A stretch of DNA of 64,000 nt from the NCBI GenBank assembly GCA_016182965.1, contig JACPFM010000109.1, positions 1-64,000 on the forward strand, in the 5' to 3' direction. This document shows positions 1-64,000 of the stretch, one piece after another. A model generated the notes under the pieces. That model was not told the origin of the DNA. It searched no databases and saw only the letters and a program-made list of their open reading frames with translations. The translations under genes and the position numbers were made by a program. The stretch comes from Deltaproteobacteria bacterium. Its GTDB lineage: Bacteria > Myxococcota_A > Polyangia > Polyangiales > JADJMO01. The first letter of the stretch is position 1. Every line of letters begins with the position of its first letter.

Positions 1-202
1 CCAGCTCCGCCGCGGCGGGCGGGCCTCCGCCGACCGCGCTCGGCGGAGCCGGCGGCGTCGCCTTGGGAGCCCCGCCCGCGTCGGCGAGATCGAGCTGCGC
101 CGTCCGCTCCGACGCGTACGTCGTCGGACGCTCGCCCGCGCGCTGCTCGCAGCCGGCCGCGAAGAGCGCAGTCCCGATCACCATCGCAGCAGTCGTCCGC
201 AT
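1..202 (-). CDS. Lipoprotein, C-terminus beyond window
   Basis: The start is ATG at 202-200, preceded on the minus strand by a good ribosome site (GGAGG, 6 bases upstream). The N-terminus is a lipoprotein signal with a hydrophobic core ending in the lipobox ALFAAGC, so the mature protein would begin at Cys18 and be lipid-anchored. The rest that is visible is a charged stretch followed by a Pro/Ala/Gly-rich linker, and no domain can be recognised in the 67 residues available. It reads out of the window on the left. The lipoprotein call is supported by the signal; the function is unknown. Confidence 0.75.
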   Translation of the reverse strand, partial: MRTTAAMVIGTALFAAGCEQRAGERPTTYASERTAQLDLADAGGAPKATPPAPPSAVGGGPPAAAEL

Positions 203-281
203 GGTCTTCCTCCGTGTCAGGGGCGCTCGGCCGCCATGAATGGCCCAGGTGCTCGACCTTCGGCAGGACGCCTCGAGCGGC

Positions 282-611
282 TCAACGCACCGTCAGCTCG
301 TTCACGACCTGGCGGACGCCGTCGGTGTCGCGGGCGACCTGTTCCGCGCGCCGCTTCGCGTCCTCGGACGGCTGGGTGCCGCGCAGGTACACGACGCCCT
401 GAGCCGTGTCGACGTCGATGTCGCGCGCGTGGACGAGCTCGTCGTCGGCCAGCTTGCCCTCGATGGCCGCGGTGATCGCGATGTCGTTGGTCGCGGTCGC
501 CGCCTTCTCGGCCGCCTCCTTCGTGCCGTGCGCGGCGCCGACGGCCGTGTTCTTCGCGGGCGTGCACGCAGCGAGCACGGCGAATACGGAGAGGATCATC
601 AGGGGGCGCAT
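282..611 (-). CDS. BON-domain lipoprotein (OsmY-like)
   Basis: A 109-residue protein. The signal peptide ends in the lipobox LAACT (Cys16). Residues about 45-107 form one BON domain: an amphipathic helix (AIEGKLADDELVHARDI), then V-D-T-x-x-G-V-V-Y-L-R-G, a second helix rich in A, E and R, and the closing VVNELTVR. BON domains bind phospholipid or help keep the envelope intact, as in OsmY; most secreted ones carry one or two copies. It lies 79 bases downstream of the partial lipoprotein gene on the same strand and may share its transcript. The domain call is strong; the physiological role is inferred from the family. Confidence 0.85.
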   Translation of the reverse strand: MRPLMILSVFAVLAACTPAKNTAVGAAHGTKEAAEKAATATNDIAITAAIEGKLADDELVHARDIDVDTAQGVVYLRGTQPSEDAKRRAEQVARDTDGVRQVVNELTVR

Positions 612-695
612 GAGCGGTGGTCGTGCATCGCGGATACCACCTCGACGCGACGAGGCCGCCCGACGCGGATCCTCCGATGCGACCGATGGGGCGAT

Positions 696-2840
696 TCACT
701 TCGGCAGCGGGATCGGCACCGCGCTCGGGATCGGGAACGGCAGAGGGAAGGGGAGCTCCGGCGTCGCGGGCACCGGCGCCTCGGGCTTCGACGGCGGCGT
801 CTTCGACGGCGGAGGCGCGCTCGGCGTGCTCGAGGGGAACGGCCACGCGAACCCTCCGGTCCACGGTGTCCACGACGTGGGCGTCGATCCCGGCGTCGGA
901 GGCGCCGGCCACGGCAGCGACCAGGGCAACGGGATACCGCTCGCCACCGCCGTCGGAGCGGCGACCGGAGGCGGGGTCGGAGTCGGAGGGCTGGTGGGTG
1001 CGGTCGGCGGCGTCGGCTGCGGCGTCGGCGGCGTGGCGGGACCAGCCGGCGGCGGGATCGGCGGCTGCGGCGCGCCGGCGCCTTCGACGACCTTGCCGGG
1101 ACCCCAGTCGAGCCAGTAGCGCCCGAGGAACCGCGGACGCACGCGCAGCAGCACGCGGCCGCTCTCGACCGGGTACCAGAAGCTCGTCGCGGCGGCGGCG
1201 ACCTCGTGCTCCTGGGCCTCGGTGATCTGGCTCGCGTCGACCGACACGTCGTCGAACGTCCACCCGCCGCCGGTGCTCGCCGGGTAGAAGGAGCCGCCCG
1301 TGCAGTCGTAGACGAACCGCACGCGCACGCCGTAGCCGGCGAACGAGCCGAGCGAGACCTGCACGTCGGAGAACGCGCCGGCGGCGCCGGCGGTGTTCGT
1401 GTCGGACCACGCCTCGTGCCACGCGCCGCTGCCCTCGATCTTCACCTCGACGCGCGCGACCTGCGCGACGGTCGCCCACGCCTTGCGGCTCTTGAACCGC
1501 AGCTTGCTCGACGCGTCGACGTGGAAGGTGCGGTCGATCTGCAGCGCGTCGTCCTGACACGCCGCGTGCGCGAGGCGGAACGCCTTGCCCCCGGAGGCGC
1601 CCGGGCCCGTGACCACCGCGTACGCGGACGACGCCTGCACCTTCCAGGCGCCGGCGCCGGACTCCGCGCCGTCGTGGAAGGGACCGCCGAGGCGCGCGCG
1701 CTGCCAGTGATACGCGTCGGCGCGCGGCACCGGCTGGAACGAGTAGCCGGCCTGCGTGCCGACGCCGGCCTTGCCCGGCCCGGCGATGATCGGCCGCACG
1801 GTGTCGGCGCCGGCGGCGGCCGGATCGAACGCGACGGTCGTGTACGTGAAGCTCTTCGCCTTTCCGGCGACGAGCACGCCGTCGATGCGCACGTCGAAGC
1901 GCACGTCCTGCGACGGTCGCGGCATCGTGCCCCAGCCCTCGGACGAGAAGCCGCTCGGCACGAAGACGATCGCCGGGAAGCTCGGGCCCTCGTTGCGCGA
2001 CTGCACGGTGACCGACAGCGGCGCGCCGTCGCGCAGCACCGTGACGACCGCCGACGAGAAGTCGCCCTTGTCGATGGCGAACGACCATCGTGGGAACACG
2101 ACCGGGTAGGGCACGTAGCCGCGCGGCGGCCACGCGACCCAAGCGTCGCGCGTGGTGAACGCGCCGGTGGCGGCGTCGACGACGTAGAGCGCGTTGGCCG
2201 CCTTATTGGAGGCGCCCACCTCGACGTCGCCGGTGCCCATGTTGCGCGTGGCCGGCGAGAGCAACCACTTGCGGTGGCCGACCTTCAGGTTGGTGCCGCC
2301 GGGATCGAGCATGTACGAGTTGACCGCCCCGGGCCCCACGTCGGACAGGGCGAGGTTGCTCTTCGACGCGCCGAACGCGCCCTGCTCCGACCAGTGCTTC
2401 CAGGTCTTCGGCGGCGTGTGCGAGAGCTGGCCGTTGGCGGCCATGATCAGCGCGGCCGCCTGCGCCGCCGACGCGTACTTCGCGTCGTGCTCGATGTCGG
2501 CGGGGACGCCGGCGAGCGCGCGGTAGTAGTTGATCCGCTTCGTCGTCGCCTCCTTGAAGGCGGCGGTGGTGTCGCCGGCGACGCCGGCCTCCACGTTGCC
2601 GGTCCAACCGCTGACGACGCCCTCGGACCCGGCGTACACCGCGCGGAAGAGGATGCGCGAGGCCTCGCGGCTCGCCGGATCGAGGAACAGCCCGCTCTGC
2701 CAGGTGCGCGGCCCGGCGCTCGCCGGCTTGGGCGCGCCGGGCGGCGCGGTCGGCGGCGCGCCGATGTCGGGCGTCCACCCGAGCGCCAAGACAGAGAGGG
2801 TGCCCAGCGTGGAGAGCAGGGCGAGACGTCGGAGGCCCAT
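696..2840 (-). CDS. Secreted CAP-domain protein with MAM-like domain and Pro-rich tail
   Basis: About 714 residues from ATG 2840; a TTG seven codons upstream is a possible alternative. The first 20 or so residues are a Sec signal peptide. Roughly residues 95-215 form a CAP/SCP-like domain: INYYRALAGVP, a long helix rich in Ala, SHTPPKTW, then the late motif HRKWLLSPAT. This domain is common in secreted bacterial proteins of unclear activity. Residues about 380-550 look like a beta-sandwich of the MAM or peptidase-associated type (GKAFRLAHA, FDDVSVDA). The last 130 residues are Pro/Thr/Ala/Ser repeats, a flexible stalk or wall-spanning tail. No protease zinc motif is visible. It is probably an extracellular or surface protein. 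Confidence 0.8.
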   Translation of the reverse strand: MGLRRLALLSTLGTLSVLALGWTPDIGAPPTAPPGAPKPASAGPRTWQSGLFLDPASREASRILFRAVYAGSEGVVSGWTGNVEAGVAGDTTAAFKEATTKRINYYRALAGVPADIEHDAKYASAAQAAALIMAANGQLSHTPPKTWKHWSEQGAFGASKSNLALSDVGPGAVNSYMLDPGGTNLKVGHRKWLLSPATRNMGTGDVEVGASNKAANALYVVDAATGAFTTRDAWVAWPPRGYVPYPVVFPRWSFAIDKGDFSSAVVTVLRDGAPLSVTVQSRNEGPSFPAIVFVPSGFSSEGWGTMPRPSQDVRFDVRIDGVLVAGKAKSFTYTTVAFDPAAAGADTVRPIIAGPGKAGVGTQAGYSFQPVPRADAYHWQRARLGGPFHDGAESGAGAWKVQASSAYAVVTGPGASGGKAFRLAHAACQDDALQIDRTFHVDASSKLRFKSRKAWATVAQVARVEVKIEGSGAWHEAWSDTNTAGAAGAFSDVQVSLGSFAGYGVRVRFVYDCTGGSFYPASTGGGWTFDDVSVDASQITEAQEHEVAAAATSFWYPVESGRVLLRVRPRFLGRYWLDWGPGKVVEGAGAPQPPIPPPAGPATPPTPQPTPPTAPTSPPTPTPPPVAAPTAVASGIPLPWSLPWPAPPTPGSTPTSWTPWTGGFAWPFPSSTPSAPPPSKTPPSKPEAPVPATPELPFPLPFPIPSAVPIPLPK

Positions 2841-2927
2841 GGGATCGAGACGAGCGGCCAAGGCTCGATGTTCAACCGACGCCCCTTCGCTGTCGAGCGG
2901 CAGCGCGGCTCGTCTCGGGAAGACCGC

Positions 2928-3986
2928 TCAGCGCATCACCCTTCCGCGCAGGATCTGCTCCACGCTGTGCTCCCGCTCGAAGGCTTCTGCGATGTCGTCG
3001 GCGGGCACCCGGCCGGTCCGCAGCCGCTCGGCGAACACCGCGAGCGGCGCAGGGTCGAAGCCCCACTCCGGGAGCACGCGCTCGGCGCGCTCGAGCACCT
3101 CGGCGACGCGCCCGCGCACGCCCTCGGCCTCGAGCCCGAACCGCGCGACCTCGCCGAGATCGTAGACGCGCGTCTGCGGCGTCGCGCGGCCCGCGAGCCG
3201 TTCGTCGAGGAGGAGGGTGAGCCAGAGCAGGAGCTCGGCGCCGAAGTCGTCGAACGAGAGCGGCATCTCGAAGGGCTTGAGCTCGAGGCGGCCGCCCTGA
3301 TCGGGGTGGATCTCGATCGCCGGGGCGACCACGCTGCGCATGTGCGTGCGCACCGATTTGCCGACCCGGCCGCGCACCCGCCACAGCTCGCCGCGATACA
3401 GCGGCGTCGCCACGGTCAGCGCCGTGAGCGCCGGCACGTAGCAATCGACCTTGCGTTGCAGGTCGTCGAGGTCGAGGCGCGCGAACATGTCGCCGGGGAG
3501 GCCGACGTTGATGTCGGGTCCATAGGTGAGCATCGCCTCCATCGCCCACTGCCAGAAATCGTGACGACGCTTGTTCTGCGGCCCGCGGAAGGTGTGCTCG
3601 TAGGGGTGGAACGAGAAGGACACCGCGGTGCGACCGCGCGCGGCGAGCGCGCGCTGCAGTCGCCCGTGCAGATCGCGGAGCGAGGCGACGCACCCCTCGA
3701 TCGAGCGGCAGATCGGCGTGCGGATCTCGACGCCCTTCGGCAGCAGATCGATCGGGTTCCACTCCGCGTCCGGCAGGTGATAGCCCTCGACCACGAACGG
3801 GCTCGCGAAGTGGTGCGGGCGCTCGAGCCGCAGCCCCTCGCGCGAGACGTCATCGAGCGGGATCGACTCGAGCGTGTCGAGCAGCTCGCGAAACCCGAGA
3901 TCGCGATACCAGAGCGGTCGGAAGGTGCGCGCGTCGACGAGGAGCAGCTCGGCCTCGATGCCGAAGCGGAAATCCCTCGTCTCCAT
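2928..3986 (-). CDS. Carboxylate-amine ligase of the GCS2 family (YbdK-like)
   Basis: A 352-residue protein starting ATG 3986 with AGGAAGG six bases upstream. It opens with the family hallmark FGIEAELLLVD, in which the Glu residues bind metal, and continues with IEIRTPICRS-type and HPYEHTFRGPQNKRR segments and LELKPFEMPLSFDD near residue 240. This matches the GCS2 family of ATP-dependent gamma-glutamylcysteine or related carboxylate-amine ligases, and the length is usual. The actual amine substrate cannot be told from sequence. It lies 12 bases after fetB on the same strand, so it is probably the third gene of the fetA-fetB operon. That suggests a thiol or metal-buffering link, which is inference. 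Confidence 0.85.
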   Translation of the reverse strand: METRDFRFGIEAELLLVDARTFRPLWYRDLGFRELLDTLESIPLDDVSREGLRLERPHHFASPFVVEGYHLPDAEWNPIDLLPKGVEIRTPICRSIEGCVASLRDLHGRLQRALAARGRTAVSFSFHPYEHTFRGPQNKRRHDFWQWAMEAMLTYGPDINVGLPGDMFARLDLDDLQRKVDCYVPALTALTVATPLYRGELWRVRGRVGKSVRTHMRSVVAPAIEIHPDQGGRLELKPFEMPLSFDDFGAELLLWLTLLLDERLAGRATPQTRVYDLGEVARFGLEAEGVRGRVAEVLERAERVLPEWGFDPAPLAVFAERLRTGRVPADDIAEAFEREHSVEQILRGRVMR

Positions 3987-3998
3987 GCGCCTTCCTGC

Positions 3999-4811
3999 TC
4001 AGCCTGGTTTGGGGCCGGTCTTCCGGTTGTAGATCCTCCGATGCAGGAACCGGTGCTCCTCGTCGAACAATCGACGGAAACCCAAGAGGACAACGGCGCA
4101 CGTCCCGAACGCGGTGCCGGCCGCGATGAGGAACATGATCACGATCTGGTACTTGGCGGCCTCGACCGGCGCGATGCCCGAGAGCAGCTGACCGGTGAGC
4201 GTGCCCGGCAGGCTGACGATCCCGGCGGCGAGCATCGAGTTCACGGTCGGCGTCATCCCGGCGCGGATCGCGCGCCGCAGCGGACCTCTCGCGGCCTCCC
4301 ACCGCGTGGCGCCCATCGCGAGCAGGGCCTCGACCTGCGCGCGCGTGCCGACGAGCTCGGAGGTCATGCGGTCGAGGCCGAGCGCGATGCCGGTCAGGCT
4401 GTTGCCGAGGATGAGCCCGGTGATCGGCACGAGGTACTGCGCCGAATACCAGGGGCGCGGGCTCACCACCGCGATCACGCCGAACGCCGAGACGATCCAG
4501 CCGGTCGCCCACACCGAGCCGACGGCGATCGCGAGATCGCCGGGGAAGCGCCGCGGGCTGCGCTGCACCGCCGACACGCCGGCGATGATGGTCATCGGCA
4601 CCAGCACGCCGACGACGGCGAGCCAGTGGCCGCGCGCGAACACCCACTGCAGCACCATGCCGACCAGCACGAGCTGCACCGCGGTGCGCGCCGACGCGAT
4701 GAGCAGCTGGCGACCCATGCCGAGGCGAAGCGCCGCCGACAGCGCGCCGCTCAGGAGCACCAGCGCCGCGGCGAGCCCGACGCGCCACCAGGGGATGACG
4801 ACGTAGGTCAC
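3999..4811 (-). CDS. fetB: Iron export ABC permease, FetB family (UPF0014)
   Basis: I take GTG 4811 as start, giving 270 residues. It overlaps the fetA stop as GTGA, a typical coupled junction; a longer frame upstream would lie inside fetA. The protein has seven or so hydrophobic segments and the conserved UPF0014 cytoplasmic region: LGNSLTGIALGLDR, then ALLAMGATRWEAAR, then MTPTVNSMLAAGIVSLPG and the loop LTGQLLSGIAPVEAAKYQI. In E. coli, FetB is the membrane half of a putative iron exporter that works with the ATPase FetA and supports resistance to iron-driven oxidative stress. Here the partner is the adjacent gene. Confidence 0.9.
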   Translation of the reverse strand: MTYVVIPWWRVGLAAALVLLSGALSAALRLGMGRQLLIASARTAVQLVLVGMVLQWVFARGHWLAVVGVLVPMTIIAGVSAVQRSPRRFPGDLAIAVGSVWATGWIVSAFGVIAVVSPRPWYSAQYLVPITGLILGNSLTGIALGLDRMTSELVGTRAQVEALLAMGATRWEAARGPLRRAIRAGMTPTVNSMLAAGIVSLPGTLTGQLLSGIAPVEAAKYQIVIMFLIAAGTAFGTCAVVLLGFRRLFDEEHRFLHRRIYNRKTGPKPG

Positions 4812-5620
4812 GGCGCCTCCGAGAGACGTCCGCTCTCCATCCGGATCGTCCGGCCGGCGACGCGCCCGATCTGCTCGGGATCGTGCCCGATCCACACGAA
4901 CGCGCGCCGATCGGGCCGCTCCGCCACCCACCCGGCGAGCGCCCGCTCGACCAGCTTCGCGCCGTCGCGGTCGAGCGACGCGGTCGGCTCGTCGAGCAGC
5001 AGCACGGAGGGATCGAGCTGGAGCACGCGCGCGAGCGCGACGATCTGCGCTTCGCCGCCCGACAGATCGTGGGCGTCCTTGTCGAGGAAGTCGGCGCCGC
5101 GCCCGAGCTGCTCGAGCAGCGCGACGGCGCGCGCCTCGTCGAAGCTCTTGCTGCGCCGGACCTTCAGCTCGAACGGCAGCTCCAGGTTGCGCAGGACGGA
5201 GCCGTCGAAGAGCGGCGCGCGCTGGTGGACGTAGATGACCTCCGCGCGGTAACGAGGCACGCGCCGCCGGCGGATGACGCGCCCGCGCCAGCGCACCTGG
5301 CCCTCGTCGAGCTTGTCGAGCAGCGCGAGCGCGCGCATGAGCACCGACTTGCCGCTCCCCGACGGGCCGACCAGGCCGACGCGATCGCCCGGACGGACCG
5401 AGAGCGACACGTCGCGGACGATCCAGGTGGTGCGCGTCGCCCGGCGGCCGATGCGCTCGGCCTCGAGCCCAGCCTCGATGCTCTCGCGCGGGTGCTCGTG
5501 ACCGACCTCGTGATCAGCCTCGTGATCGTCCTCGTGATCGTCCTCGTGATCGTCTTCGCGATCGTCCTCGTGATCGCCTTCGCGATCATCGGGATCGAGG
5601 TCCGCAGGGCCGTCGGTCAT
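4808..5620 (-). CDS. fetA: ABC transporter ATPase FetA-like, with His/Asp-rich N-terminal extension
   Basis: A 270-residue protein. Core motifs are present: Walker A GPSGSGKS, a Q-loop region YVHQRAP, signature LSGGEAQ, Walker [13 protein letters not shown], and the switch His in WIGHD. The N-terminal 45 or so residues are unusual: imperfect repeats of D-H-E-D/D-D-H-E, encoded by a 12-base tandem repeat around 5490-5605. The ATG at 5620 has GAGGAG eight bases upstream, which supports translation of this extension. E. coli FetA, about 225 residues, lacks it. The His and acidic residues could bind metal ions, consistent with an iron exporter, but this is inference. Confidence 0.88.
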
Positions 5621-5788
5621 CGGCCCACTCCTCTATCACTGGTGGTCACGCGCCTGACCACCGTCCGCCGGAGGCCCGCGGACCGGGTCACATCCTCGTG
5701 ACCCCACCGGCGGTGCAGACACGCGAAATCCAGGGAGATTCCGCGGTTTGTCGCTGGCGTGCACCTTGCCCACCGCGGGGGCACCGGC
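5621..5788. other. Divergent intergenic region between fetA and the TSP3 remnant
   Basis: A gap between genes that start away from each other. It should hold the fetA promoter, but I see no convincing -35/-10 pair and no clear operator. Confidence 0.4.
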
Positions 5789-6279
5789 ATGTTCCGCTCC
5801 ACGCGCCTCGCCCTCCTCGGCTCCCTCTTCGTCCTCTGGTCAAGAACGCAGACCAGAAGGACACCGACAAGGACGGCAAGGGCGACGCCTGCGACGAGGA
5901 CGGCGACGCGGACGGCGTGGCCGATGACGAGGACAACTGCCCGGCGGTGGCCAACGCCGATCAGACGGACTTCGACGAGGACGGCCTCGGCGACGCGTGC
6001 GACGACGATCGCGACGCCGACGAGGTCCCGAACGCCAAGGACAACTGCCCCGATCTGCCGAACGGCGACCAGGCCGACACCAACGGCGACGGCATCGGCG
6101 ACGCCTGCCAGGACCTCGAGGTCGACGATCCGGCCGGCGCCGACGCGCGCGCCGACGCGGGCGGGAGCTGCACGACGAGCGCGTCTCCGGCGAGCGCCAA
6201 CGTGCCGGTGATCGCCGGCCTCGCGCTGGCGGTCGCCGCGCTACGCCGCCGGCGCCGGGGCGCTGCAAGCGCTCGCTGA
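5789..6279 (+). pseudogene. Broken thrombospondin type 3 repeat protein with MYXO-CTERM anchor
   Basis: A signal peptide ([17 protein letters not shown]) begins at ATG 5789, but its frame runs into Arg/Thr-rich nonsense after about 5840. The frame one base away takes over at once with calcium-binding TSP3 repeats: [17 protein letters not shown], then [18 protein letters not shown] and [18 protein letters not shown]. It ends in a MYXO-CTERM-type tail (a Cys near residue 160, a hydrophobic segment [12 protein letters not shown], then five Arg). Such proteins are normally several hundred residues with an N-terminal ectodomain, which is absent here. The simplest reading is a deletion with frameshift that joined a signal peptide to the C-terminal third; an assembly error is possible. 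Confidence 0.75.
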
Positions 6280-6280
6280 C

Positions 6281-6308
6281 GGCGTCGCGTCGTGGCCGTG
6301 ACGACGCC
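6281..6308. terminator. Hairpin between convergent genes
   Basis: GGCGTCG at 6281 pairs with CGACGCC at 6302, with a short inner stem. It sits in the 37-base gap between two converging genes and has no T run, so it would be a weak or factor-dependent terminator. Confidence 0.35.
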
Positions 6309-6316
6309 CCCCGGGG

Positions 6317-7039
6317 TCACATCTCGACGGCGATGCCCAACGTCCACGTGCGATCGCCGACCTGCATCGCGCCGGTCTGGCCGAGGCCGCGGATCTCGGC
6401 CATCGTGAGCTCGCCGAACAGGTAGGTGTGGTGAACGCCCTGCTCGGCGGAGAACGTCTTGGCCGCCTGCCGGTCGAGGATGTCGAGCAGGAACATGCCG
6501 CCGACGGCGTAGAACATGCCGCCGGTGCGCCCCTCGCCGAGCCTGCCGCCGACGCGCGACGCGCCGAGGCCGTTGGTCGACGACCAAAGGCCCAGAGCCG
6601 GCCCGGCCTTCACGTACGGCACGAGGGGGATCCAGGTCTCGCGCGCCAGCACGTCGACGCGCAGCACCGCCAACGCGCCGAGCATCCACAGCGAGAACGC
6701 GGTGTCCTCGCCGCTGACGCCGCTGCCGTCCGTGAAGTTCGCCTTGGCGGTGGCCTTCGTGTAGCCGACCAGGCCGCCGATGCCGAGGCTGCCGAAGTGC
6801 GGAATGTGGACCAGCTGCCAGTCGACCTCGGCGCCGATCATGAAGCGCGTCGCGTCGCCGAACACCTTGTCGTAGGGCTTCTCGCTCGCGCCGGAGAACG
6901 CGTCGTCGACGCTCGGGCGGTAGGGACCGAAGCGGATCTCCACCGCGAGGAACGGATCCTTCGGCGGCGGCGTTTGCGCGTGCGCGACCGTGGCGACGAG
7001 GAGCGGCGCGAAGGCGAGGGGAGCGAGGGCGATCTTCAT
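6317..7039 (-). CDS. Predicted outer-membrane beta-barrel protein
   Basis: A 240-residue protein starting ATG 7039, whose ATG overlaps the TGA of the upstream gene (ATGA), so translation is coupled. A clear signal peptide ends at AHAQ (about residue 22). The remainder alternates polar and apolar residues in short strands with Gly/Tyr/Trp at strand ends (IRFGPYRPSVDD, LGIGGLVGYTKATAKANF, LVPYVKAGPALGLW, WTLGIAVEM), as in small myxobacterial barrels. Function is unknown. With the two upstream genes it forms an envelope set. My recollection is that Myxococcus has a similar neighbouring pair (MXAN_2561/MXAN_2562 families); a homology search would settle this. Confidence 0.75.
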   Translation of the reverse strand: MKIALAPLAFAPLLVATVAHAQTPPPKDPFLAVEIRFGPYRPSVDDAFSGASEKPYDKVFGDATRFMIGAEVDWQLVHIPHFGSLGIGGLVGYTKATAKANFTDGSGVSGEDTAFSLWMLGALAVLRVDVLARETWIPLVPYVKAGPALGLWSSTNGLGASRVGGRLGEGRTGGMFYAVGGMFLLDILDRQAAKTFSAEQGVHHTYLFGELTMAEIRGLGQTGAMQVGDRTWTLGIAVEM

Positions 7040-8346
7040 CGGCGGGGGCGCGCACGACGCGCGAGGCGAGCTGCGACAGCGAACACGAACGCGGAGCCGA
7101 GCAGCCCGAAAGAGGCCTTGGCGCCCGTCCCCATCGAGCACGCGAACCAGCCACCCCCCGCGCCGCCGCCCGCCCTGCGATAGACGGTGTAGAAGTCGTC
7201 GGTCTGCTTCGGCATGCCGCAGGCCACCTCCGACAGCGGGCCGCTGTTGCCCTGCCGATCGGTGGTCCCGAGGGCTACCGCGTAGGCGACCTCGTTGGTC
7301 AGGCCGCTGATGGTGATCTCGCCGCCCGTCGGCGCGCTCTCGTCGCTGCACTGGTACTGCGAGAGCTCGGGTCCGGGGAGCTTGCCTGGCTCGAAAGGAT
7401 CGTTGGCGGGGCAGCCCGCGGGGCGCTCGCCGCCGGTGGTCCCCGCGTCGGTCTCGGCGTCGCCTTCGGTGCCGGCGTCGACGTCGCCGTCGCCTGCCGC
7501 GCCGGTGTCGTCGCTCGCCGCGTCGCCGACCGCGGTGTCCTCTTCGAGCACGTCGAGGCCGCCGTCGCCGGCCTTGGTCGACAGGCCCGCGCTCGCCGCG
7601 CCCTTCTTCGGGAAGCAGTACGCGCGGAAGCCCTTGAAGTCGGAGGTGCTCTGCGCGGTGCTCGTATAGTTCGCGATGAGGATGGTGTTGCCGGCTTCGA
7701 CCGTGACGCCCGTCGGCGCGTTGGGACCGGCGATGTCGTAGAGCGTCTGCACGCCGATGATCTGCTCGGCGCTCCCGCCCGTCGTCGTGCCGGTGCCGCC
7801 GAAGCCGACGACGCGATCGCCGTTCATCGCCATGATCTGCAGCCAGACCTCGGTCGGCGGCATCGAGGCCGTTTTGTCGCAGACGGTGGCCGCGTCGAGC
7901 GTCGACGGATCTTCGACGTTGGTCTGCTTGTCGATCGCCTGGATCACCTGGATGGGCGCGAAGGAGACCTGCTTGTTCCAGACCTCGTCACGGCTCCAAC
8001 TCGCGACCTTCCAGCACTGCGGCGTGGTGGCGCCGGTGCCGGAGCGCTGCGTGGGATCGGCGCAGGAGGTCTTGTCGCGGCGCGCCCAGATCTGGACCGT
8101 GGTCGCCTCGCCGGGGACGTTGGCGAGCAGCAGCAGCACCTTCTGCTTGGTGTCGAAGCAGTCGGCGCGGTTGAACCCGACGTTCGGCGAGTTGATGTTG
8201 AACGGCGAGTCCGCGACGATGCGGCCGCTGACCCCTTCACGTCGGGGGTAGCCCGTGCCGAGGGCGAACTGCGCCTGCGCGGGCAATGCCGAGGCTGCGA
8301 TCGCGCCGGCGGCGGCGACGGCGGCGAGGTGGGCGGGGCGGAGCAT
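7036..8346 (-). CDS. Secreted MYXO-CTERM-type anchored protein
   Basis: A 436-residue protein. ATG 8346 has GGAGAA nine bases upstream and is followed by a signal peptide ending LPAQAQ. The middle carries fibronectin-like strands (TLYDIAGPNAPTGVTVEAGNT; GEITISGLTNEVAYAVALG). A linker at about residues 255-320 is rich in Asp, Ala, Gly and Thr. The C-terminus has a Gly-rich spacer, WFACSMG, a hydrophobic helix (LLGSAFVFAVAARLA) and a final RRARPRR, the layout of a MYXO-CTERM sorting signal. This would place it on the cell surface through myxosortase-type processing. It is coupled to the beta-barrel gene downstream, so the two products probably act together. Confidence 0.75.
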   Translation of the reverse strand: MLRPAHLAAVAAAGAIAASALPAQAQFALGTGYPRREGVSGRIVADSPFNINSPNVGFNRADCFDTKQKVLLLLANVPGEATTVQIWARRDKTSCADPTQRSGTGATTPQCWKVASWSRDEVWNKQVSFAPIQVIQAIDKQTNVEDPSTLDAATVCDKTASMPPTEVWLQIMAMNGDRVVGFGGTGTTTGGSAEQIIGVQTLYDIAGPNAPTGVTVEAGNTILIANYTSTAQSTSDFKGFRAYCFPKKGAASAGLSTKAGDGGLDVLEEDTAVGDAASDDTGAAGDGDVDAGTEGDAETDAGTTGGERPAGCPANDPFEPGKLPGPELSQYQCSDESAPTGGEITISGLTNEVAYAVALGTTDRQGNSGPLSEVACGMPKQTDDFYTVYRRAGGGAGGGWFACSMGTGAKASFGLLGSAFVFAVAARLARRARPRR

Positions 8347-8518
8347 CGACGGTTCTCCGTAACACAGCATTCGTCGTGCCAAGCAGGTGACGCAAGGAAA
8401 TCCCATGCGCCGCGCGCGGAGGACCCTCCGCGAGCGCACGCGTCGCGACACGAACGGCAGTCGACCGGCTGCGGCGTGCCATCTTGGCAGCGGCGCCGCG
8501 GGCCCGACGCGATGGCGA

Positions 8519-9517
8519 TCAGACGCCTCCGCCGTGCGTCTCGACGACGGTGATCGGCGCGCGCTTGATGACACAGGTGGCCTCGGCCGTCGCGTTCGGC
8601 TCGACCGACTTGCCGCCGAGCGAGCGGATGCCTTTGAGCACCTGATCGTCGATCTGCTTGTAGACGCGCGCGACGCCCGGGTAGGTCGCCGGCGTCAGCT
8701 CCGCGCCGCCGATGTTGGTGACGCGGCGGACGGTGACCTGCGCCTGCTCGATCTGGTTGCCCGGGACGTTGACCGAGACGGTGACCTTGATGGTGCGCGA
8801 CTCGCCGGGCTGGACGTTGAAGCCGGCCGGGTTCTTCGCGTGCGGCGCACAGAAATCGGGGCCCATCGCCGCCTTGAGCTTGGCTTGGACGCTGAAGGTC
8901 TTCTCGTCGCCGGTGGTCGCGAGCTTGACGCACTGGCCGGTGGCCGCGTCGAACACGGTGCCGGCCGCGCAGGAGAAGGCGACGCAGGCGCCGTCCTTGA
9001 ACACGGTGCCGGTCGCGCAGGTGGACTCGTTGGGGACGCAGGCGCCGTCCTTGCCGTTGACGACGTACGTGTAGCCGGCCGGGCAGCCGACCGCCTGACC
9101 CTCCTTGAGGGTGACGCCGGCGCTGGCGGCGACCGCCTGATCGGAGGCGGCCTTGCTCTCGCAGACGCCAGTCTGCGCGTTGAGGATCTGGCCGGCCGGG
9201 CAGGTCATCGCGACGCACGCGCCGTTGGCGTAACGGTTGCCGGTGCCGCAGGAGGCGTTGGCGTCGGCCTCGGTGACGCAGGCGCCGCCGAGGGTGACGA
9301 AGCCCGCCTTGCACTCGCAGCCCTTGCCCTCGGCGAAGCTCGCGTTGTTCGGGCAGGTGTCGAGCAGGCACTTGTTGCTCTTCACGTTGCCGGCCGAATC
9401 CATCTCCTGGTAGCGCACCCAGCAATGCCCCTTGGGGCAGCCGCCGAGGGCGGAGGCGAGACCGAGCAACGAGACGACCCCAGAGAGACGGTAGGCCAGA
9501 CGGTAAGCGAGCGACAT
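8519..9517 (-). CDS. Cys-rich lipoprotein
   Basis: A 332-residue protein from ATG 9517 (AAAGG nine bases upstream). The N-terminus is a lipoprotein signal with lipobox SALGGC (Cys27). Residues about 28-195 contain many Cys in short repeats of the form C-x(n)-G-x-V-F-x-x-G-x-C (CATGTVFKDGAC, CAAGTVFDAATGQC), resembling small disulfide-bonded EGF/TIL-like modules. The C-terminal 130 residues lack Cys and look like a beta-sandwich (TIKVTVSVNVPGNQ, AQVTVRRVTNIGG). Function is unknown. It lies 172 bases upstream of the MYXO-CTERM gene on the same strand; a shared transcript is possible but not certain. Confidence 0.75.
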   Translation of the reverse strand: MSLAYRLAYRLSGVVSLLGLASALGGCPKGHCWVRYQEMDSAGNVKSNKCLLDTCPNNASFAEGKGCECKAGFVTLGGACVTEADANASCGTGNRYANGACVAMTCPAGQILNAQTGVCESKAASDQAVAASAGVTLKEGQAVGCPAGYTYVVNGKDGACVPNESTCATGTVFKDGACVAFSCAAGTVFDAATGQCVKLATTGDEKTFSVQAKLKAAMGPDFCAPHAKNPAGFNVQPGESRTIKVTVSVNVPGNQIEQAQVTVRRVTNIGGAELTPATYPGVARVYKQIDDQVLKGIRSLGGKSVEPNATAEATCVIKRAPITVVETHGGGV

Positions 9518-9667
9518 GGGCGAGCCTTTCGCGACGCCGATGGGACGACCGGGCGCCGCCTCCGATTCACGCGCTGTTACCACGGTGGGGGCGGCCCCGA
9601 AACCCGGCTCGATTTTTCCCGTGCGCGTACTAGGCTTGCCCGCGCCGCTTCCCGGGGGCCTTCCACG

Positions 9668-10240
9668 ATGTCCAGACCCGACGCCGCGCACTGGCTCCCT
9701 GCGATGGGCCTGGCGATGCTCCTCGCGATGCTCCTCGCGTCCGGGGGCGCGTCCGCCGCGCCGGCCAGCGCGCCGAGCACGGCGCCGAGCGGCGTCGCGC
9801 TCAAGCCCGCGAGCAGCGGCAGCGCCTCGGCCAAGCCCGCGCACCCGCAGGTGGTCGCGCAGCTGAAGGCGGCGCTCGCGCAGGTCGAGGCGGCCAACAA
9901 GGAGCTCGACGCCATCCGCGACGAGACCAAGAAGGCCAACGGCCAGCTCAAGGCCGCCAACTCGCTCATCCTCAAGGGCAAGCACCAGATCACCGAAGGT
10001 CAGAAGCTCCAGCGCCAGGGTCGCGATCTCCGCAAGCGCGGCCTCGAGACGGCCGGCAACGCGAAGATCGCCGCCGGCCAGAAGGCCATCGACGACGGCG
10101 CGCGCGACGTGAACCTCGGCGTCGCGCAGGTGAAGACCGCGCAGGCCACGCTCAACGCGCTGCACGGGCGCGCCATGAAGGCGCGCGATCAGCTCGAAGA
10201 CGGCAAGAAGAAGCTCAAGGCCGCCGAAGCGGCCATGTGA
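9668..10240 (+). CDS. Secreted coiled-coil protein
   Basis: A 190-residue protein from ATG 9668. The signal peptide is hydrophobic (AMGLAMLLAMLLAS) and ends about ASA (residue 30). After a Ser/Ala/Pro linker, residues 60-190 are almost entirely helical, with Lys, Glu, Gln and Ala, heptad spacing and repeats of the type GKHQITEGQKLQRQGRDLRK and GQKAIDDGARDVNLGVAQ, so a long periplasmic coiled coil is likely. No enzyme motif is present. It converges with the kelch gene with no bases between the two stop codons. Function is unknown. Confidence 0.7.
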   Translation: MSRPDAAHWLPAMGLAMLLAMLLASGGASAAPASAPSTAPSGVALKPASSGSASAKPAHPQVVAQLKAALAQVEAANKELDAIRDETKKANGQLKAANSLILKGKHQITEGQKLQRQGRDLRKRGLETAGNAKIAAGQKAIDDGARDVNLGVAQVKTAQATLNALHGRAMKARDQLEDGKKKLKAAEAAM

Positions 10241-12790
10241 TCAGCGCGCGCGACGGCGTCGCGCGAGCGCGCCGAGCGCCAGCCCTACGATCGCGAGGGC
10301 GGCCGCGCCTCCGCGGGGCGTGCGCGACGTCGCGCAGCCGCCGCCGTCGTCCTCGCTCGCGCCGGTCGGCTGCTCGCACTTGCCGGCGCCGCCGCACACG
10401 AAGCCGCCGGCGCAGTCGTCGCTCCGCACGCACGCGTCGGAGCAACGGCCGCTCGCCTGCACGCACCTGTACGGGTGGCAGGGGGTCTCCTTGCCGTCGG
10501 TGCCGACGCTCGCCGTCAGCTCGGCGTTGCATGCGCCGCCGCTCGCCGCGATGCACTTGCCCGACACGCAGATGGCGGCGTTCGCGCAGTCGCTCGGACC
10601 GGCGCACGACGTGCGACACCCGGTGTCGCTGCAGCCGTAGAGCGCGCAGTCGACCGCCGCGGGCTTCGTGCACGCGCCCTTGCCGTCGCAGGTGCCGGCC
10701 GCGGTGTAGCTCGAGACGTTGCACACGGCTGCTGCGCACGTCAGGCCGCTCGGGAGCACGCACGCGTCGACCGTCTTGCCGTCGCACACCTTGGCGCTGC
10801 ACGTGCCGGTGCCCGGATCGTCGCACAGCGGCCGCAGCCCGCGCGGCGCGCCGGTGACCGGAAGGCACTTGCCCGACGAGCTGCAGGCCTCGCACTGGCC
10901 GCCGCACGGCGTGTCGCAGCACACGCCGTCGACGCACGCGGCCGACGCGCAGTCGCCGGCGTCGGTGCACTTCTGACCGAGCCCGAGGGGCTGAAACAGC
11001 TCCGCCGACGCCAGCACCTCGTCCTTGTTCTGACCGCCGACCATCAGCACGCGGCCGTCGGCGAGCACCGTCGCGGTGTGATCCCACCGGCGCCGCGCGG
11101 GCGGGCTCGCGTTCACCCACCTCAGCGTCTTGGCGTGGCGGACGAGCGGCGCGGGGAACAACTTGAGCACCGAGCCGGAGCTGGGACCGGTCGGCACGAA
11201 GCCGCCGACCGAGAACACGTCGCCGCTCGCCAGCCGAACCATGCGCGGCGCGGCCCACAGATCGGGGAGCTCGCCGCCGAGGACGCTCTTGCCCGTCGCG
11301 ACGTCCATCAGCTCGCCGGAGTCGTCGCTGCCGCCGACGATCATGATCTGCTTGCCGTCGCCGAACAGCGACGCGGCGAGGAGCTGTTGCTCGAGGAGCG
11401 CGGCGCGCGCGCGGCGCATGGTGCCGAAGGTGCGCCACGTCGAGGAGGCTTCCTCGTAGACGACGACGTCGCTGCTCCGCTCGGTGCCGCACATGCCGGC
11501 GCACCCCGGCCTGCGTCCGCCGACGAAGAAGACCTTCTTGTCGCCCCCGACGACCACCGGGTTGGCGGGGAAGGGGGGCGCGCCCGCGGCGGCGAGCGCG
11601 GTGAACGTCTCGGTGTCGGCGCGGAACGAGAGCGGCGGCAGGAGGACGTCGGCCTCGCTCGTGCCGAAGCCACTGAGCGTCGAGAGGCCGCCCGCCACGA
11701 GCACCTTGCCGTCCGACAGAGTCGCCGAGGCGTGGAACGCGCGTCGCTGCGGCAGCGTGAGCGTCTTCCACGTCTTGGTCGCGGGATCGAAGATCTCCGC
11801 TGTCTGCGACACGGCGGTGGCGCTCGCGCCGCCGACGACCAAGACACGACCGTCGCTCAGCTTCGACGCGCTGTGGTACTGGCGCGCCTCGGCCATGACG
11901 CCGGCGGCGATCCACGCGTCGGTGGCCGGATCGTAGATCTCCGCGCTCGACAGCACCGTCGTCGCGTTGGAGCCGCCGACGACCAGCACCCGCCCGTCGG
12001 CGAGGAGCGTCGCCGTGTGGTTCTTGCGCGCGGCGCCCAGCGCCTCCGTGCTGGTCCACGCCGGATCGATGGCGATCGGCGCCGCGAGGCCCTCGACGTC
12101 GAACCGCGCGACCAGTGACCAGGTCGAGGCGTCGACCCGCGCGAGCTCGAGCGACGGCTCGCGACGGATACCGCGCGCGTCGACCGCGAAGATCGGCTCG
12201 CTGACCAGCGCCGCGCGGCCTCCCTCGCCGAGCACCTGGACTTGCCCTTCCGACAGGCGCAGCGCCTGCGACGTGCGGAGCGTCCAGCGCGCCGTCCTGG
12301 CGGCGTCGGGCGTGCGCGCGAGGCGGATCTCCTCGACGCGGTGCCTCTCGGCGACGAAGACGAGATCGAGCGAGTCGGAGGTGCGCGCGATCGCGGCGCC
12401 CTCGATCGCCGTCGTCGGCGCCGCGCCGACCTCGGCCCGCACCTCGAGCGAGGCGCCCTGCGTCGCGAGGTGGAGGAAGCCGTCGGCGCGCGCGGGCAGG
12501 CTGGCGGCCATCGGGCGCGCGCCCGCCGGCGACCACCCGCGCGACGCGCCGGGCGCGGGGACCCTCACCGTCCATCCCTGCTCGCCGCGCGAGAGCGCGC
12601 CGCCGCGGCCGAGGTGATCGGCGAACGCGGGGAACGCGCCGAGCGCGTCGATCACGTCGATCACCGAGCGCCCGTCGGTCGCGAGCGGGGAGGCGCTGGC
12701 GGCGCCGGCGTCGCAGCGCTCGCGATCGGGGGCGCTGCAGGAGAGCGCGAACAGAGAGACGACAAAAAGAAAACGCGACGCACCCCGCAT
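10241..12790 (-). CDS. Kelch-repeat, Cys-rich lipoprotein with MYXO-CTERM-like tail
   Basis: An 849-residue protein. ATG 12790 has GGGAGG nine bases upstream. The N-terminus has a lipobox (LFALSC). Residues about 250-560 contain kelch-type blades (HTATLLADGRVLVVGG, AEIYDPATDAW and variants), predicted to fold as a beta-propeller. The following 250 residues are packed with Cys pairs (CVDGVCCDTPCGGQCEAC). The end has GGGCATSR, a hydrophobic stretch (ALAIVGLALGAL) and ARRRRAR, so the protein carries both an N-terminal lipobox and a C-terminal sorting-type tail. It has a larger paralogue at 26247-29489. Probably a surface-exposed adhesive or structural protein; no substrate can be named. Confidence 0.85.
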   Translation of the reverse strand: MRGASRFLFVVSLFALSCSAPDRERCDAGAASASPLATDGRSVIDVIDALGAFPAFADHLGRGGALSRGEQGWTVRVPAPGASRGWSPAGARPMAASLPARADGFLHLATQGASLEVRAEVGAAPTTAIEGAAIARTSDSLDLVFVAERHRVEEIRLARTPDAARTARWTLRTSQALRLSEGQVQVLGEGGRAALVSEPIFAVDARGIRREPSLELARVDASTWSLVARFDVEGLAAPIAIDPAWTSTEALGAARKNHTATLLADGRVLVVGGSNATTVLSSAEIYDPATDAWIAAGVMAEARQYHSASKLSDGRVLVVGGASATAVSQTAEIFDPATKTWKTLTLPQRRAFHASATLSDGKVLVAGGLSTLSGFGTSEADVLLPPLSFRADTETFTALAAAGAPPFPANPVVVGGDKKVFFVGGRRPGCAGMCGTERSSDVVVYEEASSTWRTFGTMRRARAALLEQQLLAASLFGDGKQIMIVGGSDDSGELMDVATGKSVLGGELPDLWAAPRMVRLASGDVFSVGGFVPTGPSSGSVLKLFPAPLVRHAKTLRWVNASPPARRRWDHTATVLADGRVLMVGGQNKDEVLASAELFQPLGLGQKCTDAGDCASAACVDGVCCDTPCGGQCEACSSSGKCLPVTGAPRGLRPLCDDPGTGTCSAKVCDGKTVDACVLPSGLTCAAAVCNVSSYTAAGTCDGKGACTKPAAVDCALYGCSDTGCRTSCAGPSDCANAAICVSGKCIAASGGACNAELTASVGTDGKETPCHPYRCVQASGRCSDACVRSDDCAGGFVCGGAGKCEQPTGASEDDGGGCATSRTPRGGAAALAIVGLALGALARRRRAR

Positions 12791-12851
12791 CGAGCGACCT
12801 CCCACGGAGTCGAGCCTAGCAGACGAATCGCTGCTCCCCCGCCGGTGCCCC

Positions 12852-12934
12852 GTCGAAGGTCGAGGGTCGAAGGCCGAAGGTCGAAGGTCGATCTTCGAGC
12901 TGCTGATTCGACCTTTGACCTTCGACGTTCGACC
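12852..12934. repeat. TCGAAGGTCGA repeat cluster with inverted copies
   Basis: Several near copies of GGTCGAAGG occur head to tail on the plus strand (12852-12895), followed by complementary copies (TTCGACCTTTGACCTTCGAC, 12907-12926). The two halves could pair into a long hairpin. It lies in the gap between the kelch gene start and the end of the methyltransferase gene, so it may act as a transcript end for the latter. Related sequences occur at 19067-19098 and 57684-57741. Confidence 0.7.
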
Positions 12935-12986
12935 CGGTCCGCGCGTGCAGGCTGAGCGCAACCTGCTGCGACGGCGGGACGACGAG

Positions 12987-13907
12987 TCAGCCGCGGTGTC
13001 CGCGCGCGCAGCCGACGACGACGCTGAGCTCGAAGCCGCCCTCCGACCAGTACCGATCGATGGCGTCGCGCACGTACTGGAAGGCGATGCGGATCGACGA
13101 GTCGTCGAGCCCGAGGTTCATCTGCCACTCGGGCAGGAGCAGCAGCCGCGTGGTCGGATCTTCGAGGAAATCGCGCCCGCTCTGGAAGGGGATGCTCACC
13201 GCGCGGAAGTCGACGTCGACGTCGACGAAGCCGAGCGCCTCCATCTCCTCGGCGAGCGACTCCGGCGTGGGACGCAGCGCCACCGCGGCCTCGACGGCGT
13301 CGGAGACCTTCTTCTGATCGAACTTCGTCGCGTGCTCGCGCAGCAGATCGGCGAGCTCGCCGAACGAGCCGCGCAACGGCAGCGCGAGCAGGAGCTGGCC
13401 ACCGGGGACCAGCACGCGCGCGGCGTCCTTCACGAACAGGAGGCGACTCGCCGCGCGCCCCGGCGGGTGCAGCACCACGGCGTGGGTGAACGCCTGATCG
13501 GGCAGCGGCGCGGGGAAGCCCTCGAACAGGCGGTAGTCCGCCGACAGATCGGGGATCGCAGCGGCCTTCGCGCGCGCGAGCTCGAGCGCGGCGAGCGACG
13601 GATCGGTGCCGACGAGGCGCATGGGCCCGAGCTGCTCGACCAGCAGGCGCTCGGGGAAGCCGGTGCGGCAGCCGTAGTGCGCGACGATGGCGTCGCCCGG
13701 GTTGGACGGCGGCGAGACCATGTCGAGCAGCAGCTCGCCGAAGTGGCGGAGGTAGCGCGGGTTGACGAACGTCTCGAAGATCGCCGCGTCGCCCGGAGCG
13801 AGCGGCGAGACGACCGAGTGCTCGACCCGCTCGCGCGCGGCCACCACGTCGATGAAGCCGCCGGTGTTCGCGACGTCGTGCGCCGGGATGCGACCGCGCG
13901 AGGTCAC
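12987..13907 (-). CDS. Class I SAM-dependent methyltransferase
   Basis: A 306-residue protein starting GTG 13907. The Rossmann methyltransferase pattern is present: motif I region AIVAHYGCRTGFPERLL (residues about 72-88, with the usual Gly-rich loop slightly altered), an acidic end of strand 2 (LVGTDPSLAALELARAKA), a motif like HAVVLHPPGRAASR, and the post-motif strand RVLVPGGQLLLALPLRG. Substrate is unknown. Its GTG overlaps the stop of the upstream HEAT gene (GTGA), so the two are co-translated. The altered Gly loop makes loss of activity conceivable. Confidence 0.75.
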   Translation of the reverse strand: MTSRGRIPAHDVANTGGFIDVVAARERVEHSVVSPLAPGDAAIFETFVNPRYLRHFGELLLDMVSPPSNPGDAIVAHYGCRTGFPERLLVEQLGPMRLVGTDPSLAALELARAKAAAIPDLSADYRLFEGFPAPLPDQAFTHAVVLHPPGRAASRLLFVKDAARVLVPGGQLLLALPLRGSFGELADLLREHATKFDQKKVSDAVEAAVALRPTPESLAEEMEALGFVDVDVDFRAVSIPFQSGRDFLEDPTTRLLLLPEWQMNLGLDDSSIRIAFQYVRDAIDRYWSEGGFELSVVVGCARGHRG

Positions 13908-14698
13908 CTACGACGTCCTCCCCCTTCAGGGGCGCGCGGGTTGCGCGGTGGGGTGCGCGGTCCGCCCTGACCGGTGCGCGGCGGCGGCCCGCCCTTCGGC
14001 GCTCCCTGCGGGGCGTGCTGGTGGGGCGACGGCGCGCCCATGCCGGCGCCCTCCATGATCATCGCGATCGCCTCCTCGGCGAGCGTGCCGATGGAGGCCT
14101 GCGCGTCGGCCTCCTCCTCGTCGAGCTGCACGGTGCGCGGATCGCGGACCAGCCGCTTGAGCTCGACGATCGCGGCGTGATCGCCGAGCGCGGCGAGCGC
14201 CTCGATCGCGGCGGCGACCACCTCGGCGTCGCCATGCGCGAGGTAGCCGCGGAGGATCTTCGGCACGCCCGGCTCGCCGACCTCGGCGACCACGTAGGGC
14301 AGCTCGCGCAACGCCTGATTGTCGGCCTTCAATCGTTTGGCGGCGCGCTCGGTCGCCTCGGCGACCTCCTTGAACCGATCGAAGGCGAGATCCTGCAGCG
14401 CGCGACCCGCGGTGAAGCGGACCTCGGGCTCGTCGGAGCCGAGGAGATCGATGAGGAGATCGGCCGTCTCGGCGCCCTCGAGCTCGCCGAGCACCTCCGC
14501 CAGCGGGACGAGCGCGGCCGCGGCCTCGGGGCCCTCGCCGTGCCCGAGCCCCTCGAGCACCGCTTCGCGCAGCGCCTCGATGGCGGCCCCGCGCGAGGCC
14601 TGCGCGTCGTCGATCAGCTCGTCTTGCAGCCTTCGGACCTCTTCTTCGGCGCGCTGGAGCTTCTCGATCTTCGCCTGGATGTCACCGACGGATGCCAC
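13904..14698 (-). CDS. HEAT-repeat protein with N-terminal coiled coil
   Basis: A 264-residue cytoplasmic protein from GTG 14698. Residues 5-35 form a charged coiled coil (IQAKIEKLQRAEEEVRRLQDEL). Residues 60-190 contain paired helices typical of HEAT/PBS-lyase-like repeats (LIDLLGSDEPEVRFTAGRAL; YLAHGDAEVVAAAIEALAAL). The last 40 residues are Pro/Gly/Gln/Arg-rich and disordered. There is no signal peptide. HEAT repeats mediate protein contacts, so a scaffold role is likely. It is coupled to the methyltransferase gene by a GTGA overlap, which hints that the methyltransferase may be its partner. Confidence 0.75.
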   Translation of the reverse strand: MASVGDIQAKIEKLQRAEEEVRRLQDELIDDAQASRGAAIEALREAVLEGLGHGEGPEAAAALVPLAEVLGELEGAETADLLIDLLGSDEPEVRFTAGRALQDLAFDRFKEVAEATERAAKRLKADNQALRELPYVVAEVGEPGVPKILRGYLAHGDAEVVAAAIEALAALGDHAAIVELKRLVRDPRTVQLDEEEADAQASIGTLAEEAIAMIMEGAGMGAPSPHQHAPQGAPKGGPPPRTGQGGPRTPPRNPRAPEGGGRRR

Positions 14699-14741
14699 GA
14701 CTGCGCAGTATTCGCGGCGCAGAGAGGCGGCAAGGGCGCGG

Positions 14742-16694
14742 TCAGTCGTCTCCGGCGCTGGCGTCGATCCCGCCGCCGGAGTCGGCGTCGACCCCGCCGC
14801 CGGAGGTGGCGTAGATGACGACCACCTTGTTCTCGCGCACGCAGGCGATGCGGCCGCCGCCGTCGGCGATCGCGCACTCTCGGAGCGAGGGGTAGAGGCC
14901 CTCGAGCTCTTTCGTCCGCACCAGGCTGCTCGCGCCGCCCGCCGAGTCGTCGCGCCGCAGCACGCCGAAGCGGGTCGGCACGACGAGCCAGCTGCCGTTG
15001 GGGGAGCGCGGCGCGCCGAAGACGAACGGCCCCGACACCGGCGCGTTGGGCCCGGGCAACGTGCCGGTCGCGCGCGCGCCGCTCTCGGTGGTGACGGTCG
15101 CGGGGATCAGCACCGGCTCGTGCGCGACCAGCGCGTAGAGGCCCGAGGCTCCCCACGAAACCGGCACGGTGGGGAACGTCGCGCCGCCGCCGGCGCAGCG
15201 GTTCGGCGCCATCGGCGGGAGCATCGGCAGCGGCAGGAGCGCGGCGCCGGTCGGGACGTCGTGCCCGGCGACGCGCGCGGCGAGGTGGGGCGCGTCGCAC
15301 GGATCGAGGACCGACGACAGGCGCGCGTCCTTGCCGGGGAGCGCGACCTCCCACGGCCAGCTCGGCACGTCGTCGGCTTCCTTCTCGTCGAGGGTGACCG
15401 GGTCGACGCGGACCACCGCGGTGGTCGTGCGCACGAGGAGCTTGCCGGAGGGCTCGAAGGCGAGCGCGCCCCACGCGGGCGCGCCCTTCGAGGGGGTGTG
15501 CGGCGCGAGCTTCGCGTCCTTCGCCTCTCTGGAGGTGCCCCAGTGCGCGTGCGACGCGGCCTCGATCGCCTTGTCGATCTCGCTGCGGGTCTTGCCGGTG
15601 CGCGCCACCGAGGCGACCGAGAGCCGCTCGCGCGTGGCGGTCGCGGAGATCAGATCGTTGTTCGCGATCGCGGCCTTGACCTCGGCGAAGCCCGCGTCCT
15701 CGAGGGCCTTCGAGGCGCCGCACGAGACGCCGCGCTCGCTGCCGATCTCGAGCCACGGCGCGCCGCCCTCGGCGCAGATGGCGCCGTGGAGGATGCGCAG
15801 CCTTCGCACGAGCGCGATGGCCTGCACGGCCGAGCCCTTCTTGCCGGCGCGCGCCGCCGCCTGGCCGGCGAGGCCCTGCAAGGACCTCTCGGGATAGTTG
15901 CGATCGCGCGAGAGTCCGGCGGGGCGATCCCAGTAGGGCAGCTTCGCGGTGAGGCGATCGCCCGGCTCCCACGGCGAGCCGCCGCCCTCGACGCCGAGGA
16001 CGAAGGTCGGATCGTCGACGCCGTCGCCATCGGCGTCGGGCGCGTCGACCTCGAGCGTGAAGCCGAAGCCGGGCGGCGGCTCGGCGACGCGCGCGCTCCA
16101 GCGGATGGACGGCGTGGGCGCGAACGCGGCGAACACGAAGCGACGCGGCGTCGGCGCGCCCTCTCCGCACGCGGGGCGCAGATCGAGCGCGACGCTGTGC
16201 GGACCGACGAGGACGAGCATCGTCGGCGCGGGCTTCGCGACGCACGGGGCCGGCAGGGTGACGTCGGTGCCCGCGGTGGTGCCGGTCACCGCGCGCCCGG
16301 CGAGCACCTCCTTGCCGCCGGCGCCCTTGTAGTAGCGCAGCTCGCCGCCGCCGCCGCCCGCGGGTTGCGTCCACGCGACGACGTCCTTCTGGCCGTCGCC
16401 GTCGACGTCGCGCGCGATCGCCGCGACGATCGCGCTGCCGGCCGGGGCCTCGAACGCCAGCCCGTCGAGGTTGAAGCGGGCGGTGCCGGGCGGGGCGAGG
16501 GTCGCCTGCACCTTCTGGAAGCCGGCCTTGCCGCCGCCGTCGGGCGCCGCGTCGGCCGCGCTGACGTCGCCGTCGCGCGCAGCGACGGCGCCGGCGTCGT
16601 CGAGGAACGGCACGTAGGGCGTGCTCCTCCGGCAGGGGCCGGAGCACCCCCAGGGCAGGGTCAGAACCGCGGCGATGGCGAGTCCTGCGCGCAC
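14742..16694 (-). CDS. Large lipoprotein with calcium-loop-like repeats, unrecognised
   Basis: A 650-residue protein from GTG 16694. The lipobox is LPWGC (Cys17). Asp-rich loops resembling calcium-binding FG-GAP or dockerin-type loops occur at two places (DVDGDGQKDVVAW, DADGDGVDDPTFVLG), each inside beta-rich sequence, so part of it may be a propeller. There are several Cys. The C-terminus ends in an Asp/Ser/Gly repeat (GGVDADSGGGIDASAGDD). No catalytic motif was found. It is divergent from the Ser/Thr kinase gene, with a 152-base gap that must hold both promoters. Probably periplasmic or surface-associated; function unknown. Confidence 0.75.
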   Translation of the reverse strand: MRAGLAIAAVLTLPWGCSGPCRRSTPYVPFLDDAGAVAARDGDVSAADAAPDGGGKAGFQKVQATLAPPGTARFNLDGLAFEAPAGSAIVAAIARDVDGDGQKDVVAWTQPAGGGGGELRYYKGAGGKEVLAGRAVTGTTAGTDVTLPAPCVAKPAPTMLVLVGPHSVALDLRPACGEGAPTPRRFVFAAFAPTPSIRWSARVAEPPPGFGFTLEVDAPDADGDGVDDPTFVLGVEGGGSPWEPGDRLTAKLPYWDRPAGLSRDRNYPERSLQGLAGQAAARAGKKGSAVQAIALVRRLRILHGAICAEGGAPWLEIGSERGVSCGASKALEDAGFAEVKAAIANNDLISATATRERLSVASVARTGKTRSEIDKAIEAASHAHWGTSREAKDAKLAPHTPSKGAPAWGALAFEPSGKLLVRTTTAVVRVDPVTLDEKEADDVPSWPWEVALPGKDARLSSVLDPCDAPHLAARVAGHDVPTGAALLPLPMLPPMAPNRCAGGGATFPTVPVSWGASGLYALVAHEPVLIPATVTTESGARATGTLPGPNAPVSGPFVFGAPRSPNGSWLVVPTRFGVLRRDDSAGGASSLVRTKELEGLYPSLRECAIADGGGRIACVRENKVVVIYATSGGGVDADSGGGIDASAGDD

Positions 16695-16846
16695 GGGTCG
16701 CTTCTAGAGCAACGCGGCGCGGGCCGCTCCTGTTTCGCGCGCTCGAACCCGCCTGCCGGCGCTTCGTGATCCCACGCACGTTCGCGCCTCGGCCGCCGAC
16801 GGAAATCGCCCGCGCCGTCGCGGACATACGGTACGCTCCGCGCCGA

Positions 16847-19015
16847 ATGTCCCGCGAACGGGCGCGCCCGGAGAACCGAGGCGAACAGCTTGGGCAGGCG
16901 CTCGCGCGCGCCCTCGCTGGAGCCACGCTCGGCGAGCGCTGGATCGTCGAGGGACTGATCGGCGTCGGCGGCATGGGCGTCGTGCTGGGCGCGACCGACG
17001 GGCCCGACGGCGCGCCGGTGGTCGCGAAGGTCATCGCGCCGCAGCTCGCGCCCGCGCAGTGGGCCGCGTTCGTGAAGGCCTCGCGCCGCGAGGCCCTCGC
17101 GCTCCGTCGCCTCTCCGATCGGCGCCCGCCGAGCCCGTACATCGTGCGGTTCTTCGACGAGGGCGAGGTGGAGGTCCCGATCCAGACGGGGCAGGCACGC
17201 GAGGCGCGTCCGTCGAGCGGGTCGTTCTCCGACGAGACCATCCCGATCCGCTACCTGATCCTCGAGTACGTCGACGGCGGTCCCCACGGCACGACGCTCC
17301 ACGATCGCATCCACCGCACGCTCAAGGAGACGGGCAAGGGCTTCACCCCCACCCGCGCGCGCCGCATCCTGCGTCACATCGCGCGCGCCCTCGGCGACAT
17401 CCACGCCGAGCGGCTGATCCACCGCGACCTGAAGCCGACCAACGTCCTGGTCGCCGGTCCTCCGGGCGAGGAGGTCGCCAAGGTCACCGACTTCGGCATC
17501 GTGCGCGTCCAAGACGACGCCTCGCACGGCGGCGTGGTCGCGGTGTCGGTCGGCTACTCGGCGCCCGAGCAGTACGTGCCCGGCAACACGCAGGTCGGCA
17601 CGCAGTCGGACATCTTCTCGTACGGCGCCCTCGCCTACGAGGTGCTCACGGGGTGCGCGCTGTTCCCGCAGGAGGCGCAGGCGTCGCTCGCGGCCGCGCG
17701 TCGTCCGACGCGCCACTCGCTGCTCGACGCGCCCACCGTGCACGCCGCGTATCAGCACGCGGTCGAGCACGTGCAGGCCATCGACAAGCTCATCGCGCAG
17801 GCCACCTGGCCGAAGATCGACGGGCGCCCGCACGACGTCCGCGAGCTCTGGCGCGCGCTCGACGCGCAGCTGGCCGCCGTCGAGCAGCTCGTCGCGCCGA
17901 CCAGCGAGGCGCAGAGCCCGAGCCGCATGTCCGTCGGCACGATGCCGGCGGTGCGCGCCGAGATCATCGCCGGACGCGTGCCGGCGTCGCCGCCGGGGCA
18001 GGTCTCCGAGTCGACGACCACCCCGCGCGAGGAGCCGTGGCACTGGCGCGTGCGCGGCCGCGATCAAGGCCGCTACGCCGTGACCGACGTCGCCTTCGGC
18101 GAGGACGGCAAGGCGCTCGCCGTCGGCGCCCAGGGCGTGCGCTTCTGGGATGGCGGCGCGTGGCTCGAGATCCCGCTGCCCGAGGGCATCACGCGCGACG
18201 CGTTCACCTGCGTGGCGCGCCTCGATCCCGATCGGTACGCGCTCGGCGGTCCGCAGGGGCTGCTCGCCTTCCTCACGCGCGGCTCGTGGCAGATGCTGCG
18301 CGGCACCGATCCGACCGTCGAGTACACCGCCCTGTGGGGCAACGAGCAGGGCGTGCTCGTCGCGGCCGGTCGCCGTCCGGGGCGCAGCGCGGTCGTCTGG
18401 TGCGCGCGCGGCGGCGAGTGGCTGCCGCCGCGCAAGGTCCCGGGCGTGCGCGCGCTGTGGTCGCTCGCGCCGCACACCGCCGGCACGGTGCTCGCCGCCG
18501 GCGACGCGATGCCGCGCGAGGCGGTCCCCACCACGACCACCGATTTCGATCTGCTCGTCGGCGCGCTGATCTCCGTCTCCACAGCGTCGGGCGATCTGCG
18601 CGATCTCCGCCCGCCGGACGGCGAGATGCCGCGCCTGTCCGCCGTCGCCACCAGTCGCTTCGGCGAGGCGGTGGTGGTCGGCGCCGGCGGCTTCGCCGCG
18701 CGCGTCGGGTTCACCGCGTCGGGCGCCGAGATCCGGCCGGAGCGCGTCGAGACGCGTCACGATCTCACCGGCGCGCGCTTCGACGCGTCGTCGCAGGTGT
18801 GGGCCGTCGCGCCCGGTCGCATCGTCGCCCGCGCGATCGCCGCCGACGGCCGCCCGGTGTGGCGTCGCATCTGGTGGGGCGCCGGCGACGGCCCCTCGCT
18901 GATCCGCGTCTACGCGGCCGGCGATCGCCTCCTCGCGTTCTCTCGCGAGGGTCTGGTCGTCGAGGGGCGCTCGACGCCGCGCGCCACGCGCTCCGAGCGA
19001 CCGCCGCCGCCTTAG
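16847..19015 (+). CDS. Ser/Thr protein kinase with C-terminal beta-propeller-like region
   Basis: I chose ATG 16847 (722 residues); an upstream in-frame ATG at 16766 would add a non-conserved stretch. The kinase domain fills roughly residues 30-310: Gly loop GVGGMGVVLG, Lys in VVAKVI, catalytic loop HRDLKPTNVLV, DFG, and activation segment end GYSAPEQY. An insert near residues 110-135 is rich in Ser/Thr/Glu. After a linker, residues about 400-710 are beta-rich repeats with spaced W and G (AVGAQGVRFWDGGAWLEIPL), resembling a propeller or sensor. No transmembrane helix follows the kinase, unlike many PknB-type proteins, so it is probably cytosolic. Targets are unknown. Confidence 0.88.
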   Translation: MSRERARPENRGEQLGQALARALAGATLGERWIVEGLIGVGGMGVVLGATDGPDGAPVVAKVIAPQLAPAQWAAFVKASRREALALRRLSDRRPPSPYIVRFFDEGEVEVPIQTGQAREARPSSGSFSDETIPIRYLILEYVDGGPHGTTLHDRIHRTLKETGKGFTPTRARRILRHIARALGDIHAERLIHRDLKPTNVLVAGPPGEEVAKVTDFGIVRVQDDASHGGVVAVSVGYSAPEQYVPGNTQVGTQSDIFSYGALAYEVLTGCALFPQEAQASLAAARRPTRHSLLDAPTVHAAYQHAVEHVQAIDKLIAQATWPKIDGRPHDVRELWRALDAQLAAVEQLVAPTSEAQSPSRMSVGTMPAVRAEIIAGRVPASPPGQVSESTTTPREEPWHWRVRGRDQGRYAVTDVAFGEDGKALAVGAQGVRFWDGGAWLEIPLPEGITRDAFTCVARLDPDRYALGGPQGLLAFLTRGSWQMLRGTDPTVEYTALWGNEQGVLVAAGRRPGRSAVVWCARGGEWLPPRKVPGVRALWSLAPHTAGTVLAAGDAMPREAVPTTTTDFDLLVGALISVSTASGDLRDLRPPDGEMPRLSAVATSRFGEAVVVGAGGFAARVGFTASGAEIRPERVETRHDLTGARFDASSQVWAVAPGRIVARAIAADGRPVWRRIWWGAGDGPSLIRVYAAGDRLLAFSREGLVVEGRSTPRATRSERPPPP

Positions 19016-19066
19016 CGCTGGTTCGCCGTCCCGACTGTCGGCATCGTGGGGCCGTGGCTCGCGGGT

Positions 19067-19098
19067 CTAAGGTCGAGGGGTCGAAGGTCGAAGCGAAG
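19067..19098. repeat. TCGAAGGTCGA repeat
   Basis: Short run of GGTCGAGGGG/TCGAAGGTCGAAG directly 3' of the kinase gene. It is related to the clusters at 12852-12934 and 57684-57741. It sits at the left edge of the accessory stretch. Confidence 0.55.
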
Positions 19099-19301
19099 AG
19101 CCCGCGTGATGCCGCGAACGGCTGCCGGTCAGAAGATGCGGAGGCCGAGGCTGAGCCGCCGCGCTCTCGAGCGGCGCAGCGTCGTGCGTGTCTTGCGCGA
19201 GCGCGACACCGGGAGCGTCACGTTCCGGAACGCGATTGGGCGCGTCCGGACGTGCTCTAGCGCGCGACGCGGCCCTGCGGTCGCATGGTTCGCCCCTTGC
19301 G

Positions 19302-19709
19302 ATGCAACCGTTCATGCGCGCCCATTCCGACAGCCGAGGCTCCGATGCGTCACCCGAGCTCCGCCTCACGCCTTTGCCCGTCGAGCGGGTCGACACGGCG
19401 AGGATCGGGAGGACGAGCTGGACCCCGTATCCGCTGCCGGACGAGCTCGAACCGCGCACGCCCCAGCCGTCGCGCACCTCGGGCGAGGCGGTGCCGATGC
19501 CGCACGATTCGAACCCGGCTTCGACGCACACCCGCGCGCTCGCTGAGTGGCTCGCCAGGTTCTCCGGAAAGTCGTCCGGCGCGCGGTCGCACGAGCCGAA
19601 GGACGGCGACGACGCGCTCGCCGGAAGGGTGAAGCGCCTCGTGCGGAGCCTCCGGCAGAAGGTCGCGGCGCTCGGCGCCTCGCGCGAGCGCAGGAGAGAG
19701 CATCCCTGA
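19302..19709 (+). CDS. Hypothetical protein
   Basis: An open frame of 135 residues from ATG 19302. The composition is plausible for a protein: charged and polar, with a Pro/Thr/Ser-rich N-terminal half (LTPLPVERVDTARIGRTSW) and a basic helical C-terminus (LAGRVKRLVRSLRQKVAALG). No signal peptide, membrane segment or known motif is visible. It has no clear ribosome site. It lies at the left edge of the accessory block, after the repeat at 19067. I cannot assign a function, and it may not be expressed. Confidence 0.35.
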   Translation: MQPFMRAHSDSRGSDASPELRLTPLPVERVDTARIGRTSWTPYPLPDELEPRTPQPSRTSGEAVPMPHDSNPASTHTRALAEWLARFSGKSSGARSHEPKDGDDALAGRVKRLVRSLRQKVAALGASRERRREHP

Positions 19710-19743
19710 CGCGAGGCCGAAGCGAGAGGGGTTCGGGCGCATT

Positions 19744-19781
19744 GCGCAGGCGCCTGCGCGCCATTGCGCAGGTGCCTGCGC
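19744..19781. promoter_or_regulatory. Tandem 16-bp palindromes, operator-like
   Basis: GCGCAGGCGCCTGCGC at 19744-19759 is a perfect palindrome. A second copy with one central change, GCGCAGGTGCCTGCGC, is at 19766-19781. Each is preceded by ATT, and the repeat period is 22 bases, about two helical turns. Two equally phased dyads on one face of the helix are typical of a dimeric repressor's operators. They lie 14 bases before a short plus-strand ORF and downstream of the minus-strand MBL operon. Confidence 0.55.
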
Positions 19782-19795
19782 AGCGATCAACAGCG

Positions 19796-19924
19796 ATGGA
19801 GAGTGCGCTCATCGACTGGGAGAAGTACCCGCTGCTCGCCGTTGCGGACGAGGAGCGAGATCTTCTGATCGCAGCCCTTCTCTTCGCGGCCGCCGCTGTC
19901 CCACGAACCGAGATGCCGGGCTGA
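19796..19924 (+). CDS. Possible small protein, 42 residues
   Basis: ATG 19796 opens a 42-residue frame (ESALIDWEKYPLLAVADEER and a hydrophobic, Ala-rich middle). It follows the tandem palindromes by 14 bases, and its codon use is mixed. There is no convincing ribosome site. It is listed only because the palindromes suggest a regulated start here; it could equally be chance. Confidence 0.2.
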   Translation: MESALIDWEKYPLLAVADEERDLLIAALLFAAAAVPRTEMPG

Positions 19925-19950
19925 TCGAGTCTCCGGCGCGCCGAGTGGCG

Positions 19951-21057
19951 TCAACGAGCAGCCGACATGTCGAACGCGGCGCCGAAGAGTTCCTCGCGCC
20001 AATGGCGCCCGTCATGCCGCACGCGGATGTGTCCCATGCGCCCCGTGCGCACGCGTCGACTCTTCGTCACCTCGCGCATCGTGCGTTCGACGGCTGCATC
20101 CCGCGGAGGCGGTGCGATCGGTCGGGGCGTTGAAGTCGCGAGCAGACGTCGCGCCACGCGCGTGATCCGGTCGACGTCAGAGTCGCGAGGCAGCTGCACG
20201 CTGCCATTCACAAATGGCGTGAGGACCGCGAGCGGCGAGGCGTCGAGCAGCGTCGACCAGATGGCCTCATGGTCAGCGCTCTTCGAGCCGTGGTGCGCGA
20301 CCTTGTACAGCTCCGACTTGACCACCGGACCGATGCCGGCGCCTATCACACCGAGCCAGCCGCGCCCGGGATCGTTGCCGGTCTCGAGGTCGGCACCGAG
20401 CAGCGCGCTCACCTCGCCGACGCGCACTCGAAGCACGACCGCGGTGTCGTTGGGTTCGGGCGAGACGAGCGCCTTGCGGGTGGTACCGACCCGAGGCTGC
20501 TGGAGACTCTTGAATCCGACGGTCATCGTTGCCGCCGACGGCGATAGAGATCGAACGTGTGCCTCGGGCAGCGAGGACGCTGCGGGACGATAGAAGACGT
20601 CTTGGTCGGCACGCGCCCACTCGGGGCCGGACGACGGCGACCTCCCGCCTCGACGCCGCAACTCCTCCACGATTTCGGCGAACTCCGAGACACCGGCGCC
20701 ATGATCGTCCTTCTGTTGGACGATCTCTTCGGACGCGACGAGACCCAGGAACTGGGCATTGGCCAGGGCGCCGCTGCAGACGAACCTCGCACCGGCGCAT
20801 GCGTGCAGCACGCGCGCGGCGCCGCGCATGTGGTCGTCGTGCCAGTGCGTCACGACGACGAGCTTCACCGCGGTCGCGACGTCGATCCCGAGGTCCGCGA
20901 GGTAGGTCAGCGCGACGGGTTGGTGTGTCGAGGCGTCGAGGCAGGAGTCGACCACCATCCATTCGCCCGCGCCCAAGTGGACGACGAGGCACTCCCCGAA
21001 GCCTGGCCCGAAGACCGAGACCTCGAGCTCATTCTCCTTGGGCGCGCTTGATCTCAC
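19951..21057 (-). CDS. MBL-fold metallo-hydrolase (ComEC-type)
   Basis: A 368-residue protein. The metallo-beta-lactamase signature is intact: VVVTHWHDDHMRG (HxHxDH, residues about 69-81), GADLETGN (second Asp region), and KVAHHGSKSA with the late His. The opening VSVFGPGFGECLVVHLG resembles the ComEC-like MBL proteins often found alone or in defence contexts. There is no signal peptide, so it is cytosolic; a nuclease or phosphodiesterase activity is plausible but unproven. Its start lies 29 bases inside the upstream gene. The last 60 residues are basic (a cluster of Arg/Lys/His) and could bind nucleic acid. It is the last gene of a five-gene minus-strand set. Confidence 0.85.
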   Translation of the reverse strand: MRSSAPKENELEVSVFGPGFGECLVVHLGAGEWMVVDSCLDASTHQPVALTYLADLGIDVATAVKLVVVTHWHDDHMRGAARVLHACAGARFVCSGALANAQFLGLVASEEIVQQKDDHGAGVSEFAEIVEELRRRGGRSPSSGPEWARADQDVFYRPAASSLPEAHVRSLSPSAATMTVGFKSLQQPRVGTTRKALVSPEPNDTAVVLRVRVGEVSALLGADLETGNDPGRGWLGVIGAGIGPVVKSELYKVAHHGSKSADHEAIWSTLLDASPLAVLTPFVNGSVQLPRDSDVDRITRVARRLLATSTPRPIAPPPRDAAVERTMREVTKSRRVRTGRMGHIRVRHDGRHWREELFGAAFDMSAAR

Positions 21058-21649
21058 CGGAGACTCCGAGGAAATCGATCAGCTCGCGCGTTCGCTCTTC
21101 GATGCGACGGATGTCGCGCTTCGACCACGCCGGCAGTCGACGGAACCTGATCGCGGAGACCCGCTCGACCTGCCCGAAGGGCGACGTGCGGTAGCCGATG
21201 CTCCAGTAGAAGATCGCGCCCGGACTCACGAGCGGCCGATCGTCGGGCGAGACCTCATCGAGGCCGATCGTGACCTCTTCTTCAGGCCGCGATGGATCGG
21301 TGAGGTCGCGCAGCACCGCCACGACGTCCTCACCCTCGATCGCCTGGACGGTCCCTTCCCACTGCTGACGGAGATCGAACCGATCGGCCCCGACCCTCAG
21401 CTGCGGCATCGGGACGACGCTCGGCTCAAGGCTTGGGAGCAACGCACGGCGGTCCGGCTCCTGGTCAAGAACCGTTGACGGTTCGCTCTGCTGGGCGACC
21501 GGTGCCACGAGCACCGAGTCGTTGACGACGACCGCCTGCCGGCCGGAGTGTCGTGGCGCCGCGGCGCCGGCGGTCGAGCCGTGCGCGGTCCTGACGCCGG
21601 CAGAATCCGTCGTGCCCCAGCTGGGTTCGACGCGGATCGCGGCGGCCAT
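21029..21649 (-). CDS. Unrecognised protein in MBL operon
   Basis: A 206-residue protein from ATG 21649, whose ATG is shared with the stop of the gene before it (TGATG), so the two are coupled. The N-terminal third is Ser/Thr/Ala-rich and probably disordered. Residues 85-160 look like a small beta-barrel (WEGTVQAIEGEDVVAVLRDL, EEEVTIGLDEV, PGAIFYWSIGYRTSPFGQ). The C-terminus is a basic helix (WSKRDIRRIEERTRELIDFL). No known domain. Its 3' end overlaps the MBL gene by 29 bases, so a functional partnership with the hydrolase is likely. Confidence 0.75.
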   Translation of the reverse strand: MAAAIRVEPSWGTTDSAGVRTAHGSTAGAAAPRHSGRQAVVVNDSVLVAPVAQQSEPSTVLDQEPDRRALLPSLEPSVVPMPQLRVGADRFDLRQQWEGTVQAIEGEDVVAVLRDLTDPSRPEEEVTIGLDEVSPDDRPLVSPGAIFYWSIGYRTSPFGQVERVSAIRFRRLPAWSKRDIRRIEERTRELIDFLGVSGEIKRAQGE

Positions 21650-22305
21650 CAAAAACCTGCCTTCTTCAGCATGGCCTCGGCGCGTGCGGCGGCGTCCCGC
21701 ATCAGTCGGTCGTGGTGGGTACGGACGATGGACATCAGCTCTGCGACCGGGTGGTCCTCGCGAGACGGGCGAAGATCGTTGTTGAACTCGAAGAACACGC
21801 CGTCGATGTGGTTCGCGGCGGGCTCGATTCGGATGTTGAGCTTGCCGACGAGAGCGTCTGTGCGCGCGCCCTCGGCCGTAAGCGTACGAAGCTTCGGCTG
21901 GTCGAGCACGCCGTCCCATCGGTCCTTCGGCATGAGTTTGTCGCCGAGGCTGTCGCGGGCTTCTTTGCTGCCGAGCCGATACTGGAGCGCACGATTCAAG
22001 CCTAGCGCCGTGACCGGCGTGTGCTCGAGCAGCTCGAACACACCCAGGACGAGGTCGCGCAGCGGAGCGAAGTGCGTCGCGGCCGAGGTGAGCGCGATGA
22101 ACTTGTTGCGCGTCACGGAGAGCGTCAGCCATCCCGTACGGAACGACGCGACCTCTGGATGTACGACGTCGAGGATGGCGCCCTCGGCCTCGCTTGCGCC
22201 CAACAGACCCTTCTGCGCCAGCCAGCTCGGCTGGAAGATCGCCGGGTTGAACGAGCCGAGCAGAACGATCGACGCGACCTCTTCTTCGATCTTCAGCGGC
22301 GTCAT
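21649..22305 (-). CDS. Unrecognised protein in MBL operon
   Basis: A 218-residue protein. I chose ATG 22305 (GGAG close upstream); a longer frame begins 12 codons earlier. It begins KIEEEVASIVLLGSFNPAIF and has the segments GWLTLSVTRNKFIALTSAA, TPVTALGLNRALQYRL and DGVFFEFNNDL, a mixed alpha/beta pattern without catalytic motifs that I can name. The TALGLNR-type strand is reminiscent of sporadically distributed bacterial hypothetical families often found beside defence or restriction genes, but I cannot match it firmly. It is coupled to the next gene by TGATG. Probably cytosolic. Confidence 0.75.
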   Translation of the reverse strand: MTPLKIEEEVASIVLLGSFNPAIFQPSWLAQKGLLGASEAEGAILDVVHPEVASFRTGWLTLSVTRNKFIALTSAATHFAPLRDLVLGVFELLEHTPVTALGLNRALQYRLGSKEARDSLGDKLMPKDRWDGVLDQPKLRTLTAEGARTDALVGKLNIRIEPAANHIDGVFFEFNNDLRPSREDHPVAELMSIVRTHHDRLMRDAAARAEAMLKKAGF

Positions 22306-22369
22306 GGGGCTCCGGAGCGGCTTCGCCGGGCAGGCTAGCACGGAACGAGCCGGTTACCCGCCGAGCCTC

Positions 22370-22828
22370 TCACGCGCCGCTCTCGGTGAGTGCGGCGGGG
22401 ACAAGATCCGCCGCTCTTCGAGCCGCTGAACGCAACGCTGACACCACGGAAGTCGCCATGAGCCTGCCGGCCCACTCACTCGTCCTCGCACCCGGGAGCG
22501 CCGGGCCGTTCTTGTCCCGCTCCGGCTTCACCTTCTCCTGCACGATCGCGAGCAGGTCCTGGCGGCTCGCGGCGTCGAGGCCGTGGGCAGCGCAGGCGAG
22601 GCGCAGCTCGTCACGACCCATCCACTCGACGAGCCCGCGCAGCCGGACCTGCTCGGATCGCGCGAGCGCGGTGGCGATGTCCGTCTTGGTCCCGCGCTGC
22701 GGCACGGCGACGCTGAAGTGACGCGCGACGTCGAACAGCCGTGCCTTGGTCGGCAGCAGCGATTTCTCTCCGTGCGACGCCTTCCGTCGCAGCCAACCAA
22801 CGGCAGAGCGCGCCTGCGCAATCGTCAC
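22370..22828 (-). CDS. SAP-like helical protein
   Basis: A 152-residue protein. Residues 25-95 contain one or two helix-extended-loop-helix units (LFDVARHFSVAVPQRGTKTD; MGRDELRLACAAHGLDAA followed by RQDLLAIVQE) that resemble SAP-type nucleic-acid-binding motifs. The C-terminal 45 residues are Ala/Arg-rich helix. The start overlaps the stop of the upstream gene (ATGA). It lies 64 bases before the next gene on the same strand and probably belongs to the same transcript. DNA binding is inferred from the motif only. Confidence 0.65.
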   Translation of the reverse strand: MTIAQARSAVGWLRRKASHGEKSLLPTKARLFDVARHFSVAVPQRGTKTDIATALARSEQVRLRGLVEWMGRDELRLACAAHGLDAASRQDLLAIVQEKVKPERDKNGPALPGARTSEWAGRLMATSVVSALRSAARRAADLVPAALTESGA

Positions 22829-23481
22829 CGGAGCGCCTTCACGAGCGCCTCGACCCGCGCCGCGTCGACGCGCAACACGATCTCGAAGCCGCCCTTCGCG
22901 CGCGACGCCGTCGCGGTCGCGCCCTTTCCGCCCGCTGCGCGCACGGCGGCTTGCAGCGTGCGCGCGGCCTTGTCCGCGGCGACCTCGCGCGGGTCGGGCT
23001 TCTCGGTCTTCGCGCGCACCGCGCGCGCCGCCTCTTCGATCTCACGCGCGGAGGCGCCGGCGATCTTCTTGCGCCCCTTGCCGACACGCACGCCCTCTTC
23101 GAGCACCTCGTCGATCGTGTCGAGCTCCGGCGTCGTGGCGACGAGCCGTGCGAGGGCGTACGCCTTCTCGGGCCCGAGCTCCATCGCCTTCGGCCGCGGC
23201 ACGTTGCTGACGACGCCGATCAGCTTCTCGGCCGTCCGCCGGCTCATCACCTTCCGCGCGGCGAGCAGCCCGCCGAAGCTCGAGTAGCCGAGGGCGACGA
23301 AGAGCTTCTTCTTCCGGATCTCGGCGAGGGCGAGGCCGATCTCGTAGAAGTCCTCGGCGATGCGCGCCTTGCGGCGTTCGATGAGCGCGAGCAGCTCCTC
23401 GGCCCTCTTGCCCGCCGCCGTGCTCGCCTTCCTCGCCGCGGCAAGCAGTTTCTTGGTCCTCACGCCCTGCGCTGTCGCCAT
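22825..23481 (-). CDS. Phage/plasmid-type helix-turn-helix protein
   Basis: A 218-residue, Lys/Ala-rich protein from ATG 23481. Residues 25-95 follow a pattern known from phage and plasmid proteins: a helix ending IGLALAEIRKKKLFVALGYS, then SSFGGLLAARKVMSRRTAEK, in which a sentence of the type 'aromatic-S-S-F' precedes a helix-turn-helix. The C-terminal half is a basic helical region and a final strand-helix (GGFEIVLRVDAARVEALVKAL). It is first in the five-gene minus-strand set and could be its regulator or DNA-targeting part. It is coupled to the SAP-like gene by ATGA. The call is by pattern, not by a clear family match. Confidence 0.65.
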   Translation of the reverse strand: MATAQGVRTKKLLAAARKASTAAGKRAEELLALIERRKARIAEDFYEIGLALAEIRKKKLFVALGYSSFGGLLAARKVMSRRTAEKLIGVVSNVPRPKAMELGPEKAYALARLVATTPELDTIDEVLEEGVRVGKGRKKIAGASAREIEEAARAVRAKTEKPDPREVAADKAARTLQAAVRAAGGKGATATASRAKGGFEIVLRVDAARVEALVKALR

Positions 23482-23539
23482 GCGCTCGCATGGTACGCGG
23501 GCAACCGCACGTGTCCACGCGACGCGCCGATCGACCCCG

Positions 23540-23704
23540 TTCGTCGGTCGTCAGTCGTCCATCGTCAGCCGAGTTCCGGCCGGCGGGTGGAGCGCCACGT
23601 TCCGACAAACCCAGCGGAGGCCCGCTCCCGGCCGACGGTGTCTCCCCTGCCGTCCCCCGCTCTGCTCTCTCGTGCTGACGACTGACGACTGACGACTGAC
23701 GACT
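23540..23704. repeat. GTCGTCAGTCGTC / GACTGACGAC inverted repeat cluster
   Basis: Plus-strand copies of TCGTCGGTCGTCAGTCGTCC at 23540-23559 face about four head-to-tail copies of GACGACT at 23677-23704. The two could pair across about 115 bases. They fill the gap of about 318 bases between the lipoprotein gene and the start of the five-gene set, and I see no gene in that gap. One further GACTGACGAC occurs at 55531-55540, at the broken end of the mscL remnant. Confidence 0.65.
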
Positions 23705-23799
23705 AATGCTCGGCCTTCCGAGTCAGCCGCCGCACACGCGAGCGCCCGCGGGGCGTCTGCCGCCGCGGGCTCTCGGTCCGCCGAGCGGGTCGCCCGGGA

Positions 23800-25860
23800 T
23801 CAGGGCGCGATGGCCGCCGTGATCGTGGTGGTCTTGCTCACGTTGTACGTCGCGGATGCGTCGTTGCCGCACGTGGCGTCGGTCACGGAGGCCTGCACGC
23901 TGCCGCTCCCGCACGAGCTGGTGCCTGCCGGGCAGGTGTCCGCGGCGGTGAAGTCGACCACGCAGCTCGTGCCGCTGCAGGTTCCCGGCGCGGTCCACGA
24001 GATCGATGGGGTCGCGGCGCTACCGCCGGTGACGGTGGCCGTGAACGTCACGTGGTCGTTCGAGTTCGTGAGGCCCGGGCAGGTCAGCGAGGTGGCGTCG
24101 GGCGAGATCTGGATGTCCACCGACTGGTAGACGGCGGCGTTGGTGCCAAGGGTCGCCTGGCAGCCGCGGTTGTCGGTCACGGTGACCGTGCCGCTGACCA
24201 AGCTGCCGCCGCTGGGGAACGCGCCCGAGATGGTGCCCGAGCTGCCCGAGCAGGACGAGGATGAAGTCGGCGTGCCGGTCGGTCCGCCGGAGAAGGTCCA
24301 CGCGCACGTGAGCCCGCCGCTGCCGCCGGTCGCCTGAGCGTCGTAGGTGAACGACTTGGCACACGAGCCCACCATCGACGGGTTGAGCGCGACGGCGCCG
24401 TAGACGGTCACCGCCGGCGTCGCGACCGTCTTCGCGCACTGATCGCCGGCGGTCTCGGTCACCGTCACGCTGCAGGTCCAGCTGCCCGCCGCGAGGCCGG
24501 TGAGCGAGCCCTTGCAGTCGTTGGTCGCCGACGCGGTGGCCCCGGAAGGCCCGGTGCAGCTCCAGTCGCACTTGAAGCCGGTGAACTCGCCGGTCGCGTC
24601 GGCCGACTGGGTGACGCCGTTGCGCCCGGTGATCGAGCCGACCGAATAGTCGACCTTGGTGCCGGCCCCGTTGCACGAGGTGGTGACCGCAGGCGTCGCC
24701 GAGAGCTCGCCGAGGTTGAGGAAGATGCCTCCGATGTAGTCCTTGAGGTCCGAGCTGTACTGGTCCGACGACTGGCTGATCACGTCCACGTGGAACGAGG
24801 CGGCGGAGCACGCGCTGAAGGTGCCGCCGACCAGGGTCGTGAGCGGGACGGCCATCTCGAGCGCGATCTCCGGCTGCAGGTACTGCGCGCCGTTCGGCTT
24901 CGGAATCGTGACCAGCGCGCCCGGATCGTGGGGCAGCACCGGCGTCGGCTTCGTCGGGTCGACGTTCGCCGCCGCCACGATCCCGCCGCTGACGCCCGTG
25001 CTGGAGACGAGCGTCCAGGTCGTGTTGCTCGCGCCGGAGGCCGGCAGCGACTCGATGAGCGTCTCCGCATCGTAGGTGGCCGTCGCCGGCGCGTCGGCGC
25101 CGGCGTCACCGGTCGGTGCTGCGCTGAATCTCCACGCGTTGATCACCGGGATCGCGCCCGAGCTCTGCGGGTAGCTCCCGCGGATGACGATGTCGTTGGT
25201 CTGCACGTGGTAGGTCGGCACGAACCCGCCGCTGCAGCTCGTCGACGTGACGTCGTCCTTGGTGAACACCGCGGTGAAGGACACGGCCCCGTTGTTGTCT
25301 TTGCGCGTGAACGCGAGGTACAGCTGCGACGAGTTGCTCGCGAACGCGACGCCCGTGAGGTCGCCCTTCTGCGGCGAGGTCCCCACCACGACGCAGGGCC
25401 CGGTGCCGAAGGCGGTCTGATCGTTCAGCGCGTCGTTGCACGTGTGGTTCGCTGGGGCCAGGTCGGCCCAGTCGATGTAGCTCGTGGCCGGAGTGCCCGG
25501 GCCTGGGAAGCAGTGGTCGAAATCGACCGGCGTCCCGTCGGTCGGATGGTTGTCCAAGCCGGGGTCGCCGGAGGTCCCGACCCACAGGTTCGCGTTATAG
25601 GGCGCGGCGCTCGCGAGCACCTGCCCGCGGCAGGTCGTCCCCGCCGCGATGGCCGCCTCGATCTCGAGGAACTTCGCGCCGATGTTCGAGTTGATCACGC
25701 CGTTGGTCCCGCAGGCGGGGTTCGGGTCTGCCGCGTTGATCAATCCTCCGTCGGTCTGCACCGCGGCCTTCGCGGTCCCCTCGTCCTTCGAGGAGCTGCT
25801 GCACCCGAACAGCAACGGAACGGCGGCTGCGCACCACCATGCGCTTGCAATGGACCTCAT
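23800..25860 (-). CDS. Large lipoprotein with Ig/PKD-like repeats
   Basis: A 686-residue protein from ATG 25860. The lipobox is PLLFGC (Cys20), followed by a short Ser/Lys linker. Residues 60-380 form a mixed region with Asp/Asn-rich loops and conserved Cys (FDHCFPGPGTPATSY; GDLTGVAFASNSSQLYLAF), possibly a jelly-roll. Residues 400-680 contain about three repeats of the type TATGGSGGLTCAWTFSG / ISWTAPGTCSGTSCVVDF, which look like Ig- or PKD-type beta-sandwiches with disulfides. No catalytic motif. It is likely a surface lipoprotein for adhesion or structure. Confidence 0.8.
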   Translation of the reverse strand: MRSIASAWWCAAAVPLLFGCSSSSKDEGTAKAAVQTDGGLINAADPNPACGTNGVINSNIGAKFLEIEAAIAAGTTCRGQVLASAAPYNANLWVGTSGDPGLDNHPTDGTPVDFDHCFPGPGTPATSYIDWADLAPANHTCNDALNDQTAFGTGPCVVVGTSPQKGDLTGVAFASNSSQLYLAFTRKDNNGAVSFTAVFTKDDVTSTSCSGGFVPTYHVQTNDIVIRGSYPQSSGAIPVINAWRFSAAPTGDAGADAPATATYDAETLIESLPASGASNTTWTLVSSTGVSGGIVAAANVDPTKPTPVLPHDPGALVTIPKPNGAQYLQPEIALEMAVPLTTLVGGTFSACSAASFHVDVISQSSDQYSSDLKDYIGGIFLNLGELSATPAVTTSCNGAGTKVDYSVGSITGRNGVTQSADATGEFTGFKCDWSCTGPSGATASATNDCKGSLTGLAAGSWTCSVTVTETAGDQCAKTVATPAVTVYGAVALNPSMVGSCAKSFTYDAQATGGSGGLTCAWTFSGGPTGTPTSSSSCSGSSGTISGAFPSGGSLVSGTVTVTDNRGCQATLGTNAAVYQSVDIQISPDATSLTCPGLTNSNDHVTFTATVTGGSAATPSISWTAPGTCSGTSCVVDFTAADTCPAGTSSCGSGSVQASVTDATCGNDASATYNVSKTTTITAAIAP

Positions 25861-26246
25861 GGATCATTCCCCTCCCTGCGGGCAGATCACGACGTCCCCG
25901 CGGTCGAACCGCGGACGACGCCTTCGTCTCGCGCCGTGTTCGCGGCCCGCGGCCGCGCACACGCGCCTTTCACGACCGACGGCGATCTCGCGCTCCGAAG
26001 GAGGACGACAGCGCCGCCGGTCGGCTCCACGCGGTCTTTTGCAGTCGTTGTGCCGAAGCTGCCCACACCGCGCACCGCTCCGAATTGCACCCTGCGCCTG
26101 CGCTGGTCTTCGCCTGCGGCGCTCGCGCCGTTCAACAGCGTCGCTCGCGGCGACGACGAGGGTGCGCGCTGCGCTACGACGAGGGCGCGCGCTGCGCTAC
26201 GACGAGGGTGCGAGTCCCGCAATGAGCGGGTGGCCGTCGTGGTCCG
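25861..26246. other. Gene-free gap with 23-bp tandem repeat
   Basis: A gap of about 386 bases between two minus-strand lipoprotein genes. No coding frame of convincing composition was seen. The right end contains the tandem repeat listed separately. The gap should hold the promoter of the gene that starts at 25860, but no clear box stands out. Confidence 0.5.
26155..26214. repeat. 23-bp tandem repeat, 2.6 copies
   Basis: The unit is 23 bases, beginning GACGAGGGTGCGCGCTGCGC and ending TAC. Copies lie at 26155-26177 and 26178-26200, followed by a partial copy to 26214. The copies differ at a single base (T/C). The repeat sits just 3' of the kelch/Cys-rich gene's stop. Confidence 0.85.
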
Positions 26247-29200
26247 TCAGCCGCGCCGGCGTCGCAGCGCGCCGAGGGCGAGCAGCAGGCCCGCGAGCGC
26301 GCCGCCGCCGGAGGAGGCGCGGCGGCCTGCGCTGCACCCGCCCGAGTCCTCGCCGTCGTTGGTCGGGACGACGCACGTGCCGCTGTCGCACACCGCGCCC
26401 GGCGCGCAGTCGGTCGTCGCCGCGCAGTTCGTCGCGCAGACGCCGTTGTTGCAGCGGTAGTTGCCGCACGGCTTGACGGTCCCCTCGTCGATCGACGCGA
26501 GCCCGTCGGACGAGCAGCGCGCCGTGTTCGGAACGCATGCGGCGCCCTTGCAGACGTTGCCGGCCGAGCAGTGCGCGTCGGTGTCGCAGGTCGTCCGGCA
26601 GGCGGCCGCGTCGCACGCGAAGGGCGCGCACGACTTCGGCTCCGCGACCCGGCACGCGCCGACGCCGTCGCAGTAAGAGGTCGCGGCGAACGTCGAGCCG
26701 GTGCAGGTCGCCGGGGCGCACGAGGTCTCGAGCCCGCGCGCGTACGCCGAGCACTTCCGCGAGTCGACCGCGCCGTCGCAGCGGAGCGCGCGGCAGACGT
26801 CACCGCCGCCGTCGCTGCACTTGTCGCGTGCGCCGTGGGGGACGCCGGACACCGGCCAGCAGGTGCCGATGCGACCCGCGACGTCGCATGCCTCGCACTG
26901 ACCGTCGCACGCGCCGCTGCAGCAGACGCCATCGACGCAGAAGCCCGAGCCGCACTCCGCGCCGGCGGCGCACGTCGCGCCGAGCGACTTGCTGCACGTC
27001 CCGCGCTTGCCGGGGTTCGCGCACGAGCTCCCCGCCTCGCACGACGCGACGCCGCAGCAGACGCCGTCGGTGCAGTGGCCGGAGGCGCACATCGTGTCGG
27101 ACGAGCACTCCTTGCCGAGGCCGGTGACCGGAACGCAGACGCCGACGGTGCACCAGAACCCCGGGGCGCAGTCGCCCGCTCCGGTGCACACCGACTTGCA
27201 GGCCACGCCGGCCGGATCGCAGGTGAACGCGCCGCACGAGCGCGCGACGTCGTTGCACTTGCCCGCGCCGTCGCAGAAGCTGGCGTGGGTCTCGATCCCC
27301 GACGCGCACGCGTTCGCGCTGCAGGGCGCGGTCTTCGCCGGGAACGCGCAGGCGGTCGCGCTCGCGCCGGTGCACTGCACGCCGCAGGTGGTGCCGACGC
27401 CGGTGCCGGTGCACGCGGGGCGGCTGCCGTGGGGCGCGCCGGAGGTCACGAGGGTGCACGAGCCGACGGCCCCGGCGACGTCGCACGCCTGGCACTGACC
27501 GCCGCACGCCGAGCTGCAGCACACGCCGTCGACGCAGTTGCCGGAGACGCACTGGTCGGCGGTGGTGCACGCGACGCCGTTGCCCGATCGAGCGACGCAG
27601 CTGCCGGACTTGCAGTAGCTGGTCGAGGTGCACTGCGACGTCGTCGTGCACGACGTGGCGCAGGCGCCGGCCACGCAGAGGTTGTAGGGCGCGCAGGAGC
27701 CGCCGTGCACGGGCGGGCCGCTCGCGACGTTCGAGCACGTGCCCGCCGAGCCCGTGAGGTTGCAAGCCTCGCAGGCGCCCGTGCAGGCACGGTTGCAGCA
27801 GGCGCCGTCGACGCACATCGCCGACTTGCAGTCGGCCGCGTTGGTGCACGCGGTGCCGTTCGGCATCAGCTCGAAGATGTCGACGACGGCGGTCGGCGTC
27901 GGGTTGCCGCCGGCGAGCAGGAAGCGCTCACCCGGCAGCTGGACCATCACGTGCCCCGACTCGCCGAACGACGTGCTCGGCGAGGACGCGAGGGTCCACG
28001 TGTCGGTCGCCTGATCGTAGCGGTCCGGTCCGACGTTTACGCTGAAGTAGCCGCCGAAGACGAGGAAGTCCCCGTCGCCGAGGAGCGCGATGCTGAAGCG
28101 GTTCTCGCGGTTGCCGTGCCACTTCGCCTTCGCCGCCGACCAGGTGTCCGTCGTGGGATCGTAGACGTGATAGACGCCGAACCCGCCGAACGCGTGGACC
28201 TTGCCCGCGTGCATGAGCAGCCTGGCCGAGCCGTGCGCGGCCGGCGCGTCCTTCACGCGCGCCCAGGCGCCCGTCGCGAAGTCGTAGACCTCGGCGCTCG
28301 GCGTGATGGTGTCACCGTGGACGAACAGCTTGCCGTCCGGGAGGACCGCGAGATCCGGGACGCGCCGCGCGAAGAGCGTCGAGGCGAACGCCGACCAGGC
28401 GTTGGTCGCAGGGTCGTAGACCCGGACGCAAGTCCCTGGATAACCGCCGGTCGAGTACACCCGCCCGTTCGGGTGCACGACGAAAGCCCCGTCACAATTC
28501 GCGCCAGGCCAGCCCGGGGGGCTCGTCGGCGACCAGGCGTTCGTCGCCGGATCGTAGAGCTCGCTGGTGCCCCCGCCGACCGCGAGGATCTTCCCCGTCG
28601 GAAGCGCGATCGCCTGCCCGCCGCGCGCGACGCCCATCGACGGCCCCGCGGTCCACGTGTTGGCTGCGGGATCGTAGATCTCCGTCGTCGACAGCCCGGC
28701 GGTGCCGTCGGTCCCGCCGGCGACCAGGACCTTCCCGCTCGGCAAGAGCGCGCCCATCGCGGCGAAGCGCGCCTGCGACATCGACGCGACGGTCGTCCAC
28801 GCCGGATCGAGGAGGATGGGGTGACGCAGCCCCGACGCATCGAACTGCGCCGCGAGCACCTCGCCATGCAGCTGCACCGAGACGTCGCGCCGCGTGCCCT
28901 CGGCGTCGACCACGTACATGGCGTCGGTCGACAGACGCACGACGCCGGCGTCGTCGGTGACGTAGACGCGCCCGTCGCGGAGCGCGATGGAGGCCACGCC
29001 GGCGATCGGGCGAAGGCGCCACCGCGCCGACGTCGGCGCGTTCGGGTCGCGCAGCAGCCGAAACTCCTCGACGCGCGCGCCTCCGGCGAGGAGCGCGACG
29101 TCGGTGCTGCGCGCGGCGCCGGGGTACACCACGACACCGTCGCGAACGCTACCGGGCGATCGACCGAGCTCCTCCGGGCTGATCTCGAGGGTCACCGGCC

Positions 29201-29489
29201 CCGCGGTGAGCCGCACGGGCTCGTCCGCGAGCCGGGGTGCGCGCGCGAGCAGCCGCGGCGACCTGGCCTCGAACGCGCCGCCGTCGACCGCGTCGGCGAA
29301 GCGCGCCTGGGGCGACCACGCGCGGCGGACCTCGCCGAAGCGGCGCAGAGCGCCCACGGCCTGCGAAGCAACGTCGCCGGACGGCGTCGCGCTCGCGAGA
29401 ACCGCGTCCGACGACGACGCGTCGGAGCCGCGCGTACTGCAACCGAGCAACGAGGCGAGCACGAAGGGCGCGACGCGAGTCATCGACAT
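26247..29489 (-). CDS. Giant kelch-repeat, Cys-rich lipoprotein with MYXO-CTERM-like tail
   Basis: A 1080-residue protein from ATG 29489 (the ATG two codons later is equally possible). The lipobox is ASLLGC. Residues about 250-570 contain kelch-type blades (MGALLPSGKVLVAGGTDG, EIYDPAANTWTAGPSMG). The next 450 residues hold about ten Cys-rich modules (CVDGACCNRACTGACEAC and relatives) with a repeating C-x(n)-G-x-C-C pattern. The end has SGGCSAGRR, a hydrophobic stretch (LAGLLLALGAL) and RRRRG. It is a paralogue of the gene at 10241-12790 and shares the same two-ended anchor layout. It is probably cell-surface; no ligand can be named. Confidence 0.85.
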   Translation of the reverse strand: MSMTRVAPFVLASLLGCSTRGSDASSSDAVLASATPSGDVASQAVGALRRFGEVRRAWSPQARFADAVDGGAFEARSPRLLARAPRLADEPVRLTAGPVTLEISPEELGRSPGSVRDGVVVYPGAARSTDVALLAGGARVEEFRLLRDPNAPTSARWRLRPIAGVASIALRDGRVYVTDDAGVVRLSTDAMYVVDAEGTRRDVSVQLHGEVLAAQFDASGLRHPILLDPAWTTVASMSQARFAAMGALLPSGKVLVAGGTDGTAGLSTTEIYDPAANTWTAGPSMGVARGGQAIALPTGKILAVGGGTSELYDPATNAWSPTSPPGWPGANCDGAFVVHPNGRVYSTGGYPGTCVRVYDPATNAWSAFASTLFARRVPDLAVLPDGKLFVHGDTITPSAEVYDFATGAWARVKDAPAAHGSARLLMHAGKVHAFGGFGVYHVYDPTTDTWSAAKAKWHGNRENRFSIALLGDGDFLVFGGYFSVNVGPDRYDQATDTWTLASSPSTSFGESGHVMVQLPGERFLLAGGNPTPTAVVDIFELMPNGTACTNAADCKSAMCVDGACCNRACTGACEACNLTGSAGTCSNVASGPPVHGGSCAPYNLCVAGACATSCTTTSQCTSTSYCKSGSCVARSGNGVACTTADQCVSGNCVDGVCCSSACGGQCQACDVAGAVGSCTLVTSGAPHGSRPACTGTGVGTTCGVQCTGASATACAFPAKTAPCSANACASGIETHASFCDGAGKCNDVARSCGAFTCDPAGVACKSVCTGAGDCAPGFWCTVGVCVPVTGLGKECSSDTMCASGHCTDGVCCGVASCEAGSSCANPGKRGTCSKSLGATCAAGAECGSGFCVDGVCCSGACDGQCEACDVAGRIGTCWPVSGVPHGARDKCSDGGGDVCRALRCDGAVDSRKCSAYARGLETSCAPATCTGSTFAATSYCDGVGACRVAEPKSCAPFACDAAACRTTCDTDAHCSAGNVCKGAACVPNTARCSSDGLASIDEGTVKPCGNYRCNNGVCATNCAATTDCAPGAVCDSGTCVVPTNDGEDSGGCSAGRRASSGGGALAGLLLALGALRRRRG

Positions 29490-29851
29490 GGGACGCGAGG
29501 GTACCCAATTTCGAGCGCGGCGCATCCGGGCCTCGCCCGAGCGCGACTCCGTTCGGTCCATCGTGGAGTGACACAGGGCCGCGCGACCTCGACGGAGGAG
29601 ACGCGCGTGCTCGTGTGGTGCACACGCTGAGCGGCGCGCGAATTGCTCCGCACTGGGCTTGCGCCTCCGCTTTCGTCGGGTCTCCGTGGCCGAGGCGGTG
29701 CCCCATGCGCGGCGGCTGCGCACGGTTCGGGCGGTCGCCCACGGACCGGGTGCTGCGTGATGCCGGTTCGAAATGGCGCCACCTTCACTGCGATCGATGG
29801 TTAGGTTCTGGGGCCGATCCTCGAGCTCGAGGGCGGAGGATCGGGCGGCAG
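29490..29851. other. Divergent intergenic region, no gene seen
   Basis: 362 bases between the divergently transcribed lipoprotein and hybrid kinase genes. Open frames on both strands have atypical composition and no ribosome site. The promoters for both genes must lie here, but no clear elements can be picked out in this GC-rich sequence. Confidence 0.5.
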
Positions 29852-32800
29852 ATGAGCCAGATGAGGAGACCTGCGATCCATAGAGTCAGCGCGCCTGGGT
29901 CGGAGGAGTCGCACGCCGAGAGCGAGCGCTCGAGGGCCTTTCCGATCGTGGCGGTCGGCGCGTCCGCGGGCGGGCTCGAGGCGTTCACCGAGCTGCTCCG
30001 CGTCCTCCCGGAGCACAGCGGGATGGCGTTCGTGCTCGTCCAGCACCTCGACCCCTCGCACGCGAGCTACCTGAGCGAGGCGCTCGCGAAGGTCACGAAG
30101 ATCCCCGTGACCGAGATCCGCGACGGGATGGTCGTCGAGCGCGATCACGTCTACGTCGTGCCCTCCAACGCCGACGTCGGCATCCTCAAGGGAGCGCTCA
30201 CCCTGTTCCCGAGGCCGGAGCGGAGACCCCATCTCCCCATCGACTTCTTCATGAGCGCCCTGGCGGCCGACTGCGGCAGTCAGGCCCTGGGCGTCGTCCT
30301 CTCGGGGACGGGCTCCGACGGCTCGGAGGGCCTTCGCGCCATCAAGGCGGGCGGCGGCGTCGCCTTCGCGCAGGAGCCCCGGTCCGCGAAGTTCCGCGGC
30401 ATGCCCGAGGCGGCGATCGACACGGGAGTCGTGGACTTCCTCCTGCCCATCCCCGAGCTGGTGCGCGAGCTGTTGCGGATCGGCCACCACCCGTTCGTTC
30501 TCCGACGCGCCGACGAGGTGCTCGCGGGCGGCGCGGAGGACGTGGAGCTCAAGAAGGTCTTCGTGCTCGTCCGCAACGCGGTCGGGGTCGACTTCAGCGA
30601 CTACAAGGCGACCAGCGTCCGCAGGCGATTGGCTCGACGGATGGCCCTGCGGCAGGTGGCGACGATCTCCGATTACCTGCTGCTCCTGCGGGAAGACCCG
30701 AACGAGGTGCAGGCGCTCTGCGCCGACATGCTCATCCACGTCACGACCTTCTTCCGCGACCCCGCCGCGTTCGAGAAGCTCAAGGAGCGCGCCTTTCCGG
30801 AGATCCTCGAGGCCAAGCGCAACGGCGGGAAGATCCGCGTCTGGTCGGCCGGGTGCTCGACCGGAGAAGAGGCGTACTCGCTCGTCATCGCGCTCATGGA
30901 GTTCCTCGCGGAGGAGAACGCGTCCGACATCCCCATCCAGTTGTTCGGGACCGACATCTCGGAGAGGGCCATCGAGAGGGCTCGGAGCGGCTTCTACGCC
31001 GAGGGCGTCACGCGCGACGTCGGTGTGGAGCGGCTTTCGCGCTACTTCACGAAGGTCGACGGCGGCGGCTATCGAATCAACAGGGCGGTCCGCGAGCGTT
31101 GCGCCTTCGTCAAGCACGACGTCACGAGCGATCCGCCGTTCTCGAAGATCGACCTCGTGAGCTGTCGAAACCTCCTCATCTACTTCGGGCAGGAGCTGCA
31201 GAAGCGAGTGCTCGCGACGCTCCAATTCTCGCTCGGTCACCCGGGCTTCCTGCTGCTCGGTCACGCCGAGAGCATCGTCGACGGCACCGACCTGTTCTCG
31301 GTCGTCGACAAGGAGAACAAGATCTTCGAGCGGACCGCCGTCAAGACCGCGCTCCGCGTGGCCGCCGCCAGAGACGTCTACCCCGTCGGTGCGAACGCGC
31401 CCGAGGGCGGCGTGCGCGCGTCGACGCCCGGACCGGGCGACGTCGTTCGCCGAACCGAGAGCTTGCTCCTCGAGCAGTACGCCCCCCCGGCGTCATCATC
31501 AACGGACGGAACGAGATCCTCCATTTCCGTGGGAGGACCGGGACGTACCTCGAGCCGCCGCCCGGCCAGCCGCAGCACGATCTCCTCAAGATGGCGCGCC
31601 AGGGCCTCCTCGCGGATCTTCGCATCGCGATCTCGCAGGCTCGGAAGGCGAAGGCCATCGCGCGTCGCCCCGGCGTTCGGGTCGAGCATCATGGCGTGAC
31701 ACACGTCTGCGACATCGTCGTCGTCCCGGTCGCGACGCCGCCCGAGTCACGAGAGGACTTCCTCGCCGTGCTCTTCGAGGAGGTCCCCGACGCGGCGACG
31801 GTCGGCCCCGCGACCCGTGGCGAGGCAGCGTCCGTTGGCGCAGGCGACGAGGGCGCCGCCGACCAGGCGCGCGTCCGCAAGCTCGACGACGAGCTGAAGG
31901 CCACGAAGGAGTACCTCGGCTCGCTGATCGAGGAGCACCAGCGCACGAACGAGGAGCTGCTCTCGGCGAACGAGGAGCTGATCTCGAGCAACGAGGAGCT
32001 CCAGACGCTGAACGAGGAGCTCGAGACCGCCAAGGAGGAGCTCCAGTCCACGAACGAGGAGCTGAGGACGCTCAACGAGGAGCAACAATCACGCAACGTC
32101 GAGGTCACCTCGGTCAACGCCGACCTCGTCAACATCCTCGGCAGCGTCGAGGTCCCGATCGTCATCGTCGACGCGCGGCGCTGCATCCGACGGTTCACCC
32201 CCAAGGCGCGCCCCATTCTGAACCTCCTCCCGTCGGACGTGGGTCGCCCGATCGACGACATCAAACCGACCGTCGCCATCGACGACCTCGACCGGAAGAT
32301 CTCCGACGTCATCGACACGGCGGTCCTGCACGAGGAGGAGGTCCGGGGTCCCGATGGACGCTGGTACCGGCTGCAGATTCGTCCGTACAAGACCCTCGAC
32401 ATGAGGGTCGATGGGGCGGTGGTCTCGATCATCGACATCGACGCGTTGAAGCGCGCGCTCGGCGCCGCCGAGTGGGCGCGCGACTACGCCAAGGCGACCG
32501 TCGAGGCCGTCCCGACGCCGCTCCTCGTGCTCGACGACAGGCTCCGGGTCTTCTCCGCCAACGCGGCGTTCCACGAGAGCTTCCGCCTGTCGCGCGGTGA
32601 GTCCGACGGCCGCGATCTCTCCTCGGTCATGGGCGGCGCATGGGACGTCCCCGAGCTCCGGTATGCAGTCGAGCGTGCGCTGAAGAACGACGAGCGCTTC
32701 GAGAAGCTGGTGCTGGAGCGGGCGCTTCCGCGGCTCGGCCTGCGTTCGGTGTCGCTGTCCGGTCGCTCGATCTCCACGCCGAGCGGCGAGCGGCTCGTCT

Positions 32801-34014
32801 TGCTGGCGCCCGAGGACGTCACCGACCGCCTGCGCCGCGAAGAGGAGAGAGCCAGCCTGCTCGAGGCGACGCAGAGCGCCAAGGCCGCCGCCGAGGCCGC
32901 CAACCGCACGAAGGACGTCTTCCTCGCGACGCTCTCGCACGAGCTCCGCACGCCGCTCTCGAGCGTCCTCGCGCAGGCCCAGCTGCTGCGCCGCGGAACG
33001 CCGGACGAGGAGCGGGTCCATCGCGCGAGCGAGATCATCGAGCGATCGGTGCGGCTGCAGGCGCAGCTCATCGACGATCTCCTCGACGTCTCGCGCATCG
33101 TGGCCGGCAAGCTGAAGATGCAGCTCCAGTCGGTCCACCTCGCGTCGGTCGTGCGCGCCGCGGTCGAAGCGCTCGGCCCGTCGGCCGAGGCCAAACACAT
33201 CGACGTCGAGCTCCGACTCGACGACTCGGTGCCGCCGGTGTCCGGCGATCCGGTGCGGCTGCAGCAGGTGATCTCGAACCTCCTGACGAACGCCATCAAG
33301 TTCACGCCGCCGCGGGGCCGCATCGTCGCCAGCGTCGACTCGGCCGAGGGGCTCGGCCGCGTCCAGGTGGCCGACACGGGCAGCGGCATCGATCCCGCCT
33401 TCATGCCGCACATCTTCCGGCGCTTCGCCCAGGAGGAGCGCGGGCAGGCGCCGGCGCACGGTGGTCTCGGCCTCGGCCTGACCATCGCCCATCACCTGGT
33501 CGAGGCCCATGGGGGCACGCTCTTCGCGGAGAGCGCCGGAAAGGAGCGAGGCGCGACGTTCACCGTGTTGGTTCCGCTGATGCGCGCCAGCCTCGGGCCG
33601 CAGCCCGTCCTCGCCCCCGCCTCGCGCAGCCTCGCCGGGGCCCGCGTGCTGTTCGTCGAAGACGACGCCGGGACACGCGAAGCGGTGAGCGAGATGCTCG
33701 GCATCGGCGGCGCCGAGGTCCAGCTGGCCGCGTCGGCGCGCGACGCGTTCCGCGTCCTCGAGAGCTTCGCGCCCGATGTGCTCATCTGCGACATCGCGAT
33801 GCCCGAAGAGGACGGCTTCAGCCTGCTCCGGCGGGTCCGCGCGATGCCCCCGCCCCTCGGGCGCGTCCCCGCGATCGCGCTCACGTCGCTCGCCGGCGAA
33901 GCCGATCGGCGCCGCGCGCTCGAGGCCGGATTCCAGCGTCACGTGGCCAAGCCCGTCGCGATCGAGCGCCTCACCGCCGAGGTCGCGGGCCTACTCGGCG
34001 CCTCGATTACCTAG
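29852..34014 (+). CDS. CheB-CheR-PAS-histidine kinase-receiver hybrid, one-base frameshift
   Basis: About 1388 codons if the frame is restored. ATG 29852 follows GGAGG at a long spacing. Domain order: CheB methylesterase (VGASAGG with catalytic Ser, QHLDPSH, GTGSDGSEG) at residues 30-215; CheR methyltransferase (RRRLARRMALRQ, SAGCSTGEEAYSL, FGTDIS, VSCRNLLIYF) at 240-490; a coiled coil with repeated TNEELLSANEEL-type units at about 690-750; PAS domains; HisKA (LSHELRTPLSSVL); HATPase (NLLTNAIKFTP, GLGLGLTIAHH); and a C-terminal receiver (EDDAGTR, CDIAMPEEDG). The frame breaks at a run of seven C (31482-31488): one more C restores the conserved PPGVIING. No separate chemotaxis genes adjoin it. 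Confidence 0.85.
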
Positions 34015-34023
34015 TCGCGCGAA

Positions 34024-35085
34024 TCAGAACGAAAGCTCCACCTCCGTCCCCAGGACGGGCACCCGGCGCAGATCGTACGCCGCCGGGACCAGCGGGCCGT
34101 CGACGTCGTTGATGAGGATGCCGCCCATCGCCATCACCGACGACTGTCTGCCGAGCGTCACCTTGAGGCCGCCCGCGATCTGCGTGCCGTTGCCGATGTC
34201 GGCCGCGTAGCGGATCCGCTGCGCGTCGACGAACGGGAACACGCGCGTGCCGATCAGGTACCCGACGCGGCCGCCGACCATCGCCTGCGGCGCGTAGACG
34301 CCGACCTGCGACATGACGGCGACGGTCCCGAGCCGCGGCCCCACGGCGCCGCGGAGGCTCTTGTCGTAGACGAAGACCATCCCGCGCGGGATCACCTGCA
34401 ACCTCCGGGTGACGCGCCACAGCAGCTCCGCCTGCCCGAACCACTGCGTGATCGTCGCGCCGGCAGGTCCTTCGCCGCTCGCCCATCGGAACCGGTTCCA
34501 CGCGGCGGCGAGCTGGATCGCGACCGGCGGCGGGACGTCGCGCGACCAGTCGCCGCCCAGCTCCTTGCCGACGGCGGCGATCGCGCTCCAGCTCTCGATG
34601 CCGTGGGCCATCGGACCGTACAGCCCCGACAGCTCGGTCGACCACCCGGGCGCCGGGCGGTAGCCGATGCCGCCGCCGACGTACGGCACGATCACCGTGG
34701 GATCGCCGGCGGCGTAGGGCGAGATGTGCAGGAGCGCGGTCTGCGGGATGAGCGAGAAGCGGGCGGAGGTCGGGACGTCGACGCGCGCGCCGGCGTAGGT
34801 GACGTGACCGACGCGGTTGGCCGCGACGCCGGTGGTGATCGGCGGCGTCACCGCCGCGCCCGGATCGGGGCCCGGGCGCCCGATCTCGCCGAAGCGCGTG
34901 TCGTCGGTGATCGCGCGGCCCTCGGCGGCCGTCGCGCCGTGCGGAGACGGAGGCGGGATCATGTCGGCACGCGCCGCGCCCGCGAGCATCGTCATGCTCG
35001 CCAGAGTGGTCGCCAGAGTGGTCACCAGCGTCGCCGCCCCGGCGTGTGCGCAGCGCGCGACACCGGACACGAGTGAACGAGTCAT
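34024..35085 (-). CDS. Predicted outer-membrane beta-barrel protein
   Basis: A 353-residue protein from ATG 35085; an upstream in-frame start six codons away is less likely. The signal peptide spans residues 1-40 and ends GAARAD. After a Pro/Thr linker the rest alternates in beta-strand fashion with aromatic ends (LLHISPYAAGDPTVIVPYVG, IGYRPAPGWSTELSGLYG, RVFPFVDAQRIRYAADIG) and the last residues are VELSF. A terminal Phe preceded by alternating residues is the classical outer-membrane barrel signal. Function is unknown. It converges with the hybrid kinase gene (9-base gap) and is divergent from the glycosyltransferase fusion gene. Confidence 0.75.
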   Translation of the reverse strand: MTRSLVSGVARCAHAGAATLVTTLATTLASMTMLAGAARADMIPPPSPHGATAAEGRAITDDTRFGEIGRPGPDPGAAVTPPITTGVAANRVGHVTYAGARVDVPTSARFSLIPQTALLHISPYAAGDPTVIVPYVGGGIGYRPAPGWSTELSGLYGPMAHGIESWSAIAAVGKELGGDWSRDVPPPVAIQLAAAWNRFRWASGEGPAGATITQWFGQAELLWRVTRRLQVIPRGMVFVYDKSLRGAVGPRLGTVAVMSQVGVYAPQAMVGGRVGYLIGTRVFPFVDAQRIRYAADIGNGTQIAGGLKVTLGRQSSVMAMGGILINDVDGPLVPAAYDLRRVPVLGTEVELSF

Positions 35086-35305
35086 GCGCCCGCTCGACAG
35101 CAATCATCGTTCCGCTCCGCGACCCGGGCGCGTCGCCGCGGCGCGAGCACCCGGCGCGTGCACGCGCACGTCATCGCGGCCGCCGACGGTGTCGGCTCTG
35201 GTCAGCGCGCGCGTCGTACACACGACCACGCGGAACGCTCATTGCTGACGCCCCCCATCGCGACCCGCAGCAGCCCTGGTGCGCGCGGTCGCGTGGAGAG
35301 CCAAC

Positions 35306-38300
35306 GTGCAGATCTTCCGTGACGACACGCGACGTCGGTGGCGACGCCTGAAGATGCTGCTGGCGGCGCTCGGCCTCGCCGCGATCGCGCTGACGGTGCT
35401 GTTCGTGAAGACCCTGCGGCCCCGTCCGGCCGCGTTCCTCAAGGCGCCGGCGCCGCCCGCCGCGCTCGACTTGAACGAGGTTCGTGACCACGCGATCGCC
35501 GCTGCGCCGGCGCATGCGGCGGTGACCGTACCGCCGGCGCTCGGCGCGGCGGCGAGGCCTTCGGACCCGGGCGCGGCGGCGAAGCAGCCGGATCCGGGCG
35601 CGGCGGCGAAGCCGTCGGATCCGGGCGCGGCGGCGAAGCCGTCGGATCCGGGCGCGGCGGCGAAGCCGCCGACCGGCGATTTCGTGCCGATCAGGATGGC
35701 CTTCGTCGACGCCACGGAGCAGGAGGCCCTGCGCGCCGTCGAGCTCCATGGACAGGCGCTCACGCACGTCGCCATCGAGGGCCTCCACGTCCGCGACGCC
35801 GAGGGCGGCGTCCTCGGCCAGCTGCCCGACGACGCGCTGAAGGTCGCGCGCGATCGGCAGCTCGCGATCCTCGAGGTCATCGATGACGTCCGCGACGACG
35901 TCCCGCGCCCTGGGGACGTCACCGCGCTCGGGCGCGACCGGCTGCTCGCGCGGAAATTCGCCGCCATCCTGCTCCCGAAGCTGCAAGCGGACGGCGCGGC
36001 CGGCGCCGTCCTCGCGCTCGGCGAGGACGACGCGGATCTCGACGGCGCGCTGCGCGCGGTCGTCCTCGAAGAGGTCTTCGCCAAGCTCAAGCCGGCCGGC
36101 ATGACGGTGGCGACGCGGGTCGAAGGTCGCTTCGTCCCCGAGGCGCTCGCCCGGCAGCTCGATCCGAAGTCGAATCCGGCGCCGCTCGCCCCGCGCGCGT
36201 GGGTCGACGGCACCCTCGACGCCGCGCAGCGCCTGGTGCCGTCGCACAAGCTGGTGACCACGCTGGCCACGCGCGCCGGCGCCTGGCCGGTCGACGGCCG
36301 CACGCTCGCTCGCGCCGGCGACGCGCGAGAGCTGCAGTGGGGCGAGGTGATCGCGCGCGCGCGCACCGCGAACGTGAAGCCGAAGTGGGACGAGCGGAGC
36401 GGCAACCTCGTGGTGGCGCTCCCCGGACCGACCGGCATCGCCTCCTCGGCGCACGTCCGCGCGCACCCAGGCGACGACGGCACCGTGGCGATGATCGCGT
36501 GGCTCCCCGACGCCGCGACCTTCGCCGACGGGCTCGCCACGCTCGCCGCGCGCGGGCTCCGTCACGTCGCGCTCGGCAACCTCGGCGGCGAGGACCCGCG
36601 CGTGTGGGCGGTGCTCGCCGCGCCGCGCGACGATCGCGACGCGATCCGCGCCGCGCTGAGCACGCTCCCTGCTCCGAGCGAGCCGGACGTCATCGGCGAG
36701 GGCGTCGCGATGCGCGTCGATCTCTCGCAGCACGACGGCTCGGCGACCCTCGATTTCGGCGCCGGCGGCCGCGTCGAGGGCGAGTCCTACGACGCGCTGC
36801 CGACCGTGCCGACGGTGATCCGTCGCGGCAAGGTCCCCTCGCGCACCGTCGTGCTGACGTTCGACGACGGGCCGCACGAGGAGTTCACGCCGAAGATCCT
36901 CGACGTCCTCCGCGAGGAGGGCGTCAAGGCCGCGTTCTTCGTGGTCGGCTCGCGCGCCGAGCGCGACCCGGAGATCTTCAAGCGCCTCGTGCGCGAGGGA
37001 CACGAGGTCGGCAACCACTCGTTCTCGCACCCGGACCTCGGCAAGATCTCCGATCAGCACGCCGACCTGGAGATCAACTCCACCAACCGGCTGCTCGAGG
37101 CGCTCACCGGGCGCGGCACCGTCCTCTTCCGCCCGCCCTTCCGCTCCGACGATCGGCCGACCGTCCGCGAGGACCTGCTGGCGATCCAGAACGGCGAGCG
37201 CAACGGGATGATCACGGTGACCTCGACGGTCGACCCGCACGACTGGGCGCGTCCGCCCGAGATCATCGTCGACTACCTCGTGCGTCGGCTCGGGCAGTTC
37301 GACGGCGGGGTCGTGCTCATGCGCGACGGCGGCGGCGATCGCGCCAACACCGTGGCCGCGCTCCGCCCGCTGATCCGGACGCTCCGCGGGCGCGGCTTCC
37401 GCTTCGCCCAGCTGCACGAGATCTTCGCGCCGGCGGGCGTCTCCTCGATCGACGACGTCAACCCCAAGGTGCGCGTCGCGGTCTCCGAGACCGTAGGCGC
37501 CGCGATGTGGTCCTCCGGCACCTGGTTCCTCCGGGGGATGACCGTGCTCGCGCTCTCGGCGTTGGCCCTCGGCCTGTTGCGCTTCGGCGCGCTGGCGCTC
37601 TTCGCGCTGATCGAGGTGGCGCGCGAGTGGCGCGAGCGCCGCCGGATCCGTCGCAGCTCGCGGCTGCCGGTGCACGGCGCGGTGAGCGTGATCATCCCCG
37701 CCTACAACGAGGCGAAGGTCATCGAGCGCACCATCCTCTCGGTGCTCGCCTCGCGCGGCATCGAGGTCGAGGTCCTGGTGATGGACGACGGCTCGACCGA
37801 CGACACCGCCGACGTCGTGAGTCGCGCCTTCTACTTCGAGCCGCGCGTGAGGCTCCACCGCCTCAAGAACGGCGGCAAGGCGCGCGCCCTCAACCGCGGG
37901 TTCGAGCTCGCGACGCACGAGGTGGTGATCGCGCTCGACGCCGACACCATCTTCCTCCCCGACACGATCATCGAGCTCGCGCGCAAGTTCGACGACCCCG
38001 ACGTGGCCGCGGTCGCCGGCCGCGCCGCGGTCGGCAACACGCAGCACTTCGTCGCGCGCTGGCAGGCCCTCGAGTACGTGATCGGTCAGTCGATCGAGCG
38101 ACGGGCCTGGCACCTGCTCGGCGTGGTCAGCGTCGTGCCCGGCGCGGTCGGCGCCTGGCACCGCGACGCGGTGCTCGCGGTCGGCGGCTTCGGCACCGAC
38201 ACGCTCGCCGAGGACTGCGACCTGACCATCACGCTCCAGGTCCACGGGTGGAAGGTCGCCTACGCGCCGGACGCCGTGGCGCTGACCGAGGCGCCGGAGA

Positions 38301-38803
38301 CCGTGCAGGCGCTGCTCAAACAGCGCTTCCGCTGGTGCTTCGGGGTGCTGCAGACCGTGTGGAAGCACAAGCGCGCGATGATCGCGCCGCCGCGCAACAA
38401 CCCGGTGATCGGCCTGCTCCTGCTGCCGTGCGTCCTCGCGTGCCACGTCATCACGCCGCTGCTCGCGCCGCTCGCGGACGTCGCCGCGTTGATCGCGATC
38501 GTGCTCGGGCACGCTCGCGCGGTGGTCCCCTACCTCGTCGCGCTCATCGTCGCCGAGCTGCTGCTCACCGTGCTCGCGATGAAGATCGATCGCGCGCGGT
38601 GGAGCCTGATGTGGGACTGGCTCGTGAACCGCACCGTCTATCGGTGGTTCCTCTTCGTCGCGCTGGTGCGCGCCGTGGTCGCCGCGCTCCGCGGCGGCGC
38701 GGTCGGCTGGGGCAAGCTCGTGCGGACCGGCACCGTCGAGGCGCCGACCGCGATGATGCCCACGCCTCGCCCGGCCAGCGCGACCGCGCATGTCGATCGG
38801 TGA
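35306..38803 (+). CDS. Fusion: glycosidase-like / NodB polysaccharide deacetylase / family 2 glycosyltransferase
   Basis: I chose GTG 35306, which has GGAG seven bases upstream (1165 residues); a GTG nine codons earlier is the alternative. Residues 16-35 form a membrane segment. Residues 83-123 hold four 9-residue repeats (PSDPGAAAK). A glycoside-hydrolase-like region spans about 125-505. A NodB domain lies at 511-710 (TFDDGPHEEFTPKIL, GNHSFSHP), then a transmembrane pair, and a processive GT2 at 790-1015 (IIPAYNEAKVI, VMDDGSTDDT, ALDADT, EDCDL, QRFRW). C-terminal helices follow. Similar GH-deacetylase-GT fusions occur in other bacteria and resemble PgaC/hyaluronan-type synthases. It probably makes and partly deacetylates a beta-linked amino-sugar polymer. 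Confidence 0.88.
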   Translation: MQIFRDDTRRRWRRLKMLLAALGLAAIALTVLFVKTLRPRPAAFLKAPAPPAALDLNEVRDHAIAAAPAHAAVTVPPALGAAARPSDPGAAAKQPDPGAAAKPSDPGAAAKPSDPGAAAKPPTGDFVPIRMAFVDATEQEALRAVELHGQALTHVAIEGLHVRDAEGGVLGQLPDDALKVARDRQLAILEVIDDVRDDVPRPGDVTALGRDRLLARKFAAILLPKLQADGAAGAVLALGEDDADLDGALRAVVLEEVFAKLKPAGMTVATRVEGRFVPEALARQLDPKSNPAPLAPRAWVDGTLDAAQRLVPSHKLVTTLATRAGAWPVDGRTLARAGDARELQWGEVIARARTANVKPKWDERSGNLVVALPGPTGIASSAHVRAHPGDDGTVAMIAWLPDAATFADGLATLAARGLRHVALGNLGGEDPRVWAVLAAPRDDRDAIRAALSTLPAPSEPDVIGEGVAMRVDLSQHDGSATLDFGAGGRVEGESYDALPTVPTVIRRGKVPSRTVVLTFDDGPHEEFTPKILDVLREEGVKAAFFVVGSRAERDPEIFKRLVREGHEVGNHSFSHPDLGKISDQHADLEINSTNRLLEALTGRGTVLFRPPFRSDDRPTVREDLLAIQNGERNGMITVTSTVDPHDWARPPEIIVDYLVRRLGQFDGGVVLMRDGGGDRANTVAALRPLIRTLRGRGFRFAQLHEIFAPAGVSSIDDVNPKVRVAVSETVGAAMWSSGTWFLRGMTVLALSALALGLLRFGALALFALIEVAREWRERRRIRRSSRLPVHGAVSVIIPAYNEAKVIERTILSVLASRGIEVEVLVMDDGSTDDTADVVSRAFYFEPRVRLHRLKNGGKARALNRGFELATHEVVIALDADTIFLPDTIIELARKFDDPDVAAVAGRAAVGNTQHFVARWQALEYVIGQSIERRAWHLLGVVSVVPGAVGAWHRDAVLAVGGFGTDTLAEDCDLTITLQVHGWKVAYAPDAVALTEAPETVQALLKQRFRWCFGVLQTVWKHKRAMIAPPRNNPVIGLLLLPCVLACHVITPLLAPLADVAALIAIVLGHARAVVPYLVALIVAELLLTVLAMKIDRARWSLMWDWLVNRTVYRWFLFVALVRAVVAALRGGAVGWGKLVRTGTVEAPTAMMPTPRPASATAHVDR
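35560..35672 (+). repeat. 27-bp coding tandem repeat
   Basis: About four copies of a 27-base unit inside the fusion gene, encoding PSDPGAAAK with one QPDPGAAAK variant. It would form a flexible linker just outside the N-terminal membrane segment. Copy number may differ between strains. Confidence 0.85.
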
Positions 38804-38819
38804 TCGGAAGGACGAGAAC

Positions 38820-40223
38820 ATGAACCCGCATCGCTGCGCACCGCTCCTCGCGATCGTCACCCTCGTCGGGTGCTCCGCCGGGTCGACGTGGCCGACCAAG
38901 GGGCCCGTCGCGCCGAAGCGCGCCGGGATCGATCGCAAGGTCGTCGACGAGAAGGAGCTCGCCGCGCTGCTCAACGACAACCCGGCGTCGCTCGCGCGAC
39001 GCGCCAAGGACGGCGCCGGCTCCGGCGAGGCGGTGGCCGGCGGCGCCAAAGGGGGCAAGGACGGGAACGGGGACGACGCGCCCGCGCCCGACGCCGAGCC
39101 GATCATGAAGAAGGCGGTCGCCGCGCTCGAGGCCGGTGACTACGAGACGGCGGGCCGGCTCGCGGCCGAGGTCATCGCCATCGATCCGACCGGCTACGCG
39201 TACGCCTACGTCATCCTCGGAGACGTCGCGCTGAACGCGAAGGCCTACGAGAAGGCGCTCGACTACTACAAGAGGGCGCTCGAGCTCGATCCGAAGGACG
39301 GTTGGGCGGCGCAGCGCATGGCGCAGGCGTACCGCAAGCTCGGGAAGATGCTCGAGGCGCGCGCCACGCTGCGCAAGTTCACCGAGCAGAACCCCGGCGC
39401 CGACGCCGACACCTGGGACGCGCTCGCGTGGATCGAGCTCGAGATGGGCGACAGCAAGCGCGCCGAGGCGGCCTTCCGCAAGGCCCTCGAGGCGAGCGAC
39501 GGGCAGGACGCCGAGGCGTGGTACGGGCTCGCCCTCATCCACGCGCGGCGCGGCGACGCCCTCGCGGTCGAGAGGGATCTCACCGCGCTGTTCGCGCTGC
39601 AGCCGGAGCGCCGCCTGGTCATCGAGCGCGATCCGACCTTCTTCCGCATGCGCATCCACGCGAACGTCGCGAAGCTGTTCTCGCCCAAGCTCATGGCCGA
39701 GGCGAAGCTCGCCGCCGAGAACAAGAAGAAGGGCGAGCCGGTGGCCGCCCAGCAGGTGAAGCTGGCGGTGCCCGGCGGTCCGGAGAAGGTGCTCGCCGAT
39801 CACGTGCGCTTCGACTTCGACAGCGCCGCCATCCGACCGGAGAGCAAGGCGCTGCTCGACGAGATCGCCGGGTTCCTCAAGTCGCAGAAGGGCCTCGAGT
39901 TCGTCGAGATCACCGGCCACGCCGATCGCCGCGGCGACGAGGCCTACAACGTGAAGCTCAGCGAGCAGCGCGCCCGCGCGGTCGCCGCCGCCCTGGTCGC
40001 CCGCGGCGTGCCTTCGACGACGCTCAAGGCGCGCGGCTACGGCGTCTACTGCCCGCTCGACGACGGCGACGACGAGAGCGCCTACGCCAAGAACCGCCGC
40101 GTGCAGTTCGCCATCGCCGCCGGCGGCAAGGTCCTCGGCGACGAGCTGACCTGCGTCGAGCGCATGAAGAGCTGGCTGAAGCCGACCGCGTCGGCGGTGC
40201 GGTGGATCCCGGGGAAGAAGTAG
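38820..40223 (+). CDS. TPR-OmpA lipoprotein
   Basis: A 467-residue protein from ATG 38820 (GGAAGG eight bases upstream). The lipobox is TLVGC (Cys18). Residues about 95-250 contain four or five TPR units (AVAALEAGDYETAGRLAAEV; ALNAKAYEKALDYYKRALEL). Residues about 315-430 form an OmpA-like peptidoglycan-binding domain: VRFDFDSAAIRPESKALLDE, ITGHADRRGDEAYNVKLSEQRARAV split by a short loop, and ARGYG. It begins 16 bases after the glycosyltransferase fusion, so the two probably form an operon. It could be the outer-membrane or cell-wall anchor of the polysaccharide system, by analogy with TPR partners such as PgaA; that is inference. Confidence 0.88.
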   Translation: MNPHRCAPLLAIVTLVGCSAGSTWPTKGPVAPKRAGIDRKVVDEKELAALLNDNPASLARRAKDGAGSGEAVAGGAKGGKDGNGDDAPAPDAEPIMKKAVAALEAGDYETAGRLAAEVIAIDPTGYAYAYVILGDVALNAKAYEKALDYYKRALELDPKDGWAAQRMAQAYRKLGKMLEARATLRKFTEQNPGADADTWDALAWIELEMGDSKRAEAAFRKALEASDGQDAEAWYGLALIHARRGDALAVERDLTALFALQPERRLVIERDPTFFRMRIHANVAKLFSPKLMAEAKLAAENKKKGEPVAAQQVKLAVPGGPEKVLADHVRFDFDSAAIRPESKALLDEIAGFLKSQKGLEFVEITGHADRRGDEAYNVKLSEQRARAVAAALVARGVPSTTLKARGYGVYCPLDDGDDESAYAKNRRVQFAIAAGGKVLGDELTCVERMKSWLKPTASAVRWIPGKK

Positions 40224-41450
40224 GCGCGTTCGGGCGCGTCGCACGAACACGGAGAAGTTCCCGACGCGCTCGACCTCTCGGCACGACCTCGCCAGGAACT
40301 CCTGAAGCTCCGGGAACTCGCGCAGCGCCGCCGCGCTGTCGTTCTCGTCGCCGGTGATGACTGGGAAGACGTCGCCGAGCTCGACCAGCACTGCGAGCTG
40401 TGGAGTACGCTCGAGATCGGCGAGCAGTTGCGTGCGGGTCGCGTCACGCGACCACTGCGTGCGCTGCGGGACGTCATAGAGGAAGCGCGATGCATGCGGG
40501 CGGTTCGCGCGGTCGTAGATCAGTGGCTCGAACCCCCACACGTGGATCGGCGGCCCTTGCGGCACGTGCGACGCGATCCACTCCACGGCCAAGCGGTTGT
40601 TGCGAGCGGACACGTCGGCGTAGGAGTGGCAGCTGGTCGAGGACGTCGCGGTGGCGGCCCGGATCGAGCGCCGCCTCGGTGCGTTGGCGGCACCGCGTCC
40701 AGAAGCCCCCGAGCGAGGGCGGCGTCGCGGTTCGCACCTCGTGAAGGAGGAAGAGGCCGGTCAGGAACGGGCGGCACCGAGGAACGAGCGCCGCGCGGCG
40801 CGCCACACCTTGAACAAGCCCCACCCGGCGAGCAGGCCGGCGAAGGGTGGCGCCGCGCCGTAGTGGTACTCGAAGAACTTCGCCTGAAGGGCCACGCCGA
40901 CGAGGCAGACGGCGATCACGCCGCCGAGGAACGCAGCGCCCGCCCGCTCGCGCGACGAGGTCGGACGCAGCAGGAATAGCGCGAGGATGCCGACGACGTT
41001 GTAGGCCGAGAATCGGAAGATGGAGTCGAACAGCGCGCGCACGATCGCGAGCGGGAGATCCTGCGCGCGGAAGGTGAGCGCCGTGTATCGTGGCACGTAG
41101 ACGAGCACAGCGCCCACGAACGCGCTGAACGCGCCGACGGCCGCGAGGTAGCCGAGGATCAAGGCGGCAACGGCGACACGCGCGATCGGATCGGGTTGAG
41201 CGAGGTGTGTGCGGGTGCGACCAGCAGGTATGCCGCCGAGACGAGCGCGCCGGCTGATTGTGCCTCCGGCTCGCGCTGGCCGCCGAACGCGTCGCCACCG
41301 GGCGGCGGACGAGCGGGCCGCGCGCCCTCCCCGCGAGAGTACGCTCTATCGGCGCGTCACCACGAAGACCATGCGCCGCGGCGAGCGATGGAGATTGTCG
41401 AAGATCACCCAGCCGATCATCAAGAGCGACGGGCCCGGCCACCGCGGACG
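40224..41450 (-). pseudogene. Decayed membrane mannosyltransferase-like gene
   Basis: Pieces of one multi-pass glycosyltransferase are spread over different minus-strand frames. Around 41160-40775 there are membrane helices (LILGYLAAVGAFSAFVGAVL, YVPRYTALTFRAQDLPLAIV). From about 40775 the next piece, FLTGLFLLHEVRTATPPSLG, is one frame away. From about 40640 the C-terminal soluble part (RLAVEWIASHVPQ, GFEPLIYDRANRPHASRFLY) returns to the first frame. A further shift is likely near 41175. No stop codon is seen at the expected C-terminus, and the N-terminal catalytic region is missing. The C-terminal part resembles GT39/ArnT-like mannosyltransferases. The left boundary is set by the neighbouring stop; the right boundary is uncertain. 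Confidence 0.65.
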
Positions 41451-41491
41451 CGGGCTTCGCGGAGAAGGAGAGGAACGGCGAGTGACCGCCG

Positions 41492-42913
41492 CTATGCCCG
41501 CCGCGGCAGCTCCACCGTGAACGTCGCGCCCTCTCCGAGCCGGCTGTCGACCCCGATGCGACCGCCGTGCGCCTCCATGATCTGCCGCGAGATGTAGAGC
41601 CCGAGCCCGAGCCCGCCGAAGTGCCTCGACGAGACGGCGCGCTCGAAGCGATCGAACACGCGCGCCTGGTCCTCGGGCGCGAGCCCCATGCCGCGGTCAC
41701 GGACGCGGACGCGCACGTGCTCGGCCTCCTCGGTGAGCGTGATGTCGATCGGCCTGCCGGGACCGAACTTCAGGGCGTTCGACAGCAGGTTCGTCAGCAC
41801 CTGCTCGATCTGGGTGGGATCGCAGCGGACGCGCACCGACGGCGCGGATCGGAGCGAGACGACGGTCCCGGCGCGTGCGAGATCGTCCCGGAGCCGCAAC
41901 AGCAGGTCGCGGAGCAGCGCCGCCAGGTCGATCTCGGACATCTCGGGCGTCAGCCGACCGACGCGGATGCGCGCGACGTCGAGGAGCTGATCGACCAGCG
42001 TCGCGAGCCGATGGCACTGCCGCTCGACCGCCTCGACGCGCGCGGCGGCCGCCTCGTCCAGGGCTCGGGAGCGGCGGAGCGCCTGGATCTGCAGCTGCAG
42101 CGACGTCAGCGGCGTTCGCAGCTCGTGCGAGGCCACCGACAGGAACTCGTCGCGGTGGCGGATCGCCTCCTGGGCCTCGAGGTACAGCCGCTCCTTCTCG
42201 GCGGCCGCGCGCTGCGTCGCCTGCAGCAGGATGACGTTCTGCACGGCGCTGCCGACGTGCGCGCCGACCAGGCGGAGGAAGGGCACGTCCTCGTGGGTGG
42301 GCAGCTGCTCGAGGAACGACATCATCGAGGTCACGCGGCGCAGCAGGAGGAGCGCGCGGAGCTCGCGCCCCTTCGAGCGCACCGGCAACACGAGGAACGC
42401 CGTGGCGTCCGCCGCTTCGGCCTCGGAGAGAGGCGCCTCGGAGAACGCCGCCGCGAAGCAGGCGATGATCGGGCGCAGCTGTGGCTCGCGCGCGACGAGC
42501 TCGGCCGCGCTGCCCAGCAGGGGTTCGTCGAGTCGCTCGGCGTCGGGCAGGGGCACGCGCGGGCAGGCGCCCGACGGCCCGGCCCGGCCCGGCACGGCGC
42601 GCCGAGCGACCGGCGCGAGCTCCCCGCGATCGTCGGCGACGAAGCCGACGGCCTGCTCGAACGGGAAGATGGACAGCAGCGCGTCGGCGGCCAACCCGAT
42701 GATCGTCTCGACGTCGTCGGCCCGGCTCGCCGAGAGCGCGAGCGTGCTCGAGACCTCGACGCGCTGGAGCTGCCGATCGAGGAACTGCTGTGACAGCCAC
42801 AGCCGGCGCTCCGCCCGGACGAGCTGCTTGACCTGCTCGTTGAGCGCGCTGTTCTCCGCGCGCAGCCGCGCGAGGTCGGGGGCCTCCTCCTCCGGCGGGT
42901 GCGAGCGCGCCAT
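41492..42913 (-). CDS. Sensor histidine kinase with GAF-like domain
   Basis: A 473-residue protein from ATG 42913. A coiled coil (residues 13-50) leads to a GAF-like sensor (about 55-225, VETIIGLAADALLSIFPFEQ). The kinase core follows: HisKA RDEFLSVASHELRTPLTSLQ with the phospho-acceptor His, N-box NLLSNALKFGPG, G1 RDRGMGLAPED, F-box RVFDRFERAV, G2 FGGLGLGLYISRQ. There is no membrane segment, so it is cytosolic. The start is coupled by TGATG to the FIST gene before it, and no response regulator gene adjoins. The FIST protein is the likely input partner. Confidence 0.88.
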   Translation of the reverse strand: MARSHPPEEEAPDLARLRAENSALNEQVKQLVRAERRLWLSQQFLDRQLQRVEVSSTLALSASRADDVETIIGLAADALLSIFPFEQAVGFVADDRGELAPVARRAVPGRAGPSGACPRVPLPDAERLDEPLLGSAAELVAREPQLRPIIACFAAAFSEAPLSEAEAADATAFLVLPVRSKGRELRALLLLRRVTSMMSFLEQLPTHEDVPFLRLVGAHVGSAVQNVILLQATQRAAAEKERLYLEAQEAIRHRDEFLSVASHELRTPLTSLQLQIQALRRSRALDEAAAARVEAVERQCHRLATLVDQLLDVARIRVGRLTPEMSEIDLAALLRDLLLRLRDDLARAGTVVSLRSAPSVRVRCDPTQIEQVLTNLLSNALKFGPGRPIDITLTEEAEHVRVRVRDRGMGLAPEDQARVFDRFERAVSSRHFGGLGLGLYISRQIMEAHGGRIGVDSRLGEGATFTVELPRRA

Positions 42914-44112
42914 CACGACGCCCCCTCGGCGTACAGCGCGCAGAGCACGGCGCCGTAGTTGTGGAACCGCGTCGGCCCGCCCGCGCGCAGCGGGGCGATC
43001 TCGCCGTAGGTGCTGAAGCCCATGTACGGCACGTCGTGACCGAAGATGGCGCGCACCGGCTCGATCGCGGCCTCGTTCGTGCGCCCGCCGAAGAGCAGGC
43101 GCGCGCGACAGCAGCAGTCGAAGTGCAGGAGGAGCTCGGGCCGGAGGCCTGGGCGGCGCGCGACGATCGAGCGCGCCGACTCGAGGAGCTTCTCGACGGT
43201 GCGAGCCTCGCTGCGCAACGCCAGGCGGACCTTGGTGCCAGTCCGGATGTTGCCGGGGAAGAACATCGCGCCGGTGGCCCGATCGAGCTGCAGGGGACAG
43301 CGCACGATGTACTCGCCGTACGTCGGATCGGGCTCGGGCAGCCGCTCGGCGATGCACAGGTAGCAGAACTCCCGCATGGAGACGGCGATGGTGTCCTCGA
43401 CCTCCAGGTACTGCTCGTAGACCGACCACGCCGAACGGCCGTCGATCTCGAAGACCCACCCGTCCTCGGCGCGCGTGACGGTCTGCTCCAGCCCGATCGG
43501 CTCGCAGCCCTGGCTCACCGCGACCTCGGAGGTGAACGCGCCCCCGAGCAGCGCGGCGGACACCGCGTCCGTCGTCGCGACGTCGTCGTGGTACTGCCAC
43601 GTACGACCGAGCTTCAGGAGCTCCCCCGAGGAGCCTCCGGCGACGGTCAGCGGCCTTCGGAGGCCCGACTCGACGCCCGACAGCAGGTCGGTGATGTTGC
43701 CGGTCAGCCCGTCTGGGAACAGCAGCAGCAGTCGACCGCGGCCGGCGTCGTGCTCGCCGACCTGTCCGGCGAGCTCCCTCCCGCGGCCCCGCGGGTCGCG
43801 GGAGAGCCCCTCGACCAGGAAGCCCTCGAAGGTCAGCGGCGCGCCGACGGTCATCACCGCGACCGCGTGGGTGCTCTCGTCGGATCCCTGCGCGGTGAGG
43901 ATCCCCGACGTCGAGCAGCCGGAGAGCGGCGCGTCCCCGGTGATCTCGCGTATGCCACGCAGGAGCTGCCGCTGATCGTGCGCGGCCGTGGCGAAGGTCA
44001 CGACGCCACGCACGCGCTCGCCGTCCATCGCGCCGACCGCCTCGCGCGCGGCTTCACGTCCGGCGTCGAGCGCGCGGCGGTTGCCGCTCCGTCCGACTGC
44101 GATCGCGGCCAT
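42913..44112 (-). CDS. FIST N/C domain protein
   Basis: A 399-residue protein from ATG 44112 (GGGGGGA upstream); a GTG six codons earlier is the alternative. Residues 25-215 form FIST N (VVTFATAAHDQRQLLRGIRE, PLSGCSTSGILTAQG, LLLLFPDGLTGN) and residues 240-390 form FIST C (YGEYIVRCPLQLDRATGAMF, HDVPYMGFSTYGEIAPL, AVLCALYA). FIST domains are thought to bind small ligands, such as amino acids, and couple to signalling proteins; here that would be the histidine kinase, whose start is shared with this stop (TGATG). The CCC cluster near residue 345 is unusual. Ligand unknown. Confidence 0.85.
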   Translation of the reverse strand: MAAIAVGRSGNRRALDAGREAAREAVGAMDGERVRGVVTFATAAHDQRQLLRGIREITGDAPLSGCSTSGILTAQGSDESTHAVAVMTVGAPLTFEGFLVEGLSRDPRGRGRELAGQVGEHDAGRGRLLLLFPDGLTGNITDLLSGVESGLRRPLTVAGGSSGELLKLGRTWQYHDDVATTDAVSAALLGGAFTSEVAVSQGCEPIGLEQTVTRAEDGWVFEIDGRSAWSVYEQYLEVEDTIAVSMREFCYLCIAERLPEPDPTYGEYIVRCPLQLDRATGAMFFPGNIRTGTKVRLALRSEARTVEKLLESARSIVARRPGLRPELLLHFDCCCRARLLFGGRTNEAAIEPVRAIFGHDVPYMGFSTYGEIAPLRAGGPTRFHNYGAVLCALYAEGAS

Positions 44113-44187
44113 CGGCGAAAATCCCCCCACTGGGAGCGAGCACCGGGCGTGCCAAGCGGTTCTGCGTCGGCGGCGGCCGTCGGCCGA

Positions 44188-44586
44188 TCACATGCGCTGT
44201 TTGATGCGCTCGACGACCGAGACGTCGGCGGGCGGGAACTGCAGGCGTTCGAGATCGTCACGGCTCGCCCAGATCACATCCGCCACGTCGATGATGGTGG
44301 GCTCGGGCGAGCCGGGCTTGCGCGTAACCTCGAAGAACAACAGCAGCACGCGCTTCTCGGGGTAGCGCCACGAGGTGATCTCGACCGGCGCCCCGACGTC
44401 GACCTCGACGCCGATCTCCTCGCGCAGCTCGCGCGCGAGCGCGTCGCGCGGATCCTCGTCGGGATCGATCTTCCCTCCGGGGAGCTCCCACAGGCCCTCG
44501 AGGTGCGCGCCCTTCTTCCGCTGCGTGAGCAGGACGCGCCCCCCCTCCAACAAAACCCCGGCCACCACGATCACCGCAGAGCTCAT
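44188..44586 (-). CDS. Nudix hydrolase (MutT-like)
   Basis: A 132-residue protein from ATG 44586. The Nudix box is complete: G-K-I-D-P-D-E, seven residues, then RELREEIGVEV (GX5EX7REUXEEXGU). The surrounding sequence (AGVLLEGGRVLLTQRKKGAH, LWELPGGKI) is close to the 8-oxo-dGTP pyrophosphatase group, so a nucleotide-pool cleaning role is likely, though other nucleoside diphosphate derivatives cannot be excluded. It is divergent from the TetR gene with 50 bases between, and the palindrome at 44640-44657 may influence both. Confidence 0.88.
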   Translation of the reverse strand: MSSAVIVVAGVLLEGGRVLLTQRKKGAHLEGLWELPGGKIDPDEDPRDALARELREEIGVEVDVGAPVEITSWRYPEKRVLLLFFEVTRKPGSPEPTIIDVADVIWASRDDLERLQFPPADVSVVERIKQRM

Positions 44587-44636
44587 CGACCGGGCATCAT
44601 CGACATAATCGGGCGGCTCTGCTAGGCCCTCGTTCC

Positions 44637-45314
44637 GTGACTGAATCACGATTCAGTACGACCCGTGAGCCCGGCAAGCCGCGGACGAGCCGCGCGACCC
44701 GCGGGGGGCGCGCGTCCCGCGCGCGCGAGGGCGACAAGCGCGAGCGCATCCTGCGCGCCGCGACCCGCGTGTTCGCGCGCAAGGGCTTCTATGCGACCAA
44801 GGTCAGCGAGGTGGCCAAGGCGGCCGGCGTCGCCGACGGCACCATCTACCTGTACTTCAAGAACAAGGACGATCTCCTCGTCTCGCTCTTCGAGGATCGC
44901 ATCATGCTCCTGCTCGCCGCGCTCGAGCGCGCGCTCGCGGAGCGTCCCACGCCGGAGGAGCGGCTGCGCTGCGTGATCGAGATGCAGCTCGGTCTCCTCG
45001 AGGGCGAGCGCGATCTGGCCGAGGTGATCACGGTCAACCTGCGGCAGTCCACGCGGCTCATGAAGCAGTACGCCGCGCCGAAGTTCATGCTCTACCTCGA
45101 CGCCATCGCGCGCGTCGTCGCCGAGGGGCAGAAGGCCGGCGCGTTCCGCACCGACGTGTCGCCGCACCTGATGGCGCGCACCATCTTCGGCGCGCTCGAC
45201 GGCATCATCATGACGTGGGCGCTCGGCAAGGCCGAACCGGGTGGCCTGTCGCGCGCGTCGACGCAGGTCGCCGACGTCCTCCTGGCCGGGCTGCTCGCCA
45301 AGAAGGAGCGGTGA
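44637..45314 (+). CDS. TetR/AcrR-family transcriptional regulator (FadR-like)
   Basis: A 225-residue protein from GTG 44637. The first 30 residues are basic and Ser/Thr-rich, then the TetR helix-turn-helix (RILRAATRVFARKGFYATKV, DGTIYLYFKNKDDLLVSLFE). The wording DGTIYLYFKNKDDLL closely recalls Bacillus FadR, the acyl-CoA-responsive repressor. The ligand-binding half (residues 80-215) is helical. It heads a four-gene operon (regulator, membrane protein, ThiE, anchored protein). No fatty-acid degradation genes lie in the window, so its targets are elsewhere or different. Confidence 0.88.
   Translation: MTESRFSTTREPGKPRTSRATRGGRASRAREGDKRERILRAATRVFARKGFYATKVSEVAKAAGVADGTIYLYFKNKDDLLVSLFEDRIMLLLAALERALAERPTPEERLRCVIEMQLGLLEGERDLAEVITVNLRQSTRLMKQYAAPKFMLYLDAIARVVAEGQKAGAFRTDVSPHLMARTIFGALDGIIMTWALGKAEPGGLSRASTQVADVLLAGLLAKKER
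44640..44657. promoter_or_regulatory. 18-bp palindrome over the TetR start (putative operator)
   Basis: ACTGAATCACGATTCAGT is a palindrome except at its two central bases. It begins directly after the GTG start of the TetR gene and lies inside its first seven codons, 54 bases from the divergent Nudix start. The half-site TGAAT resembles the half-site of Bacillus FadR operators (TGAATGA...TCATTCA), and the encoded regulator resembles that subfamily. Autorepression by blocking initiation is the simple reading. Confidence 0.55.
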
Positions 45315-46321
45315 GGCGCGCGCTCCGCGGCGCGCTCGCGCCGGATCCGGCGCGCTTCCTCGCGGCGGCGATCGTCGCGAGCGCGGTGGTCGCGTTCGTC
45401 GCCGCGGCGGCGGGCCTCGCGCGCGTGCTGCCGATCCTGCTCGATCCGGAGGTGCCGCGCCGCGCCGCGCGCCCCTTCCTCGTCGGGCTCCTCGCGCTCT
45501 CGGTCGAGATCGGCGCGCTCGTCGGCTGGCCGCTCGGGTTCGTCGAGGCGGCGATCCGCTCGGTCGAGCGCGGCGAGGCGCGCGCGCGCATGGCGCTCGG
45601 CGAGGGCCCGGGGCGTCGCGTCGCGCGGCTGTGGCCAGCGCTGATCGCGCTGTCGGTCGCGATGGCCGTCGGCTCGCTCGCCTGGGGGCGCGACGCGCGC
45701 GCGCCGGGACGCGTCGCGCGCGCGCTGGTCGAGGAGGCGCGCGTCGCGTGCGAGGCCGAAGGCCAGCCGCGGGTCGTCGACGTCCCGCTGGTGCGCGCGT
45801 CGTGGCTCTGTCGCCCGGGCCGGCCACCGCTGCTGCTCGGGGAGGGCACCGGCGGCTCGCTCGACTTCCTCGCAGGCTCGTTCCACGTCGCCGACGACCT
45901 GTCGGCGGTCACGTTGAAGGACGCGCAGGTGCTCCTCGCCACCGAGACGCCGACGCGCCTGCGGCTCGGCGAGGCGCGCGTGATCCACCTCGTGCCGTTC
46001 AGCGCGCCGTCGTCGGTCCCCCCGGTCTCGCGGGCGTCGGCGATGGTCGTCGCCGCGCTCGTCTCCGCGGTGCTCGCGGTCATCTCGGCGCTGCGCTCGG
46101 AGAGCCCCCACCGCGCGATCGCGTGGGCGGTTTCGATCGCCGGCCCGGCCGCGACGCTCGCGACGCTGCGCGCGTGCGAGCGCGCCGAGATCTCCGACGC
46201 GCGGCTCGTTTCGGTCCCGCTCGCCGCCGTCGCGGCGACGCTGCTCGCCCGCGCGGCCGTGCTCGTCGCGCGTCGCGCCGTCGCGCGCCGTCGCGCGCGC
46301 TATGCTCCGTCGCCATCGTGA
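45311..46321 (+). CDS. Multi-pass membrane protein, possibly LptF/LptG-like
   Basis: I chose GTG 45311, which overlaps the TetR stop as GTGA and has AAGGAG just upstream (336 residues). There are about six hydrophobic segments: two near residues 15-70, one near 105-125, and three near 230-320. Between them lies a 100-residue soluble part rich in beta-strands (VVDVPLVRASWLCRP, LAGSFHVADDL). The arrangement of N-terminal helices, a periplasmic beta-rich region and C-terminal helices is reminiscent of LptF/LptG lipopolysaccharide-export permeases, but the sequence match is weak, so I leave the function open. Its end overlaps thiE (GTGA). Confidence 0.65.
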   Translation: MRRALRGALAPDPARFLAAAIVASAVVAFVAAAAGLARVLPILLDPEVPRRAARPFLVGLLALSVEIGALVGWPLGFVEAAIRSVERGEARARMALGEGPGRRVARLWPALIALSVAMAVGSLAWGRDARAPGRVARALVEEARVACEAEGQPRVVDVPLVRASWLCRPGRPPLLLGEGTGGSLDFLAGSFHVADDLSAVTLKDAQVLLATETPTRLRLGEARVIHLVPFSAPSSVPPVSRASAMVVAALVSAVLAVISALRSESPHRAIAWAVSIAGPAATLATLRACERAEISDARLVSVPLAAVAATLLARAAVLVARRAVARRRARYAPSPS

Positions 46322-46986
46322 CCTTCCGAGCCCGGGGCCTCTACGCCATCGTCGATCTCGACGCCTTCCGCGCGCGGGGCGTCGACCCGGCGCGCCCGGG
46401 GGGCGTCGAGTCGATCTGCGAGGCGCTGATCTCGGGCGGCGCGGCGGTCCTGCAGCTGCGGGCCAAGCACGAGGGCGGGCGCGACACGCTCTCGCTGCTG
46501 CGCCGGATGGCCCCGGTCGCGCGCGCGGGCGGCGTCCCGCTGTTCGCCAACGATCGCGCCGATCTCGCGGTGCTCGCCGGCGTCGAGGGCGTGCACGTCG
46601 GCCAGGACGACCTCGCGATCGACGACGTCCGCCGCGTGTCGCGCGCGCTGCTCGTCGGCGTCTCCACGCACGATCCAAAGCAGCTCGCCGCGGCGATCGC
46701 CGCCGCGCCCGACTACCTCGCGTACGGTCCGGTGTTCGGCACCACGAGCAAGGAGCGGCCGGACGCGACGGTGGGCGTCGCGGGGCTCTCGCGCGCGGTC
46801 TCGCTCGCGGCCGGGCGCCCGCTGGTCGGCATCGGCGGCATCGGGCGCGCCAACGTCGCCGCGGTGCGCGCCGCCGGCGCCTCGCTCGTCGCGGTGATCT
46901 CCGATCTCTGCGCCGTCTCCGGCGACGCGCCCGATCTGCCGGAGATCGAGCGCCGCGCGGGGCAGCTGGTCGAGGCGCTCGCGTGA
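46318..46986 (+). CDS. thiE: Thiamine-phosphate synthase
   Basis: A 222-residue TIM-barrel from GTG 46318. Family motifs are present: LQLRAKHEGG near residue 50 (pyrophosphate-binding Q-L-R-x-K), FANDRADLA, GVHVGQDDL, VGVSTHD, YLAYGPVFGTTSKE, and the phosphate loop LVGIGGIGRANV followed by SLVAVISDL. ThiE joins hydroxymethylpyrimidine pyrophosphate to thiazole phosphate to make thiamine phosphate. The length is usual. It lies in an operon with a TetR regulator rather than with other thi genes, which is unusual. It overlaps genes on both sides as GTGA, so all four are translationally coupled. Confidence 0.93.
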   Translation: MTFRARGLYAIVDLDAFRARGVDPARPGGVESICEALISGGAAVLQLRAKHEGGRDTLSLLRRMAPVARAGGVPLFANDRADLAVLAGVEGVHVGQDDLAIDDVRRVSRALLVGVSTHDPKQLAAAIAAAPDYLAYGPVFGTTSKERPDATVGVAGLSRAVSLAAGRPLVGIGGIGRANVAAVRAAGASLVAVISDLCAVSGDAPDLPEIERRAGQLVEALA

Positions 46987-47588
46987 TCGTCCCGCTCACG
47001 ATCGCCGCGCTCGCCGCGGGCGTCGGATGGTTCGCCGCGCGTCGCCTCCGCGGCCGCCGCGCCCCGCCGCCGGTCGAGCCCGAGCCCGAGTCGGGGCCGG
47101 TGTCGCTCGGCGATGTGGTGGTGCTCGCCGGTGGCGGCGATCTCTGGCTCGCGCGGTCGATGTCCTTCTCCGAGGGCGGCGGGCCGGCGTTCCTCGTGCT
47201 GCTCGAGGCGCACGGCGCCTCGGAGGCCCGCGTGATCGCGTGCGAGCCGGGGCGGCCGAACGAGATCGCGCTGCTCCATCCGATCACCCCGGCGTGGGCC
47301 GCGACCTCGATGACCCGTCTGCCGCAGACCATCGAGGCCGAGGTGGAGGGCGCGGTCGAGCGCCTCGCGCTCGACGCGCGGCGCGTGGCCCGCGGGAGCC
47401 GCGGCGCCCTGCAAGTGGAGTCGGAGACCGGCAGCGCGCTGCCCGCCGAGGGCGAGGCGCAGGTCGGAACCTACCGCGGCGGCGCGCGGTGCTTCGCCGT
47501 GGCCGTCCGCGACGCGTCACGCGTGCACGCGTGGGCGGGGCGGCTCATTTCGGTCTCTTCGATCTCGATCCTCGAGGGTGGGCGCTGA
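46983..47588 (+). CDS. Membrane-anchored protein of unknown function
   Basis: A 201-residue protein from GTG 46983 (GTGA overlap with thiE). The first 20 residues form one transmembrane helix (VPLTIAALAAGVGWFAA) followed by RRLRGRR, which places the remainder in the cytoplasm. The soluble part is beta-rich (VSLGDVVVLAGGGDLWLARS, GPAFLVLLEAHGASEARVIA, AQVGTYRGGARCFAVAV). This pattern is seen in DUF4178-type proteins, but I am not certain. It ends base to base with the xseB stop on the other strand, so transcription converges here with no gap. Confidence 0.7.
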   Translation: MIVPLTIAALAAGVGWFAARRLRGRRAPPPVEPEPESGPVSLGDVVVLAGGGDLWLARSMSFSEGGGPAFLVLLEAHGASEARVIACEPGRPNEIALLHPITPAWAATSMTRLPQTIEAEVEGAVERLALDARRVARGSRGALQVESETGSALPAEGEAQVGTYRGGARCFAVAVRDASRVHAWAGRLISVSSISILEGGR

Positions 47589-47849
47589 TCAGCGCCGCCC
47601 GGGATCAGAGTCGCGCTCGGGCATCGGCTTGGTCGTGGCGCGGCCCTGCTCGTCGACCCCCAAGAGCTCGTCGACGCGCGCCTGGGCGGCGTCGAGCCTG
47701 CCCTGCGCGGCGCGCAACAGCGTCACGCCTTGCTCGAACGCGGTGAGCGACTGCTCGAGGGTGAGCTCGCCCTCCTCGAGTCGCCGCACGATCTCGCCGA
47801 GCTTCTTGATGGTCTCTTCGAAGCTCGCTTCGTCGGTGGGCGTGGTCAC
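47589..47849 (-). CDS. xseB: Exodeoxyribonuclease VII small subunit
   Basis: An 86-residue, mostly helical protein from GTG 47849. The family signature is complete: SFEETIKKLGEIVRRLEEGE, LTLEQSLTAFEQGVTLLRAA, then a helix with QARVDELLG. XseB assembles with XseA into ExoVII, which degrades single-stranded DNA from both ends and supports recombination and repair. The xseA gene is not in this window. Translation is coupled to the HEAT gene by a GTGA overlap, an odd partner. Confidence 0.92.
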   Translation of the reverse strand: MTTPTDEASFEETIKKLGEIVRRLEEGELTLEQSLTAFEQGVTLLRAAQGRLDAAQARVDELLGVDEQGRATTKPMPERDSDPGRR

Positions 47850-50101
47850 GGCTTGGAAGCCTTGGCGGGCCCCGTCGGTGAGGCAAGAGGAGCCGCGAGC
47901 GCCGGGAGCACATCGAGCCGCGCGCCGCCGGGCGCGACGCGGAAGGCGACGACGAAGCCGTCGGGCCCGACCCCGACGGGCAAGAGGAGACCGTCGGCCG
48001 CAGCGATCGTCGCGACCGCGGCGCTCGCGCCGGTGACCTTCGCCTGCGCGACCTCGTGCCCGAAGATCAACGGCGAGCCCCGGACGCCGGCCTTCGCGGC
48101 CGCGGCGAGCGCGCGCACCTCCGCGTCGGGATCGAGCCGCTTGGCGGCCAGGATCGCGCGGGTGCTCGCGCCGTCGCCGCGCGCGACGAGCGCGCGCATG
48201 GCCGCGCGGCGGAGCGTCGCGTTCGGCGCATCGCTCAGGCGTGCGCCGAGCTCGCCGGTCGCGCTCGGGTCGGGCGAGAGGCCCAGGCCGAGCAGCGCCG
48301 CGACGCGGACGTCGATCGACGACGCGCCGAGCGCGCGCGCGCCGTGCGCGCGCGCCGTGTCGCCGCCGCGCGCGGCGAGCAGGAACGCGGCGAGCGGCGC
48401 GGCCGGACCGTCCTCCGACAGCCAGGTGGCGAGCTGCGTCGTCGAGAGCGGGACATCGCGCGCGACGCTACCGTCGACCGCGCGCGCCGCGACGGCCGCG
48501 AGCGCCTGCACCACGTCGGGCGGCTCGATCGCCGCGTGCGCGTCGAGGTGATCGCGCGCGACCGCGGCGGCGTCGGTCACCGGGTGCGCGCCGAGCGCGG
48601 CCACGCCCGCGCGCCGGACGACCACGTCGTCGCTGGCGAGCGCGCGCCTGGCCCGCCCGAGATCGTCGACCGACAACAGCAGCGTGCCCGCCGCGCGGTC
48701 CTCGGGCGCCTTCGCGGAAGACAGCTCCTTGGCCGCCGAGATCAGCGCGCCCGGGACCGAGCCGATGCGCGCCGCGCGCACCGCGCCCGCATGGACCGCG
48801 CGGCGGCGACGCGCGGGCGAGGCGCCGTCGAGCATTCCGGCGAGCGCCTTGCCGGCACCGTCGAGCGGCGAGATGGCCAGCTGGTGGGCCGCGACGTCGG
48901 CGACGCCGGGCGGCAGCGCCTCGTCGCGCGCGAGCGCCTCGAGCTTCGGGGTGCCCGGCTCGCCGGCGCGACCGAGCGCGCCGATCGCCGGGAGATCGCC
49001 GGCGCGCGCGAATTCGTACAGCATGGGCACGAGGCCGGCCGTCGGGTGGCGCACCGCGAGGCGCGCGGCCTCGCCCTTGGTCGCCGGGGTCGCGAGCAGC
49101 GCGAGGATCGCCGTCTCGCCCGACGGCTCGCCGAGCTCGGCGAGGGCCTCGGCCGCCGCGATGCGCAGCTCGGCGCGCGACTCCTTGGTCACCGCGCGCG
49201 CGACGTTGACGACGCGACCGTCGCCGAGGCGCGACAGGCCCACGACGGCGATCGCCGCGTTCTGATCGTCGGTGCCCGCGCACACGCGCAGGAGCGGATC
49301 GGCCGCGCGCGGATCGCCGAGGCGCACGAGCAGCTCGACGGTGTCGCGCGCGAAGCCGGACTCGCCCTTCGGCAGGATGGGCCCGAGGGAGACCGGCGGG
49401 TACGCGGCGAGCGCGCCGAGCGCCGCGCGGGAGGATTCGACGTTGTCGCGCGAGCGCGCGCGAATGAGCAGCGTCTCGTGATCGCCGCGCGCGCCGAGGG
49501 CCATCGCCGCCGTCTCGCGCACGAACCGCACGAGCTCGGGGCTCGCCGGCTTGATGACCTTCGGCGGCGGCATCGGCGCGGGGCCCCAGGGTCCCGGACC
49601 GCCCCACGGACCGGGGCCGCCCCAGCCGCCGCCCCACGTCGGCGGCGGGGCGACGACCTTGCGGGGAGGCTCGGGCGAGGCGAGCAACGTCTCGAGCGCG
49701 GATCGCCCTTCGCGGCGCGGATCGGCCGCGAGCGCGCGCGCGGCGGCGAGGCGCACGCGCAGCGCGCCGTCGAGATCGTCGCCGCCGTCGAGCGCGGCCC
49801 CCTCGACCATGCGCCACGCCTCGTCGCGCGCGGGCGCCTCCTTCGCGGTGCTCGCGACCTCGGCGGCCCGCAGCACGGCCGCGGCGCGCACCTTCGGGTC
49901 GGGCGCGCGCAGTGCGAGCGAGAGCGACGGCAGCCCGAACATGCCGGCGAACGAGGTCGAGGCGACCGTCGCCGTCGCGGTGTGCGTCGGCATCGGCTCC
50001 TCGTCGTCTTCCCAGGGCTTGGCCTGCGCGACCGGCGAGAGCGCGACCGCGGTGCTCGCGACCAGTGTCGCGAGCGCGAAGGCGGTCCGCGCGTGGTTCA
50101 T
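47846..50101 (-). CDS. Secreted HEAT-repeat protein
   Basis: A 751-residue protein from ATG 50101. A signal peptide occupies residues 1-27 (ALATLVASTAVALSPVAQAK). A Gly/Pro/Trp-rich segment lies near residues 145-185 (WGGGWGGPGPWGGPGPWG). Most of the rest is HEAT/Armadillo-like repeats (ALRAPDPKVRAAAVLRAAEV, LLVRLGDPRAADPLLRVCAG, RIAAAEALAELGEPSG) spread over residues 60-700. With the signal peptide it is likely periplasmic, in contrast to the cytosolic HEAT protein at 13904. Function is unknown; a scaffold is plausible. Confidence 0.8.
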   Translation of the reverse strand: MNHARTAFALATLVASTAVALSPVAQAKPWEDDEEPMPTHTATATVASTSFAGMFGLPSLSLALRAPDPKVRAAAVLRAAEVASTAKEAPARDEAWRMVEGAALDGGDDLDGALRVRLAAARALAADPRREGRSALETLLASPEPPRKVVAPPPTWGGGWGGPGPWGGPGPWGPAPMPPPKVIKPASPELVRFVRETAAMALGARGDHETLLIRARSRDNVESSRAALGALAAYPPVSLGPILPKGESGFARDTVELLVRLGDPRAADPLLRVCAGTDDQNAAIAVVGLSRLGDGRVVNVARAVTKESRAELRIAAAEALAELGEPSGETAILALLATPATKGEAARLAVRHPTAGLVPMLYEFARAGDLPAIGALGRAGEPGTPKLEALARDEALPPGVADVAAHQLAISPLDGAGKALAGMLDGASPARRRRAVHAGAVRAARIGSVPGALISAAKELSSAKAPEDRAAGTLLLSVDDLGRARRALASDDVVVRRAGVAALGAHPVTDAAAVARDHLDAHAAIEPPDVVQALAAVAARAVDGSVARDVPLSTTQLATWLSEDGPAAPLAAFLLAARGGDTARAHGARALGASSIDVRVAALLGLGLSPDPSATGELGARLSDAPNATLRRAAMRALVARGDGASTRAILAAKRLDPDAEVRALAAAAKAGVRGSPLIFGHEVAQAKVTGASAAVATIAAADGLLLPVGVGPDGFVVAFRVAPGGARLDVLPALAAPLASPTGPAKASKP

Positions 50102-50150
50102 GTCGAGGATGCTTGCGGAACGTGGCGCCCGAGGCAAGGCTGACGCGCAG

Positions 50151-51314
50151 ATGGCCCGCGCGACCCCGACACTCGTGACGAGGTTGGTGACGGTCGTCCT
50201 GGCCTCGGCAGCCGTCGTGGGCGCCTGCGCGGGCGGGGCGGCGAGCGCGCCTGCGGCCGCGCCCAAGCCGAGCGCGTCTGGGACGTCCAAGTCCACGGCG
50301 GCGGCGCCCGCTCCGCCGTCCTCAGTCGCGTCGACCGCGTCGACCGCCTCGAGCGCGCCGCCGCTCTCTTCCGCCGCGCAGGCCGCGCTTTCGACCGCCG
50401 ACGGGGCCTTCGCCGCCGAGGAGTGGTCGAAGGCGGAGGCGGCCTACCAGAAGGCCGAGGGCCTCGCGCCCAAGCACCCGGCGCCGTACGTCGGCCGCGC
50501 GCGGGCCATCCTCTCGGGCCTCGGCGTGCCCTTCGATCTCGGCTCCGCGTCCTCGGTGCCGGCGAAGCAGAAGCGGGTGAAGGAGGCGCGCGCGCTGCTC
50601 GCCACCGCCCAGAAGCTCGACCCCAAGCACGCGCCGGCGTGGATCGAGTCGGGCCGCGCCGCGTTGATGCTCGGCGACGGCGCCGCGGCGCTCGCCGACC
50701 TCGATCGCGGCGTCGCCCTCGCCCCGGCCGACGCCGAGGCGGTCAGCGCGCGCGGCATCGCCAAGCTCGCCCTCGGCAAGGGCGACGAGGCGATCGTCGA
50801 CCTGAAGCGCGCGATCGACCTCGATCCGACGACGGCCGCGCGCCGACGCAACTACGCGACCGCGCTGCTGCTGCAAGGGCGCACCGCCGAGGCGGTGAAG
50901 GCCTACGAGAGGGCCATCGATCTCGATCCGACCTCGGCCGGCGCGCGCAACGATCTGGGCGCCGCGCTCCTGCAGCTCGGCGACGTGCCGCGCGCGATCA
51001 AGGAGCTCGAGGCCGCGGTGAAGCTCGCCCCCGACGAGCCGGTCTACCGCGTGGTGCTCGGCTTCGCCTACCAGAGCGCAAAGCGCTGGGCCGACGCCGA
51101 GGCGGCCTACAAGAAGGCGCTCGCCCTCGACGACAAGCGCACCGCTGCGTGGGTGAACCTCGGCTCGCTGTACCTGCAGATGGGCAAGAAGGACGACGCG
51201 CGCGCCGCCCTCAAGAAGGCCCTCACGCTCGATCCGGGCGAGCCCCGGGCCAAGGCGATGCTCGAAGATCTCGACGCGCCGCCGCCGAAGCCCGCGCCGG
51301 CGCCGAAGAAGTAA
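50151..51314 (+). CDS. TPR-repeat lipoprotein
   Basis: A 387-residue protein from ATG 50151. Lipobox AVVGAC is at about residue 26. A Ser/Ala/Pro/Thr linker runs to about residue 75. The rest comprises about seven TPR units with the regular W/G/Y/A pattern (AYVGRARAI-like openings; AVKAYERAIDLDPTSAGARN, AEAAYKKALALDDKRTAAWV). The end is Pro/Ala-rich. It is divergent from the HEAT gene with 49 bases between them, so promoters overlap. A periplasmic assembly or scaffold role is likely. Confidence 0.83.
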   Translation: MARATPTLVTRLVTVVLASAAVVGACAGGAASAPAAAPKPSASGTSKSTAAAPAPPSSVASTASTASSAPPLSSAAQAALSTADGAFAAEEWSKAEAAYQKAEGLAPKHPAPYVGRARAILSGLGVPFDLGSASSVPAKQKRVKEARALLATAQKLDPKHAPAWIESGRAALMLGDGAAALADLDRGVALAPADAEAVSARGIAKLALGKGDEAIVDLKRAIDLDPTTAARRRNYATALLLQGRTAEAVKAYERAIDLDPTSAGARNDLGAALLQLGDVPRAIKELEAAVKLAPDEPVYRVVLGFAYQSAKRWADAEAAYKKALALDDKRTAAWVNLGSLYLQMGKKDDARAALKKALTLDPGEPRAKAMLEDLDAPPPKPAPAPKK

Positions 51315-51374
51315 CCACCCGTCCTCATCTTTCGACTTCCGACGGCGGATGCGCCGGAATACAGTGCTCGGACG

Positions 51375-52022
51375 ATGACCCGATCGGGGGGAGCGAAGGC
51401 CGGTCCGACCGCGGCGCGTTCTGCGGCGCGTTCTCCGGTCGAGGCAGTCGTCACCGCGCGCCGCACGCTCCTCGAGGGCGTGGGCCAGGAGGTCGCCGCC
51501 TCGTTCCCCGGCATCACCCGCCTCGGCGGGCAGATCGTCGCCGCCCTCTACCTCGCCGACGTCCCGGGCGAGGCGGGCCGCTCGATGGACGAGCTGTCGG
51601 CCGAGCTCGGGCGCTCCAAGAGCAACATCTTCGCGAACCTCCGCGCCCTCGAGGCCGCCGGCATCGTCGAGCGCCGCCGCTCCGCAGGCGCGCGGCACGA
51701 TCGGTTCGCCCTCCGCGGCCCGTACCCCGACGTGATGATCGGCGCCTACGTCGCCCGCCTGCGCCGCATGGTCTCCGACAAGCGCGCGCTGGTCGATCGC
51801 TCGCTCGCCATCCTCGGTGACGCCAAGGGCGAAGAGGCCGAGCTGCTCCGCCGCAAGCTCGACGAGCTGGGTCGAAAGTACGGGCTGTTCGGCGAGTTCT
51901 TCCAGCGCGTCGGCCCTGCGCTCGACGCGCCCATCGACCTCGAGCCCATGCTGCGCGACCTGCCGCCCGAGATCCTCGACGCGATCGCCGAGCTGGCGGC
52001 GGCGGCCGTGTCGAAGCGCTGA
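51375..52022 (+). CDS. GbsR/MarR-family transcriptional regulator
   Basis: A 215-residue protein from ATG 51375. Residues 55-110 form a winged helix-turn-helix (DELSAELGRSKSNIFANLRA, LEAAGIVERRRSAGARHDRF), close to the GbsR group of MarR-like regulators, which are dimers that sense osmotic or choline-related signals in Bacillus. The C-terminal half is helical (VARLRRMVSDKRALVDRSLA). It is followed by the SctV-like gene 71 bases downstream, so it may control that gene. Confidence 0.83.
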   Translation: MTRSGGAKAGPTAARSAARSPVEAVVTARRTLLEGVGQEVAASFPGITRLGGQIVAALYLADVPGEAGRSMDELSAELGRSKSNIFANLRALEAAGIVERRRSAGARHDRFALRGPYPDVMIGAYVARLRRMVSDKRALVDRSLAILGDAKGEEAELLRRKLDELGRKYGLFGEFFQRVGPALDAPIDLEPMLRDLPPEILDAIAELAAAAVSKR

Positions 52023-52063
52023 TCGCCCGCCCGCGCGAGCGGCGACCCGCCCGATCGCATCCG

Positions 52064-52078
52064 CCGCGGTTTCCGCGG
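52064..52078. promoter_or_regulatory. Hairpin just upstream of the SctV-like start
   Basis: CCGCGG, three T, CCGCGG: a 6-base perfect stem with a 3-base loop, ending 15 bases before ATG 52094. It could impede ribosome access or be a weak transcript end for the regulator gene. It is suggestive only. Confidence 0.3.
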
Positions 52079-52093
52079 TAGTCTGGCCCCACG

Positions 52094-54055
52094 ATGGCGC
52101 CCCGGTCCCGACTGCTCGCGCGCGCCGGCGCGCTCCGTGGATCGCGCGCCGACGTGGCGCTCGCGCTGTTCGTGGTGGCGATCGTCGGCCTGCTCGTGGT
52201 GCCGGTGCCGCCGGCGGTGCTCGACGTCCTGCTCGCGACCTCCCTCGCGACCGCCGTGGTGGTGCTGCTGGTGGTGCTCTACGTCGGCGACGCGCTGGCC
52301 ATCGCCACGTTCCCCACGCTGCTGTTGCTCACGACGCTCTACCGGCTGTCCCTCAACGTCTCGACGTCGCGCATGATCCTCCTGCGCGGCGACGCCGGCG
52401 AGGTGATCAAGGCGTTCGGCAACTTCGTGGTGCGCGGCAACTACCTGGTCGGCGCCATCGTGTTCGGCATCCTCACGATCATCCAGTTCGTGGTGATCGC
52501 CAAGGGCTCCGAGCGCGTCGCCGAGGTCGCCGCGCGCTTCACGCTCGACGCGATGCCCGGCAAGCAGATGGCCATCGACGCCGAGCTGCGCGCCGGCTCC
52601 ATCGACGTCGCCGAGGCGCGCCGCCGCCGCCGCGCCATCATGCGCGAGTCGTCGTTCTACGGGGCGATGGACGGCGCGATGAAGTTCGTGAAGGGCGACG
52701 TCATCGCCGGGTTGATCATCACCGCGGTGAACATCCTCGGCGGCCTCGCGGTCGGCGTCCTGCAGCGCGACATGGCCGCCGGCGACGCCTTGAAGAAGTA
52801 TGGACTGCTCACCATCGGCGACGGCCTGGTGACGCAGATCCCCGCGCTGGTCACCTCGACCGCCGCCGGCATCCTGGTCACGCGCGTCGCCTCCGAAGAG
52901 CCTGACACGCCGCTCGGCGGCGAGCTCGGGAGTCAGCTGTTCGGCAACGCCAAGGCGCTGTTCGCCGCCTCCGCGTTCGTCGGCCTGCTGGCGATCGTCC
53001 CCGGGCTTCCCGGGCCGCCGTTCCTCGTGATCGCGGTCGGCCTCGTGCTCCTCGCGCAACGCCGCGCCTCGCAGGTCGCGCGCGAGCGCCGCGCGGAGAC
53101 GACCCCTGGCGCCGGGGTCGCGCCGAAGCCGGGCAAGAAGGCGTTCGTGCCCATCGTGGTGCCGTGGTCGGTCGATCTCGGCCCCGGCTTCTCTGCGGTG
53201 ATCGACGACGAGGGCGCCGAGGGGCAGGGGCTGAGGGCGCGCATCGTCGGTCTTCGCGACCGGCTGTTCCACGAGCTCGGCCTGCCGCTGCCGAGCCCGC
53301 GGGTGGCCATTGCGCCGGAGCTCCCGGAGCTCGCGGCGGTGGTCTCGATCCGCGAGGTGCCGGTGGAGCTGGTCTCGCCTCCTGCCGAGGGCGGCGACGT
53401 CGCCGCGCAGGCCGACGCGGTCGTGACGTCCGCGCACCGCTCGCTGTCGCGCCGCGCGCACGAGCTGCTCGGGATCGGCGAGACGCAGCTGCTCCTCGAC
53501 GCGCTCGAGGAGGTGAACCCGGCGCTGGTGCGGCAGCTGGTCCCCAAGCCGCTGTCGGTCACGCTCCTCGCCGACGTGCTGCGACGGCTGCTCGAGGAGC
53601 ACGTGTCGATCCGCGATCTGCGCACGATCCTCGAGGGAATCGCGCCGATCGCCGCGACGGACAAGGATCCGCTCAACCTCGCCGAGGCCGCGCGCGCGTC
53701 GCTGCGGCGCGCGCTGACCCATCGGCTCACGCGCGGCGCACGGCACCTCGAGGTCTACGTGCTCGACGGCACCATCGAAGAGACCGTGCGCGGCGCGATC
53801 ACCCGCACCTCGGCGGGCGCCTTCCTCACGTTGTCGCCGAGCGCGACGCGCGAGATCGTCCGCTCGGTCCGCGACAGCATCGAGACCTCGCCCCCTCCGC
53901 CGGGCGACGCGCCGGTGATCCTCGCCTCGCCCGACGTGCGGCGCTTCGTGCGAAAGCTCGTCGAGTCGGACCTGCCCGAAGCCGTGGTCACGAGCTTCGC
54001 CGAGCTCGAGCCCGAGCTGCAGCTGTCGCCGCGCGCACGCGTCCTGCCGCGCTGA
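52094..54055 (+). CDS. Orphan type III export gate protein (SctV/FlhA family)
   Basis: A 653-residue protein from ATG 52094. The N-terminal half has about eight membrane helices with the FHIPEP loop: FVVRGNYLVGAIVFGILTI, then VIAKGSERVAEVAARF and TLDAMPGKQMAIDAELRAG and ALKKYGLLTIGDGLVTQIPA. The C-terminal half is the cytosolic nonameric ring domain (LPSPRVAIAPELPELAAVVS, DALEEVNPALVRQLVPKPLS, APVILASPDVRRFVRKL). The wording fits the SctV (non-flagellar) branch somewhat better than FlhA. No other type III secretion or flagellar gene is in the window, so it stands alone behind a GbsR-type regulator. Confidence 0.85.
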   Translation: MAPRSRLLARAGALRGSRADVALALFVVAIVGLLVVPVPPAVLDVLLATSLATAVVVLLVVLYVGDALAIATFPTLLLLTTLYRLSLNVSTSRMILLRGDAGEVIKAFGNFVVRGNYLVGAIVFGILTIIQFVVIAKGSERVAEVAARFTLDAMPGKQMAIDAELRAGSIDVAEARRRRRAIMRESSFYGAMDGAMKFVKGDVIAGLIITAVNILGGLAVGVLQRDMAAGDALKKYGLLTIGDGLVTQIPALVTSTAAGILVTRVASEEPDTPLGGELGSQLFGNAKALFAASAFVGLLAIVPGLPGPPFLVIAVGLVLLAQRRASQVARERRAETTPGAGVAPKPGKKAFVPIVVPWSVDLGPGFSAVIDDEGAEGQGLRARIVGLRDRLFHELGLPLPSPRVAIAPELPELAAVVSIREVPVELVSPPAEGGDVAAQADAVVTSAHRSLSRRAHELLGIGETQLLLDALEEVNPALVRQLVPKPLSVTLLADVLRRLLEEHVSIRDLRTILEGIAPIAATDKDPLNLAEAARASLRRALTHRLTRGARHLEVYVLDGTIEETVRGAITRTSAGAFLTLSPSATREIVRSVRDSIETSPPPPGDAPVILASPDVRRFVRKLVESDLPEAVVTSFAELEPELQLSPRARVLPR

Positions 54056-54112
54056 TTCAGCGCGCGGCGCGGACTGCCGCGATTTTCAGCGCGCGGCGCG
54101 GACCGCCGCGAC
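54056..54112. repeat. 29-bp direct repeat at the 3' end of the FHA-GGDEF gene
   Basis: TTCAGCGCGCGGCGCGGACT and eight further bases at 54056-54083 recur at 54085-54112 with small changes (ACTGCC/ACCGCC). The second copy encodes the last residues and stop of the FHA-GGDEF protein, so the first is a duplicated gene end just beyond the stop. It lies between two convergent genes. Confidence 0.8.
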
Positions 54113-55144
54113 GTCGGGGATCGCGGCCTGCGTGCGGTTGCCGCCCTCGCGGATCGCCTCGGCGACGCGCGCCTCGGCGAGCGCCACGAGGTCGCGCTCG
54201 GTCCCCGTGCCCAGGTGGTCTGGGAGACGCGCGCCGCGCCGGCAGATCTCCTCGAGCGACGCGACGCCGATGCTCAGCGTCGCCGTCGACGACAGCTCGG
54301 CGACCGCGGCGCGCAGCCGCTCGGCGAGCACGCTCGCTCCGAGCGTGTTCGACGCGCGCACCACCACGGCGAAGCGATCGCGCCCGAAGCGCCCGAGCAC
54401 GTCGTCGATGCGGATGGAGGCCGCGAGCTTCGCGCCGACGGCCTTCACCAGGCGCGCGCCCGCGGCGCCGCCGAGGCGCGCTACCGTGTCGGCCCAGCGA
54501 TCGACCGACAGGATGAGCAACGACAGCTCGCTGCCGTGGCGGAGCGCGCTGGCGGTCTCGATCAGCAGGCGCTCGTTCAGATACGCATGGGTGAAGACGC
54601 CGGTCAGCGAGTCGCGCGTCGCCGTCTCGTAGAGCCTGCGCTGGAGCTGCTCCTCGGCGCGGTCGCTGAGCGAGAAGCGCAGCAGGACGTTCGGCCCCAC
54701 CTGCACGCGATCGCCCGCGAACAGCTCGGACAGCTGCTGATCGCGCAGCCTCCGCCCGGAGACGAACGTGCCGTTGGCCGACCCGAGGTCCTCCACGAAC
54801 ACGCGGTCGTCGCTCAGGCGGAAGCGGCAGTGGCTGCGGCTGATCGCGGGGTCGTCGATGAAGAAATCGGCTTCGCTCCCGCGCCCCACGACCGCGCTCG
54901 TGCCCTCGATGGTGAAGACCTGCCCGGCGTTGACGCCCTGGACGACCGTGACCGTCGCCCGGTCGGTGTTCAACGGCAGGACGGCGGCCATCATCCGCAC
55001 GGTGTCGTGCGCGCTCCCGAACGGGCGCGTCGGGACCTTCTGCGTCGCCTCGACGAGCGGGATGTGCGCGCGCACGACGGCGGGCTCGTCCTCGTCGTGC
55101 GGGCGCACGAGCGGCAGGGCAGGGGTCTTCAGCCGATCGCTCAC
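54086..55144 (-). CDS. FHA domain plus degenerate GGDEF protein
   Basis: I chose GTG 55144 (352 residues, GAGGAG upstream); the open frame extends further but lacks a good start. Residues 65-155 form an FHA domain: FTIEGTSAVVGRGSEADFFI, ISRSHCRF, GSANGTFVSGRRLRD, binding phosphothreonine. Residues 175-335 follow the GGDEF fold (RDSLTGVFTHAYLNERL, VDRWADTVARLGGA), but the signature is GRFGRDRF instead of GG(D/E)EF, so cyclic-di-GMP synthesis is probably lost and the domain may act as a receptor or scaffold. Ser/Thr kinase signalling, as from the kinase at 16847, could feed the FHA domain; this is inference. Confidence 0.82.
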   Translation of the reverse strand: MSDRLKTPALPLVRPHDEDEPAVVRAHIPLVEATQKVPTRPFGSAHDTVRMMAAVLPLNTDRATVTVVQGVNAGQVFTIEGTSAVVGRGSEADFFIDDPAISRSHCRFRLSDDRVFVEDLGSANGTFVSGRRLRDQQLSELFAGDRVQVGPNVLLRFSLSDRAEEQLQRRLYETATRDSLTGVFTHAYLNERLLIETASALRHGSELSLLILSVDRWADTVARLGGAAGARLVKAVGAKLAASIRIDDVLGRFGRDRFAVVVRASNTLGASVLAERLRAAVAELSSTATLSIGVASLEEICRRGARLPDHLGTGTERDLVALAEARVAEAIREGGNRTQAAIPDVAAVRAAR

Positions 55145-55212
55145 GATCCCGTCGTCTCCTCGGCCACGGTCAGGAAACCCGGCGCCAGAACAGGATAGCA
55201 CCCGGAGCGGCT

Positions 55213-55530
55213 TCACCGATGCGGAGCTCCGGCGACGGTGCCGACGCGTTCGCCGTCGCCGCGGCGGTCGCTCCGACCCTGGCGCGGCATTTCGGCGGGC
55301 TCGGCCGTGCGCTCGAAGGTCGAGGTGCAGGACTTACAGCGGGTCGCCGCGAGCGGAATGGTCTCGAGGCAGAAGGGGCAGTCCTTGGTCGTGACCTCCT
55401 CCTTCGCGCCGTAACGCGCTTCGATCTTCTCGAGCACCTTCGACACGACCAGAAACAGCACGAACGCCACCACGAGGAAGTCCAGGGTGACGCCGAGCAG
55501 ATCGCCGTACTCGAGACGGGCGACTCTGTG
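55213..55530 (-). pseudogene. 5'-truncated mscL with zinc-ribbon tail
   Basis: The C-terminal part of a large-conductance mechanosensitive channel is visible: LEYGDLLGVTLDFLVVAFVL, then FLVVSKVLEKIEARYG (second membrane helix and cytosolic helix), then a Cys4 zinc-ribbon-like segment (CPFCLETIPLAATRCKSC) as found in some MscL proteins. The first helix and all N-terminal residues are missing, and the frame upstream runs without a start into the obg region. A GACTGACGAC repeat (55531-55540) lies at the break, so deletion at that repeat is likely. If the short frame from 55473 is translated, it would not make a channel. Confidence 0.7.
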
Positions 55531-55568
55531 GACTGACGACTCTCGCGCCCCGTGATACCGAGCCGCCC

Positions 55569-56948
55569 ATGAAGTTCGTGGACGAAGTGCGCATCCGCGT
55601 GAAGGCGGGCGACGGCGGTAACGGCTCGGTCGCGTTCCGACGCGAGAAGTACGTGCCCTTCGGCGGTCCCGCCGGCGGCGACGGCGGCAACGGCGGCTCG
55701 GTCGTGCTGATCGCGGACGAAGGGCGCACGTCGCTGCTCGATCTCGCGCACGCGCCGATCCTCCGCGCGAAGAACGGCGAGCACGGCCGCGGCAAGGACC
55801 AGTACGGCAAGGCGGCGCCCGATTTCGAGGTCCGCGTCCCGGTGGGCACGGTCATCTGGGATCACACGACCGGCGAGCGCATCGCCGACCTCACTGATCA
55901 CGGCGCGCGCGCCGTCGTCGCGCAGGGCGGCAAGGGCGGACGCGGGAACATCCACTTCGCCACGCCGTTCCATCGCGCACCCCGACGCTCGGAGCCGGGT
56001 ATCGAGGGCGAGGAGCGCATCATCCGCCTCGAGCTCAAGGTGCTGGCAGACGTGGGCCTGCTCGGCTTCCCCAACGTCGGCAAGTCGACGCTGGTCGCCG
56101 CGATGTCGCGCGCGCGGCCCAAGATCGCCGACTATCCGTTCACCACGCTCCGCCCTCACCTCGGCGTCGTGAAGATCGGCGGCCGGGCGAGCTCCGCGAC
56201 GTTCGTGATGGCCGACATCCCCGGGCTGATCCCCGGTGCGAGCGAGGGGCACGGGCTCGGCACGCGCTTCTTGAAGCACGTCGAGCGCTGCCGCGCGCTG
56301 CTGCACCTCGTGGCGCCGCCGACGGACGAGCTGCGCGAGGAGGGGCGCGATCCCCTCGGCGACTACGATCTGATCATGGCGGAGCTCGCGAAGTTCGCGC
56401 CCGAGCTCGCGGCGAGGCCGCAGATCGTCGCGATGAGCAAGGCCGACCTGCCCGAAACCCGCGAGGCGTTCGTCGAGGTGGAGCGGCAGTTCCGCAAGCG
56501 CCGAATCCCCCTCCGGCTGATCAGCGCGGCGACGGGCGAGGGGCTGGAGCAGCTCGCGCGCGATCTCTATCACCTGGTCCGTGGGCGTCTGCCGGAGGTC
56601 GACGACGCGGAGGCGGCGCCGAGCGCGGCGGTCGTCGAGGCGCTCGAGGTGGTGACCGCGGAGGTGGCGGCGAGGCGAAAGGCGAAGGCGAGCGCGAAGG
56701 CGGGGGCGAAGGCGAAGGCGAAGGCGAAGGCGAAGGCGAAGGCGGGGGCGAAGGCGAAGGCGGGAGCGAAGGCGAAAGCGGGCGCGAAGGCGAAAGCGGG
56801 CGCGAAGGCGAAAGCGAGCGCGAAGGCGAAAGCGAGCGCGAAGGCGGGGGCGAGGGCGGGGGCGGGGAAGGGGCGCCCCGCGAAGAAGGGCTCCGTCCGG
56901 CGGGCGGGCGCGAAGAAGACGGTCAGAACGGTCAAAAAGAGTCGGTGA
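55569..56948 (+). CDS. obg: Obg-family GTPase with Lys/Ala-rich tail
   Basis: A 459-residue protein from ATG 55569. The Gly-rich OBG fold spans residues 1-158 (MKFVDEVRIRVKAGDGGNGS, GGDGGNGGS). The GTPase domain follows: GFPNVGKST (G1, about residue 166), ADIPGLIPGASEG (G3), MSKADLPE (G4), ISAATGEG (G5). Obg acts in ribosome assembly and stress control. The usual C-terminal OCT domain is not seen. Instead residues about 367-459 are a repetitive Lys/Ala tail (KAKAGAKAKAGAKAKAGA-type), reminiscent of histone H1-like or myxobacterial DNA- or RNA-binding tails. Confidence 0.92.
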   Translation: MKFVDEVRIRVKAGDGGNGSVAFRREKYVPFGGPAGGDGGNGGSVVLIADEGRTSLLDLAHAPILRAKNGEHGRGKDQYGKAAPDFEVRVPVGTVIWDHTTGERIADLTDHGARAVVAQGGKGGRGNIHFATPFHRAPRRSEPGIEGEERIIRLELKVLADVGLLGFPNVGKSTLVAAMSRARPKIADYPFTTLRPHLGVVKIGGRASSATFVMADIPGLIPGASEGHGLGTRFLKHVERCRALLHLVAPPTDELREEGRDPLGDYDLIMAELAKFAPELAARPQIVAMSKADLPETREAFVEVERQFRKRRIPLRLISAATGEGLEQLARDLYHLVRGRLPEVDDAEAAPSAAVVEALEVVTAEVAARRKAKASAKAGAKAKAKAKAKAKAGAKAKAGAKAKAGAKAKAGAKAKASAKAKASAKAGARAGAGKGRPAKKGSVRRAGAKKTVRTVKKSR

Positions 56949-56950
56949 AG

Positions 56951-56980
56951 CACGGGAGGCCCGGCGCGGCCCCGCCCGTG
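56951..56980. terminator. Hairpin between obg and DUF72 gene
   Basis: CACGGG (56951-56956) pairs with CCCGTG (56975-56980), with further G/C pairing inside, beginning two bases after the obg stop. No T run follows, so it may act as a factor-dependent terminator or attenuator. Confidence 0.45.
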
Positions 56981-56997
56981 CTAACTTCGCCGGCCGC

Positions 56998-57648
56998 ATG
57001 ATCACCGTCGGCTGCGCGGGATTCGCCGTCCCCCTGACCCGCTACGTCAAGGAGTTCATGTTCGTGGAGGTGCAGGAGACCAACACCTCCACGCCGGGGC
57101 GTGGCACGCTCGGCCGCTGGAAGCGGCAGGGACCGGAAGGGTTCGAGTTCGCGCTCCTCGGTCCGCGCGAGGTCGGCCAGGAGGGCTTCCGCGAGGGCAA
57201 GGTCGTCGAGACGGCGCTCGCCATGCTCTCCGACGTCGCCGAGGAGCTCGCGAGCAAGACGGTCGTCTTCCTCGCGCCGCCCGACTTCGCGCCGAGCAAG
57301 GCCAACCGCGGCGTGGTGAAGGACTTCCTCACCAGCGTTCGCAAGCGCTTCGACCGCGTCGTGTGGGAGGCGCCGCCGACGTGGGATCCCGACGACGCGC
57401 TCGAGGTCGCCCTCGAGGCAGGCGCCGTCGCCGCACGCGATCCGCTGGCAGCGGGCACCTACAAATCGAAGTTCGGCTACTACCGCCTGCCCGGGCCCGC
57501 GGGTCACAAGTCGCGCTACGAGGATCCTGCGCTCGAGAAGCTCGCCGAGGTCGTGAAGGCGGCCAAGCACGAGAACAGCGTGTGGGTCTTCACGAACGTC
57601 GACATGTTCGCCGACGCCAAGCGCCTCAAGAAGCTGCTCAAGCTCTGA
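56998..57648 (+). CDS. DUF72 family protein
   Basis: A 216-residue protein from ATG 56998. It has the DUF72 TIM-barrel-like pattern: an N-terminal VGCAGFAVPLTRYVKEFMFV, a middle VEVQETNTSTPGRGTLGRWK, then FEFALLGPREVGQEGF, and a C-terminal YYRLPGPAGHKSRYED and SVWVFTNVDMFADAKRLK. The biochemical role of this family is not established; structure suggests a sugar or nucleic-acid-related hydrolase. The sequence is somewhat shorter than typical (about 240). It sits after obg, from which a hairpin separates it. Confidence 0.83.
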   Translation: MITVGCAGFAVPLTRYVKEFMFVEVQETNTSTPGRGTLGRWKRQGPEGFEFALLGPREVGQEGFREGKVVETALAMLSDVAEELASKTVVFLAPPDFAPSKANRGVVKDFLTSVRKRFDRVVWEAPPTWDPDDALEVALEAGAVAARDPLAAGTYKSKFGYYRLPGPAGHKSRYEDPALEKLAEVVKAAKHENSVWVFTNVDMFADAKRLKKLLKL

Positions 57649-57653
57649 GCGAA

Positions 57654-57684
57654 ACGAATCGGCGCGACCAGCGCGCCGATTCGT
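57654..57684 (+). terminator. 13-bp perfect hairpin after DUF72 gene
   Basis: ACGAATCGGCGCG (57654-57666), loop ACCAG, CGCGCCGATTCGT (57672-57684): a perfect 13-base stem six bases after the stop codon. No T run follows. It very probably marks the transcript end and is followed directly by the TCGAAGGTCGA repeat. Confidence 0.65.
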
Positions 57685-57741
57685 CGGTCGAACGTCGAAG
57701 GTCGAACCGGCACGACCTCTCCGGTCTCCTGACCTTCGTCG
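57684..57741. repeat. TCGAAGGTCGA repeat with complementary part
   Basis: GGTCGAACGTCGAAGGTCGA at 57687-57706, and CTGACCTTCGTCG at 57729-57741 in the opposite sense. It is the third occurrence of the repeat type found at 12852-12934 and 19067-19098. The remaining bases up to the Lmo0937-like gene hold no gene that I can support. Confidence 0.6.
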
Positions 57742-57864
57742 TTGGCCTGAGGGCTGCGCGGCGTCGCAGCGGCTCGGCCGAGATCGCGAACGCTACCCAG
57801 GGTGCTCGTCCGGCGGGTCACCCCCGTCGCCGCTTCGTTCCTGGTCGGGTTCCGAGCGTTGCGC

Positions 57865-58014
57865 TCAGATCGCGCTGCGACCGCGCACCAGGTTGATGAC
57901 GAGCGACACCACGGCGAGCACGAGCAGGATGTGGATCCACATGCCGAGCTGCGACGAGGTCGCGACGCCGAGTACCCAGAGGAACAACAGCAGAATGGTG
58001 AGAGCCCACAACAT
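57865..58014 (-). CDS. Lmo0937-like small membrane protein
   Basis: A 49-residue protein from ATG 58014 with GGAGGTG seven bases upstream, a strong ribosome site. It consists of two hydrophobic helices (LWALTILLLFLWVLGVAT and IHILLVLAVVSLVINLV) separated by a short polar turn, and ends RGRSAI. This pattern, with L-W-x-L near the start and H-I-L-L in the second helix, is that of the Lmo0937/DUF5670 family of small inner-membrane proteins, of unknown function and often stress-induced. Confidence 0.85.
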   Translation of the reverse strand: MLWALTILLLFLWVLGVATSSQLGMWIHILLVLAVVSLVINLVRGRSAI

Positions 58015-58158
58015 GATCGACACCTCCGGCATGCCTCCGGCCAGGATGGACGGGGCGTGTGGTCGTTCGATTCGAGCGGCGGGGCGACGAGCGCCTGGCC
58101 GTTCCCAAGCCGAGGCAGGCTGCCTCGTGATCGCGGCAGCCGCAGCTGCCTCGAGTCG

Positions 58159-58383
58159 TCAGCGAATCTTCGAGAACACGCGGCCGATGACGTACCCGAC
58201 GCCGACGGCGACGCCGAGGACCATCATCGGGTTGTCGCGCATGGCGGTCGCGAGCCGCCGGTCGAGCGTCTCGACGGCACCGCGCGCGCGGCCGGTGACG
58301 TCTTCGACCTGCGAGCGCGCGCGCTCGACCAGGTGCTCGATGTCGCGGCCTTCGTTCGTCGTGGTGCCGTTCTGGTTCGCCAT
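58159..58383 (-). CDS. DUF883/ElaB-like small membrane-tethered protein
   Basis: A 74-residue protein from ATG 58383. The N-terminal 45 residues are polar and helical (EHLVERARSQVEDVTGRARG, ETLDRRLATAMRDNP). The C-terminal end is a hydrophobic helix MMVLGVAVGVGYVIGRVFSK with Gly spacing. This arrangement is that of DUF883/ElaB-type tail-anchored proteins, linked in E. coli to ribosome or stress functions. A similar protein lies at 63050-63340. Confidence 0.75.
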   Translation of the reverse strand: MANQNGTTTNEGRDIEHLVERARSQVEDVTGRARGAVETLDRRLATAMRDNPMMVLGVAVGVGYVIGRVFSKIR

Positions 58384-58556
58384 CGATACGCTCCTTCGAC
58401 GTGAATCGCCGTGAATGATGGAAATGACGCGAAGTGGGCGGAGCGAGCGCCGTGCCAGCGCCTCCGCCGTTGGTTCGCTCGTAGAGATGCGCGACGGGTG
58501 CACACCATCGCGCAGCCCGGACGCGACGTCCGCGTTCGCACCGTGCTCCCGAGCCC

Positions 58557-59384
58557 GTGGCGGCCATGGGCTCCCCCGCTCGCGGATCTCCGCACCGCGC
58601 GTTCGCGCGTTCCTCCCCCCACGCGCATCGGACCTCCGTGTCGGTCGCGCGTGTGTCGGCTACGCCGGGTGAGGACGCGTTCGCGCAGCGCGGAGATGCC
58701 CGCACGTCCGGCTGCCGGCCGACCTGCGAGCCGCCGTGTCGCGCGACGCGCGAGCCGCGCGCGCCCTTCGTCGCGGCGCCACCCGCGCCGCGCGTCGCGA
58801 CCGCGCCGCGGGTCGCCGATCCGCTCTCGCGTGGAGTCGCGGGCGACGCGTGCGGCGCCACGTACCTCGTGCGGAGCTCGACCCCGCCGCCGTTGGTGCG
58901 CCCGCTGGTCGCGGTCGCGCCGCCGGACGCGTGCGCGGTGGTCGCCACATTCGAGGCGCGCGACGTGCGCGCGGCGGTCGACGCGCTGCGCGCGCGCGGC
59001 TGCAGCGTCGAGCCGATCGCCGCCGTGCCCGGCGCGCGCGGCCAGGAGGATGGCGGCGCGGTCGCGGCGCGCACGGTGCGCCGCGCGTCCGTCGTCGCGA
59101 CGATCGCGGCCGCGCTGGCGGCGCCCGTCGGTGCCGCCCTCCTGCGCGGCGAGGCGTACCTGCCTTCGCTCGGCTGGTGGCCCGCTTCCGCGTTGAGCGC
59201 CGCGGCGGCCGCCGGCGCGATCGGCGCGCTCGCCTTCGCGATCGCGGTCATCGTCCTGCTCTCGTGGGCGTCACCCGCCGCGCCGCTGCCTGCCAGGTGG
59301 TTGATCGTCGCGCGCGTGCGACCCGAGCTCCTCCGCGAGCTCGTCGCGTCGCACGGCGGTGTGCTGCTCTCGCGGTGCGGCTGA
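58557..59384 (+). CDS. Two-helix membrane protein, start uncertain
   Basis: An open frame of 275 codons from ATG 58557. The N-terminal 120 residues are Arg/Pro/Ala-rich and not convincing. From about 58925 it looks real: a ferredoxin-like motif (VATFEARDVRAAVDALRARG, CSVEPIAAVP), two hydrophobic segments (ASVVATIAAALAAPVGAALL and GAIGALAFAIAVIVLLSWA), and a short basic end (RPELLRELVASHGGVLLSRC). The likely start is an internal codon that I cannot fix. It sits among small stress-type membrane genes. Function unknown. Confidence 0.45.
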   Translation: MAAMGSPARGSPHRAFARSSPHAHRTSVSVARVSATPGEDAFAQRGDARTSGCRPTCEPPCRATREPRAPFVAAPPAPRVATAPRVADPLSRGVAGDACGATYLVRSSTPPPLVRPLVAVAPPDACAVVATFEARDVRAAVDALRARGCSVEPIAAVPGARGQEDGGAVAARTVRRASVVATIAAALAAPVGAALLRGEAYLPSLGWWPASALSAAAAAGAIGALAFAIAVIVLLSWASPAAPLPARWLIVARVRPELLRELVASHGGVLLSRCG

Positions 59385-59426
59385 GCGCCGCGACCCGGAA
59401 GCGCGCGCCCAGCGACGACGCCGGAG

Positions 59427-59456
59427 ACAAAAAGGGAATCGGCGCCCGAGGGCGCC
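59427..59456 (-). terminator. Intrinsic terminator of the YtxH-like gene
   Basis: On the minus strand TCGGCGCC, loop CTCG, GGCGCCGA forms an 8-base perfect stem (59456-59437). It is followed, after TTCCC, by five T (59431-59427). It lies about 40 bases after the YtxH-like stop. This is the one clear hairpin-plus-T-run terminator in the window. Confidence 0.8.
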
Positions 59457-59495
59457 GACACACGCGTCCGGTGAAGGACGCTCCCCGTCACCCCG

Positions 59496-59876
59496 TCAAT
59501 AGCCGCGGTTGCCGCCGACGCTGCCGCCGGTGCTCCCGACGCCGCCGACGCCCATCGTGCGCGACGTGCTCACGCCGCCGCTGGTCATCGTGCCAGCCTC
59601 CTTCTTCTCGGTGATCCCGATCTTCTCCGAGATCATCTCCATGCGCTCGTTCAACATGCGCTGTGCGTCGGTCGCGCCTTGGCGGACCTTCTCGCGGATC
59701 TCCTCCCCCTTGTAGGGCGTGAGGAAGAGCGCGAGGCCAGCGCCGATCGCCATGCCAGCGCCCACGCCCGCGAGCATCGGGAACACCCAGTCCGAAGACG
59801 AGCGCTTCTGCAGCCCCATGAGCGCGAGCATGTCGTCGACGTCGTTCATGTTCGACAGGTACTTACGGATATTCAT
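59496..59876 (-). CDS. YtxH-domain protein
   Basis: A 126-residue protein from ATG 59876 (GGAG nine bases upstream). Residues 28-52 form a Gly-rich hydrophobic helix (WVFPMLAGVGAGMAIGAGLA) followed by LFLTPYKGEEIREKV, the YtxH hallmark. An amphipathic helix (QGATDAQRMLNERMEMISEK) follows, and the C-terminal 30 residues are Gly/Ser/Thr repeats. YtxH proteins in Firmicutes are general stress membrane proteins of unknown mechanism. Its transcript ends at the hairpin at 59427-59456. Confidence 0.82.
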   Translation of the reverse strand: MNIRKYLSNMNDVDDMLALMGLQKRSSSDWVFPMLAGVGAGMAIGAGLALFLTPYKGEEIREKVRQGATDAQRMLNERMEMISEKIGITEKKEAGTMTSGGVSTSRTMGVGGVGSTGGSVGGNRGY

Positions 59877-60226
59877 CGCTGCTTGCTCCTTCGGGTTCGG
59901 CGCGTGCGGTCGTCGCGCCGGAGCGCGACGCGGGATGGGGCCGTTCGCGCGAGCCGCCGCGCCTCCGCGACGGCGTGCCCCTCGCCCGCGGCTCGTCAAT
60001 CCACGACGCGTGCCACGTCCTTCGTCCCCGCTGGTGGCAGCTCCTGCTCGTGCCGACCGCGCCGATGCGCACCCGACGCGCGACGGAGCCGCGCACGCCG
60101 CCCAGGCGCGACGGGACCGGGCGAGGGACATCCGAGCCTGGTCCGCGAGATCTCTCGACCCCACCCTCGGGAGCTGGACTCGCCGAGCCCCTTGAACCCA
60201 ACGCGTCCTCCGTCGAAGCTCGAGCC
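59877..60226. other. Divergent intergenic region, no gene seen
   Basis: 350 bases between the YtxH-like gene (minus) and the sensor kinase (plus). Open frames pass through but have biased composition and no ribosome site. Promoters for both genes must lie here; no recognisable box was found. Confidence 0.45.
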
Positions 60227-61510
60227 ATGCGCTGGTTGACGATCCCGTTGCGTCGTGACGCCGACGTGCTGTTCGCGCGCGGCCGGCTCCGCGCGTTCGC
60301 GGAGGCGGTCGGGTTGTCGGGCATGCATCGGACGAGGCTCGTGACCGTCGGCACCGAGCTCGCGCGCGCGGCGGTGGCCACGCGCGACGGCTCCATCGAG
60401 TTCGGGTGGGAGCGCGAGATCGAGCGCCCGTTCTGCGCCGTCGATCTGCCGAGCTACGCCGATGTCCCCGCCGATCTCGTGCACGAGGAGCTGCAGCGCT
60501 CCGAGGAGGACCGAGGGCCGCTCCACTTCGACGTGCTGCGCGAGCGCGGCCGCACGCGCTACCGGTTCTCCAGCGACGTCCGCGTCTCCGCCGACGCCGT
60601 GCAGCGCGCCGTGGCCGAGGCGCCGGAGGCGACCGCGGTCGAGATGCTCCGCGAGCAGAACGTGGAGATGGCCCGCATGCTCGGCACGCTGCGCGACCGC
60701 GAGGCCGAGCTGGTGCGCGCGCTCGACGAGGCGCGGCGCAGCGAGAACGAGGCGACGGCGAACGCGCTGCGCCTCCAGGAGCTCGGCAAGAAGAAGGACG
60801 AGCTGCTCGCGATCGCCTCGCACGACATCCGCTCGCCGGTCGCGGCCGGCAAGGGCGCGCTCGAGCTCCTCGAACCGACGCTCACCAACCTCAACGACGA
60901 CCAGAAGCACCTGCTCGCCGTGGCCCGTCGCGCGTCCGACACGGTCGTGCACCTGCTCGCCAACCTGCTGTCGACCGCGCTGCTCGACAGCGACGACGAC
61001 CGCGACGCGCCCGTGCCCATCGTCGATGTCGCCCACGTCGCGCGCGAGGTCATCGAGCTGATGGAGGTTCAGGCGCGCCACAAGGGCCTCGAGCTGCACC
61101 TCGACGTCGCTTCCTCGGCGACCACGGTGCGCGGCGACCTGATGTGGATCCGCCAGGTGACCTCGAACCTCGTGAACAACGCGCTCAAGTTCACGCCCAA
61201 GGGCGGTCACGTCCAGGTCCACATCGGCCGCGACGGCGACGCGGTGACCCTGGCGGTCGAGGACGATGGCGTGGGCATCCCCGACGACAAGATCGATCGG
61301 GTGTTCGAGCGGCTCACCAAGCTGCGCCCGCGCGGCACCGCAGGGGAGCGCGGCACGGGCATCGGCCTCTACGTGACCAAACAGCTGGTCGACCGCCTCG
61401 GCGGGACCATCCTCGTCAAGGCGCGGCAGCCGAGCGGCACGCGCTTCGAGGTGCGCATCCCGTACGCCGAGGGGCCGCCGCTCGCCATCGCCGATCAGAC
61501 GCCGGTCTGA
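60227..61510 (+). CDS. Sensor histidine kinase with RsbT-like N-terminus
   Basis: I chose ATG 60227 (427 residues); an open frame extends upstream but has low-complexity codons. The N-terminal 50 residues (IPLRRDADVLFARGRLRAFA, GLSGMHRTRLVTVGTELARA) resemble the start of RsbT/SpoIIAB-type ATPases. A coiled coil follows at about 145-190 (REQNVEMARMLGTLRDREAE). HisKA is at about 190 (LLAIASHDIRSPVAAGKGAL with the phospho-acceptor His) and the ATPase at 295-420 (NLVNNALKFTPKGGHV, DDGVGIPDDKIDRVFERL, GTGIGLYVTKQ). No membrane helix. No response regulator lies nearby. Confidence 0.85.
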   Translation: MRWLTIPLRRDADVLFARGRLRAFAEAVGLSGMHRTRLVTVGTELARAAVATRDGSIEFGWEREIERPFCAVDLPSYADVPADLVHEELQRSEEDRGPLHFDVLRERGRTRYRFSSDVRVSADAVQRAVAEAPEATAVEMLREQNVEMARMLGTLRDREAELVRALDEARRSENEATANALRLQELGKKKDELLAIASHDIRSPVAAGKGALELLEPTLTNLNDDQKHLLAVARRASDTVVHLLANLLSTALLDSDDDRDAPVPIVDVAHVAREVIELMEVQARHKGLELHLDVASSATTVRGDLMWIRQVTSNLVNNALKFTPKGGHVQVHIGRDGDAVTLAVEDDGVGIPDDKIDRVFERLTKLRPRGTAGERGTGIGLYVTKQLVDRLGGTILVKARQPSGTRFEVRIPYAEGPPLAIADQTPV

Positions 61511-61534
61511 TCGGCGGTCTGATCGCCGGTCCGA

Positions 61535-61777
61535 TCACTGGGCCGGCGCGTAGTTCGCGCCGCCGCGCACGCACGGATCGCGATCGATCGGGATCTCGCC
61601 CTCCGCGCAGGTGCGCGGCTCGTCCGACTGCGCCGGCGACTCGACGCGCAGCTGGCGCACGGCGCGGGTCTGATCGCCGACGGTGCGGGTCGCGACCATC
61701 TGGCGCGGCATGAGCGCGGCGATCAGGACCGCCAGCGCGACGAGCAGGAGCGCGACCTTCAGGTTCATGGACGTCAT
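61535..61777 (-). CDS. Small membrane-anchored or secreted protein
   Basis: An 80-residue protein. I take ATG 61777, which overlaps the AI-2E stop (ATGA); the next ATG is three codons on. An N-terminal hydrophobic segment (KVALLLVALAVLIAALM) is followed by a polar tail with two Cys (EPRTCAEGEIPIDRDPCVRG). The tail would lie in the periplasm. No family match. It is co-translated with the AI-2E permease and might be an accessory to it. Confidence 0.65.
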   Translation of the reverse strand: MTSMNLKVALLLVALAVLIAALMPRQMVATRTVGDQTRAVRQLRVESPAQSDEPRTCAEGEIPIDRDPCVRGGANYAPAQ

Positions 61778-62913
61778 TCCCCCGGCGCGACCGCGCGTTC
61801 GATGGGGGCGCTCTCCGGCGCCTGGGTGATCGGCGCGCCGATCGCCGCCGCGCCCGCCAGCGCACGCGCGCGCTGCTCGCGATCCCACAGCCGGAGCGCC
61901 GCGACGCACAGCGCGACGACCAGCGGGCCCGCGAACAGACCGAAACCGCCGAGCGAGGCGGTGCCGCCGAACATGCCGACGAAGACCAAGAGCGGGTGCA
62001 GCCGCGATCGGCCGGCGCCGGTGAGGTAGGGCCGCGCGAGGTGATCGATGCCGCTGATCGCGACCGCGCCGGTGAGCAGCACCACGGTCGCGGCGAAGAG
62101 CTCGCCCTGCGACCACAGCACGACGGCCAGCGGTCCCCACACGATGATCGTGCCGAGCGGCAGGAGCGCGGCGAAGGCGGTCAGGACGGTGAGCAGGGCC
62201 GCGCTCGGGAGGCCGAGGGAGAAGTACGCGATGCCGGCGACGCCGCCCTCGCACAGCGCGGTCAGCCCGATCGAGGTGAGCATCGCACGACCGACGTCGA
62301 CGAACTCGCGGACCAGCGCGTCGAGGTGCTGGCTCGCGAGGGGCGACACGCGTCGAGCGAAGGTCATCGCGGAGTGCCCATCGACGAGCACGTAGTAGAC
62401 CGTCATCACGAAGACGAGGACGCCGAGGGCGAGCTCGGTGGCCGTCCCGACGACGCTCGGCAGCGCCTCGGCGACGCGCGGACCGAGCGCACGCAGCAGC
62501 TCGCGCGGCGAGCCCGCGATGGCGGACGCGTCGGTCTCGGCCTGCAGGAGCGGCCGCAGCATCGCGTAACGACCCTCGCGCACGGCGACCAGGATCGCGC
62601 GCACCTCCGACACGATCGGCACGGTCACCGCGACGATCGGGAGCACCAGCACGAGGACCACCACCGCGGTCGCCGCGGCCGCGGCCCGCCGTGCGCCGAT
62701 GACTCGACGCAGCTGCGCCATCCACGGCCGCACGATGCCCGCGATGCACGCGCCGAGCAGCAGCGGCGCGATCAGCGAGCGGATCGCCCAGAGCGCCGCC
62801 AGCACGAGCGCGCACGCGACGACGACCAGCGTCGTGCGGCCGACCCCCTCGACCGGCTTCGCCGGGAGTGACGATCGGCGAGAGGGGCGCGCGCCGCCTT
62901 CGTCATGGCTCAC
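61774..62913 (-). CDS. AI-2E family permease
   Basis: I chose GTG 62913, which has GAGG six bases upstream (379 residues); a longer frame begins 19 codons earlier. There are about seven membrane helices in the family order: two near residues 30-90, a central amphipathic region (VPIVSEVRAILVAVREGRYA), then helices with VYYVLVDG, GLTALCEGGVAGIAYFSLGL, LTAFAALLPLGTIIVWGPLA and SRLHPLLVFVGMFGGTASLG. This matches the PerM/YdiK/TqsA (AI-2E) superfamily. Despite the name, most members are not shown to carry AI-2; many are Na+/H+ or small-solute exporters. Confidence 0.88.
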   Translation of the reverse strand: MSHDEGGARPSRRSSLPAKPVEGVGRTTLVVVACALVLAALWAIRSLIAPLLLGACIAGIVRPWMAQLRRVIGARRAAAAATAVVVLVLVLPIVAVTVPIVSEVRAILVAVREGRYAMLRPLLQAETDASAIAGSPRELLRALGPRVAEALPSVVGTATELALGVLVFVMTVYYVLVDGHSAMTFARRVSPLASQHLDALVREFVDVGRAMLTSIGLTALCEGGVAGIAYFSLGLPSAALLTVLTAFAALLPLGTIIVWGPLAVVLWSQGELFAATVVLLTGAVAISGIDHLARPYLTGAGRSRLHPLLVFVGMFGGTASLGGFGLFAGPLVVALCVAALRLWDREQRARALAGAAAIGAPITQAPESAPIERAVAPGE

Positions 62914-63049
62914 GTTTGCCTCACGTTTGGGCGGAGTGCAGATCGGGTGCCAGCGCCGGGCAGCGATCACCGCGCATCACGTTTACGGAAGAGCGGCATC
63001 ACGCTGGTACGCGCGTTGCGAATTGCTCGAGCACCCGAGGAGGTCAAGG

Positions 63050-63340
63050 ATGCAGACGGAAGCGATGAACCGCGAGATGGGCGAGATGCAGGAGAAGGCG
63101 TTGGAGGGCCTCAAGGACGCCCAGAGCGCCATCGAGTCGTACGCGCGCGAGAACCCGCGGACCGCCGTCGCGGTCGCGGTGGGCGTCGGCTTCGTGCTCG
63201 GGGGCGGGCTCACCCCGCGCATCCTCCTCGGTCTCGGTGCGCTCGCCGCGCGCACCTTCGCACGCGACTACGTGCGCGGGCAGATCCAGTCGGCCGCGAG
63301 TGGGCTGCTCGGCGGGGAGACGCGCGGCGAGGCGGAGTGA
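63050..63340 (+). CDS. Small membrane-tethered helical protein (DUF883-like)
   Basis: A 96-residue protein from ATG 63050, preceded by GAGGAGGTC, a strong ribosome site. It has a polar helix (EMQEKALEGLKDAQSAIESY), the motif ARENPRTAVAVAVGVGFVLG (the E-N-P and Gly-rich helix seen in DUF883-type proteins), then an amphipathic C-terminus (ARTFARDYVRGQIQSAASGL). It resembles the gene at 58159-58383 and was probably produced by duplication within this cluster. Confidence 0.75.
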   Translation: MQTEAMNREMGEMQEKALEGLKDAQSAIESYARENPRTAVAVAVGVGFVLGGGLTPRILLGLGALAARTFARDYVRGQIQSAASGLLGGETRGEAE

Positions 63341-63388
63341 GTCGGATCGGCGGCTGAAGGCGGCTGCGGGCGGCGTTGACGACGGGCG

Positions 63389-63417
63389 GGGGGCTGGCGT
63401 TCGGGACGCCGGCCCCC
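63389..63417 (+). terminator. GC-rich hairpin after the DUF883-like gene
   Basis: GGGGGCTGGCGT (63389-63400), loop TCGGG, ACGCCGGCCCCC (63406-63417): a 12-base stem with one G-T pair. No T run follows. It lies 49 bases after the stop. Confidence 0.5.
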
Positions 63418-63556
63418 GCATCGTTTCGGCTGCCGGTGTGCGCGACCTGCCGGGCACGTCGGCTGCAGCGACGTCTGTCGGCATGAGCATCCGATGGCGA
63501 CTCCTGCGTTGGCCGAAGCCCCGTCTCGGGAGGCCGCCCAGACGGGCGTGGTCCGG

Positions 63557-64000
63557 ATGAGGCGCGCGGTCGTCGGATCGACCTTCGTCGCTGCGGTCGT
63601 CGTCGCGGCGTCGTCGCGCGCGCACGATCCCTACTTCGGGCCGAGCGCATACCCGGGCGCGACGCCCGTCGGCGGCAGCCGCGTGCTCGTCGACGCAGTG
63701 GAGGACTTCGAGCAACGCTTCGTACACGCCGATCGTCCCGGCGTGCGCGGGATCGAACAACCGCTGGCGCGACCCTCGGGCCGTCTTCCGTCGACGGTGC
63801 GCCGAGACGTCTTCACGCGGCTCGACGACCACACGTTGCGCTTGTTCCACGGTCTGCAGGTGCGGCGCAGCGGCGCGGCCGATCACGTCATCGGCCCGGG
63901 GCTGCCCGTCGATCTCGTCACCGGCGTGCTCCCTGGTCGTCTCCTCGCTCTCCGGCTCGGCGCCGCGCTCGGAGCCGTCGGCGCCTACGCGATCGTCGGC
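63557..64000 (+). CDS. Probable secreted protein, cut by window end
   Basis: An open frame from ATG 63557 to the window end, 148 codons, with no stop. The first 22 residues resemble a signal peptide (MRRAVVGSTFVAAVVVAASS then RAH). The visible part continues DPYFGPSAYPGATPVGGSRV and then a charged, mixed region (LDDHTLRLFHGLQVRRSGA) and a hydrophobic stretch near the window edge. No known motif. Function unknown; the C-terminus is outside the window. Confidence 0.5.
   Translation, partial: MRRAVVGSTFVAAVVVAASSRAHDPYFGPSAYPGATPVGGSRVLVDAVEDFEQRFVHADRPGVRGIEQPLARPSGRLPSTVRRDVFTRLDDHTLRLFHGLQVRRSGAADHVIGPGLPVDLVTGVLPGRLLALRLGAALGAVGAYAIVG

Follow-up and report, generated by a model that had tools for sequence, protein, structure and literature searches.

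Five genes lie in close succession on the minus strand of the window, the 64,000-nucleotide stretch of DNA analysed here, and had been regarded in a preliminary description as a single functional unit. This raises the question of which of these genes belong together and in what process they may take part. All five open reading frames are present as described, with a coding-like distribution of GC over the codon positions: from the upstream end, they encode an HTH-type protein of 218 residues (HTH218, 22825..23481), a SAP-like protein of 152 residues (SAP152, 22370..22828), a second 218-residue protein (P218, 21649..22305, read from the ATG at 22305), P206 (21029..21649) and an MBL-fold hydrolase of 368 residues (MBL, 19951..21057). 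The first two adjoin a conserved cassette of which they are not members; the remaining three are, in this order, its genes 1 to 3 and are proposed to act as sensor or regulator (P218), adaptor or inhibitor (P206) and DNase effector (MBL).

To delimit the conserved unit, loci were fetched by means of the MBL protein and searched by tblastn with each of the other proteins. P218 and P206 were found upstream of close MBL relatives, whereas no relatives of HTH218 or SAP152 were detected in the other trio loci, so that a unit of five genes is unsupported; homologues scattered without co-occurrence are what we observe for HTH218 and SAP152, but clearly not for the trio. The order and orientation P218-P206-MBL is fixed in 50 non-redundant loci from at least eight phyla, as scored with profiles in those close-MBL loci that have enough upstream sequence and after clustering at 90% MBL identity (members of different clusters being less than 90% identical). 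Every non-truncated locus of a close MBL relative contains both partners, with the exception of one damaged copy (L025) in which MBL is disrupted and no P218 was detected; the other exceptions are two fragments at contig edges (L061 and L063). MBL proteins with scores under about 130 bits belong to other families and are accompanied by neither partner. Moreover, P218 and P206 mostly overlap by a few bases or sit within ten bases of each other, and the pairwise distances of the three proteins are correlated (Mantel r 0.83-0.87, none of 999 permutations being as high), a correlation to which shared host ancestry may contribute, the tree nonetheless mixing phyla and viral contigs. Taken together, these results show that P218-P206-MBL is a real, recurrent and unnamed three-gene module, that is, a conserved, co-inherited and co-oriented gene unit, which is carried by prophages and plasmids.

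The distribution of this module is patchy, and it is rare (9 of 379 Myxococcota, divergent copies counted; 5 of 398 Pseudomonadota; 1 of 396 Actinomycetota; 17 of 5426 E. coli). Trio loci were recovered from Myxococcota, Hydrogenedentota, Gemmatimonadota, Actinomycetota, Verrucomicrobiota, Planctomycetota (a damaged copy), Pseudomonadota and Bacteroidota, the last on a plasmid; a conjugative Pantoea plasmid and about 30 IMG/VR contigs carry the trio as well, and one copy adjoins a Zot gene in a probable filamentous prophage (L141). Using two queries in tblastn, we found no trio relatives in sequenced isolated phages. In different E. coli prophages, the trio occupies, in reversed orientation, the space between holin and antiterminator Q; the block of lysis genes, trio and Q is 97% identical between two different prophage backbones (L077:18381-22804 and L167:1392-5805), which therefore indicates that the block has been exchanged.

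With regard to function, MBL matches Pfam Lactamase_B above cut-off, and its HxHxDH motif proved to be intact, as had been noted before. In an alignment of 42 sequences, H71, D75, H76, D223 and H255 are invariant and H73 is present in 41, i.e. the predicted metal ligands are essentially invariant; E125, N203 and K252 are likewise invariant. Besides DNA, MBL folds can hydrolyse RNA or small molecules. The nearest family by sequence is ComEC (NCBIfam ComEC_Rec2, 1.9e-5; ComEC in the PDB, 5e-13), the C-terminal MBL nuclease domain of ComEC/Rec2 being the closest curated and solved relative and sharing aligned H-x-x-x-D-H, N-x-x-S, A-D-x-E and K-V-P-H-H-G-S motifs. In contrast to ComEC/Rec2, however, the trio protein stands alone, with neither channel protein nor membrane segment, carries about 40 extra residues between two aligned blocks and is encoded together with P218 and P206; accordingly, only the C-terminal MBL part of the ComEC_Rec2 model is matched, with a score of 23 against a cut-off of 190.

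The ComEC-like MBL proteins of the Hachiman and AVAST defence systems degrade DNA (PMC12799240), and owing to this published activity, together with the ComEC-like site, we propose that MBL is the nuclease effector of the module. Gated MBL nucleases of the HamM/Avs1a type found in these systems have been acquired repeatedly by unrelated defence systems (PMC12799240). Like them, the trio protein has, judging from sequence, a ComEC-like MBL domain whose metal ligands are intact, and in both cases a ComEC-like MBL nuclease (a putative one in the trio) would serve a separate sensing module. HamM and Avs1a differ in having a trypsin-like protease partner; none is seen beside the trio MBL, since neither P218 nor P206 has a Pfam, NCBIfam or PADLOC match, and the Avs1a model scores 16 on the trio protein (cut-off 420). 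Similarly, the LmuA-MBL of Lamassu and the DRT-associated MBL (both in PADLOC) are weakly similar to the N-terminal MBL half of the trio protein, the LmuA match (6e-6) covering the MBL domain only, but the trio lacks an SMC (LmuB-like) or reverse-transcriptase partner. The 6A-MBL anti-phage system (NF058524), for which our literature search returned no paper, likewise relies on an MBL-fold defence protein, its model giving 12.9 bits with the trio MBL at a cut-off of 220.

The two partner proteins were approached through predicted structures. In P206, the N-terminal ~85 residues are poorly conserved and predicted without structure (pLDDT ~50), and are followed by a five-stranded OB-like domain (residues ~88-170, pLDDT 96-98 over 91-170) whose best PDB neighbours, at a weak E of 1.8e-3, are lysyl-tRNA synthetases. 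Conserved residues comprise W97, G99, D137, W149, G152, R170 and R171. As an OB-like C-terminal domain with a variable tail suits such roles, P206 is proposed to be an adaptor or inhibitor. The AlphaFold model of P218 is a confident single domain (mean pLDDT 96.3) for which no close or informative fold was found in the PDB; a Foldseek match to AdoMetDC-like proteins was discarded as uninformative (TM 0.31-0.35, rmsd above 10).

Two gene sets without MBL are headed by divergent P218 proteins, whose identity was confirmed by comparing profiles (98% and 97.7%); a search of viral contigs with a divergent P218 query returned nothing. One of these proteins (L127:4613-6693) is the first in a separate set of three, close to an Hsp90-like ATPase and a Dcm-type cytosine methylase, and is followed by a 232-residue protein and a candidate permuted papain-like peptidase. 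The His and Cys motifs of this third protein resemble, by eye, those of such peptidases; it has no family match. The other (L153:1068-9514) follows type I restriction genes for HsdR and for an HsdM that weakly matches SAP, and precedes an unrecognised 300-residue protein and an integrase-like gene. These sets suggest that P218 is the component that recurs in varied company, which is why the putative role of sensor was assigned to it. Considering that the OB match of P206 is weak and that the fold of P218 lacks an informative relative, the roles of sensor and adaptor are guesses. It is a tentative further idea, which we regard as possible but somewhat doubtful, that P218 is the founder of a new family of infection sensors that can be interchanged, forming one immune system with P206 and the MBL nuclease while its divergent members head other operons.

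Gene-neighbourhood analysis, which had been suggested at the outset, showed the trio to recur as a unit that in several genomes adjoins known defence genes. In one genome it is flanked by an HmaC/DUF499-like gene on one side and an HmaB/DUF1156-like gene on the other (L124), and elsewhere an HmaC-like gene lies upstream (L018), an HmaB-like gene downstream (L020), or a TmtA-like (L022) or BREX-6 PglZ-like gene (L125) beside it. As the DUF499 and DUF1156 scores fall below the strict NCBIfam equivalog cut-offs, the Hma-like neighbours are family-level matches; they come from Gemmatimonadota and one myxococcote, and the BREX-6 PglZ neighbour from another myxococcote. The trio is not a regular part of Hma or BREX, most copies lying elsewhere, and several chromosomal copies (e.g. 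L138 and L144) have no recognised defence neighbour within the stretch read.

In addition, two RefSeq genomes give the name 'anti-phage protein' to an E. coli homologue of P218 (WP_000143147.1), and a near-identical accession in ECOR29 is named 'hypothetical'. We infer that the former name was attached on some evidence. Searching the literature by accession and by description, we found no paper that describes the trio or lies behind this name; two candidate sources were set aside, the main text of the DefensePredictor paper containing neither an MBL nor a matching domain, and Vassallo 2022 having no MBL. Context, mobility and this one annotation suggest a defence role for the trio. The earlier guess at defence is thus well supported by context as far as the ComEC-like hydrolase, the recurrence and the defence neighbours in several genomes are concerned, but not in its inclusion of HTH218 and SAP152.

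Overall, we consider it probable that P218-P206-MBL is a mobile three-component anti-phage module in which MBL serves as DNase effector, P218 as sensor and P206, with its OB fold, as adaptor or inhibitor. According to this model, MBL would be a DNA nuclease that is kept inactive or positioned by P206, P218 would sense infection or free the complex, and the freed MBL would cut phage and/or host DNA, thereby halting phage production, probably with abortive infection as the outcome. The trio would then join a known kind of defence system, that with an MBL nuclease effector, its presumed novelty residing in two uncharacterised protein families, and, if the model is true, it would add a protease-free control of a ComEC-like MBL nuclease. 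Although the module spans at least eight phyla, two of its three families are absent from Pfam, NCBIfam and PADLOC, and, should it be a defence system, it has been missed by current annotation tools. The E. coli prophage copy, for instance that at L077:20001-22401, provides a version that is directly testable in the laboratory.

An alternative which we deem unlikely, albeit the best placed of its competitors, is an arrangement resembling the toxin-antitoxin-chaperone system CmdTAC, in which MBL would be the toxin, P206 a labile antitoxin and P218 the chaperone that sustains it until distracted by a phage protein. E. coli is known to have a three-gene defence operon in which a toxin-like domain goes together with a SecB-like chaperone (PMC9519451), and CmdTAC / PD-T4-9 shares with the trio the three-gene operon logic and the two small accessory proteins; the tight coupling of the three genes and the low-confidence, variable tail of P206 would fit as well. 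The effector folds differ, however, and P218 offers neither sequence nor fold evidence of a SecB-like chaperone: SecB is not among the PDB fold matches listed for P218, and comparison with the profile of TIGR04255, a family suspected to be similar, gave a probability of 1.4%, so that this kinship was rejected.

We attach still less probability to a cassette that is itself not antiviral but serves the prophage or DNA processing in the cell, be it as a lysogenic-conversion moron or in DNA uptake or repair. Its accessory slot in prophages, the ComEC-like nature of the hydrolase and the copies devoid of defence neighbours are compatible with such a function, but chromosomal trios lie beside several unrelated defence systems, the trio is also found on plasmids, no ComEC channel gene was seen adjoining it and one P218 has been named anti-phage.

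As to the two genes upstream, the coupling and composition described for the whole block were re-evaluated. The TGATG at the P218/P206 junction and the 29-nt overlap of P206 and MBL were confirmed, whereas the reported ATGA does not exist, the HTH218/SAP152 overlap reading GTGA. Tight packing likewise fails between SAP152 and P218, where 64 nt separate the SAP152 stop from the ATG at 22305, a gap that shrinks to 28 nt if P218 starts at an in-frame GTG at 22341 (230 residues). The lower GC reported for the block is a property of the trio (0.673, below 99.9% of same-size stretches in the window), since HTH218 is at window level (0.72) and SAP152 in between (0.704). Third-position GC is 0.81-0.83 in the trio, lower than in most neighbours and than in HTH218 (0.94); SAP152 (0.83) is trio-like in that one respect.

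HTH218 has 10 matches in this genome and occurs in 31 of 57 relatives, the trio being absent in most cases and the gene neighbourhoods differing. By eye, two of its copies (L114, G000:C198, and L122, G003:C15) lie just downstream of cas4-1-looking genes, the latter with a cas2-looking gene also upstream. SAP152 finds its relatives mainly at the N-termini of large SNF2-type helicases from related genomes, which we take to be possibly DrmD-like. Given a multicopy protein and a helicase-like N-terminus, the idea of a nucleic-acid-binding front to the unit was abandoned. That all five genes form one operon in which HTH218 and SAP152 target MBL to DNA, as first proposed, is hardly credible in spite of the common strand, the short gaps, the HTH218/SAP152 overlap and the sole promoter-like site found, which sits upstream of HTH218, for neither protein accompanies the trio elsewhere, HTH218 represents a dispersed multicopy family with a GC unlike that of the trio, and the 64-nt gap lies ahead of P218.

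The repeats said to flank the block are not a matching pair. Upstream of HTH218, GTCGTCA-like simple sequence forms an imperfect inverted repeat (23541-23702); 19740-19782 consists of two near-identical 20-nt copies in tandem, forming a hairpin with 17-nt arms. As the two are unrelated in sequence, they were ruled out as ends of a mobile element. The hairpin lies ~170 nt downstream of the MBL stop and is a possible terminator.

Finally, we compared the window with related genomes. The match to a same-genus genome breaks off at 19022 and resumes at 34034; where the window has ~15 kb between these points, the other genome has ~8 kb of different DNA, and MBL was not found in any of the four genomes of the clade that were searched, one from the same genus and three from the same family. 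Horizontal transfer probably brought the trio into a variable segment, where it came to lie behind two resident genes unrelated to it. A large PAS/histidine kinase with a receiver domain (30853-34011) is encoded at the distal end of the stretch in which the window and the same-genus genome differ.
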